Origin: Campylobacteraceae bacterium
Lineage (GTDB): Bacteria > Campylobacterota > Campylobacteria > Campylobacterales > Arcobacteraceae
Length of the DNA: 40,246 nt
Reading direction: 5' to 3'
NCBI GenBank assembly: GCA_013215915.1
Contig: JABSON010000004.1
Span: 1-40,246, forward strand
In this document: positions 1 to 40,246 of the stretch, one piece after another
How the letters are laid out: each line of letters starts with the position of its first letter
Position numbering within the stretch: position 1 is the first letter of the stretch
The notes under the pieces: model-generated
Databases searched by the model: none
Told to the model about the DNA's origin: nothing
What the model saw: the letters and a program-made list of their open reading frames with translations, nothing else
Made by a program: the position numbers and the translations under genes

Positions 1-70
1 GGAAGTCAAGCTCTTCATCGCTGATAATACTGCAGGGTCCCCTTGACGGAAACGTAGGCCGTTGCCAGAT
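1..70 (+). rRNA. rrf: 5S ribosomal RNA, 3' part (cut by window edge)
   Basis: The first 70 bases match the 3' half of a bacterial 5S rRNA. They include the AAGTCAAGC stretch, the GCTGATAATACTGC helix region and the terminal CGTAGGCCGTTGCCAG arm, which would pair with the missing 5' end. The gene is truncated by the window start, so this is the distal end of an rRNA operon. The exact 3' end is uncertain by a few bases. Confidence 0.88.
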
Positions 71-85
71 TTAAGTAATTTTTAC

Positions 86-138
86 AAAGCTTTATCTTAT
101 TCAACTATTGCAGTTGTTTAAGGTAAAGCTTTTTTTTT
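86..138 (+). terminator. Intrinsic terminator of the rRNA operon
   Basis: A long hairpin has its 5' arm at 86-106 (AAAGCTTTATCTTA then CAACT) and its 3' arm at 112-132 (AGTTG then TAAGGTAAAGCTTT). A run of eight or more T follows, to about 138. It lies about 15 bases after the 5S 3' end and is oriented to stop rRNA transcription before the next gene. Confidence 0.85.
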
Positions 139-220
139 GCTTTTTTTTTACTGTTTTCTTCTATTGATTAGAATTTCATTCTATTTTTACTGTTTATCTT
201 CTTATTAATTGATTAATTGA

Positions 221-226
221 TATACT
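221..226 (+). promoter_or_regulatory. Candidate -10 box for the exonuclease/GntR pair
   Basis: TATACT lies about 30 bases before the start codon at 256 and follows a T-rich stretch. This agrees with the weak -35 promoters of Campylobacterota. A GGAG ribosome binding site follows at 248-251. The assignment is inference from position and composition only. Confidence 0.35.
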
Positions 227-255
227 CCACCTAAATAATTTATATTTGGAGAATA

Positions 256-1101
256 ATGCAAAAAGATATATCAGAATCTTTTCTTGATAATAAAAGAATA
301 AAACTTATTAACGAGCTATGTGGCTTAAGTGAGTCTACTATAATTAAAAATAAAATTGATGTATGTTTTAATACTCTTTTACCGCTACTTGATTTAAATA
401 CTCAAAGACTCTTAAATTTCATTAATGAGATTGATAATGTTTTAGATAAAAATGATGAAAATATAGATTTATATTCTTTATCATCAAAAAAAGTTTTTGT
501 AATAACTAATGATGAAGACTTGATAATTGCAGTTGAAAAGATAAAAAGATCTAAAATTATTGGCTTTGATACAGAGCAAAAACCAATATTTAAAAAAGGT
601 GCTAAAGCTTCTAAGATTGCAATTATTCAAATAGCTGATAAAAACAATGCATATATATTTCAAATACAACAAATCAATGATATCTCAAGTTTATTATCTA
701 TTTTATCTTCTTCAAAGATTACAAAAGTAGGTATTGGTTTAAAAAATGATGTAAATGTATTATATACTGAATTCAAAATAAATTTAAATTCTTATATAGA
801 TTTTGGGATATTATTTAAATCTAAGTTATTTTATCAAAATGATTTAGGCGCAAAAAAAGCTACATTATTATTTTTAAATCAGAAATTACAAAAATCAAAA
901 AATACTTCAAGATCTAATTGGGAAAATAAAGATTTGAGTTCATCTCAAATTAAGTATGCAGCAGAAGATGCAGCTTGTGTATATGATTCTTTTTGTGAAA
1001 TGTTAAAACAACATGAGTTTTTAATAAAAATACTTCCTAAATACTTTCAAGAAAACTATAATAAGAATATGTATATAAATGAATTAAATGGAGTACATTA
1101 A
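256..1101 (+). CDS. RNase D-like 3'-5' exonuclease (DEDDy superfamily)
   Basis: The product should remove nucleotides from the 3' end of RNA or DNA using two metal ions. All DEDDy motifs are visible: FDTE (Asp105, Glu107), GIGLKND (Asp165) and YAAED (Tyr234, Asp238), with the usual Ser-x-Trp before the last motif as in RNase D and the WRN exonuclease. The first 90 or so residues match no domain I recognise. At 281 residues it lacks the HRDC domains of true RNase D, so calling it rnd would overreach. A GGAG ribosome binding site supports the ATG at 256. The stop codon directly abuts the ATG of the GntR gene, so the two are likely co-transcribed. What the nuclease does beside a catabolic regulator is unknown. 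Confidence 0.8.
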   Translation: MQKDISESFLDNKRIKLINELCGLSESTIIKNKIDVCFNTLLPLLDLNTQRLLNFINEIDNVLDKNDENIDLYSLSSKKVFVITNDEDLIIAVEKIKRSKIIGFDTEQKPIFKKGAKASKIAIIQIADKNNAYIFQIQQINDISSLLSILSSSKITKVGIGLKNDVNVLYTEFKINLNSYIDFGILFKSKLFYQNDLGAKKATLLFLNQKLQKSKNTSRSNWENKDLSSSQIKYAAEDAACVYDSFCEMLKQHEFLIKILPKYFQENYNKNMYINELNGVH

Positions 1102-1758
1102 ATGATTAATCATAGAAATAAAAATAAATTAAAAAAAGATAGAAATAAAACTATGACAGAACAAGTTTATGAGAAACTTGAGAATTTAATTGTTTTTTGT
1201 GAAATTGAACCTGGATCTATTTTAACAGAAGCAGAAATAGCAGAAATTGTAGGAGCTGGGAGAACTCCAGTACGAGAAGCTTTAAGACTTTTATCAAAAA
1301 GGTTTTTAGTGAATATTTCTAGAGTTGGTATTGTAATTCCTGAAATGAATTCAAGAGTACAATTACAATTATTAGAAGTAAGAAGAGTAATATTAAAATT
1401 ATGTATGGAATGTGCTGTTAAAAGATTAACTGAAATAGATAAAAAGAATATTCAAGATTTACTTGATACAATTGATGAACAAGATGATGTAGAGTTTTTA
1501 CATTGGCTTAAAAAAAGACAAGAAGTATTAGCTAAATGCTCTAAAAATGAATTTATATATGAAGAACTACGTAATGCTCAAGGTTTATCTCGACGTTTTT
1601 GGTATTATTATGCAAAAAAAGAAGATCATTTAGAAGTTAAAAAATTACATAAACTAATTTTACAAGCAGTATATGATCAAAATGAGAAAAATGCATTAAA
1701 ATATGTTGATGATATGATTGATTATATAGAAGAATTTGTAAAAAGACACTACGTTTAA
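1102..1758 (+). CDS. GntR-family transcriptional regulator, FadR-type (FCD domain)
   Basis: The protein is a 218-residue ligand-responsive DNA-binding regulator. An N-terminal winged helix (about residues 17-75) contains the signature EPGSILTEAEIAEIVGAGRT followed by PVREALRLL. The remaining 130 or so residues are all helical and fit the FCD ligand-binding domain typical of repressors of organic-acid and amino-acid catabolism. The first 15 residues are very basic, and an in-frame Met at 18 might be the real start. Against that, the ATG at 1102 abuts the upstream stop, which suggests translational coupling. The strong inverted repeat at 1766-1809 directly downstream, before ridA, is the obvious candidate operator. 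I infer that it controls the six genes that follow. The effector is unknown. Confidence 0.85.
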   Translation: MINHRNKNKLKKDRNKTMTEQVYEKLENLIVFCEIEPGSILTEAEIAEIVGAGRTPVREALRLLSKRFLVNISRVGIVIPEMNSRVQLQLLEVRRVILKLCMECAVKRLTEIDKKNIQDLLDTIDEQDDVEFLHWLKKRQEVLAKCSKNEFIYEELRNAQGLSRRFWYYYAKKEDHLEVKKLHKLILQAVYDQNEKNALKYVDDMIDYIEEFVKRHYV

Positions 1759-1765
1759 TCCAATA

Positions 1766-1809
1766 TACTTAAAATATACTTAATATATATCTTAAGTATA
1801 TTTTAAGTA
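1766..1809 (+). promoter_or_regulatory. 18-bp perfect inverted repeat, candidate GntR operator
   Basis: The left arm TACTTAAAATATACTTAA (1766-1783) and its exact reverse complement (1792-1809) flank an 8-base spacer. Each arm itself holds two ACTTAA-like half sites, giving four in all. No T-run follows, so a simple terminator is unlikely. It lies between the regulator stop and the start of ridA at 1890. Two readings are possible: an operator, or an RNA hairpin separating the regulator from the operon. Confidence 0.6.
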
Positions 1810-1889
1810 AACTACTTGTAAACTTTTCTTATCTTATTTTTATAAATAAAAGTATTTGTAAAATAATATTTAATAAGCTAAGGATTCCA

Positions 1890-2273
1890 ATGAATAAAAA
1901 AACTCCAGTAAAAACAGACTTATTTGCTTCAAAAGCTCCATTAGAATGGGCAATTGTTGCTAACAATACTTTATATACAGCTCAAATTCCTATTAATAAA
2001 GAAGGTGCAGTGGTTGTTGGTGGTATAGAAGCTCAGACTAGACAAACAATGGATAACTTAGTTCATACTTTGGAGTGTGCTGGTGTAACATGTAATGAAG
2101 TTTTACAAGTTATGATTTATGTTACAGATAGATCTTATTTGGCAATAGTAAATAAAGTTTATGCTGAATACTTTGAGGCTCCTTTTCCAAATAGAGCTGC
2201 GATTGTAGTTGCTGGACTTGCAAGAGAAGAAATGTTAGTTGAACTTGTAGTTTACGCTCAAGCTAGTAAATAA
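1890..2273 (+). CDS. RidA family (YjgF/YER057c/UK114) enamine/imine deaminase
   Basis: RidA proteins are trimeric and hydrolyse reactive enamines and imines to ketones or aldehydes, releasing ammonia or an amine. The 127-residue length is normal. The C-terminal signature is present: NRAA with the substrate-binding Arg102, followed by GLAREEMLVEL with the conserved Glu. The second Glu of the classical VEIE motif is replaced by hydrophobic residues (VELVV), so this is not the housekeeping RidA sequence. It is the first gene after the candidate operator and lies 21 bases before the aldehyde dehydrogenase. That suggests it hydrolyses an imine intermediate of the same pathway, giving the aldehyde that the next enzyme oxidises. 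The start is supported by AAGGA upstream. Confidence 0.88.
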   Translation: MNKKTPVKTDLFASKAPLEWAIVANNTLYTAQIPINKEGAVVVGGIEAQTRQTMDNLVHTLECAGVTCNEVLQVMIYVTDRSYLAIVNKVYAEYFEAPFPNRAAIVVAGLAREEMLVELVVYAQASK

Positions 2274-2294
2274 TAAAAATATTAAGGAAAATTT

Positions 2295-3743
2295 ATGACA
2301 TATAATTACGAAGAAAGTTTATATATTAATGGTTCATGGGAAAAAGGTGTTTCAACTATTGAAAACATTAATCCATCTGATATCTCAGATAATATTGGTA
2401 ATATTGCACAAGCTAGTAGTGAACAAGTACATAAAGCAATTCAAGCTGCAAAAATAGCTCAACCTATTTGGGAAAAAACTCCTTTAGAAACAAAATTAAA
2501 TATTTTACAAAAAATTGGTGATGAACTAATTGAAAGATGTGAAGAATTAGGTGAACTACTAGGAAGAGAAGAAGGAAAATCTAAAGCAGAAGGTAAGGGA
2601 GAAATTTATAGATCTGGACAATTTTTTCAATATTATGCTGCTGAAGTTCTAAGACAAATGGGTGAAAATGCCTTATCAGTTAGACCTGGTATTGATATTG
2701 ATGTAACTAGAGAAGCTGTTGGAGTTATTGGTATAATCTCACCTTGGAATTTTCCAACTGCAACTGCTGCTTGGAAAATAGCACCTGCTTTAGCTTTTGG
2801 AAATGCAATTATTTGGAAACCAGCTAATTTAACTCCTGCTTCTGCTGTTGCTTTAACTGAAATTATTTCAAGACATGGTTTACCAGATGGTACATTTAAT
2901 CTTGTTTTAGGATCAGGTTCAATTGTTGGAAATGAACTTATTAATTCAAAAGAAATTGATGCAATTTCTTTTACAGGATCTGTTGAAACTGGAAGAAAAA
3001 TTGCTATTGCTACTGCTGCTAATTTTGTTAAGTGCCAGTTAGAAATGGGAAGTAAAAATGCTTTAGTTATTGCTGATGATGCAGATATCTCTACAGCTGT
3101 AGAATCTACAATTGCTGGTTCATTTTCAGGAACAGGGCAAAAGTGTACGGCATCTTCAAGATTAATTGTTACAGAATCTATTCATGATGAATTTGTAGCT
3201 GCTCTTGTAAAAAGAATGGGAGATTTAAAAGTTGGACATTATTTAGAAGATGGTATTTTTATGGGACCAGTTTCTTATAAAGTACAATTTGATTCAAACT
3301 TCAAATGGATCGAGCGAACTAAAGAACTTGGTGGAAAACTAGCTTTTGGTGGTGAAAAACTATCTATGAAAACTGAAGGTTATTTTATGAGTCCAACACT
3401 ATTTGTTGATACAAAAAATGATTGGGATGTAAATCAAGAAGAAGTATTTGCTCCAATGGCTTGTGTGATTAAAGTAAAAGATTTAGAAGAAGCTATTAAA
3501 ACTTGTAATGATACTAGATTTGGTTTAACTGCTGGAATTATTACTCAAAGTTTAAAAACTGCTGCAATCTTTAAAAAATCTGCACAAAGTGGTTGTGTAA
3601 TGGTAAATTTACCAACTGCAGGAACTGATTACCATGTTCCATTTGGAGGAAGAAAAGAATCAAGTTTTGGACCACGTGAGCAAGGTTCTTATGCTAAAGA
3701 ATTTTACACTATTGTAAAAACAACATATCAAAAACCTTATTAG
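2295..3743 (+). CDS. NAD(P)-dependent aldehyde dehydrogenase, 2-oxoglutarate-semialdehyde DH type
   Basis: This 482-residue aldehyde dehydrogenase has the full catalytic set: the oxyanion-region motif ISPWNFP, the nucleotide-binding motif FTGSVETG, the general base Glu250 in LEMGS, and the nucleophile Cys284 in GQKCTA. The Glu and Cys are the usual 34 residues apart. The C-terminal tail, with TAGTDYHVPFGGRKESS and GPREQG then EFYT, is what I associate with 2-oxoglutarate-semialdehyde (2,5-dioxovalerate) dehydrogenases of hydroxyproline and sugar-acid catabolism. The true substrate may be another acidic semialdehyde. It sits inside the operon between ridA and the M19-like gene. A semialdehyde released by imine hydrolysis and oxidised here could enter the TCA cycle as a dicarboxylate. 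The precise substrate is inference. Confidence 0.85.
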   Translation: MTYNYEESLYINGSWEKGVSTIENINPSDISDNIGNIAQASSEQVHKAIQAAKIAQPIWEKTPLETKLNILQKIGDELIERCEELGELLGREEGKSKAEGKGEIYRSGQFFQYYAAEVLRQMGENALSVRPGIDIDVTREAVGVIGIISPWNFPTATAAWKIAPALAFGNAIIWKPANLTPASAVALTEIISRHGLPDGTFNLVLGSGSIVGNELINSKEIDAISFTGSVETGRKIAIATAANFVKCQLEMGSKNALVIADDADISTAVESTIAGSFSGTGQKCTASSRLIVTESIHDEFVAALVKRMGDLKVGHYLEDGIFMGPVSYKVQFDSNFKWIERTKELGGKLAFGGEKLSMKTEGYFMSPTLFVDTKNDWDVNQEEVFAPMACVIKVKDLEEAIKTCNDTRFGLTAGIITQSLKTAAIFKKSAQSGCVMVNLPTAGTDYHVPFGGRKESSFGPREQGSYAKEFYTIVKTTYQKPY

Positions 3744-3751
3744 GAATTATT

Positions 3752-4741
3752 ATGTATAAAGATCAAATAATTATCGATGGTTTGCAATATTGTTATTGGG
3801 ACCGTTCTTATTTTGAAAGTTTGCAAAGAAGTGGAATTACTGCTGTTCATGTAACTCTTGTGTATCATGAAATGGCTAGAGAAACTTTAAGTAGATTTGC
3901 ACAATGGAATAAATATTTTGAGTTATATTCTGATTTAATTATGCCTATCATGAATATGACTGATGTAAAAATTGCTAAAGAAAAGAAATTAGTTGGAATC
4001 TTTTTTGGTGCCCAAAATTGTAGTCCTATAGATGATGAAATTGGTTTAATTGAAGTAATGAGAAAACAAGGTTTACTTATCATGCAATTAACTTATAATA
4101 ACCAAAGTTTATTGGCTACTGGTTGTTATGAAAAACATGATAATGGAATTACTAGGTTTGGAAAACAAGCTATAGAAGAAATGAATAGAGTTGGTATGAT
4201 TATAGATATGAGTCATAGTTCTGAAATATCAACTTTAGAAGCAATTGATTTATCTTCAAGACCTATTTGTATTTCACATGCAAATCCAAATTTTGCGCAT
4301 AAGGCATTAAGAAATAAATCAAATGAAGTTATAAAAGCCTTATGTAAAAGAGGTGGACTATTAGGATTCTCTTTATATCCTTTTCATTTACCAAATTCAA
4401 GTAAGTGTACGTTAGAAGATTTTACACAAATGATTGCAGATACTGCAGATATGGTTGGAGTTGAACATTTAGCACTTGGAAGTGATTTATGTTTAAATCA
4501 GCCAACAGAAGTTTTAGAATGGATGCGAAATGGTAAATGGTCAAAAGCTATGGATTATGGTGAAGGAAGTGCATCAAATTCAGGATGGCCTGATGATTTA
4601 CCTTGGTTTAAAGATGAAAAAGGAATGGAAAATATTTATAATGGCCTTTTAAAACAAGGTTTTAAAGAAAAAGAAGCTAATCAAATTCTTGGCGGGAACT
4701 GGTTTAACTTCTTAGAGAGCGGTTTAAAAGCTCAAAATTAA
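3752..4741 (+). CDS. M19 (renal dipeptidase) family protein with altered metal site
   Basis: The 329-residue protein has the M19 TIM-barrel pattern and would normally be annotated 'membrane dipeptidase'. The C-terminal ligands are kept: His155 (DMSHSSE), His176 (ISHAN, exactly 21 residues later) and Asp245 (GSDL). The N-terminal HxD metal pair is replaced by LQY in IDGLQYCYWD (residues 11-13), and the bridging Glu falls at Gln88 in FFGAQNC. It therefore cannot build the usual two-zinc centre, and dipeptidase activity is doubtful. A one-metal hydrolase, decarboxylase or ring-opening role is possible. There is no signal peptide, so it is cytoplasmic. It lies 8 bases after the aldehyde dehydrogenase and 55 before the BCCT transporter. 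From memory, relatives with the DGLQ motif occur near betaine-catabolic genes in other proteobacteria, but I could not check this. Confidence 0.78.
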   Translation: MYKDQIIIDGLQYCYWDRSYFESLQRSGITAVHVTLVYHEMARETLSRFAQWNKYFELYSDLIMPIMNMTDVKIAKEKKLVGIFFGAQNCSPIDDEIGLIEVMRKQGLLIMQLTYNNQSLLATGCYEKHDNGITRFGKQAIEEMNRVGMIIDMSHSSEISTLEAIDLSSRPICISHANPNFAHKALRNKSNEVIKALCKRGGLLGFSLYPFHLPNSSKCTLEDFTQMIADTADMVGVEHLALGSDLCLNQPTEVLEWMRNGKWSKAMDYGEGSASNSGWPDDLPWFKDEKGMENIYNGLLKQGFKEKEANQILGGNWFNFLESGLKAQN

Positions 4742-4796
4742 TCTTTTAAAATTAACTTTGAGTCATTTTATCAAAATACCATGATAAGGATATAAA

Positions 4797-6347
4797 ATGG
4801 AAACTTTGAATAAAGATAATATTAATATAGAAGAAATAGAGAAAAAAGAAAAAATTGATAAAACAGCACTATTTTTAAGTTCGGGATTTTTAGTAGCTTT
4901 TGTTGCATTAGCTTTAATTGATTCAAAACTTTTAACAAGTATAGTAAATACAGGTTTTGGATGGTCTGCAAAAGTTTTTGGAGCTTATTGGCAATTTTTA
5001 TTATTTGCTACATTTATTGTAGGAATTGGACTTGCTTTAGGAAGAACAGGATCTGTAGTTTTAGGTAATTTAAAGTCTCCTGAAATGAGTACATTTCAAT
5101 GGATGGCTATTATTTTATGTACATTATTAGCAGGTGGTGGAGTGTTTTGGGCAGCAGGTGAACCAATTGCTCACTTTGTATCTCCCCCTCCATTTTATGG
5201 TCCTGAAGCTGATGTTTTCCAAAAAGCAGTTAATGCTTTATCTCAGAGCTTTATGCATTGGGGATTTTTAGCTTGGGCAATTTTAGGTACATTAACTACT
5301 ATTGTATTAATGCACTTGCATTATGATAAAGGTTTACCTTTAAAACCTAGAACACTTTTATATCCAGTATTTGGAGATAGAGCTATTCATGGACCCTTAG
5401 GTTCTATTGTTGATGCTGCATGTATTGTTGCAGTTGCAGCTGGAACGATTGGACCAATTGGATTTTTAGGTTTACAAATTTCTTATGCATTAAATGCTTT
5501 ATTTGATATTCCAGATGGTTTTACAACTCAATTAATTATTATTATAATTGCTATTGTAATTTATACTGTATCTGCTTTAACAGGAGTTACAAAAGGTATA
5601 CAAATTTTAAGTAGATGGAATGTAATTTTAGCTGTTTTTTTAATGGCATATATTTTTATATTTGGACCAACTGCTTTTATTATTGATGCTTATATTCAAG
5701 GTGTAGGTTCTGTATTACAAAACTTTATTCCTATGGCTACATTTAGAGGTGATACTTCTTGGTTAAGCTGGTGGACAGTATTCTTTTGGGGTTGGTTTTT
5801 AGGATATGGACCAATGATGGCAATATTTATTGCTAGAATATCAAGAGGAAGAACAATTAGAATGTTAATTTTAGCTGTTAGTATTTTTGCTCCATTAATA
5901 ACAATGTTTTGGTTTACAATTGTAGGAGGAGCTGGTTTATCATTTGAAATTGCTCAACCTGGTTTAATATCAGAAGCATTTAAAGGTTTTAATTTACCAG
6001 CAGCATTATTAGCAATTACACAATCTTTGCCTTTTCCAATAATTACATCAATATTATTTTTAATTTTGACAACAGTGTTTATTGTAACAACAGGTGATTC
6101 AATGACATATACAATGAGTGTTGTTGTAAGTGGTAATACTGAACCACATCCATACTTAAGAGTATTCTGGGGAGTATTAATGGGAGTATTAGCAATTGTT
6201 TTAATTTCAATTGGTGCAGGTGGGATATCTGCTTTACAATCATTTATTGTAATAACAGCAGTACCCGTATCTTTAATACTTTTACCAGCATTATGGAATG
6301 CACCACAAATTGCAATTAAAATGGCAGATGAACAAGGTTTAAAATAA
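4797..6347 (+). CDS. BCCT family transporter (divergent subgroup)
   Basis: This is a 516-residue secondary transporter of the betaine/carnitine/choline family with about 12 membrane helices, and it imports zwitterions or quaternary-ammonium compounds. The family signature is clear: a Trp-rich helix (WTVFFWGWFLGYGP, about residue 320) followed by FIARISRGRTIR. The first conserved glycine helix reads GGGVFWAAGEP instead of the common GxGxxFxGVAEP, and PMMA replaces PFVG before FIARIS. It therefore belongs to a divergent branch, and the substrate should not be assumed to be glycine betaine. The short charged N-terminal tail and lack of a long C-terminal osmosensor argue for nutrient uptake over osmoprotection. 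AAGGA precedes the ATG. It is the only transporter in the operon, so it probably brings in the substrate. Confidence 0.88.
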   Translation: METLNKDNINIEEIEKKEKIDKTALFLSSGFLVAFVALALIDSKLLTSIVNTGFGWSAKVFGAYWQFLLFATFIVGIGLALGRTGSVVLGNLKSPEMSTFQWMAIILCTLLAGGGVFWAAGEPIAHFVSPPPFYGPEADVFQKAVNALSQSFMHWGFLAWAILGTLTTIVLMHLHYDKGLPLKPRTLLYPVFGDRAIHGPLGSIVDAACIVAVAAGTIGPIGFLGLQISYALNALFDIPDGFTTQLIIIIIAIVIYTVSALTGVTKGIQILSRWNVILAVFLMAYIFIFGPTAFIIDAYIQGVGSVLQNFIPMATFRGDTSWLSWWTVFFWGWFLGYGPMMAIFIARISRGRTIRMLILAVSIFAPLITMFWFTIVGGAGLSFEIAQPGLISEAFKGFNLPAALLAITQSLPFPIITSILFLILTTVFIVTTGDSMTYTMSVVVSGNTEPHPYLRVFWGVLMGVLAIVLISIGAGGISALQSFIVITAVPVSLILLPALWNAPQIAIKMADEQGLK

Positions 6348-6360
6348 ATAAATTTTATAA

Positions 6361-6388
6361 AAAAGAAGTAATATAAATTACTTCTTTT
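6361..6388 (+). promoter_or_regulatory. Intra-operon hairpin between BCCT gene and 804-residue gene
   Basis: A perfect 12-bp stem, AAAAGAAGTAAT (6361-6372) and its complement (6377-6388), encloses an ATAA loop. It ends in CTTCTTTT followed by ATTACT, so the U-tract is partly inside the stem. It could be a leaky terminator or a processing site that sets different levels for the transporter and the two downstream genes. A GGAG ribosome binding site follows at about 6395. Confidence 0.5.
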
Positions 6389-6404
6389 ATTACTGGAGAG
6401 ACAT

Positions 6405-8819
6405 ATGAAATTAATAAATAATTTACCACTTAGAGAATCAAATGATGTTATGAATTTAAAAAGAATGGGTGCTATGCATCAATCTAGAATATCCTTTACA
6501 AGGACTTTAGTTAGAAAAATGGCTAATGAACATTGGACTGTAAAAAAAAGCTTGTGGGATTTATGTGAAAATGGTTATGGTACTGTTATTTATGAGTTAA
6601 AAACTCCAAATAGTATTTATAATTTAGTAGTTTTTTCTAATTATATTGAAGATCATGAAAGAAATGATAGGGTAATTGCAGAAAAGTGGGATGTTACTTT
6701 TACTTTGATTGATGGTGAAGTAAGCTCAAAACTTTTAAAAATGTTAAAAGATAATGTTCCTTTACAAGAAGCAGGAAGAAATACAAATAGAGCAATGGTA
6801 TTAGCTCGTGCTAATAAAAGTGTAAGAGTATTTAATCATATTGTAGAATCTTTATCCTGTGGTAAACAACCTGATTCTCTTGAATTATCTAAAGTTGGTT
6901 ATATTTTAAGAACAACAGCTGTATATGGTAGTGGTAAATTTGGTATTACAGATTTTGATAATTTAAAAGATAAAGTAGATTTCTCTCAATCTTTTTCTGC
7001 AGAAATGTGTGCTGTTTATATACTTAGACAATTTTCTCTTGATTTAGTTAATTATTTAGCTAAAAACAAAGGAAAAAATAAAGCCGTTACTTTAGATAAA
7101 AATATTCAAAGATATTTAGGAATAGGGAATGCAACTGGGCTTGGAATGGCACCTTATTTAATTAAACATCCCAAAGTTGTTGATAATTGGTTATATCAAA
7201 GAGAATCAGCACTTAGCAAAGTATCATTAGAAAAAATTACAAAAGAAAAAATAAGAGAAATCAAAAAATATTTATATAGAGCAAAACAGCATCTTAATGA
7301 AGTTGTTACTATTAATGAAAATCAAAAAAAATTAAATATAATTGCAGCAAATGAAATTGATTTAATTATTGAAATAATTGAAAATTCTTTAGCTTCAAAC
7401 AATATTTGGGCTAAAATAATTAAAGATATTAAACAATTTTCTTATGAATCTCAAGAATGTACTATTTCATCTTTAATTGAGTTATTTCCATCACTTGTAG
7501 ATGAACATTCTACAAAAATGACAATTGATGAACAAGCTTTAGAGTTAACAGATATTTCTTTATATGATTTAAAGATAATATTAAGAGAAAAATATTCTTG
7601 GGCCATTAATATTGATTTCACAAAAGATGATAACAATTACTGGTTTTGGTATGTATCACAAGATAAAGAAGAACCAAGGTTAGGAATTAGAAATGTTGAT
7701 AATGGTAGTGAGTTAGAACAACCATTAGATATTGCAAGACAAGCAAATAAACTTTATAATAAAATTAAAGATATGAATAATGAAGATACTATTAGTAAGT
7801 TTTTATTATTAAATCCTGAATTTACATCTATTACTAGAAGAGTTTGGACTATGGGTCATTGTGTAATGGGTGAAATTCAAGCTAATGTATTAGCAAAAGA
7901 TTTTTTACCAATGGATTTATTAAGAGCTAAACTAGCTATGTTTGGCGCTACTAAATTTGATCCAAGATCAGATAGATGGGTACAAGTTACTTTTTACCAA
8001 AGTGCACCATTATTAGATGAAATTCATGCGAATGAATGGTTATTCCCTTTATTAGAAAAAAACAAAGATGATAAACTTGATTTTAATGATAATAAAATTT
8101 GTGTTTCACAAACTGAATTAAAAACTTTATGTGCAAAAGCATTTAATGGATTAAAATTAAAAGCAGGGGAAGCGGATGTAATTGCTAAAATGGTTGTTGA
8201 ACTTGAACTTGTTGGATTAAGAGGAGTTGATCATTTTATTGAAGCCTTAGATCATTTAAAAGATGATAATACTTTAAATGTAAATATTACATCAAGTGAA
8301 AATAAGATATCAGTAGATTTAGGATCTTGTAGTGTATTATGTCATTTACAAATTGTGTTAGCTTATTCAATTGAGCATATGAAAAATAATGATTATGTAC
8401 TTCTTGAAATTAAAAATTGTTATAACAAATGGTTAAGTTATACTCAGCTAAAAAGATTATCAAGTAAAGAATTAAATGCTAAATTTTACTGGACAAGTTC
8501 AAGCGATAATAAAAGTATTGAATATTCTATTCATAAAAATGAAGAATTTCCAAATGTAAAAATTTCAAATAAACCTTTATTTGAAAAAAATACTTTAATT
8601 ATAGAAATTTCAAAAAATAAAATATCTAATAATTATTTTGATTTAGATTATGAAAACATTAAAGCTATTAGCTTAAAAGACTCTTATAATAATTCTTTGG
8701 ATTCAGGTATTTTACTTGAAAAAGATTCTTGGAATAAAATAAAAGAAGTTGCAAAAGGTATATTAGTTGAGTCAAGTGAGAAATCAAAAAATGATGCTGG
8801 TGGAGTAGTTACACTATAA
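6405..8819 (+). CDS. Large protein of unknown function, cytoplasmic, operon member
   Basis: I do not recognise the 804-residue product as any characterised enzyme. It has no signal peptide, no membrane segment and no P-loop. Visible blocks are an N-terminal segment with MGAMHQSRISFTRTLVRKM then EHWTVKK, a middle with GIGNATGLGMAPYLIKHP (about residues 240-260), and a Trp/His/Cys-rich stretch RRVWTMGHCVMGEIQ (about 485-500) followed by KFDPRSDRWVQV. The region around 565-615 (VSQTELKTLCAKAFNGLKLK and GEADVIAKMV) loosely resembles the DUF3726 domain or the N-terminus of Ldh2-type dehydrogenases. That is a weak impression only. The last 100 residues look divergent. Its stop is 17 bases from the start of the FdhF-like gene, so it may be a partner or maturation factor of that oxidoreductase, or an enzyme itself. 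Confidence 0.75.
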   Translation: MKLINNLPLRESNDVMNLKRMGAMHQSRISFTRTLVRKMANEHWTVKKSLWDLCENGYGTVIYELKTPNSIYNLVVFSNYIEDHERNDRVIAEKWDVTFTLIDGEVSSKLLKMLKDNVPLQEAGRNTNRAMVLARANKSVRVFNHIVESLSCGKQPDSLELSKVGYILRTTAVYGSGKFGITDFDNLKDKVDFSQSFSAEMCAVYILRQFSLDLVNYLAKNKGKNKAVTLDKNIQRYLGIGNATGLGMAPYLIKHPKVVDNWLYQRESALSKVSLEKITKEKIREIKKYLYRAKQHLNEVVTINENQKKLNIIAANEIDLIIEIIENSLASNNIWAKIIKDIKQFSYESQECTISSLIELFPSLVDEHSTKMTIDEQALELTDISLYDLKIILREKYSWAINIDFTKDDNNYWFWYVSQDKEEPRLGIRNVDNGSELEQPLDIARQANKLYNKIKDMNNEDTISKFLLLNPEFTSITRRVWTMGHCVMGEIQANVLAKDFLPMDLLRAKLAMFGATKFDPRSDRWVQVTFYQSAPLLDEIHANEWLFPLLEKNKDDKLDFNDNKICVSQTELKTLCAKAFNGLKLKAGEADVIAKMVVELELVGLRGVDHFIEALDHLKDDNTLNVNITSSENKISVDLGSCSVLCHLQIVLAYSIEHMKNNDYVLLEIKNCYNKWLSYTQLKRLSSKELNAKFYWTSSSDNKSIEYSIHKNEEFPNVKISNKPLFEKNTLIIEISKNKISNNYFDLDYENIKAISLKDSYNNSLDSGILLEKDSWNKIKEVAKGILVESSEKSKNDAGGVVTL

Positions 8820-8836
8820 ATATGTAAAGGTTAAAA

Positions 8837-11074
8837 ATGATTATTGATATAAAAACAATAAAAACAGCAGGTGGATGGGGTGCTTTAAAATCATCTGGTC
8901 ATTTTATTATAAAAGAAGGCTTTTTTAAAACCTTTAAAACTCTCTTATCTGCAAATCAAGTAGATGGTTTTGATTGCCCAGGTTGCGCTTGGCCAGATCC
9001 AAAAGAAAAAGATAGATCAATGAATGAATACTGTGAAAATGGTGTAAAAGCAATATCTTTTGAGACTACAGATAAAAGAGTATCAAAAGAGTTGTTTGAT
9101 AGATATACAGTAAAAGAATTAAATGAATTTGATGTTCATAAGATAACTAATCAGGGACGATTAAGTGAACCTTTTTATTATAATAAAATCACTGATAAGT
9201 ATGAAAGTATATCATGGGAAAAATCTTTCTCAATTATAGGAAGACATTTAAAAAATTTAAATAAAGCAGATGATGCAATATTTTATACATCAGGAAGAAC
9301 ATCTAATGAAGCTGCATTTTTATATCAGTTAATGGGAAGAATGATAGGTACTAATAATTTTCCAGATTGTTCAAATATGTGTCATGAAAGTTCTGGTGTT
9401 GGAATGAATGCCTCAATTGGTATTGGAAAAGGTACCGTTGATTTAGAAGATTTTGATAAAGCAGAGTTAATTATGATTTTTGGTCAAAACCCAGGTACTA
9501 ATCATCCTAGAATGTTAAGCGAATTAAAAAAAGCTAATGAAAGAGGTGCTAAAGTTATTAGCATTAATCCTTTAAAAGAAGCAGGTTTAGTATCATTTAT
9601 TCATCCTCAAGACATAGAACAAATGATTACAAACAAAGCTCAATCTATAAGTACTCATTATTACCCAATAAAAATGGGTTCTGATATGGCACTTATTCAA
9701 GCTATTATAAAATATATTTTAGAAAATTTTGAAAATGATATTGATAAAGACTTTATAAATGAACATACTTCAGGTTTTGAAGAATACAAAAATGAAATAT
9801 TATCAAAAGATTGGGATACATTAATTAAACAAAGTTCATTACAAAAAGATGAAATTGTTGAAATAGCCAAATTGTATATGACTTCAAACAAAACTATTTG
9901 TTGTTGGGCTATGGGTTTAACTCAGCATGCTCATGGAGTTGCTACAATTGAAGAAGTAATGAATTTACTTTTACTTAAAGGCAATATAGGTAAAGAAGGA
10001 GCAGGTGCCTGTCCTGTAAGAGGACATAGTAATGTTCAAGGAGATAGAACAGTAGGAATTGCAGAGGCTCCAAAAGAAGATTTTTTAAAGAAAATTGATA
10101 AAGTTTTTAATTTTACATCTCCAAGATCTCATGGTTATGATGTTGTTCATGCAATTCAAGCGATGCATGAAGAAAAAAACAAAGTATTTATAGGACTTGG
10201 TGGAAATTTTGCAGCAGCAGCGCCAGATACAAAATATACTTATGAAGCTTTAAGAGCCTGTAATTTAACAGTTCATATTTCTACTCATCTAAATAAAAGT
10301 CATTTAATCTGTGGTAAAGAAGCTTTAATTCTTCCTTGTTTAGGAAGAACAGAATTAGATATACAACAAAGAGGAGTGCAAGAAGTTACAGTTGAAGATT
10401 CAATGTCAATGGTACATTCTTCAAAAGGAAAAAATATTCCAGCAACTAGAGATTTAAAATCTGAACCAGCAATAATTGCAGGAATTGCAGATGCTACTTT
10501 AGGTAATAATAAAGTAGATTTTATAGATTTAATTTCTGATTATTCAAAAATTAGAGAAAAAATAGAAGAAGTATTACCTACTTTTAAAAATTATAATGAA
10601 AATATAAAAAAACCAGGCGGTTTTGAATTATATAATGGTCCTAAAAATAGAGTATGGTTAACGCCTAATAAAAAAGCTAATTTTTTAATTAATCAGGCAC
10701 CTGATTTGGAACTAAAAGAAAATCATTTAATTCTAATGACAATGAGATCTCATGATCAGTTTAATACTACTGTGTATGAAAAAGATGATAGATATAGAGG
10801 AATAAAAGATCAAAGAGAAATAATATTTCTAAATCCAAAAGATATAAAGAAGTTAAATTTTAAGAATGGAGATTTAGTTAATATTACTTCTCATTATTCT
10901 GATGAGGTAAATAGAGAAGTTAAAAACTTTAAAATTATTTCTTATGATATTAAAGAAGGTTGTGCCGGTGCATATTTTCCAGAAGCAACACCTTTAGTAT
11001 CTTTAAATCATCATGATTCAAAGAGTTTTACACCTTCTTATAAATTTATCGATATTACATTAACTAAAGTATAA
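8837..11074 (+). CDS. FdhF/YdeP family molybdopterin-dependent oxidoreductase
   Basis: A 745-residue cytoplasmic member of the bis-MGD (DMSO reductase) superfamily, of the YdeP-like branch often misnamed formate dehydrogenase alpha subunit. The N-terminus has DCPGC (Cys47, Cys50) and Cys66 in EYCENG: three cysteines, not the four that usually hold a 4Fe-4S cluster. The expected molybdenum ligand is Cys182, followed by His183, in NMCHESSG, aligned with the Sec/Cys-His of formate dehydrogenases. Family motifs GHSNVQGDRT and RSHDQFNTTVYEKDDRYRG are intact. There is no Tat signal and no electron-transfer subunit nearby, so the redox partner is unknown. As the last gene of the operon it probably oxidises, reduces or hydroxylates the imported compound or an intermediate. 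Formate oxidation is unlikely to be its main role. Confidence 0.85.
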   Translation: MIIDIKTIKTAGGWGALKSSGHFIIKEGFFKTFKTLLSANQVDGFDCPGCAWPDPKEKDRSMNEYCENGVKAISFETTDKRVSKELFDRYTVKELNEFDVHKITNQGRLSEPFYYNKITDKYESISWEKSFSIIGRHLKNLNKADDAIFYTSGRTSNEAAFLYQLMGRMIGTNNFPDCSNMCHESSGVGMNASIGIGKGTVDLEDFDKAELIMIFGQNPGTNHPRMLSELKKANERGAKVISINPLKEAGLVSFIHPQDIEQMITNKAQSISTHYYPIKMGSDMALIQAIIKYILENFENDIDKDFINEHTSGFEEYKNEILSKDWDTLIKQSSLQKDEIVEIAKLYMTSNKTICCWAMGLTQHAHGVATIEEVMNLLLLKGNIGKEGAGACPVRGHSNVQGDRTVGIAEAPKEDFLKKIDKVFNFTSPRSHGYDVVHAIQAMHEEKNKVFIGLGGNFAAAAPDTKYTYEALRACNLTVHISTHLNKSHLICGKEALILPCLGRTELDIQQRGVQEVTVEDSMSMVHSSKGKNIPATRDLKSEPAIIAGIADATLGNNKVDFIDLISDYSKIREKIEEVLPTFKNYNENIKKPGGFELYNGPKNRVWLTPNKKANFLINQAPDLELKENHLILMTMRSHDQFNTTVYEKDDRYRGIKDQREIIFLNPKDIKKLNFKNGDLVNITSHYSDEVNREVKNFKIISYDIKEGCAGAYFPEATPLVSLNHHDSKSFTPSYKFIDITLTKV

Positions 11075-11125
11075 AAGCCTAAAACTTTTATACTATAGTT
11101 TAATAAAGTTTTAAATAAATTCAAC

Positions 11126-11131
11126 TATAAT
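11126..11131 (+). promoter_or_regulatory. -10 box of the tRNA-Thr gene
   Basis: A consensus TATAAT ends 15 bases before the mature tRNA 5' end. Transcription would start about 8 bases before the tRNA, the usual arrangement for a single tRNA gene. It also suggests the tRNA does not depend on read-through from the operon. Confidence 0.6.
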
Positions 11132-11146
11132 GTTAAAAAATTACAA

Positions 11147-11222
11147 GCTTGCATAGCTCTAACGGTAGAGCAAGTCCATGGTAAGGACGAGGTTACAGGT
11201 TCAAATCCCGTTGTGAGCACCA
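11147..11222 (+). tRNA. tRNA-Thr (anticodon GGU), divergent
   Basis: The 76 bases fold as a cloverleaf with encoded CCA. The acceptor stem is GCTTGCA / TGTGAGC with two G-T pairs. The D arm is GCTC / GAGC with a TAACGGTA loop. The anticodon stem is AGTCC / GGACG with loop ATGGTAA and anticodon GGT at 11180-11182. The T arm is ACAGG / CCCGT with loop TTCAAAT. Unusual points are an A-G mismatch at the base of the anticodon stem and an A-C mismatch in the T stem. It could be a working but diverged tRNA, a duplicate in decay, or the site beside which the preceding island entered. Confidence 0.75.
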
Positions 11223-11255
11223 TTTTTATTAAATACTCTTAATTAAATGACACTT

Positions 11256-11966
11256 TTAATTTATAACTTTAAATGCTTCTTCTAAATCTAGTGTTCCTTC
11301 ATAGAATGCTTTTCCTACAATAACACCAGCAATGTTTCCATTATCTTGACAAGATGTAATATCATTTATATCTTTTACTCCACCAGAAGCAATTGTATCA
11401 ATTCCTGAGGCTAATGCTATCTCTTCCGTAAACTCAACATTTACTCCGCATAACATTCCATCTTTTGAGATATCAGTACAAATTATAGCTTCAACACCAG
11501 CTGATGCAAATTCACGTGCAAGATCAGTTGCTTTCATAGTTGAAACTTCTGCCCATCCTTCAACTGCAACCATTCCATTACTTACATCAATTCCAACAGC
11601 AATTGGATATTTTTTTGCCATATCTTTTACAAATTGTGGATCTTTTACTGCAATTGATCCTAAAATTAGTCTATCAACTCCTAATTCTATATACATTTTG
11701 ATAGTTTCCTCATCTCTGATTCCACCACCTAATTCAATTTTTAAATTACAGTTTTCTCTGATTTTCTTAATTTGATCTAAGTTTGCAGGTTCTCCTGCAA
11801 AAGCTCCATTTAAATCAACTATATGTAACCATTTAGAACCTAATTCTTCAAATCTTTTAGCTACTTGCCAAGGTTCATCAGAATAAATCTTAGCACTTTC
11901 CATAAGACCTTTACTAAGTCTTACAGCTTTCCCATCTTTTAAATCAATTGCTGGTAATATTTCCAT
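11256..11966 (-). CDS. hisA: HisA, ProFAR isomerase (histidine biosynthesis)
   Basis: HisA converts ProFAR (the aminoaldose) to PRFAR (the aminoketose), the step before imidazole formation. The 236-residue (beta/alpha)8 barrel shows the catalytic Asp8 in PAIDLKDG and Asp127 in GIDVSNG. The two phosphate-binding halves are IELGGGIR (about residues 77-84) and IASGGVKD near the C-terminus. It is the second gene of a hisH-hisA pair separated by 22 bases, and its product PRFAR is the substrate of the HisH/HisF synthase. HisF is not in the window. The gene ends 33 bases from the tRNA-Thr, convergent with it. Confidence 0.96.
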
Positions 11967-11988
11967 TTTAACTCCTTTTATATATACT

Positions 11989-12594
11989 TTATAATTTTGA
12001 AAAGTTTTTTAGTATTTGAATTCCATTATTATGTGATTTCTCAGGATGAGGCTGAAAACCATAAATATTATCTTTATTTACAGCTGATGTGAATTTATAC
12101 CCATATTCAGTTTCACCAATAATATTATTTTCAGTAGTTTTTACATGAAATGAATGTACAAAATATAAATAAGGATCTTCTAAACCTTCAAATAATTTTG
12201 AATTATTATTTATGATTTTATTCCATCCTACATGAGGAATTTTTATATCTTCATGCATCTTTGATTTATCAAATTTAATAACTTCTCCATTTATTAAAGA
12301 TAAACCTTCTGTATGTCCAAACTCTTGCGATGATTCAAATAATAATTGCATTCCTAAACATATACCAATCATAGGTTTACCAGTTTTTGCAAAATCATAG
12401 ATTGCATTTCTCATACCTGTTTCATTTAGGTGAGCCATTGCATCTGCGAAAGCTCCAACTCCAGGAAGTATTATTCTATTAAAGTTTTTTAACTCATCAG
12501 GATTTTTCACTATTTTAACTTTTGTGTCTAATAATGAACAAGCATTATAAACACTAGCTAAATTCCCCATATTATAATCAATTATACCTATCAA
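11989..12594 (-). CDS. hisH: HisH, glutaminase subunit of imidazole glycerol phosphate synthase
   Basis: This class I glutamine amidotransferase of 201 residues supplies ammonia to HisF for formation of imidazole glycerol phosphate and AICAR. The complete triad is visible: Cys79 in GICLGMQ, and His183 and Glu185 in PHPEKS. The family motif [10 protein letters not shown] is at about residues 44-53. It is the first gene of the minus-strand hisHA unit. A TATAAT-like box on the minus strand at 12624-12619 gives a short leader. Confidence 0.96.
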
Positions 12595-12644
12595 AATTTA
12601 CCCTTTTTATAAAAATATATTATACTTAAATTATATAATATTTT

Positions 12645-12668
12645 AATATTTTTGATTTCAAAAATATT
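12645..12668. promoter_or_regulatory. 10-bp inverted repeat in the hisH/fadL1 divergent gap
   Basis: AATATTTTTG (12645-12654) and CAAAAATATT (12659-12668) form a perfect stem with a 4-base loop, midway between two divergently transcribed genes. It could be an operator or a structural AT-rich element. I see no further evidence either way. Confidence 0.3.
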
Positions 12669-12753
12669 TAATTTAAAATAAAAAAGAAACATTGTAAATT
12701 ATCCATCTTTTATAAAAATAATGATATAAACTATTCTAATTAAAAGGAATAAA

Positions 12754-13965
12754 ATGACAATAAATAAATTAGTGGTTTTAAGTTTGGCTGCTTGTACTTC
12801 ACTTTACAGTGCCGGATATAAAATACCAGAACAATCTCTTAATGCTGTTGCTTTAAGTGCAGCATATATTGCAAATGCAAATGGTGCCGATGCGGCTTAT
12901 TATAATCCTGCAAATATGGTCTTTTCATCAATTGAGAATGAATTAGAAATAAATTTAACTTATATCTCACTACCAGAAATGGGTTTTTCATCTACAGAAC
13001 ATTCAAAAGCTGAAGAGTTTTTAATACCAACTTTACATTATATTCTACCAACTAATTTAAAAGATATTAAATTTGGTATATCTTTTGTAGCTCCAGGTGG
13101 ATTATCAAAAAGATGGGATACTCCAATTGGAAAAACTTTTTCAAAAGAATTTACACTTGAAATATTAGAATTAAATCCAAGTATTTCATATAAAGTAAAT
13201 GACAACTTTGCAATTGGTGGTGGTTTAAGATTAATTAAAACTCATGGTATTGTTAAAAGTGCTGCTCCTTTAAATGGTGCCGTAAGAGATATGGAAGGTG
13301 ATGATTTATCATTAGGTTATAATTTAGCACTTACATATAAAGCTTCAAAAAACACTACATTAGCTGCAACATATAGATCAAATGTGAATTTAAAAATTGA
13401 AGGTGATGCCAAATTAAGTACTATTGATCCAAGACCTAAGTCAAATGTTAATTCTTCTGCCTCAGTTGAAATTCCCTTACCTGCTGCTTTAAATTTAGCA
13501 GTAGCACATACGTTTAACAAGTTAACAGTTGAAGCTGTATATGAAAGAACATTTTGGTCAACATATAAAGAATTAGATTTTGAATATAATAAAACAATTA
13601 CAAATCCAACTTTAAAAGGTGCTTTTGATGTTTCAAAAGATAAATCTTGGAAAGATACTAATACTTATAGAGTAGGATTAACTTATCAAGCAAGTCCAAA
13701 ATTAACAATAATGGGTGCTATTGGGTATGATGAAACACCAGTTCCTAATAAAACAATTGGTTTTGAACTTCCAGATGCTAATTCAAAAATTATCTCAACA
13801 GGATTTAAATATAAATTAAATAATAAATCTACATTTGGTTTAGCTTATTTATTATCACTTAAAGAAGATAGAAAAGTAAATTTAGTTAATGAAAAACCAT
13901 TTTCAGGTGAATTCTCAAATTCAAAAGTATCATTATTTACAATTGGTTATAACTACAAATTCTAA
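12754..13965 (+). CDS. OmpP1/FadL/TodX family outer-membrane channel, copy 1
   Basis: The 403-residue outer-membrane beta-barrel is of the FadL type, which moves long-chain fatty acids or other hydrophobic compounds across the outer membrane. An N-terminal signal peptide (about residues 1-20, ending SLYSA-G) precedes the plug or hatch segment with YKIPEQS, NANGADAAYYNPANMVF and the NPA motif. Further family blocks are FVAPGGLSKRW, KEFTLEILELNPSISYK and the terminal aromatic Phe typical of barrel assembly. It is closely similar to the two paralogs at 15444 and 16839, so the cluster arose by duplication. The substrate is not readable from sequence. AAAGGA precedes the ATG. Confidence 0.88.
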   Translation: MTINKLVVLSLAACTSLYSAGYKIPEQSLNAVALSAAYIANANGADAAYYNPANMVFSSIENELEINLTYISLPEMGFSSTEHSKAEEFLIPTLHYILPTNLKDIKFGISFVAPGGLSKRWDTPIGKTFSKEFTLEILELNPSISYKVNDNFAIGGGLRLIKTHGIVKSAAPLNGAVRDMEGDDLSLGYNLALTYKASKNTTLAATYRSNVNLKIEGDAKLSTIDPRPKSNVNSSASVEIPLPAALNLAVAHTFNKLTVEAVYERTFWSTYKELDFEYNKTITNPTLKGAFDVSKDKSWKDTNTYRVGLTYQASPKLTIMGAIGYDETPVPNKTIGFELPDANSKIISTGFKYKLNNKSTFGLAYLLSLKEDRKVNLVNEKPFSGEFSNSKVSLFTIGYNYKF

Positions 13966-13969
13966 AAAA

Positions 13970-14004
13970 TTAATAATATAAAGATATTATCTTTATATTA
14001 TTAA
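13970..14004 (+). terminator. Hairpin after fadL copy 1
   Basis: A perfect 17-bp inverted repeat (13970-13986 and 13988-14004, one central base) begins 5 bases after the stop codon. It is preceded by an A-run and followed by only a weak T-rich tract (ATACATTTATATT). A transcription stop or an mRNA-stabilising 3' hairpin is likely. Confidence 0.5.
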
Positions 14005-14106
14005 ATACATTTATATTGACTATATACAATATATTAATTATTTTTATTTACTTTATACATATTTTTTCTGTGTTATTATTATGCACACATAAAAAAGGAT
14101 ATTATA

Positions 14107-15444
14107 ATGAATAAAACAATCTTAAAACTAAAATATATTGTATTTTTTACAATAGTTTTATTATTCGCAGCTTGTTCTAGTGAAAATGAAGGAAAGAATT
14201 CAGTTGGAAATAATTTTGTTGAAGCAAAAGTTTTAAATGAAGTATCAGCATCTACAAATTTAGCATATATACAAGCTTCTTTTAAAGCAAATGCGACTAA
14301 TGCATTCTCATATAAATCAATTAAGATCAAGTATAAAACAAAAAATCAAGAAGGAAATGAGGTGTTAGCTTCAGGTATTCTTATTTTACCAACACCAACT
14401 CAAGCATATCTTGATTTTTTAAAATCAAATGGAAAAACTTTCTCTATTTCAACCATTGTTGAAAACCACGGTACAATATTTACAAATGCAGAAGCTCCTA
14501 GTAATGAAATAACTACTGTTGGTTCATCAATTCAAGGAACTGCTTTATTAATGAGTGGATTTGCAGGATTCGCTGTTGTTATGCCTGATTATTTAGGTTA
14601 TGGAGACTCTAATGATTCATACCATCCTTATATCCTTAAAAAAACATCAGCTAAAGTTTCTATTGATATGCTAAGAGCAAGTGTTGCATATATGACAAAT
14701 AATAATATAATATTTAATGGTCAAGTATATATATCAGGTTATTCTGAAGGTGGTTATGTTGCCATGTCAATGGCAAAAGAATTAGAAGAAAATTATTCTT
14801 CATCATTTAATGTAAAAGCACTTGCAGCTATGGCTGGTCCTTATGATGTAAAAGCATTAGCAGATAAAGAAATTGATGAAACTAGAACAATGGAGTATCC
14901 AGCATTTTTAGCTTACCTTTCACATTCTTATACAAAAGCATATTCTAACTTAAGTTTAAAAGATTCTATTGTTTATCCTAATACTGATATTTTTCATAGT
15001 TTTTTTGATGGAAGTAAATCGGGAACTGTAATTAATCTTTCTTTAGGAATTGGTGATCAAACAAATGGTGGATATAAAGTTGAAAAAGCTGATAAGTTAT
15101 TTAACATAGATTTTATTAATGATTATAAATCTAATGTAAATAACGCCTTTAAAGTTAGATTTTTAGAAAATAATGTTTTTGATTGGACTCCCAGAAGTAA
15201 AGTAAATCTTATTCATTGTAAGGATGATGAAATTGTTCCTTTTTCAATGTCTCAAACTGCATATGATAAGTTTATTTCTAATGGTGCAAGTTCAACTAAT
15301 ATTACATTAAGTGAAATTCCTAGCTCTGTATTAGTACAGCAGATTGATGCTACACATCCTTTTGTACATAGTAATTGTGGTTCAACTGCTTATGGTGCAG
15401 CTGTATCATGGTTCTCAAAAATTAGAAGTGGAGAAATAAAATAA
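14107..15444 (+). CDS. Lipoprotein alpha/beta hydrolase (secretory lipase/esterase-like)
   Basis: The 445-residue exported hydrolase has a lipoprotein signal: a hydrophobic N-terminus and a lipobox LFAAC with Cys22 as the lipidated residue, followed by Ser-Ser, which favours outer-membrane sorting. The nucleophile elbow is GYSEGG (Ser213). A likely acid is Asp373 or Asp374 in CKDDEIVPF, and the likely base is His417 in THPF. The overall pattern, including MPDYLGYGDS before the nucleophile, fits the secretory-lipase or acyl-esterase group of the fold. Its stop codon overlaps by one base the start of the second fadL gene, so the two are translationally coupled. The natural reading is ester hydrolysis at the cell surface followed by uptake of the released lipid. 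The actual ester substrate is unknown. Confidence 0.82.
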   Translation: MNKTILKLKYIVFFTIVLLFAACSSENEGKNSVGNNFVEAKVLNEVSASTNLAYIQASFKANATNAFSYKSIKIKYKTKNQEGNEVLASGILILPTPTQAYLDFLKSNGKTFSISTIVENHGTIFTNAEAPSNEITTVGSSIQGTALLMSGFAGFAVVMPDYLGYGDSNDSYHPYILKKTSAKVSIDMLRASVAYMTNNNIIFNGQVYISGYSEGGYVAMSMAKELEENYSSSFNVKALAAMAGPYDVKALADKEIDETRTMEYPAFLAYLSHSYTKAYSNLSLKDSIVYPNTDIFHSFFDGSKSGTVINLSLGIGDQTNGGYKVEKADKLFNIDFINDYKSNVNNAFKVRFLENNVFDWTPRSKVNLIHCKDDEIVPFSMSQTAYDKFISNGASSTNITLSEIPSSVLVQQIDATHPFVHSNCGSTAYGAAVSWFSKIRSGEIK

Positions 15445-16676
15445 TGAAAAATGTATTATTAAAACTAAGTCTTTTAAGCATAAGTGCTTCAAGTATTTTA
15501 TTAGCTAGTGGATGGAGACTACCTGAACAGTCATCTTCATCTGTGGCTTTAAGTGGAGCTTTTATATCAAATTCATATGATGCTAGTTCATCATATTATA
15601 ATCCTGCAAATATGAGTTTTTCAGAAAGTAAAAATTCTCTTGAATTTTCACTTACTTATATTAAATTATCAAAAGTTAAATATAAAGATTCAAATACAAG
15701 TAGAAACTCTAAATCATTAGGAGAAGAATTTGCTGTTCCAAGTATATTTTATTCTTCAAAAAATTATGATGGTTTTAGATATGGAGCATCGTTCACAGCA
15801 CCAGGAGGTTTATCAAAAAGATGGAACTCCCCTTATTCTAAAAAATATGCTCAGGAATTTACTTTAAAAATATTAGAGTTTAATCCCGTTGTATCCTACT
15901 TAGTAAATGAAAACTTTTCTATTGCTGGTGGACTTAGAATATTATATAGTGAAGGAATAGTAAAAAGTGATGGCTCAGATGTTGGAAGCCCTGCAAAAAG
16001 GGAGATGGAAGGTGATACACTTGAATATGGATATAACTTAGCCTTAGCATATAAACCAAATAATAATACTAATGTATCTTTAACATATAGATCAAATATA
16101 GATATAAAAGTAGAAGGTAATGCAAAATTATATTTAAGTGGCACAAAAGTATATGATGGTGGAGCTAGTGTAGAAATTCCATTACCTGCTGTTTTAAGTT
16201 TATCGACTGCATATACATATAATTATATTACTGTTGAATTAGTATATGATAGAACATATTGGTCAGTATATAAAGAACTTGATTTTGAATATAAAAGTTC
16301 AATTCCATTAGTTCTAAAACCATCGTTTGATAACCCAGGATCAAAAAATTGGAAAGATACAAATGCATATAGAATAGGTTTAACATATAATTATTCATCT
16401 AATTTAGATTTAATGTTTGGTTTTGCAATTGATGAAAACCCTGTTCCTTCTAAATATTTAGGATTTGAACTTCCAGATTCAAATGCGAAATTATACTCAT
16501 TAGGTTTTAATTATAAAATAGATAAAAAGTCAGCAATAGGTTTTGGGTATTTATATGATAAAAAAGAAAAAAGAACAGTATCTAATGTAGATGAATCAGG
16601 TAATACATATATAAATGGAACATTTAAAGATGCATCCGCTCATTTACTATCTATAACATATAACTTGTCATTTTAA
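15444..16676 (+). CDS. OmpP1/FadL family outer-membrane channel, copy 2
   Basis: The second paralog (410 residues) has a signal peptide (about 1-22), the hatch motif WRLPEQSSSSVALSG, the NPA box in SYYNPANMSF, and the block FTAPGGLSKRW shared with copies 1 and 3. The start overlaps the stop of the lipoprotein hydrolase (TAATG), so its translation is tied to that gene. It is the most divergent of the three in the extracellular-loop segments, for example the stretch before TLEYGYNLALAYKPN. This fits a different ligand, perhaps the product of the coupled hydrolase. Confidence 0.87.
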   Translation: MKNVLLKLSLLSISASSILLASGWRLPEQSSSSVALSGAFISNSYDASSSYYNPANMSFSESKNSLEFSLTYIKLSKVKYKDSNTSRNSKSLGEEFAVPSIFYSSKNYDGFRYGASFTAPGGLSKRWNSPYSKKYAQEFTLKILEFNPVVSYLVNENFSIAGGLRILYSEGIVKSDGSDVGSPAKREMEGDTLEYGYNLALAYKPNNNTNVSLTYRSNIDIKVEGNAKLYLSGTKVYDGGASVEIPLPAVLSLSTAYTYNYITVELVYDRTYWSVYKELDFEYKSSIPLVLKPSFDNPGSKNWKDTNAYRIGLTYNYSSNLDLMFGFAIDENPVPSKYLGFELPDSNAKLYSLGFNYKIDKKSAIGFGYLYDKKEKRTVSNVDESGNTYINGTFKDASAHLLSITYNLSF

Positions 16677-16737
16677 GTAGATAATAATGTCTTAAATAAG
16701 AAATTTTTAAACTAAAAGCTTATTAATCTTTTTGTAT

Positions 16738-16760
16738 TATATTAAACTAAGTTTAATATA
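16738..16760. promoter_or_regulatory. 23-base perfect palindrome upstream of fadL copy 3
   Basis: TATATTAAACT, one central A, and AGTTTAATATA form an 11-bp perfect inverted repeat about 20 bases upstream of the TATAAT at 16782-16787. The size and place suit a dimeric repressor or activator site. It could also be a transcript end signal for fadL copy 2, although no T-run follows. Confidence 0.4.
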
Positions 16761-16781
16761 GTACTCTAATTGATTATTTTA

Positions 16782-16787
16782 TATAAT
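16782..16787 (+). promoter_or_regulatory. Candidate -10 box for fadL copy 3
   Basis: A consensus TATAAT lies about 52 bases before the start codon at 16839, in a long AT-only tract that holds other near matches. The choice of this hexamer is therefore tentative. Confidence 0.35.
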
Positions 16788-16838
16788 ATCTATATTATAT
16801 ATATAATTACTTAAATAAAAAATTAAAAAAGGATTAAA

Positions 16839-18071
16839 ATGAGTTTAAATAAATTTATTGCTCTTAGTCTTGCTGCTGCAACTGCTGCTTATGCTGCTGC
16901 GTACAAGATTCCTGAGCAATCATTAAATGGAACAGCTTTAGGTGCTGCTTATGTTGCTAATGCACATGGTGCAGATGCTTCGTATTACAACCCAGCAAAT
17001 ATGGTTTTTTCATCTGATGATAACGAACTAGAACTAGGATTATCTTTTATATCTGCTTCTGAAATTGATTTTGAATCAAATATGCCTAATACATCAAGTT
17101 CATCTGAAAAAGAAAATGTAATAATTCCTACATTACACTATATTATCCCATCATCTATTAAAAATACTAAGTTTGGTGTATCACTTGTTGCACCTGCAGG
17201 ATTATCAAAAAGATGGAATGCTCCTTTTGCAAAAAAATATGCAGAAGAATTTACTCTAAAAATTGTTGAATTAAACCCTACTATTGGATATAAAATCAAT
17301 GATAAATTGGCAATTGGTGGTGGTTTAAGATTTATATATACTAAAGGTGTAGTTAAAAATCAAGCTTCTAATGGAGCAGTACTAAGAGATTTAGAAGCTG
17401 ATTCATTTGATTATGGTTATAATCTTGCTTTAACATATAAACCAGTTAAAAATACAGTATTAGCTATGACATATAGATCATTTATTGATATTGAAGTAAA
17501 TGGAACAGGTAAATTAAAATATTTAGGACAAAACTATAATGGAGATGCTTCAATTAAATTTCCATTACCAGCTGCTTTAAATATTGCAATTGCACAAACT
17601 TTTGGAGATTTAACTGCTGAGTTTGTATATGAAAGAACATATTGGTCTGAATATCAAGCAATTGATTTTAATTATTCTAAAGAACTAAATAAAGTTGGAT
17701 CACCATATTCATTTTATGATGCTTTTGATGCTCCAAGAGATAAAAACTGGAAAGATACAAATTCTTATAAATTAGGTCTTACTTATAAAGCTAATGATTC
17801 TTTAACTTTAATGGGTTCTTATGGAATTGATGAATCTCCTGCTCCAACTGAAACTTTGGCATTTGAACTTCCTGATGCTGATGCAAAAGTTTATTCTTTA
17901 GGTTTTGATTATAAATTTAATAAAACTTCTTCTTTTGGAATGGCTTATTTAGTTTCTATTAAAGATGATAGAAAAGTTATAATTGAAAATAAACCTTTCG
18001 CAAATGTACCAGGTGAATTTAAAAACTCTTCTGTTGCATTATTAACATTTGGTTATACTCACAAGTTTTAA
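16839..18071 (+). CDS. OmpP1/FadL family outer-membrane channel, copy 3
   Basis: The third paralog has 410 residues. The signal peptide (about 1-20) has a typical AYAAA-type cleavage region. The hatch segment YKIPEQSLNGTALGAAY, the NPA motif in ASYYNPANMVF and the block LVAPAGLSKRWNAP are present, and the protein ends in the aromatic residue Phe. Codon choice in the first 30 codons looks less AT-extreme than in the other copies (repeated GCT codons), which suggests high expression. It has its own intergenic region and probably its own promoter, unlike copy 2. It is closer to copy 1 than to copy 2 by eye. Confidence 0.88.
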   Translation: MSLNKFIALSLAAATAAYAAAYKIPEQSLNGTALGAAYVANAHGADASYYNPANMVFSSDDNELELGLSFISASEIDFESNMPNTSSSSEKENVIIPTLHYIIPSSIKNTKFGVSLVAPAGLSKRWNAPFAKKYAEEFTLKIVELNPTIGYKINDKLAIGGGLRFIYTKGVVKNQASNGAVLRDLEADSFDYGYNLALTYKPVKNTVLAMTYRSFIDIEVNGTGKLKYLGQNYNGDASIKFPLPAALNIAIAQTFGDLTAEFVYERTYWSEYQAIDFNYSKELNKVGSPYSFYDAFDAPRDKNWKDTNSYKLGLTYKANDSLTLMGSYGIDESPAPTETLAFELPDADAKVYSLGFDYKFNKTSSFGMAYLVSIKDDRKVIIENKPFANVPGEFKNSSVALLTFGYTHKF

Positions 18072-18077
18072 TCTTAA

Positions 18078-18647
18078 TTAAAAAGAAGCATCTGCTAAAC
18101 ATATAGCAAATAAAACTTCATTATTTTTGGAACATACTTTAAAAGCTTCTTTTAAAGTTGTTCCAGAATTTATAAAATCATCTACTAATATAATTTTTCT
18201 ACTTTTAACATTCTTTAATTCAAAACATTTTGGATTATTTTCTCTAAACTTATAATTTTTACCTGAATACTTTACTATTGTATTAGATCTTAAATGGTTA
18301 TATATAGGTTTTATGTACTTCGAGTTTAATTCTTTTGCTAAGATAGCAGAATAAGCATATTCTAGCCTTGTATGGTCATCAATTGGAATAGCTAGTACTT
18401 CTTCTGTAAATGAGAATTCTTGTGCAAATTTTTTGTATGTTAGTCTAGCTAGTATTTTTAAAACTCTATCTCCAAAAAAATTATATTTTGTAGATAATAA
18501 ATTCTCAATTTCTTCATATTTATAAAAAGAATAAACTTCTAAACCTTTTTTTATTTTACGATGATATATTGTTGGTTTTAGATGTATAGATTGACAAGTT
18601 TTACAGATTATTGAAAAAGACCAGTTTTCACAAAGAATGCATTTCAT
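18078..18647 (-). CDS. ComF-family phosphoribosyltransferase-like protein
   Basis: The 189-residue protein has an N-terminal double zinc-ribbon (CILC then CKTC, residues 3-20). A C-terminal PRTase domain carries the PRPP-binding loop IILVDDFINSGTTLKEA (about residues 153-169). This is the ComF/GntX pattern. In naturally competent bacteria ComF acts in single-strand DNA uptake, but its enzymatic role is unsettled, and no other competence gene is in the window. It is convergent with fadL copy 3, only 6 bases apart, and has about 140 bases to lepA upstream. Confidence 0.85.
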   Translation of the reverse strand: MKCILCENWSFSIICKTCQSIHLKPTIYHRKIKKGLEVYSFYKYEEIENLLSTKYNFFGDRVLKILARLTYKKFAQEFSFTEEVLAIPIDDHTRLEYAYSAILAKELNSKYIKPIYNHLRSNTIVKYSGKNYKFRENNPKCFELKNVKSRKIILVDDFINSGTTLKEAFKVCSKNNEVLFAICLADASF

Positions 18648-18736
18648 TACAAATACTTTTTATTAAGTATAATATAAGATGTATAAAAGATTATTGATTT
18701 TATGTAAGTAGTAAATAAATTAAGTTAGAGTTAGTA

Positions 18737-18784
18737 AAAAAGAAAGAGAAGTAAAACTTGAATAAATAGTTTCAAGTTTTACTT
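18737..18784 (-). terminator. Intrinsic terminator of lepA
   Basis: A 14-bp perfect stem (18749-18762 with 18771-18784, loop of 8) lies 7 bases after the lepA stop on the minus strand. The following minus-strand sequence is T-rich (CTCTTTCTTTTTTAC), as expected for a terminator in this orientation. Confidence 0.75.
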
Positions 18785-18790
18785 ATTAAA

Positions 18791-20578
18791 TTAGATTTTA
18801 AGTACTGCCATAAATGCTTCTTGTGGTACATTTACTCTACCAATAGCTTTCATTCTTTTTTTACCAGCTTTTTGTTTATCTAATAATTTTCTTTTTCTAG
18901 AAATATCTCCACCATAACATTTAGCAGTTACGTTTTTACCTGTTGATTTTACAGTCTCACGAGCTATAATATTAGATCCAATTGAAGCTTGAATAGCAAC
19001 TTCAAATAATTGTCTAGGAATTAATGCTTTTAATGCTTTAATAAACTCTCTACCTTTTGATAAAGCTTTATTTTCTGGAACAATAATTGATAATGCATCA
19101 ACTACTTCTCCTGCTACTTTAATATCAAGTTTTTGTAAAACACCAGGTCTGAAACCAATTGGTTCATAATCAAATGATGCATAACCTTTTGTAGTAGATT
19201 TTAATCTATCATAAAAGTCTAATACAATTTCATTCATTGGAATATCGTAATCTAATAATACTCTAGTACCAATATAATCCATTTTATTTTGGATTCCTCT
19301 TTTATCATTAAGAAGTTTAATAACATTTCCTAAAAATTCATCTGGAACTAAAATCGTAGCTTTTACATATGGTTCAAAAATTGTTTCAACATAATTAGGA
19401 TCTGGTAATTCACTTGGATTTTGAATATTAATTGTAGTTCCATCTTTTTTAAGAACTTCATATACTACAGTTGGAGCTGTAGCAATTAAATCTAAATTAA
19501 ATTCTCTCTCAAGTCTTTCTTTAATAACTTCCATATGCAACATACCTAAGAAACCAGCTCTAAATCCACTTCCAAGTGCTACAGAACTTTCTGGTTCATA
19601 AGAAATAGATGAATCATTTAATTTTAATTTATCTAGAGCATCTCTTAAATCTTCAAATCTTTCAGTATCAATTGGGTAAAGTCCCGCAAATACAAAAGGT
19701 TTAGCAGGTTCAAAACCATCAATTGTTTCAGATGTTGGATTTTTTGCATCAGTAATAGTATCTCCCACTGCAATAATATCAACAGTTTTAATACCTAATA
19801 CAACAATACCAATCTCACCAGTTTTAATTTCATCAGTACTTTCTCTTTTTAAAGGATGTGGGTACATTAATGATAATACTTGTTGATCATAACCTGTATT
19901 CATCATTCTTACAACTTGACCTTTTTTAATACTTCCATCATAAACTCGTACAAGTGCTAAAGCACCTAAGTAGTTATCAAACCAAGAATCATAAATTAAA
20001 GCTTTTGTAGGTGCTTCTTCATCTCCAGAGGGTGAAGGAATTCTTTCTACAATTGAATCAATTAAATCTTTAACTCCAAGTCCAGTTTTTGCAGAAATTA
20101 GATTATTATAAGTACAATCCAGCCCAATTGCTTCTTCTACTTCTTCTAATACTCTATCTGGATCAGCAGAAGGTAAATCAATTTTATTAACAACAGGTAA
20201 TAGTTCTAAGTCATTTTCCATTGCAATATAAACATTAGCAATTGTTTGAGCTTCAACACCTTGAGTTGCATCTATAATTAATAAAGCACCATCAGATGAA
20301 GCTAAAGATCTTGATACTTCATATGAAAAATCAACATGACCTGGAGTATCAATTAAGTTTAGTGTATATTCTATATCGTCTTTTGTATACTTAAGTCTTA
20401 CACTTTGAGCTTTAATTGTAATACCACGTTCTTTTTCTATGTCCATAGTATCCATTAATTGTGCTGACATATCTCTATTTGCAACTGCACCACATTCTTG
20501 AATAATTCTATCTGCTAGAGTAGATTTTCCATGATCAATATGTGCAATAATTGAGAAGTTTCTTATTAGTTTTTGCAA
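18791..20578 (-). CDS. lepA: LepA (elongation factor 4), translational GTPase
   Basis: EF4 is a ribosome-binding GTPase that affects translation initiation and elongation under stress. The 595-residue length is standard. The G motifs are all visible near the N-terminus: AHIDHGKST (G1), ERGITIKA (G2), DTPGHVD (G3), [10 protein letters not shown] (G4) and SAKTG (G5). The LepA-specific C-terminal domain ends with [19 protein letters not shown]. It lacks the domain IV of EF-G, as expected. It has its own terminator downstream and a likely promoter about 75 bases upstream. Confidence 0.98.
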
Positions 20579-20651
20579 GCTTTTTCCTAGTATCTATTTT
20601 ATAGGAATATTTAGTTTTTCGCTAATTCTATTCCTATTATTGTTTTGAATA

Positions 20652-20657
20652 ATTATA
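20652..20657 (-). promoter_or_regulatory. Candidate -10 box of lepA
   Basis: TATAAT on the minus strand (complement of ATTATA at 20652-20657) gives a leader of about 65 bases to the lepA start. It lies between that start and the hairpin that closes the upstream ompA-like gene. Confidence 0.45.
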
Positions 20658-20689
20658 ATAGTTTTCGCGAGTATATCTAATTTGAGGTT

Positions 20690-20723
20690 AAAGCCAAATT
20701 ATTATATTAATTTGGCTTTTTTT
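20690..20723. terminator. Hairpin between ompA-like gene 1 and lepA
   Basis: AAAGCCAAATT (20690-20700) pairs with AATTTGGCTTT (20709-20719), followed on the plus strand by a T-run to 20723. The genes on both sides run on the minus strand, where only TTT follows the stem. It is placed to end the ompA-like transcript, but its strong U-tract faces the other way. Confidence 0.55.
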
Positions 20724-20732
20724 CTAAGAAAT

Positions 20733-21749
20733 TTATTTAGTGAAAATAACTTTTACTCTTCTATTTTCAGCTCTACCTTCTAGTGTATCATTAGTAGCAA
20801 CTGGATTTGTTTCACCATAACCAATAGCTTCTAAATTGTCTTTTTTAACATCTAAAGCGATTAATTCATTATAAATTGAAATTGCTCTCTTTTGAGATAA
20901 TTTTAAGTTGTAAGAATCTTTACCTCTTGAATCAGTATATGCAGCAATAATTACTTTTTTATCAGAATCTTTTAAATAATTTGCAAAAGCATTTAATAAA
21001 TTAGAATAGTCTTTAACCATTACATCAGAGTCTGATTTAAAATTGATTTTTAGTTCAATTGATTTAATACACCCATTCATATCAACTTTTGCATTTTTAG
21101 GAGTAGTTAAACATTTATCATTTTTATTATAAACACCATCTTTATCATCATCATAAAGAACAACTGGCATAATTTTCTTTTGTACTACTTTTTTAGGTTC
21201 TTCTTTTACAATAATTGGTTTACTTGCTTTTTCACCAAATGAAAATGCTAATCCAGCAGTATAAAGTAAGTTATTATCTCCATGATCTGTTTCAATTGTA
21301 TGTCTTAGGTCAAATTTTAAAGCAGTTCTATCTGATAACTTATATTTATACCCTATACCATAGTTTCCAAATAATGAATTTTCATTTCTATTTTCAGTAG
21401 AAAAATTTTCAACTCCTGCACCTACTAAAGTATAAATTGAAGAAGAACTACTAATTGGATAATCTTTAATAACATTTACGAAAACTCTTAATACAGAAGT
21501 TTTATCATTTGAATTTTTAAAATCTACTTTTTTAATACTATTTAAAAAACCAATTTCTACTTGATCAATAAATGAATCTTCAACATTAACGCCTAGACTT
21601 AAACCAGCCTCAGGATAATTTCTTTCTAAATCTAAATTACCTTCTGTATATACGCCACCAACTAATAACGTTACTTCATTATTATATGAAGTATTTGCCG
21701 CTAATAACATAGAAGCACTTAAAATAGTCGAACTAATTATTTTTTTCAT
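20733..21749 (-). CDS. OmpA-family outer-membrane protein, paralog 1
   Basis: The 338-residue porin-like envelope protein has three parts. A signal peptide (about 1-18) is followed by a beta-barrel of about 150 residues. A short linker with a calcium-binding thrombospondin type 3-like repeat (DDDKDGVYNKNDKC then TPKNAKVDMNGC) links to a C-terminal OmpA domain. That domain has the peptidoglycan-binding pattern AYTDSRGKDSYNLKLSQKRA and GYGETNPVATNDTLEGRA then NRRV. It should tether the outer membrane to the murein. Its neighbour at 21859 is a clear paralog with the same layout, 109 bases apart. AAGGAAAA before the ATG is a good ribosome binding site. Confidence 0.9.
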   Translation of the reverse strand: MKKIISSTILSASMLLAANTSYNNEVTLLVGGVYTEGNLDLERNYPEAGLSLGVNVEDSFIDQVEIGFLNSIKKVDFKNSNDKTSVLRVFVNVIKDYPISSSSSIYTLVGAGVENFSTENRNENSLFGNYGIGYKYKLSDRTALKFDLRHTIETDHGDNNLLYTAGLAFSFGEKASKPIIVKEEPKKVVQKKIMPVVLYDDDKDGVYNKNDKCLTTPKNAKVDMNGCIKSIELKINFKSDSDVMVKDYSNLLNAFANYLKDSDKKVIIAAYTDSRGKDSYNLKLSQKRAISIYNELIALDVKKDNLEAIGYGETNPVATNDTLEGRAENRRVKVIFTK

Positions 21750-21858
21750 TATTTTTCCTTTTTTTTATTATAATAAAACAAAGCTTATAATATATTAAAT
21801 TATTTGTATATTTAGTAATTTTAGAAGAAATATAAATTTAATTATCTTATCTTCATTG

Positions 21859-22899
21859 TTATTTTTTTATTACTGCACTTACTCTTCTATTGTACGCTCT
21901 ACCTTCTTTTGTAAAATTACTAGCAATAGGATCTTGCTCTCCATAACCAATAGCTTTAAGTCTAGATTCATTAACATTTAATTTTATAAGTTCCTTAATT
22001 GTAGAATCAGCTCTTTTTTGCGAAAGTATTAAATTGTAGGGGTGACTACCTTTTGAGTCTGTATATGCTTTAATTATTACATTATAAGTAGGGTTGTCAT
22101 TTAAGAATACTGCAAATTTAGTAAACTTATTTTTATATTTTTTATTGATCTTATCAGAATTACTTTCAAAATTAATTGCTAAATTAACCGATATAATACA
22201 ACCAACATTATCAACTTTTGCACCATTTGGTGTATTTTTACACTGATCATATTCATTTAAAACTCCATCATTATCAATATCATTATTAACAATAATTTTT
22301 TCTTCAACAATTTTTTCAATAACTTCAGCTTTTACTACTTTTTCTTCTTCATATATTTTAAGAATTCTTGATCTTGGGACCGTTATTACTTTTGATCCAA
22401 AAGGAATAGAAATAGCTAAAACTAAAGATACATTGTCTTTTTCTCCACTTACTTTAAGTATATGTCTTAAATCAGCTTTTAAAATTCCATAATCATTAAT
22501 TTTATGTTTATAACCAATTCCATAATCAGCAAATATGCCACCTTCATAATCATTTAATTCATTATTAACATGTTCATTTCCTAATCCAATTAAAGCAAAA
22601 AATGTTGAATCATCATTTTTACTTAAATTAAATATAGCATTTAAGGTAGTTCTCGTAATTTTTGTTTTTTCAGAAGTGTTTTTATATGAAGTGTTTTTTG
22701 ATTGTAAATGCGATAGTTCAATCTGGTCAATAAAAGAATTCTTAAAGTTTTTACCAATAGCAAGACCAAAACTTAATTGCTTTTCTATTTTTGTGTCAAG
22801 TGTTTTGGTTACTGCACTAAGAAGTGAAATCTCATAATCTTTATTTTCAGCAACAATATTTGAGATTAAGATTAAAAATACAAATATAATTTTATACAT
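21859..22899 (-). CDS. OmpA-family outer-membrane protein, paralog 2
   Basis: At 346 residues it has the same design as paralog 1: signal peptide (about 1-17, ending NIVAEN), barrel, an Asp/Asn-rich type 3 repeat (NDIDNDGVLNEYDQC then TPNGAKVDNVGC) and a C-terminal OmpA peptidoglycan-binding domain (AYTDSKGSHPYNLILSQKRA and GYGEQDPIASN). The linker is longer and charged (a run of Glu, Lys and Val around residues 185-205). It lies upstream of paralog 1 in the same direction and downstream of prs, separated from it by a hairpin. The pair arose by duplication and has diverged well, so the two are probably not redundant. Confidence 0.9.
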   Translation of the reverse strand: MYKIIFVFLILISNIVAENKDYEISLLSAVTKTLDTKIEKQLSFGLAIGKNFKNSFIDQIELSHLQSKNTSYKNTSEKTKITRTTLNAIFNLSKNDDSTFFALIGLGNEHVNNELNDYEGGIFADYGIGYKHKINDYGILKADLRHILKVSGEKDNVSLVLAISIPFGSKVITVPRSRILKIYEEEKVVKAEVIEKIVEEKIIVNNDIDNDGVLNEYDQCKNTPNGAKVDNVGCIISVNLAINFESNSDKINKKYKNKFTKFAVFLNDNPTYNVIIKAYTDSKGSHPYNLILSQKRADSTIKELIKLNVNESRLKAIGYGEQDPIASNFTKEGRAYNRRVSAVIKK

Positions 22900-22916
22900 A
22901 ATAAACCTTTTTTTAG

Positions 22917-22953
22917 AAATAATAACATATATTATTTTAATATGTTATTATTT
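22917..22953. terminator. Hairpin after prs
   Basis: A 14-bp perfect inverted repeat (22917-22930 and 22940-22953) starts just past the prs stop. On the minus strand the sequence after the stem is A-rich, so it is not a textbook U-tract terminator in the direction of prs. It is placed as a 3' end signal between prs and the ompA-like pair. Confidence 0.45.
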
Positions 22954-22963
22954 TCTTCTTAGT

Positions 22964-23893
22964 TTAGATAAATATTGTATTTACTGATTGATTATTATGA
23001 ATTCTATGAATTGCTTCACCCATAATTGTAGCTGCTGTTAATACAGTGATTTTTGAATGATTTTGTTTTAAAGGAATAGTATCTGAGATTACTAATTCAT
23101 CTAAATCTTCACTCTCTAAGTTTTTATATGCTTTTCCTGACAATACACCATGAGTACAACAAGCCATTACAGAAGTTGCCCCTTTAGCTTTTAATGCCGC
23201 TGCAGCTTTAACTAGTGTTCCAGCAGTATCAACCATATCATCAACTAAAATTACATCTTTACCTTTAACATCACCAATAATGTTCATAACTTCAGATTCA
23301 TTTGCTTTTTCTCTTCTTTTATCAACAATTACTAATTCTAAACCTAGTTTTGAAGCATAAGATCTAGCTCTTGTAACTCCACCAATATCTGGACTAGCAA
23401 TAATTGGATTTTTTAAGTTTTTCGCTTTAATATAATCTACAAATAAAATTGAACCAAATAAATTATCAGCAGGAATATTAAAGAAACCTTGGATTTGTGC
23501 AGCATGTAAATCAAGAGTAATAATTCTATTAATTCCAGCTTTTTCTAGTAAATCAGCAACTAGTTTTGCAGTAATAGGAACTCTTGGAGCTGCTTTTCTA
23601 TCTTGTCTTGCGTAACCATAATAAGGTACAACAGCAGAAATAGATTTTGCACTTGATCTTTTAAATGCATCTATCATAATTAATAGTTCCATTAAATTAT
23701 CATTTGTTGGTGCACATGTAGGTTGAATAATGTAAACATCTTCACCTCTTACACTTTCAGTAATTTGTACTGAAATTTCACCATCTGAAAATTGTTTAAG
23801 ACTTGCGTCTCCAACTTCTACATTTAAATATTTACCAACTTTGTCTGCAAATTCTCTATTAGCTGTACCGCTGAACAGTTTAAAACCACCCAT
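22964..23893 (-). CDS. prs: Ribose-phosphate pyrophosphokinase (PRPP synthetase)
   Basis: Prs makes PRPP from ribose 5-phosphate and ATP for nucleotide, histidine, tryptophan and NAD synthesis. The 309-residue length is standard for the bacterial class I enzyme. Motifs include KLFSGTANREFA at the N-terminus, the flexible catalytic loop region YGYARQDRK, LDLHAAQIQGFF, and the PRPP-binding loop VILVDDMVDTAGTL. The start is firm: AAAGGAAT precedes the ATG, and a very good extended -10 lies about 30 bases upstream. Confidence 0.98.
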   Translation of the reverse strand: MGGFKLFSGTANREFADKVGKYLNVEVGDASLKQFSDGEISVQITESVRGEDVYIIQPTCAPTNDNLMELLIMIDAFKRSSAKSISAVVPYYGYARQDRKAAPRVPITAKLVADLLEKAGINRIITLDLHAAQIQGFFNIPADNLFGSILFVDYIKAKNLKNPIIASPDIGGVTRARSYASKLGLELVIVDKRREKANESEVMNIIGDVKGKDVILVDDMVDTAGTLVKAAAALKAKGATSVMACCTHGVLSGKAYKNLESEDLDELVISDTIPLKQNHSKITVLTAATIMGEAIHRIHNNQSVNTIFI

Positions 23894-23926
23894 AAAATTC
23901 CTTTTATTTATTTATGTTTATCTGCG

Positions 23927-23932
23927 ATTATA
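23927..23932 (-). promoter_or_regulatory. Extended -10 promoter of prs
   Basis: On the minus strand TTTTTTTGCTATAATCGC precedes prs: a T-tract, then TGC-like extension and TATAAT. This matches the typical Campylobacterota sigma-70 promoter, which lacks a fixed -35. The leader would be about 25 bases. Confidence 0.65.
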
Positions 23933-24006
23933 GCAAAAAAATGCTTGATTATTTTTATTTTGAGAATGTTTTTTGAATTATTATTAATTAGTATTATTTA
24001 AGTAGT

Positions 24007-24034
24007 ATAATTTAGGATTAAAATCCTAAATTAT
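24007..24034. terminator. Hairpin after mnmA copy 1
   Basis: ATAATTTAGGATT (24007-24019) and its complement (24022-24034) form a 13-bp repeat about 20 bases past the mnmA1 stop. The T-rich side (GTTTGTTTTCG) is on the plus strand, opposite to the gene. It is probably a 3' end structure. Confidence 0.45.
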
Positions 24035-24055
24035 GTTTGTTTTCGTTATTTATTG

Positions 24056-25090
24056 TTATTTTGTGCCAGTAATCCATGATGATCCAATTACTTGTTCACC
24101 TCTATAAAATACAGCCAATTGACCAGATGCAACACCAAATGATGGATTATCTAAAGTAATATTAGCAATTCCATTTTTTATTACAACTTTACAAGTAGCT
24201 GTTGGAGATCTATATCTTAGTTTAACTCCACATTCAAAGTCTGTTTCATCTGAATACATATTTAAGTCATTTGCAGTAACTTCATTTACTTCAAGAACTT
24301 CTTTTTTACCAACAACAATAGTATTATTTTTTGGATTTAATTCTTTTACAAAATGTGGCTCGTGAGCACCGTTTACAATAAATCCTCTTCGTTTACCAAT
24401 TGTATAATGCATATAACCTTTATGAGAACCAACAACATTACCCTGGGTATCTAAAACTTTTCCTGGTAAATCAATATTTGCATGTTTTTTAATTACATCA
24501 GTATAAACAGTTTCCACAAAACAAATTTCTTGTGATTCATTTTTTTCAGTAATTTCTCTATAAACAGAAGAAAGAGTTGCGGCAAATTTTATAATATCTT
24601 CTTTTTTATAAGTACTTAAAGGAAACATCATATGTTTTAAAGCTGATTTGTCTACTTGCGATAAAAAGTAACTTTGATCTTTTGATTTATCATCAGCTTC
24701 ATAAAGGAATTCACCATCAGTTTTTGCATAATGTCCAGTTGCTAAAAACTCACATCCCTTATCTTGTGCAAATTTAAGCATTGCACCAAATTTAATCTGT
24801 TTATTACATTTAACACATGGGTTTGGAGTAGTACCTTCTAAGTATGATTCTACAAAATAATCATAAATCTCAGCAGTAAATTTATCTGCTAAATCTAATA
24901 CATGATATTTAATATTTAAAAACTTAGCTACATCTTCTATAAAACCTAAGTTTCTTTCATGGTAACCATCCTTTCTATTATGAAGTTTTAAATAAACACC
25001 TTCAACTTCGTAACCTTCTTTTTGTAACATGTATGCAGTAACTGATGAATCAATTCCTCCACTCATACCTACCATTACTTTTTTTTTCAT
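24056..25090 (-). CDS. mnmA: MnmA-type tRNA-specific 2-thiouridylase, copy 1
   Basis: MnmA thiolates U34 of tRNA-Lys, -Glu and -Gln using a persulfide delivered by sulfur relay. The 344-residue protein has the PP-loop VGMSGGIDSSVTAY (residues 7-20), a CxxC site NPCVKCNKQIKF (Cys92, Cys95) and the second catalytic Cys in ESQEICFVE (about 191). This CxxC form differs from the single Cys of the copy at 25555, and the two proteins are too different to be a recent duplication. Both keep the catalytic residues, so both may be active. It is preceded by a decayed folK remnant that overlaps its likely promoter. GGATAAAT stands before the ATG. Confidence 0.9.
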   Translation of the reverse strand: MKKKVMVGMSGGIDSSVTAYMLQKEGYEVEGVYLKLHNRKDGYHERNLGFIEDVAKFLNIKYHVLDLADKFTAEIYDYFVESYLEGTTPNPCVKCNKQIKFGAMLKFAQDKGCEFLATGHYAKTDGEFLYEADDKSKDQSYFLSQVDKSALKHMMFPLSTYKKEDIIKFAATLSSVYREITEKNESQEICFVETVYTDVIKKHANIDLPGKVLDTQGNVVGSHKGYMHYTIGKRRGFIVNGAHEPHFVKELNPKNNTIVVGKKEVLEVNEVTANDLNMYSDETDFECGVKLRYRSPTATCKVVIKNGIANITLDNPSFGVASGQLAVFYRGEQVIGSSWITGTK

Positions 25091-25100
25091 TATTTATCCT

Positions 25101-25365
25101 TTTTAAGGGAATAGTAACTGCTTCTCTATTTTGCCAAAACTTATGGGGAATAATTAGTTTTTTAGTATTCACTTTTTTAGAAGCGAAAAATATTATATCT
25201 ATATCCAGGGTTCTAGGCGCATCTTGAAAGGACCGCTTTATTCCATATCTTATTTTAAGCCTCTGTAATTATTTAAAAAAATCATTACGACCTAAATTAG
25301 TTTTAAGTGCGATTATAGCATTAAAAAAAGTATTTTACTCAAGAAAATAAAGTGTGGATTGACAA
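25101..25365 (-). pseudogene. folK: folK remnant (3' part only), frameshifted
   Basis: On the minus strand this stretch matches the 3' part of the intact folK at 26713-27189 almost base for base. By my count there are about a dozen mismatches in the first 160 bases from the 25101 end, which aligns with 26722. It still reads KRSFQDAPRTLDIDIIFFAS and IIPHKFWQNREAVTIPLK. An in-frame TAA replaces the Asn codon before MQSL. An extra T in a run of seven (about 25322-25328) shifts the frame. Similarity fades at about 25350-25370. The 5' half, with the GGNVGD pterin-binding region, is absent, so it cannot make a working HPPK. It separates the two mnmA genes. Confidence 0.88.
25312..25317 (-). promoter_or_regulatory. 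Extended -10 promoter inside the folK remnant
   Basis: On the minus strand CTTTTTTTAATGCTATAATCGC matches the prs promoter core (TGCTATAATCGC) base for base and points towards mnmA copy 1, about 220 bases away. The intact folK reads GGTATAATCACG at the same place, with a shorter T-run. Function is inferred from the match only. Confidence 0.45.
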
Positions 25366-25554
25366 GGAGGGAAGGGGAAAATTATAAGTAAATCAAATAG
25401 TATTAATTTTTTTAACACTATTAATACTATTTTAGAAATTGTAGTTTGTTTATTTATTATAAAATCTTATTAGGAATATTCTAGTGTTTTTTTACTTAAT
25501 ATCATTGGAGATAGTAAACTATCTCCAATGTTTTTTAGAATTTATATCGTATTT
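25366..25554. other. Gene-free segment between folK remnant and mnmA copy 2, two hairpins
   Basis: The 464-base gap between the two mnmA genes holds the folK remnant and this 190-base segment, in which I see no coding sequence. It contains two perfect inverted repeats. The first is AAATAGTATTAAT (25395-25407) with its complement (25420-25432). The second is CATTGGAGATAG (25503-25514) with its complement (25519-25530), followed on the plus strand by six T. The second has the form of a terminator for plus-strand transcription, although no plus-strand gene is known here. A short untranslated RNA, for example from near a TATTATAAAAT at about 25455, is possible. Confidence 0.4.
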
Positions 25555-26658
25555 TTAATTAAAATAATTACTTATAAATCCACCACCTAAACAAAACTCA
25601 CCATCATATAAAACAAGACTTTGTCCAGAAGTAACAGCTCTTTGCGGCTTATCAAATTTAACTATAACTTTGTCATCATTAATTTCTATAACTGTACAAG
25701 CTTGTTTTTGTTGACGATAACGAACTTGTGCCATTAGTTTATCACCAATTTTAGCTGGTTCATCTAATACCCAGTGCATATGACTAGCTTCAACATTTTG
25801 GTTCATAAGTAAAGGATGATTAGTATCTTGCACAATTGTTAATGTATTATTTTCTAAGTCTTTTTTGGCTGCATACCATGGGTTATGTATGTGGTTAGCA
25901 GATTCTGTCTCTTTCATTCCACCAATACCAATACCTTTTCTCTGACCTAGTGTGTAACAAATAAGACCTTTATGTTTACCTATTACTTTTCCGCCTTCAT
26001 CAATAATATCTCCAGGAATTGCTTTTAAATGTTGAGTAATAAATTCATCAAATTTTTGTTTACCAATAAAACATATACCAGTACTGTCTTTTTTATCACT
26101 TACAGGTAGGTTATGTGCTTTGGCTATTTCTCTAACTTCTTTTTTTGTAAGATCTGCTAAAGGAAACATAGCTTGTGATAGTTGTTTACTTGATAAAGCG
26201 TGTAAAAAGTAAGTTTGATCTTTTGTATCATCTTTAGGAGTTGATAATACATGACGATCATTATGCATTTCTATTTTTGCATAATGTCCAGTTGCAATCA
26301 TATCAGCACCCATTTTTTTTGCTTCATTTAAAAATACAGTAAATTTAATCTCACGATTACAAAGAATATCTGGATTAGGAGTAAGACCTTTTTTTAAACC
26401 TTCTAAAAATACATCAAATACTTTAGTTCTGTATTCTTCTACAAAATCTATACCTTTTACTTCAATTCCTAATAACTTACCTACTTTAATAGCATCTTCA
26501 AATTCTATACGATTAGGACATTGACTACCTTTAATACCGTAGTCCCAATTTCGCATGAATAAGCCTGTTACTTCATATCCTTGCTGTTTTAACAGTAAGG
26601 CAGTAACAGAAGAATCAACACCACCAGACATACCTACAACAACTTTTTTTTTGTTCAT
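25555..26658 (-). CDS. mnmA: MnmA tRNA-specific 2-thiouridylase, copy 2
   Basis: At 367 residues this copy is close to the classical proteobacterial MnmA: PP-loop VVGMSGGVDSSVTALLL, LFMRNWDYG, the catalytic Cys100 in NPDILCNREIKF, and the second catalytic Cys in STGICFIGK (about 198). GHYAKIE and KDQTYFLHALSS are also family blocks. The gene starts 54 bases after the intact folK stop. It and the folK next to it look like one unit that entered upstream of the older mnmA copy, leaving the folK remnant between them. Which copy carries the essential tRNA modification cannot be told from sequence. Confidence 0.93.
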   Translation of the reverse strand: MNKKKVVVGMSGGVDSSVTALLLKQQGYEVTGLFMRNWDYGIKGSQCPNRIEFEDAIKVGKLLGIEVKGIDFVEEYRTKVFDVFLEGLKKGLTPNPDILCNREIKFTVFLNEAKKMGADMIATGHYAKIEMHNDRHVLSTPKDDTKDQTYFLHALSSKQLSQAMFPLADLTKKEVREIAKAHNLPVSDKKDSTGICFIGKQKFDEFITQHLKAIPGDIIDEGGKVIGKHKGLICYTLGQRKGIGIGGMKETESANHIHNPWYAAKKDLENNTLTIVQDTNHPLLMNQNVEASHMHWVLDEPAKIGDKLMAQVRYRQQKQACTVIEINDDKVIVKFDKPQRAVTSGQSLVLYDGEFCLGGGFISNYFN

Positions 26659-26712
26659 TTTTTTACCTTTAACATTTCTTTTTCAAGAAATTATTTACAA
26701 CCATTTGTTGTT

Positions 26713-27189
26713 TTATATATGTTTTAAAGGAATAGTCACTGACTCTCTATTTTGCCAAGATTTATGGGGAATAATTAGTTTTTTAGTATTCACTTTTTTT
26801 GAAGCAAAAAATATTATATCTATATCCAAGGTTCTGGGCGCATCTTGAAAGGACCGCTTTCTTCCATATCTAATTTCTAAGCTCTGCATATTTTTCAATA
26901 ATTCTTTAGGGCTTAGATTAGTTTTAAGCGTGATTATACCATTTAAAAAGTCTTTTTGATCCAAGAAACCAAAAGCAGGATTTTGTAAAAGTGGTGAAGT
27001 TTGTAAAATATCAAATCTTGTATCTTGTATTAGACATAAAAGTAACTTATTAAAAGTCTGTTTCACATCACCAACATTTCCCCCAATTCCTAGGGTTACT
27101 TTATATCTTTTTGTACTTTTTATGTTTATAGTTCTTGGATAAGTACTAGAATAAAAAAGGATTAAATCTTTTGTTAGTTTTTTTTTCAT
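26713..27189 (-). CDS. folK: FolK, 6-hydroxymethyl-7,8-dihydropterin pyrophosphokinase
   Basis: HPPK transfers pyrophosphate from ATP to 6-hydroxymethyl-dihydropterin in folate synthesis. The 158-residue protein has the pterin site motif LGIGGNVGD (about residues 33-41), the family signature RSFQDAPRTLDIDIIFF with the two magnesium-binding Asp (LDID), and IPHKSWQNRESVTIPL at the end. The first 25 residues are an extra basic segment. The gene is intact and lies between the M24 peptidase upstream and mnmA copy 2 downstream. Its 3' end is duplicated as the remnant at 25101-25365. Confidence 0.94.
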   Translation of the reverse strand: MKKKLTKDLILFYSSTYPRTINIKSTKRYKVTLGIGGNVGDVKQTFNKLLLCLIQDTRFDILQTSPLLQNPAFGFLDQKDFLNGIITLKTNLSPKELLKNMQSLEIRYGRKRSFQDAPRTLDIDIIFFASKKVNTKKLIIPHKSWQNRESVTIPLKHI

Positions 27190-27200
27190 ATTTCTTTCTT

Positions 27201-27237
27201 AAATATAATCTTTAGTAGAGAACTAAAGATTATATTT
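27201..27237. terminator. Hairpin between M24 peptidase and folK
   Basis: A 16-bp perfect stem (27201-27216 with 27222-27237, loop AGAGA) lies between the M24 stop and the folK start. The T-rich side (TTTTCTTAATTTTG) is on the plus strand, and the minus-strand downstream side is A-rich. It is probably a 3' end structure for the M24 transcript. Confidence 0.5.
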
Positions 27238-27295
27238 TCTTAATTTTGTTTAAAAATATATTTTCACAATAGAGAAGTATTTACTTGTGTATATC

Positions 27296-28321
27296 TTATA
27301 TAATTACAGCTCTTCCGTTTTCAATACAAACAGTATCTTCAATTCTAACTCCAAATTCACCAGGAAGATAAATACCAGGTTCAATTGTAAAAACCATATT
27401 TTCTTCAATTATTATTTCACTACTTCCATGTATAAATGGAAATTCATGTATATCTAAACCAACACCATGTCCAGTTGAATGAATATATTGTTTTCCATAA
27501 CCAGCTTTTGTAATTACAGATCTTGTATAATTATCAACATCAGAAGCTTTATCACCAACTCTAATTTTAGAAATAGCGTTTCTTTGTGCTTTTAAAACAA
27601 TATCGTAAATTTTTTGATGTTTTTTCTTTGTAAACTTTTGATCTCTTCCAAAATTAAAGTTCTCAAAATCAACATGTGAAGTAGATGTTCTATCTGAACA
27701 ATATCTTTTATATTTAATACCTGCATCTACAAGTAATAAATCACCTTTTTGAAGTTTTGTTTTTGTAGGTAGAGCATGAGGTTTAGCAGCATTAGCATTA
27801 ATACCAATAATTGGAGCAAAACTAGTATTATATAAAGCTTTGTGAGTCATTTTTTCATAAGCTTTAAAATATAAAGCTTTTTCATCTTTATTCTCACCCT
27901 TAGATCTAATATATTTAGCAAGTTGGGTAAACCCTTCTAATCCAATCTTCGCTGCTTTTTTTAACAAAAGTATTTCTTCATCGCTTTTAATCATTCTTTT
28001 TAATTGCGAGAATTTTTCTTTATTTTTAAATTCTGTTTTTACTTTTGAAGCAATTTTTAAATATAAAGCATGAGAAAAGTCATTTGCATCATAAATAATC
28101 TTTTTAACTTTATTTTTATTTAAAATCTTGATTGTTTCTTCAATTATATTAGAAGATTGAATAACTAAAGTACCTTTAGTAGCCGCTTTTGCTTCAATAG
28201 TATATCTAGCATCTGTTATAAAAATCTTGTCATTCCCTAATTGTAAAAAAATTACATTATCACATGAATAGCCACATTCATAGTATATTGCATTTTCATT
28301 TTTTAAAATAAAATTCTTCAT
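27296..28321 (-). CDS. M24 family metallopeptidase (Xaa-Pro aminopeptidase-like)
   Basis: This 341-residue 'pita-bread' peptidase probably removes N-terminal residues preceding proline. The N-terminal creatinase-like domain (about residues 1-115) is followed by the catalytic domain. All five metal ligands are visible: Asp in LLVDAGIKYK and in CSDRTST, His in STGHGVGLDIHE, Glu in FTIEPGIYLPG and Glu in GVRIEDTV. The product is cytoplasmic. It is divergent from aroQ with a 74-base shared promoter region, an order often seen as pepQ-aroQ in epsilonproteobacteria. Dipeptidase (PepQ) and aminopeptidase (PepP) forms cannot be told apart here. Confidence 0.9.
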   Translation of the reverse strand: MKNFILKNENAIYYECGYSCDNVIFLQLGNDKIFITDARYTIEAKAATKGTLVIQSSNIIEETIKILNKNKVKKIIYDANDFSHALYLKIASKVKTEFKNKEKFSQLKRMIKSDEEILLLKKAAKIGLEGFTQLAKYIRSKGENKDEKALYFKAYEKMTHKALYNTSFAPIIGINANAAKPHALPTKTKLQKGDLLLVDAGIKYKRYCSDRTSTSHVDFENFNFGRDQKFTKKKHQKIYDIVLKAQRNAISKIRVGDKASDVDNYTRSVITKAGYGKQYIHSTGHGVGLDIHEFPFIHGSSEIIIEENMVFTIEPGIYLPGEFGVRIEDTVCIENGRAVII

Positions 28322-28345
28322 GTTAGCCTTTTTGATATTAGATTA

Positions 28346-28364
28346 ATTATAAATTAAATATAAT
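28346..28364. promoter_or_regulatory. Divergent -10 boxes for M24 peptidase (-) and aroQ (+)
   Basis: TATAAT is read on the minus strand at 28351-28346 for the M24 gene and on the plus strand at 28359-28364 for aroQ. The two boxes lie 7 bases apart, so the promoters share one narrow region and would compete for polymerase. Confidence 0.45.
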
Positions 28365-28395
28365 CATAGCTTAAAAATATAAAAGGATAGATAAT

Positions 28396-28896
28396 ATGAA
28401 AATCGCAGTAATACAAGGTCCAAACCTTAATATGTTAGGTGTACGAGAACAAAATATTTATGGACCAATGACTTTAGATCAAATTCATGAACAAATGAAA
28501 GCTACAGCTGCACAAAATGGTGTTGAATTAGAATTTTTCCAATCAAACTTAGAAGGTGAAATTGTTGATAGAATTCAAGAATGTTTAGGTGAAACTGATG
28601 GTATTATTATTAATCCAGCAGCATATTCTCATACTTCAATTGCAATTAGAGATGCACTTCAAGCTGTATCTTTACCAACAGTAGAAGTACATATTTCAAA
28701 TATTTACAAAAGAGAAGAATTTAGACAAACTTCAATTACAGCAGCAGCATCAACAGGTGTTATTACTGGATTTGGACCATTTGGTTATCATTTAGGTTTA
28801 TTATCTTTAACTCAAATAATTTCTGAAATTAAAGCAATGGAAGAAGCTCAAGTAGCTCATGAATCTCAAAAGCCTCAAGAGCAAGCTCAAGCATAA
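28396..28896 (+). CDS. aroQ: AroQ, type II 3-dehydroquinate dehydratase
   Basis: AroQ catalyses the third step of the shikimate pathway (3-dehydroquinate to 3-dehydroshikimate). The 166-residue protein has the type II signatures: [16 protein letters not shown] with the catalytic Tyr and Arg at the N-terminus, [18 protein letters not shown], the His in [14 protein letters not shown], and [10 protein letters not shown] Gln/Ala/Glu-rich tail of about 17 residues ([10 protein letters not shown] at the end) goes beyond the usual core. The stop overlaps the next start in TAATG, so it is the first gene of a coupled three-gene unit. Confidence 0.97.
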
Positions 28897-30116
28897 TGAA
28901 AATTTTAAAAGCATCATGGTTAATAACTTCTGATGATACTAGCAGCATTATAAAAGATGCTGCTATTGTATATAATGAAAAGATTATTGATTTAGGTACA
29001 TATGAGTATATAAAAGAAAAATATAGTGAATTAGATGTAGAAGACTTAGGGGCTAACTCTGTACTTTTACCGGGGCTTATTAATTCACATGTTCATTTAG
29101 AGTTTTCAGCTAATACTACAACACTAGAATATGGTGATTTTATGAAATGGTTATATTCTGTTATTAAAAACAGAGAAACATTAGTAGAAAAAGCAAGTTC
29201 TGAATTAATTTCTAAAAAACTTAAACTAATGCTTAAAACTGGTACTACAACTATAGGTGCAATCTCGTCTTATTCATATGATTTAGATGCTTGTGTAAAA
29301 AGTTCTTTAAATACAGTATTCTTTACAGAAGTAATTGGATCAAAAATGGAAATGGCAGATACTTTATTTGCAGATTTTACATCAAGATTAAACCAAGCAA
29401 AAAAGAATAAGTCTAAAAACTTTATTCCTGCAATTGCGATACACTCACCTTATTCAGTTCATCCATTTTTAGTAAGAGAAGCTATTAATATAGCAAAAGA
29501 AGAAAACTTAGCTGTTTCTACACATTTTTTAGAATCAAAGGATGAATTAAAATGGTTAAATACAAGTACAGGTTCTTTTGTAGACTTTTTTAAGAATTTT
29601 TTACAACAAGATAAATCATTATGTCAGCCATTTGAGTTTTTAAATTGTTTTAAACATATAAATAATTTATCATTTACTCACTGTGTTGAAGCAAATGATG
29701 AAGAATTAGAACAAATTAAACAAATGGGTGGAATTATTAACCACTGTGTTACATCTAACAGATTATTAAATAATACAAAACTTAATTTAGATAAACTTTC
29801 AGTACCTTATTCAATTGGAACAGATGGTTTAAGCTCAAATAATTCTTTATCTATGTTTGATGAACTAAGAAATGTTTTATTAATGCATTCAGACAAAGAT
29901 ATTAATGTTTTTGCAAAAGACTTAATAAAAGCAGCTACTAAAAATGGTGCTTTAGCTTTGGGTCTAAATAAAGGTGTATTAGAAAAAGATTATGATTCTG
30001 ATATTATAAGTATAACTTTACCTGATGAGGTTGAAAATGAAGAGTTTTTATGTACTCAGGTAATATTACATGCAAAATTAGCTAAAAAGATTATTATAGG
30101 AGGAACAAATGTTTAA
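28896..30116 (+). CDS. Aminofutalosine deaminase-like metal-dependent hydrolase
   Basis: A 406-residue amidohydrolase-superfamily deaminase of the TrzN/SsnA type. The metal site is visible: HVHLEF after LLPGLINS, the His of STHFLES, THCVEAN with a substrate-contacting residue, and the Asp in IGTDGLSSNNSLSM. In Campylobacterota such enzymes deaminate 6-amino-6-deoxyfutalosine to futalosine for menaquinone synthesis, which uses chorismate from the shikimate route. That makes the coupling to aroQ meaningful. Related activities on adenosine derivatives (MTA, S-adenosylhomocysteine) are possible. It overlaps aroQ by one base and sppA by eight. Confidence 0.78.
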   Translation: MKILKASWLITSDDTSSIIKDAAIVYNEKIIDLGTYEYIKEKYSELDVEDLGANSVLLPGLINSHVHLEFSANTTTLEYGDFMKWLYSVIKNRETLVEKASSELISKKLKLMLKTGTTTIGAISSYSYDLDACVKSSLNTVFFTEVIGSKMEMADTLFADFTSRLNQAKKNKSKNFIPAIAIHSPYSVHPFLVREAINIAKEENLAVSTHFLESKDELKWLNTSTGSFVDFFKNFLQQDKSLCQPFEFLNCFKHINNLSFTHCVEANDEELEQIKQMGGIINHCVTSNRLLNNTKLNLDKLSVPYSIGTDGLSSNNSLSMFDELRNVLLMHSDKDINVFAKDLIKAATKNGALALGLNKGVLEKDYDSDIISITLPDEVENEEFLCTQVILHAKLAKKIIIGGTNV

Positions 30117-30996
30117 ATTTTTTAAATGGATTTTTACACCAATTACGTTTACTTTAGATTTTATTACTAAATATTTTAAAACAATCGTATTTTTAACAAT
30201 AGTATATTATTTCACTGTAGGTATTGATGATAATACAGGTGAGAAAACTAATACTATTGCAAATTTACAAAAAATAGAATTATATGGTCCTATTATGAAT
30301 GCAGATAAAGTATTAGAGAATATTGAATTAGCAAAAACTAATAAAAATATTAAAGGTGTTTTATTTGTAGTTAACTCACCAGGAGGAGCCGTTTCACCTT
30401 CTGTTGAATTAATGTATGCTATTAAAGAATTAAAAGAAATTAAACCTGTTGTTGCATATGCAGCTGGAACTATGGCTAGTGGTTCTTATTATGCTTCTAT
30501 ATATGCAAATAAAATATATGCAAACCCAGGTTCTATGATTGGTTCAATTGGAGTTATATTCCAAGGTGCTAATGTAGAAGAATTAATGCAAAAAATTGGT
30601 ATTAAAACTCAAACTGTTAAAGTAGGATCTTATAAAGAAGCAGGAACTCCTACAAGGGCTTGGAATAATTATGAAAAAGCAGAACTAGATAAAGTAATCA
30701 ATGATACATATGATATTTTTATTACTGATGTATCAAATGCTAGAGGACTTAAAAAATCTGATCATAAAATATATGCGGATGCTCATATATTTACTTCAAG
30801 ACAGGCAAAAGTAGTTGGTTTAATTGATGAGGTAGGAAATATTACAGCAGCTAAAAAATACTTATATAAAATCTCAAAAGTAGAAAAACCATCTTGGAAA
30901 AAACAAGATAAATTTGATGCTTTTATGGATAAGTTAATTTCAGAAGTCGTAAGTGGTTTTTCTATTAATTTTCAAGGATCTTTAAAAGCTTATTAA
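30109..30996 (+). CDS. sppA: SppA, signal peptide peptidase (S49 serine protease)
   Basis: SppA is a membrane-anchored protease that degrades cleaved signal peptides. The 295-residue length is that of the short form (one S49 domain). A membrane helix at about residues 22-37 anchors it with the catalytic domain in the periplasm. The motif VVNSPGGAVSP is followed by the nucleophile Ser124 in TMASGSYY and the general base Lys176 in VGSYKEAGTP, 52 residues apart as in other short SppA proteins. A Shine-Dalgarno AGGAGG within the previous gene supports the start at 30109. It is the last gene of the unit and is closed by a strong terminator. Confidence 0.93.
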   Translation: MFKFFKWIFTPITFTLDFITKYFKTIVFLTIVYYFTVGIDDNTGEKTNTIANLQKIELYGPIMNADKVLENIELAKTNKNIKGVLFVVNSPGGAVSPSVELMYAIKELKEIKPVVAYAAGTMASGSYYASIYANKIYANPGSMIGSIGVIFQGANVEELMQKIGIKTQTVKVGSYKEAGTPTRAWNNYEKAELDKVINDTYDIFITDVSNARGLKKSDHKIYADAHIFTSRQAKVVGLIDEVGNITAAKKYLYKISKVEKPSWKKQDKFDAFMDKLISEVVSGFSINFQGSLKAY

Positions 30997-31014
30997 CTTA
31001 AAAGATTTAGATAT

Positions 31015-31050
31015 AAAAAAGGGAGTTTACATATGTAAACTCCCTTTTTT
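31015..31050 (+). terminator. Bidirectional terminator after sppA
   Basis: GGGAGTTTAC-ATAT-GTAAACTCCC (31021-31044) is preceded by six A and followed by six T, so it can work in both directions. It sits between convergent sppA and ackA. Confidence 0.9.
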
Positions 31051-31061
31051 AATGAGTAAAG

Positions 31062-31095
31062 AAAAAGATAAGTTATTAATCTAACTTATCTTTTT
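31062..31095 (-). terminator. Terminator of the minus-strand ackA
   Basis: A 14-bp perfect stem (31062-31075 with 31082-31095) ends in five T on the minus strand. It lies directly after the ackA stop codon at 31099. Confidence 0.75.
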
Positions 31096-31098
31096 ATA

Positions 31099-32295
31099 TT
31101 ATAAAGCAGATACTATTTTATAAGTATCATTAGCAATTACATATTCTTCATTTGTAGGAATTACAAATATTCTTGCAGCAGAAGAGTTTGTTGCAATATC
31201 TTTAGCAACGCTAGATCTTTTGTTGTTTTTAGTAGGATCTATAATTAAACCCATTCCATCTAATCCTGCACATACAATTTCTCTAATAAGTGCTGAGTTT
31301 TCACCAATACCACCTGTGAAACATAAAGCATCAATACCATCAAGAGCTGCCACATAAGCTCCAACATATTTTTTGATATTATAAGCTACCATTTCAACAG
31401 CTAATCTACACTTATCATCACCATTTTTCATACCTTCAAGAACTTCTCTTAAATCTGATGATTTTCCCGAAATTCCTAAAATACCTGATTTTTTATTCAT
31501 AATGTCTAAAGTCTCATCAATACTAAGACCTTCTTGTGTCATCATATATGAAATAGCTCCTGCTCCAACATCACCAGCACGTGTTCCCATCATAAGACCT
31601 TGAACTGGAGTTAAACCCATAGATGTATCAATACATTTGCCATTTAATACAGCAGATACAGATGAACCGTTTCCTAAATGACATACAATAATTCTAGTAT
31701 TGTGTTTTTTATCTAACATACCTTGAGCTTCATTTGAAACAAAAAAGTGGCTAGTTCCATGGAAACCATATTTTCTAATACCATGTTTTGAATATTGTTC
31801 ATATGGTAATGGATACATATATGCATAATCAGGCATTGTTTGATGGAATGCTGTATCAAACACAGCGACATTTGGAATACCTGGCATTAGATCTTGACAA
31901 ATTTCCATTCCCATAATATTGGCAGGATTGTGTAAAGGTGCTAAAGGAATAAGTTTTCTCATTTCTTCAATAACAATTGGTGTTACAATAGTTGATACTG
32001 AAAATTTCTCACCACCATGAACTGCTCTATGTCCAATAGCTTCAATTTTATTAATTGAAGCTATTACTGCACCTTCACCTTCGGTTAAAGTTTTAAGTAC
32101 TAATTCAATAGCTTCTTTATGAGTTGGCATAGAAATTTCTTTTTTGATTTTTCCATCTTCTTTAAATTGATGTGTTAAAACACCATCAATACCAATTCTT
32201 TCACAAATTCCAACAGCTAAAACCTCTTTATTAATCGGGTTCATTAACTGATACTTTAACGACGAACTTCCTGCATTTAAAATGAAAACTAACAT
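31099..32295 (-). CDS. ackA: Acetate kinase, copy A
   Basis: AckA interconverts acetate + ATP with acetyl phosphate + ADP. From the preferred start the protein has 398 residues, the usual length. I choose the ATG at 32295 because GGA is only 6 bases before it and it gives the same MLVFILNAGSSSLKYQLM as copy B. An ATG 6 bases further upstream (32301) abuts the Shine-Dalgarno site. The ASKHA motifs are present: NAGSSS with Asn8-equivalent, the catalytic Arg in IGHRAVHGG, KYGFHGTSH, VCHLGNGSS and FTGGIGENS. It is downstream of pta on the minus strand. With pta it makes or uses acetyl-CoA from the acetate imported by ActP. Confidence 0.94.
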   Translation of the reverse strand: MLVFILNAGSSSLKYQLMNPINKEVLAVGICERIGIDGVLTHQFKEDGKIKKEISMPTHKEAIELVLKTLTEGEGAVIASINKIEAIGHRAVHGGEKFSVSTIVTPIVIEEMRKLIPLAPLHNPANIMGMEICQDLMPGIPNVAVFDTAFHQTMPDYAYMYPLPYEQYSKHGIRKYGFHGTSHFFVSNEAQGMLDKKHNTRIIVCHLGNGSSVSAVLNGKCIDTSMGLTPVQGLMMGTRAGDVGAGAISYMMTQEGLSIDETLDIMNKKSGILGISGKSSDLREVLEGMKNGDDKCRLAVEMVAYNIKKYVGAYVAALDGIDALCFTGGIGENSALIREIVCAGLDGMGLIIDPTKNNKRSSVAKDIATNSSAARIFVIPTNEEYVIANDTYKIVSAL

Positions 32296-32372
32296 AAACA
32301 TTCCTTTTATATTATTTGAAATTTAATCTTTAGTAAATAGCCAAGATACTAAAAACAACAGTCTTTAAATCC

Positions 32373-33368
32373 TTATTCTACTTGAGATGCAGTAATTGCA
32401 ACTAAATTTGAAATATCTTCTACTGAACAACCTCTTGATAAATCATTTACTGGTTTATTTAAACCTTGAATAATTGGTCCATGAGCTGCAGCATGTGCAA
32501 ATCTTTGAACTAATTTATATCCAATATTTCCAGCTTGTAAATCAGGAAAAATTAATATATTTGCTTGTCCTGCTACTTTTGAATCAGGAGCTTTCTTTTT
32601 AGCAATTGCAGCAACAATTGCAGCATCAGCTTGCATTTCACCATCAAAAGCAAAATCAACATTTCTCTCTTTTAAAATTTCAACAGCTTTTGTAACTTTA
32701 TCAACCATTGGATGTTTTGCGCTTCCCATAGTAGAGAATGATAACATTGCAACTTTTGGTTCAATTCCAACAACATTTTTAGCAGTAGCAGCAGTAGAAG
32801 CTGCAATATCAGCTAACTGTTCGCTTGTAGGATCTGGTAATACAGCACAATCACCAAATAATAATAAACCGTTATCACCAAATTCTTTATCTTGTGTTTC
32901 CATAATAAAAGAAGAAGATACAGTTTTAATTCCAGGAGCTGTTTTAATAACTTGAATAGCTGCTCTTAAAACAGATGCAGTAGGAGAATTTGAACCAGCA
33001 ACAACACCATGGGCATGTCCTAATCTAACCATCATACAAGCAAAAAATCTTGACTCAGTAGACATTATTTCTTTAGCGTCATCATAAGATAAACCTTTTT
33101 TTGCTCTTAATGCAACAAGTTCATTAGTATATTCTTCTAAAGAATCAGATGTTAATGGATCAATAATTACAGCACCTTCAATATTTGCACCAGCAGTTTT
33201 TGCATCAGCTAAAACTTTTTCTATGTTACCAATTAAAACAATTTTCGCAGTTTTTTCTTCTAGTACAATTTGCGCTGCTAATAATACTCTTTCATCTTCT
33301 GACTCTGGAAGTACGATTGTTCTTAATTCTTTTTTTGCATTTTCTTTGATTTTGTCTATTAAACTCAT
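32373..33368 (-). CDS. pta: Phosphate acetyltransferase (short form)
   Basis: Pta interconverts acetyl phosphate and acetyl-CoA. The 331-residue protein is the short form: only the PTA_PTB catalytic domain, without the N-terminal P-loop and DRTGG domains of the enterobacterial enzyme. Motifs are LPESEDERVL at the N-terminus, VAGSNSPTASVLRAAIQVIK, SFSTMGSAKHP and GEMQADAA, followed by ANILIFPDLQAGNIGYK. It sits between two ackA genes, 77 bases before copy A and 224 after copy B, so it can pair with either kinase. The missing regulatory domain suggests less allosteric control. Confidence 0.96.
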   Translation of the reverse strand: MSLIDKIKENAKKELRTIVLPESEDERVLLAAQIVLEEKTAKIVLIGNIEKVLADAKTAGANIEGAVIIDPLTSDSLEEYTNELVALRAKKGLSYDDAKEIMSTESRFFACMMVRLGHAHGVVAGSNSPTASVLRAAIQVIKTAPGIKTVSSSFIMETQDKEFGDNGLLLFGDCAVLPDPTSEQLADIAASTAATAKNVVGIEPKVAMLSFSTMGSAKHPMVDKVTKAVEILKERNVDFAFDGEMQADAAIVAAIAKKKAPDSKVAGQANILIFPDLQAGNIGYKLVQRFAHAAAHGPIIQGLNKPVNDLSRGCSVEDISNLVAITASQVE

Positions 33369-33561
33369 ATTTTATTTCCTTTTGTATTTGTATTGAAATT
33401 AATTAATCAAACTTAAAATATAAACTTCTATATATAATTTTAGTAAATAATAGAAGAAATGTATATAATAATAGAGATTTAAATAATAAATAATGTAAGT
33501 GTGAAGAATAGTAATAGAATATTGACCTTTTTAAGGTGATAATTTTACTATTTTTATGCTT

Positions 33562-33580
33562 ATGTACAAGAATTGTACAT
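33562..33580. promoter_or_regulatory. Operator-like inverted repeat upstream of pta
   Basis: ATGTACAA-GAA-TTGTACAT is a perfect 8-bp inverted repeat with a 3-base spacer, 13 bases from the ackA-copy-B stop and about 195 bases before the pta start. The GTAC-containing arms and spacing suit a dimeric regulator. A second short repeat, AACAAAGGT / ACCTTTGTT, follows at 33582-33605 and runs into the ackA copy B end. Confidence 0.45.
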
Positions 33581-33592
33581 TAACAAAGGTGA

Positions 33593-34780
33593 TTAAACCT
33601 TTGTTAATTTATATGTATCTCTTGCAATAACAAGTTCTTCATTTGTAGGAATAATGAAGATTTTAGTTTTAGAGTTATCAGTATTGATTTCTCTGTTTTC
33701 GCTATTTCTAACTTTATTTTTTTCTTTATCTAAAGAAATACCCATAAAGTCTAAACCTGAACATACTTTTTCTCTAATTAAATCAGCATTTTCACCAATT
33801 CCCGCTGTGAAACAAATTGCATCAACTCCACCTAAGATACCTGCATAAGAACAAATATATTTTTTAATTCTGTTACATTTCATATCAATTGCTAATAATG
33901 CTTTTTCATCACCATTAGTAGAAGCTTCAATAATTTCTCTTAAATCAGAAGAAATTCCAGAAATACCTAATAAACCAGATGATTTATTTAAGTAGTTAAC
34001 TAACTGCTCAGCAGACATTTCTTTTTTCTCCATAAGGTAAGCTAAAACAGCAGGATCTAAATCACCAGATCTTGTACCCATAACTAAACCTTCTAAAGGA
34101 CTTAATCCCATAGATGTATCAACTGATTTACCATCTTGAACAGCACAAATAGATGAACCATTTCCTAAGTGACAAACAATTACTTTTGAATTCTCTTTAT
34201 TTAACATTTTTGATGCTTGATCAGAAACATAATAATGAGAAGTTCCATGGAAACCATATTTTCTTACACCATGATTTTTATAATCATCATATGGTAATGC
34301 ATACATGAAAGCAGCTGGTTCCATAGTTTGGTGGAAAGCTGTATCAAATACTGCTACATTTGGTTTAGTAGGCATTAATTCTTTACAAATATTAATTCCA
34401 ATAATGTGAGCTGGATTATGTAAAGGAGCTAAAGGAATTAAAGATTCTAATTTAGAAATTACATCATTATCGATAATTACAGATTCAGAAAAGAATTCTC
34501 CACCATGAACAACTCTGTGTCCAATTGAATCAATTTCTTCAATTGAATCAATAACTTTACCTTCGCCTTGAGTTAATGACTCAAGCACAATTGAAATTGC
34601 TTCTTTATGTGTTGGCATTGCAAGATCTTTTTTAATTTTAAGATCATTAGCTTCGTGAATTAATCTTCCATCAATTCCAATTCTCTCACATAGACCTGAT
34701 GCCAAAACTTCTTGTGATTCTGGGTTCATTAATTGGTACTTTAATGAAGACGAACCAGCATTTAAAATAAATACTAACAT
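33593..34780 (-). CDS. ackA: Acetate kinase, copy B
   Basis: The second kinase (395 residues) is a clear paralog of copy A with the same N-terminus (MLVFILNAGSSSLKYQLM) and the same motifs: IGHRVVHGGE, KYGFHGTSH, VCHLGNGSS, MGTRSGD and FTAGIGENAD. It starts with a good site (AAAGGACATAATAC before the ATG). Divergence is spread along the protein with no lost active-site residue that I can see, so it is likely functional. It may differ in direction of flux, regulation or acyl preference (propionate is an alternative). It lies directly upstream of pta and downstream of the exonuclease gene. Confidence 0.93.
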   Translation of the reverse strand: MLVFILNAGSSSLKYQLMNPESQEVLASGLCERIGIDGRLIHEANDLKIKKDLAMPTHKEAISIVLESLTQGEGKVIDSIEEIDSIGHRVVHGGEFFSESVIIDNDVISKLESLIPLAPLHNPAHIIGINICKELMPTKPNVAVFDTAFHQTMEPAAFMYALPYDDYKNHGVRKYGFHGTSHYYVSDQASKMLNKENSKVIVCHLGNGSSICAVQDGKSVDTSMGLSPLEGLVMGTRSGDLDPAVLAYLMEKKEMSAEQLVNYLNKSSGLLGISGISSDLREIIEASTNGDEKALLAIDMKCNRIKKYICSYAGILGGVDAICFTAGIGENADLIREKVCSGLDFMGISLDKEKNKVRNSENREINTDNSKTKIFIIPTNEELVIARDTYKLTKV

Positions 34781-34843
34781 GTATTATGTCCTTTTTATGT
34801 ATAACTTTTTTTTTAGTATAATTTGTTATGATTTAAAACTTTA

Positions 34844-35461
34844 TTAAATCTTGACTTTATGCATATTTTTTAGCTTTAAAAATATCAAAGAGGTCATAAT
34901 TGTATCATTTAGAGCATCATGTTTTCCAAAATTTGGTATTTTTAAGTCGTCTAAAATTGTATTAAATCTTAAATCTACATTAGATTGAGGTATTTTTTCA
35001 ATTTTGTAGTCATGATATATGGCTGATACTTCATAAGTTTTATTAGGTAAGTTTATACCAATAATATCTTTTAAATATTTATTTACCATCTTAATATCAA
35101 ACTCTAAATAATAACCAACTAGTTTTTTATTGCCAACAAAATTAATAAAGTCTCTAATAACTTCATCTATATTCTCTGCATTTTGTACATCACATTCTCT
35201 AATATGGTGTATTTTTATTGAGTTCTCATCTAAATTCTTTTTTGGTTTAACAAATCGTTCAAATTTTTTACTTGATACTATTTTATTATCTTTTATTAAA
35301 ACGGCAGCTATAGAAATAATGTCGTCTACTTTGGGATTTAAACCAGTAGTTTCACAGTCAAAACATATGTATTCATCTGTCTCATTTTCATCAAATAAAT
35401 AAGAATAATTTTGATCTTTTAAATTCTTTTTATTAAAATAGTTTTTAACTTTTCTAAGCAT
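34844..35461 (-). CDS. DEDDh 3'-5' exonuclease (DnaQ-like), acetate-block copy 1
   Basis: The 205-residue DnaQ-fold exonuclease has motif I FDCETTG (Asp35, Glu37), motif II YLEFDIKM (Asp) and motif III GKHDALND (His, Asp), all as in proofreading exonucleases and oligoribonucleases. The N-terminal 30 residues are basic and not part of the fold. Its start overlaps the stop of the CBS/DUF294 gene by 8 bases, so the two are translationally coupled. A similar arrangement of exonuclease, DUF294 protein and ActP is, from memory, widespread in proteobacteria, but its meaning is unknown. It is unlikely to be the replicative epsilon subunit because a second paralog exists at 39577 and both sit in a metabolic block. 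Confidence 0.87.
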   Translation of the reverse strand: MLRKVKNYFNKKNLKDQNYSYLFDENETDEYICFDCETTGLNPKVDDIISIAAVLIKDNKIVSSKKFERFVKPKKNLDENSIKIHHIRECDVQNAENIDEVIRDFINFVGNKKLVGYYLEFDIKMVNKYLKDIIGINLPNKTYEVSAIYHDYKIEKIPQSNVDLRFNTILDDLKIPNFGKHDALNDTIMTSLIFLKLKNMHKVKI

Positions 35462-37295
35462 AATTTAACTTATAATGAAGCTCTAGTTTTTTCTTTAATT
35501 TATTAACAATTTTAAAACTATCTTTTAATAAATCTTTTTGCATAGTATTTAAATTTTTTGGATTAATATAATTATTTATATGCCTAGCTTGATCTAATTT
35601 ATCTAATCCCGATTGTAGTTTTATTGTTGATAAAAAGTTAAAAGCTTCTATTAATTCTTTTGAAAACTCATCTTCTAGAACTCCAATTTTTTCTAAAGCT
35701 TTAATTCTTTTAATAGTATTAGTTTTAAATAACTTATGTTCAAGGCTTAAAGATCTAATACCTTGAACCAAAATAAATATTCCACCTTTTTTAATATCAA
35801 TTTCATTTGAATGTTTTTCATTTATATTATCTAATACAAAACCATCAAAAAATCCTAAAGGAACAGAAAAATCCATTATTACTTTTGCAAAATGCATATA
35901 AAAAGTTTGTGAAGTTGAACCTATTTTAAATATATATTCTTTTAATTCTTTTAGTAATTCTTTATTACCTGATACACATAAAGCATCATAGAAAATTGCT
36001 AAGTTCATAAAACTTTCAGCAGTTGGAGAAGTAATCCATGAAAATATTAAATCTTTAAACTCTTTTTGTGATCTACACCAATAAGGGTTTGATATCATAA
36101 TATTGCCATCACACCTTGGATACCCAAAATCTACTAAAGTATCTATATATTTCTTAGTAAACTCTTCTATTTCTATTTTACTTAATGTACAGGAATCAGA
36201 AATTATTAAAGCATTGTCTTGATCAGTTTTAAGTACTTGTTCTCTTCTTCCTTCACTTCCCATAACTAGAAGGGCAGAATTAGAAATTAACTCAACAGGA
36301 GCTAAGATATGAAATAATTTATCTAAAACTCTTTTATTTAATTGAGATATTAAATTAGATATAAAATCAATTTTCACGCCTTTAGCATTTAAGGATTTAA
36401 TGATTTTAATAAATGATTTAGAAGCTGACTTTAATTCTTCAACTGTATCTGCTTTATCAATTTCATTTGAAACTGAAAAAGTATTTGTTGCAAAAAATGA
36501 AGATAAAGATATTTGATCAATGATTCCAATGATCTCATTTTTATCATTTTTTACAACTAGTCTTTTAATCGAGTGTTTTGCCATAATTAATTGAGCATTA
36601 AATAAATAATCATTTTCATATACATAAATAAGCCCTGAATTAGAAATTTTACCAACTTCTTCCTCATAAGACATTCTATTTAAAATTACTTTTTCTCTAA
36701 AATCAGAATCAGTTACAATAAACATATTTTTGTTTTCATCTTCTAATAGTAGGGTAGGAACTTTTTCTCTTTTAATTATTTTGGCAGCTTCATAAATAGA
36801 AGTATTAAAAGGTACAATTACACTTTTATGAATTGTTGCATCTTTTACAGAAGCCAACATAATATTTGATAATTCTTTATTTTTTTCATTATGAATATTA
36901 TTATTTAGTTTTTGAGAAATAGATTGAAAAAAGTAACTCTCTAAATCTTTATTTTCTCGTAATACTTTTATAAAAACATTTCTTGGAAGTACATAACAGA
37001 TTGTTTCTTCCGCTGTTATATAATCATGTTTTGAATAATTCTCTAATAAAGACATTGCATCAAATATATCATTTGATGTATGAAGTGTATTTACTTCATC
37101 ATCAGATTTTTCTTGTACAAGACCTTTTATTATAAAATATAAGAATTCAGGTTTTTGTGATTTTGTTTGAATTATTTCATCTTTTTTTAAATAAATAATA
37201 TCAAGGTTTTTAGCAAAAATCTCAAGTTCATTTTTACTTAGTTTTTCAAAAGGGTGGATAGATTGTATAAAATTTTTAGCTTCATGTATTTCCAT
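35454..37295 (-). CDS. cNMP-binding/CBS/DUF294 putative nucleotidyltransferase
   Basis: The 613-residue soluble signalling protein has a visible domain order. A cyclic-nucleotide-binding-like domain (about residues 1-135) is followed by two CBS domains (about 150-270) that would sense adenine nucleotides. A DUF294 nucleotidyltransferase domain follows, with LVMGSEGRREQVLKTDQDNA (about 340-360), the GlnD-like GS-x-GR pattern and acidic residue. A helical DUF294 C-terminal domain ends the protein (about 480-610). It might modify a protein or nucleotide in response to energy state. It lies between actP and the exonuclease, 128 bases after the actP terminator region, and is coupled to the exonuclease. 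A role in controlling acetate uptake is inference from context. Confidence 0.87.
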   Translation of the reverse strand: MEIHEAKNFIQSIHPFEKLSKNELEIFAKNLDIIYLKKDEIIQTKSQKPEFLYFIIKGLVQEKSDDEVNTLHTSNDIFDAMSLLENYSKHDYITAEETICYVLPRNVFIKVLRENKDLESYFFQSISQKLNNNIHNEKNKELSNIMLASVKDATIHKSVIVPFNTSIYEAAKIIKREKVPTLLLEDENKNMFIVTDSDFREKVILNRMSYEEEVGKISNSGLIYVYENDYLFNAQLIMAKHSIKRLVVKNDKNEIIGIIDQISLSSFFATNTFSVSNEIDKADTVEELKSASKSFIKIIKSLNAKGVKIDFISNLISQLNKRVLDKLFHILAPVELISNSALLVMGSEGRREQVLKTDQDNALIISDSCTLSKIEIEEFTKKYIDTLVDFGYPRCDGNIMISNPYWCRSQKEFKDLIFSWITSPTAESFMNLAIFYDALCVSGNKELLKELKEYIFKIGSTSQTFYMHFAKVIMDFSVPLGFFDGFVLDNINEKHSNEIDIKKGGIFILVQGIRSLSLEHKLFKTNTIKRIKALEKIGVLEDEFSKELIEAFNFLSTIKLQSGLDKLDQARHINNYINPKNLNTMQKDLLKDSFKIVNKLKKKLELHYKLNYA

Positions 37296-37370
37296 TTTTC
37301 TACCTTTTAGTATAAAAATCTCTTAGTACAAATGTAGTTAATTTAATTATGCAATTAAATACATTTAAAC

Positions 37371-37400
37371 TAAAAAACTAAAGAGCTGGGCTCTTTAGTT
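37371..37400 (-). terminator. Terminator of actP
   Basis: AACTAAAGAGC (37376-37386) pairs with GCTCTTTAGTT (37390-37400) around a 3-base loop. On the minus strand the stem is followed by TTTTTTAG, and it lies 24 bases after the actP stop. It separates actP from the CBS/DUF294 gene. Confidence 0.85.
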
Positions 37401-37423
37401 TTAACTTATATATATTTAGTTTT

Positions 37424-39082
37424 CTAATGATCAACTGCACCATCAGAACCAAATCCAGTCTCAGCTCTAACTTTTTGAGCTTCGAATGCTTTGATTTCTT
37501 TTTTAGCACGTTCTGACTTATCAGTAATTGAGAAGTACCAAATTGAAAAGAACGCCACAGATACAGAGAATAATGCTGGATGTTTATAAGGGAAAATAGG
37601 ATCTTCGAATCCTAAAACAGATACCCAAACAACAGGACCTAAAACAACAAGTCCAATAGCAGTTAATAATCCCATAAGTCCGCCAATAAATGCACCTCTA
37701 GTTGTTAATTTAGACCAATAAATTGATAAGAAAAGAATTGGGAAGTTAGCTGAAGCTGCAATAGCAAAAGCAAGACCAACCATGAAAGCAATATTTTGAT
37801 GCTCAAATGCAATTCCTAGAACAACACCAACAACACCAATTACAATTACAGCTCTTTTAGAAACTTTCATTTCCATTTCTTCATTAGGTTTACCATTACA
37901 AATTACATTTGCATAAATATCATGAGATATTGCAGATGCTCCCGCTAAAGTAAGTCCTGAAACAACCGCTAAAATAGTAGCAAATGCAACAGCTGAAATA
38001 AATCCTAAGAAGATATCTCCACCAACAACATGTGATAAGTGAATAGCAGCCATATTATTTCCACCAAATAATTTACCATCTGTAAAGTATTGCATAGCAT
38101 CAACATCACTTGAGTTTAAGAATACAATTGCACCTAAACCAATAACTGCAATAACAAGATAGAAGTAACCAATAAATGCAGTTGCATAAACAACAGATTT
38201 TCTAGCTTCTTTAGCATTTCCAACTGTGAAGAATCTCATTAATACATGAGGTAAACCAGCAGTTCCTAACATTAAAGCAAGTCCTAATGAAATAGCAGAA
38301 ATAGGATCAGAAATAAATCCACCTGGTTCCATAATAGCTTGACCATCATTATGAACTTCTACAGCTTTAGTTGCTAAAAGAGTAAAATCAAAATTAAATT
38401 CTTTTAAAATCATAAATGCCATAAAAGTAACACCAGATAATAATAAAATAGCTTTAATAATTTGAACCCAAGTAGTTGCAAGCATACCACCAAAAGTTAC
38501 ATAAATAATCATCATTACACCAACAAGGATTACAGCATATTCATATTCAAGACCAAATAAGACTTGAATTAATTTCCCAGAACCAACCATTTGAGCAATT
38601 AAATATAAAGTAACAACTGATAATGAACCAAATGCTGCTAAAATTCTAATTTCTTTTTGACCTAGTCTAAATGCTGCAATATCAGCAAAAGTAAATTTAC
38701 CTAAGTTTCTTAATTTCTCAGCCATTAAGAATAAAATAACAGGCCAACCAACTAAAAATCCTACTGCATAAACTAAACCATCATAACCTTTTAAATAAAC
38801 TAAACCAGATAGTCCTAAAAAAGATGCAGCTGACATATAATCACCAGCAATAGCCATACCATTTTGGAAACCTGTAATTCCCCCACCAGCTGTATAAAAA
38901 TCACTTGCTGATTTTGTTTTTTTAGCTGCCCAATAAGTAATTCCTAAAGTTGCGCCTATAAAAATAAAGAACATTATAATTGCAGGAATATTTATATCTC
39001 TTTGTGCTGCTTCAAATGTTGTATCACCACCAGCAAAGGCTGCAATTGTGAATAATGAAATTAATGATATAATTTTTAACAT
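37424..39082 (-). CDS. actP: Cation/acetate symporter (ActP-type, SSS family)
   Basis: This 552-residue sodium:solute symporter of the acetate-permease type has an N-terminal hydrophobic segment, then about 13 membrane helices. Motifs include [43 protein letters not shown] and [15 protein letters not shown], all typical of ActP. It takes up acetate and other short carboxylates at low concentration. Its start overlaps the DUF485 stop by one base (TAATG), giving the usual yjcH-actP pair. It has its own terminator. Together with ackA-pta downstream it forms an acetate use system. Acetyl-CoA synthetase is not in the window. Confidence 0.93.
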
Positions 39083-39396
39083 TATAATAAATCCTTTACG
39101 TCTTCTTTAACTTTGTTCGTTAAGTCTTCAAACTCACCATTTGCACGTCTTACATATATTAGAGTTGTAATAAAACTAATAATAATAATAGCGGCTGCTA
39201 TTGGAAAAGCAATAGTCATTACACCATCTCCAATTCTCGTTCCTAAAAGTGTAGGTTCGAATGCAATTGTTAATATAAATGCATAAAACATTACTAATAC
39301 AAAAATAGAAAGTTTTATAGAAAAACTATTTCTTTTTTTTATCAGTTCTTGATAACTTGGATTAGCTTTGATTTTTTCAACTAATTCATCATTCAT
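39082..39396 (-). CDS. DUF485 inner-membrane protein (YjcH-like), partner of ActP
   Basis: A 104-residue protein with two membrane helices (about residues 26-47 and 60-82). It keeps the family pattern [15 protein letters not shown] at the N-terminus and [16 protein letters not shown] after the second helix. DUF485 genes almost always precede actP-type transporters and are thought to assist or modulate them, though the mechanism is not settled. Stop and start overlap with actP. A candidate -10 (TATAAT on the minus strand, complement of 39460-39465) would give a leader of about 60 bases. Confidence 0.9.
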
Positions 39397-39512
39397 GATA
39401 ATTCCTTTTATAAATTTCTAATGAAGAAATATGACTCTTCTTTTTTTAGATCTTTATTAATTATACTTATAATTAATAATAAGTAGGACTGAAAAAATAA
39501 TATATGCAACTT

Positions 39513-39573
39513 TGCTATTTTACTGCTATTTTAAGTAACTTAATGAAACATAGTACATAGCATTAAAATAGCA
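39513..39573. promoter_or_regulatory. Three copies of TGCTATTTTA upstream of the DUF485-actP operon
   Basis: Identical decamers occur at 39513-39522 and 39524-39533 (direct, spaced 11 bases centre to centre, one helix turn) and at 39564-39573 (inverted). They lie about 50-110 bases upstream of the candidate -10 at 39460-39465. That is a usual location for activator sites. The inverted copy could also form a stem with copy 2, serving as an end signal for the upstream exonuclease gene. Confidence 0.5.
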
Positions 39574-39576
39574 TTT

Positions 39577-40209
39577 TTAAGAAGTGTAAAAAGTAGTTTT
39601 TGTAGGAGTCATTTTTTTAAGCTTTAAAAACATCATGGCTGTCATTATTGCATCATTTAAAGCATCATGTTTCCCTAATTCAGGGATATCTAGGTTTTTC
39701 ATAATAGTGTCAAATTTTAAATCAATAAATTCGTATTCTGTTGTCTTTTTTTTTGTTCTATAATACATTGATGAAACTTCAATTGACTCATTTGGTAACT
39801 TTATACCTAAATAATCTTTAGTATATCGTGAAATAATCTTAATATCAAAATTTATATAGTAACCAATAATAGGTCGAGATCCTATAAAATTAAGAAGTTC
39901 ATAAATAGATTCTTTAGGGTCTTTTGCATTTTCTAAATCAATTGGACGTATGTGATGAATTTTAATAGATTCTTTTTTATTATTGTTTTTAGATTTTAAA
40001 AAAACATTAAATGTTTTTCTCATAATGATTTTATTATCTCTTATTAAAACAGCAGCAATAGATAATATTTCATCTTTTTTAGTATTTAAACCTGTTGTTT
40101 CGCAATCTAAAGATATATATTCACCTTCTATATATTCATCAAATAAGAATAAAAACTCCTTATCTTTTAATTTACTCTTTTGCCATTTAATCATTAAGTT
40201 TTTAAACAT
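39577..40209 (-). CDS. DEDDh 3'-5' exonuclease (DnaQ-like), acetate-block copy 2
   Basis: A 210-residue paralog of the exonuclease at 34844. It shares motif I LDCETTGLNTKKDEILSIAA (Asp35, Glu37), YINFDIKI for motif II, and GKHDALNDAIMTAMMFLKLK for motif III, as well as the basic N-terminus and the preceding FLFDE segment. The two copies flank the actP and CBS/DUF294 genes in the same direction. It ends 180 bases before the DUF485 gene start, so it may or may not be co-transcribed. The last 10 residues form a Thr/Lys tail of no recognised role. Confidence 0.86.
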   Translation of the reverse strand: MFKNLMIKWQKSKLKDKEFLFLFDEYIEGEYISLDCETTGLNTKKDEILSIAAVLIRDNKIIMRKTFNVFLKSKNNNKKESIKIHHIRPIDLENAKDPKESIYELLNFIGSRPIIGYYINFDIKIISRYTKDYLGIKLPNESIEVSSMYYRTKKKTTEYEFIDLKFDTIMKNLDIPELGKHDALNDAIMTAMMFLKLKKMTPTKTTFYTS

Positions 40210-40246
40210 TATAAAATCATTTCAATTCTTAAAACATATGAAATAA

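Follow-up and report, generated by a model that had tools for sequence, protein, structure and literature searches.

An M19-fold protein without the canonical α-metal ligands in a probable homarine-type catabolic operon of Arcobacteraceae

An altered metal site in an M19 protein

Relatives of the M19-fold protein studied here carry the annotation 'membrane dipeptidase', and the protein itself matches the Pfam M19 profile (PF01244) with 228 bits (E = 1.8e-67; cut-off, 26). Its metal-site residues raise the question of whether it can work as a dipeptidase at all, and of what it might do instead. The original prediction, made from the DNA alone, held that the HxD motif and the bridging Glu of the family are missing, that the usual two-zinc centre cannot form and that the protein likely acts, with one metal or none, on a pathway intermediate. 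We followed up these claims in the window (the whole analysed stretch of 40,246 nt) and in related loci of other bacteria. The gene and the codons discussed below are:

3752–4741, + strand: M19-fold protein of the DGLQ branch, 329 amino acids, ATG to TAA
3782–3790, + strand: L11-Q12-Y13 at the HxD position, by alignment with canonical M19 proteins
3869–3871, + strand: Glu codon 40, invariant in the DGLQ and 2i5g-type branches
4013–4015, + strand: Gln codon 88 at the bridging-Glu position, by alignment
4214–4216, + strand: His codon 155, a retained β-site ligand, by alignment and invariance
4277–4279, + strand: His codon 176, a retained β-site ligand, by alignment and invariance
4310–4312, + strand: Arg codon 187 at the DPEP1 R230 position, invariant and aligned
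4484–4486, + strand: Asp codon 245 at the retained general-base position, by alignment and invariance

M19 dipeptidases have an HxD motif with α-metal ligands at the end of strand β1, a bridging Glu after β3, and a β-site His pair with a catalytic Asp. The window protein has L11-Q12-Y13 at the first of these positions and Q88 at the second, and retains the third set as H155, H176 and D245. Canonical M19 proteins of other genomes (loci L099 and L096), when aligned with it, confirm both substitutions: DGLQY aligns with DGHND of L099 (the HxD segment of L096 is DTHID), AQN aligns with IEG (L099) or MEN (L096), and both His residues and the Asp remain in register. The canonical ligands are thus absent at positions 11, 13 and 88, and this pattern supports the view that the canonical α-metal site cannot form. 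With HxD and the bridging Glu absent, the label 'membrane dipeptidase' is doubtful, as had been anticipated. No second M19 copy able to do the normal job was found in the genome of the window.

The original prediction also described the spacing of the retained residues as that of the family. The distances themselves stand in the window protein (21 residues from H155 to H176 and 69 from H176 to D245) and are those of human DPEP1 (H198, H219 and D288), but they do not extend family-wide: the Streptomyces enzyme 3id7 has a His–His spacing of 21 with the Asp much further on, and in the Listeria enzyme 3neh the His–His spacing is one shorter. R187 occupies the position of DPEP1 R230, which binds the substrate carboxylate.

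Predicted fold and solved relatives

An AlphaFold2 model of the window protein, built from 67 sequences, has a mean pLDDT of 93.3. It is predicted to adopt the M19 TIM-barrel fold, for which the profile match is also significant. Structure comparison with VIA-align gives Z = 48.3 against 2i5g (rmsd 1.5 Å over 320 residues, 31% identity), 35.6–38.9 against other M19 enzymes and 16.5 against Escherichia coli NagA (1ymy). Human DPEP1 (1itq), 3id7 and 3neh resemble the window protein in fold (Z = 35.6–38.0), in the β-site His pair and Asp, and in the position of the carboxylate-binding Arg, but carry HxD and the bridging Glu for two zincs where the window protein has LQY and Gln.

Of the solved structures the closest is 2i5g, an 'amidohydrolase' of Pseudomonas aeruginosa in which DGLII and GFQN replace DGHxD and G-x-E-G, and which keeps both His residues, the Arg and the Asp, like the window protein. 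An M19 branch without the α site has therefore been in the PDB since 2006. We take 2i5g to be PA5396-type, from the glycine-betaine catabolism region; the literature searched contained no paper on 2i5g, PA5396, DUF3726 or DUF5943. The genomic context of the 2i5g type differs from that of the window gene: a paralogue at locus L102 (1474–2451) has a GbcA-like gene on one side and a DUF5943 gene on the other, a glycine-betaine catabolism setting.

The window protein belongs with these α-site-less proteins, in that HxD and the bridging Glu are absent ([AFLY]QN instead) and both His residues, the Arg and the Asp are retained. With β-mononuclear amidohydrolases it shares the replacement of the α ligands and the retention of the β-site His residues. 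The amidohydrolase superfamily includes enzymes with two metals, one α metal, one β metal or none, the β-mononuclear ones being an established class (PMC12017989). In E. coli NagA, QxN replaces HxH and the site is mononuclear (PMC6016474); NagA is an N-deacylase with an amidohydrolase barrel, but of a family other than M19. The NagA-family β site is Glu/His/His (PMC12017989), and where NagA or D-aminoacylase has Glu (or Cys) as third ligand the window protein has Gln88, whose oxygen is a possible metal ligand.

A branch of M19 proteins across bacteria

A scan of bacterial genomes yielded 80 loci with an M19 protein of this type, here called the DGLQ branch, and further loci came from plasmids and relatives. 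The branch occurs in Arcobacteraceae, Vibrionaceae, Psychrobacter, Pseudomonas, Halomonas, Halieaceae, Roseobacters, Rhizobiaceae, SAR116 and SAR11. In none of 94 distinct loci is position 11 a His (it is L, T, M or C, mostly Leu) or position 13 an Asp (it is Tyr apart from one Phe); Q12, Q88, N89, H155, H176, R187 and D245 do not vary. Because it is fixed in 94 distinct loci, the residue pattern is far from chance, and decay or sequencing error behind the odd residues is ruled out. The original prediction treated the window gene as a single odd protein; in this it was mistaken, as ligand loss is a trait of a whole M19 branch and the solved 2i5g has the same substitutions. The comparison it pointed to, alignment with M19 structures and DGLQ homologues, finds the substitutions fixed and the same loss in 2i5g.

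Other residues might serve as replacement ligands. E40, which sits just after strand β2 in the predicted model, is the best candidate for such a ligand or for a substrate contact (a substrate-binding acid). It is invariant in the DGLQ branch, common to the 2i5g-type paralogues, and Lys in the ligand-bearing M19 proteins of L096 and L106. H212, C219 and C247 are likewise invariant in the DGLQ branch, and are absent from 2i5g-type proteins.

Some genomes with a DGLQ M19 also carry a 2i5g-type paralogue (DGLII, GFQN). The tree resolves these two types as distinct groups, both placed to one side of the majority of other M19 proteins, although the outgroup branches are very long. The Arcobacteraceae proteins are nested in a clade with those of Vibrionaceae and Psychrobacter, which suggests horizontal transfer of the M19 gene into Arcobacteraceae.

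A different altered ligand pattern was seen in the M19 proteins of L097 and L098 (HVT, MLN and SQ in L097), so ligand loss in M19 arose more than once. These two proteins are similar to PvdM (3b40), which has the M19 fold (Z = 37.4 against the window protein) and is a pyoverdine-maturation protein, from a siderophore context, and not a proven dipeptidase.

Operon organization

The M19 gene lies in a gene set with gaps of 8 to 131 bp, in the order GntR, RidA, ALDH, M19, BCCT, HypN–DUF3726 fusion and FdhF. Its other members are:

1102–1758, + strand: GntR/FCD regulator of the operon, by profile; also in the other seven Arcobacteraceae clusters
1890–2273, + strand: RidA-family protein (Rid imine/enamine deaminase family), by profile
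2295–3743, + strand: aldehyde dehydrogenase (ALDH), by profile; 8 bp before the M19 gene
4797–6347, + strand: BCCT transporter (betaine/choline/carnitine family), by profile
6405–8819, + strand: fusion of HypN (an orphan of about 550 amino acids) and DUF3726, by profile and neighbour counts
8837–11074, + strand: FdhF/YdeP-family molybdopterin oxidoreductase, by profile; 17 bp after the fusion gene

The nearest curated model of the ALDH is α-ketoglutaric semialdehyde dehydrogenase, below its cut-off, and FdhF is a candidate for formate oxidation. The M19 gene is present in 8 of 104 genomes of the family, all eight sharing the same operon set, including FdhF. An OprD-like porin gene stands between GntR and RidA in at least one Arcobacteraceae cluster (L158), and a comparable gap is seen at this point in three more. 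Among 96 loci, many with short flanks, the neighbours of M19 include HypN (about 80), ALDH (72) and BCCT (55); SAR11 and SAR116 loci have an M19–HypN–DUF3726 trio with no adjacent ALDH. In almost all of the clades studied, this gene neighbourhood agrees with the proposed action on a pathway intermediate.

HypN and DUF3726

HypN, the most constant neighbour of the DGLQ M19 gene, is fused to DUF3726 in the window. Residues 1–550 of the fusion, which correspond to HypN, give a confident model (pLDDT mostly >90) and have no significant Pfam or NCBIfam match; a fold search with the whole 804-residue fusion found no PDB match for HypN at E 0.001, nor did its Shinella homologue have one. Sequence comparison of DUF3726 with the PDB gave nothing significant. 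At the profile level, DUF3726 (fusion residues 567–804) resembles part of Ldh_2 (hhalign probability 93.7, E = 1.8e-7), and its fold matches Ldh_2-type structures with Z up to 8.6, in a part of the model that is of low confidence. DUF3726 thus appears divergent from, but related to, part of the Ldh_2/Δ1-piperideine-2-carboxylate reductase family, and because of this resemblance the HypN/DUF3726 pair is a candidate for a ring-attacking step.

Exchange of RidA for Ldh_2 and Sox-like genes

In relatives of the window cluster, a DpkA-like reductase and/or a 'sarcosine oxidase' stands in for RidA. We counted this exchange in the 71 clusters with enough flank (from L010–L095, L155–L161 and the window): RidA is present in 38, an Ldh_2 or Sox-like/Mgd gene in 21, and both in none. 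On the M19 tree, the exchange amounts to three state changes; we discarded a Fisher p of 6.5e-10 as independent evidence, since the tree requires only these three. One of the Ldh_2 clusters, from Marinomonas (L036), is nested among RidA-bearing relatives. The Ldh_2 protein is closest to Δ1-piperideine-2-carboxylate reductase 1wtj (E = 4.9e-52; next best, 7.8e-35) of the DpkA family, which converts 2-oxo acids and methylamine to N-methyl-L-amino acids.

In Halieaceae and other gammaproteobacteria, the cluster-linked 'sarcosine oxidase' α subunits group with two gmaS-adjacent copies in a single supported clade, distinct from the SoxA copies that these genomes carry at other places (for example, HTCC2148). 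From this grouping, the gammaproteobacterial copies are probably N-methylglutamate dehydrogenase (Mgd). The alphaproteobacterial and SAR11 copies fall outside the gmaS-adjacent clade, which counts against a wider assignment and limits the Mgd identity to gammaproteobacteria. For the gammaproteobacterial clusters only, the gmaS-adjacent grouping also disfavours a simple sarcosine or glycine-betaine pathway.

At the thresholds used, neither a full-length Sox/Mgd-type protein nor an Ldh_2 relative was found in the genome of the window or its relatives, so the window pathway cannot end in N-methylglutamate oxidation by Sox, Mgd or Ldh_2. Mgd and Ldh_2 are absent also from several Vibrionaceae and Psychrobacter genomes tested, and these absences fit a RidA branch of the pathway.

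Ferrer-Gonzalez et al. reportedly described, in 2026, a homarine operon that is conserved in Roseobacters, SAR11 and SAR116 and yields N-methylglutamate and glutamate, and the spread of the present cluster (Roseobacters, SAR11, SAR116) matches those taxa. N-methylglutamate dehydrogenase acts in homarine (N-methylpicolinate) catabolism, according to a passage in PMC13390433 that cites Ferrer-Gonzalez et al. 2026, Nat Microbiol 11:1531. Involvement of Mgd, as given in that passage, would be common to the homarine pathway and the gammaproteobacterial relatives, whereas the window version has RidA and neither Mgd nor Ldh_2. We conclude that the operon probably degrades homarine (N-methylpyridinium-2-carboxylate) or a close relative, and that the pathway is probably of a known type with an unstudied variant ending.

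A proposed route

Our leading explanation, held tentatively and at somewhat less than even chances, is that the window protein is a β-mononuclear amidohydrolase that cuts an amide, N-formyl or similar, in an intermediate of homarine-type ring catabolism. The analysis itself establishes the fixed residue pattern, the operon and the gene exchange, along with a predicted fold; metal number, reaction and substrate are inferences. By analogy with NagA and the amidohydrolase superfamily the β-mononuclear reading is the simplest, with Gln as an unusual third ligand, and we consider one-metal amide hydrolysis likely, with moderate confidence. The protein would be cytosolic and hold one divalent metal in the β site through H155, H176 and perhaps the amide oxygen of Q88; D245 would act as general base, and R187 would hold the substrate carboxylate beside the scissile amide.

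Every chemical step of the route is a proposal. BCCT would take up the homarine-type substrate, and the HypN/DUF3726 pair may be involved in modifying and opening the ring. By analogy with trigonelline degradation, the ring would be cleaved between C5 and C6, so that C6 remains as an N-formyl group and C5 becomes an aldehyde, which ALDH would oxidize. The M19 protein would then hydrolyse the formamide on the N-methylamino acid, and FdhF would oxidize the formate released. In the window organism, RidA may hydrolyse an N-methyl enamine or imine of 2-oxoglutarate to 2-oxoglutarate and methylamine; in other clades, the DpkA-like Ldh_2 would instead reduce the enamine or imine to N-methylglutamate, which Mgd would then demethylate.

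Conversion of homarine to a C5 amino acid requires the removal of ring carbon C6. An N-formyl amino acid would suit the retained Arg, since it is akin to the C-terminal half of a dipeptide, and a substrate that lacks a free amino terminus would be compatible with loss of the α site. Among the observations that count against this explanation, the closest relative of the branch sits in glycine-betaine catabolism clusters, which offer no obvious formyl amide, and some clusters, those of SAR116 among them, lack RidA as well as Ldh/Sox. The fuller proposal, that a one-metal M19 deformylase and RidA together yield formate, methylamine and 2-oxoglutarate without Mgd, and that this second ending of pyridinium-alkaloid catabolism was transferred horizontally to Arcobacteraceae, is possible but doubtful.

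Alternative explanations

The M19 protein could serve the same pathway at another bond, opening a lactam or cyclic amide derived from the pyridinium ring with no formyl removal. Dihydroorotase (3pnu, Z = 16.6) and other cyclic amidases belong to the superfamily, and DUF3726 resembles part of a family with a cyclic-imine 2-carboxylate reductase, but lactam opening by itself leaves unexplained both the dedicated FdhF of all Arcobacteraceae clusters and the loss of one carbon on the way to a C5 product; we regard it as unlikely. The automatic annotation, under which the protein would be an ordinary dipeptidase able to tolerate the substitutions, is hardly credible: despite the strong PF01244 match and the retained R187, H155, H176 and D245, the HxD and Glu are lost, other residues are fixed in their places, and across phyla the gene is tied to an operon for small-solute catabolism.

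Other readings turn on the metal. A second site might be rebuilt from E40, Q88, C247 or H212, giving the usual binuclear amide or peptide hydrolysis. The position of E40 just after β2, its invariance and its presence in 2i5g-type proteins would agree with this, as would the invariance of H212 and C247 in the DGLQ branch, but the two strongest α ligands have become hydrophobic (mostly Leu) at position 11 and Tyr at position 13, and the 2i5g type lacks C247 and H212, so a two-metal enzyme seems quite improbable. It is also improbable that the barrel has been reused for a metal-independent hydrolase or for a non-hydrolytic protein (a hydratase, a tautomerase or a binding partner of HypN), as the two β-site His residues and the Asp are invariant throughout the branch and argue for a kept metal. 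The M19 relative PvdM (3b40), a maturation protein, nevertheless speaks for such a change of function, as do L097 and L098, likely of the PvdM type, in which a different set of ligands is missing, and the near-constant adjacency of the M19 gene to HypN. Metal-independent amidohydrolases do exist (PMC12017989).

Implications and further observations in the window

Many genomes, including those of abundant ocean bacteria, carry a DGLQ M19 protein that is probably mislabelled as a peptidase. If the β-mononuclear reading is correct, the M19 barrel would have been turned from dipeptides to a catabolic amide by the loss of one metal, and such clusters could serve as markers for turnover of homarine, a major marine methylated nitrogen compound. 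The exchange of RidA for Ldh_2/Mgd predicts two different end products, and HypN/DUF3726 emerges as a candidate enzyme for attack on the ring. On the fuller proposal, RidA would be a catabolic pathway enzyme and not a damage-control enzyme.

Elsewhere in the window, the segment 12754–18071 encodes a run of three outer membrane transport proteins of the FadL/TodX type, the first two separated by a secretory lipase-like protein (14107–15444). On the − strand, two adjoining genes at 24056–26658 both match MnmA (tRNA 2-thiouridine synthase) above the curated cut-off, and at 31099–34780 two acetate kinase genes that are 61% identical stand on either side of a phosphate acetyltransferase gene.
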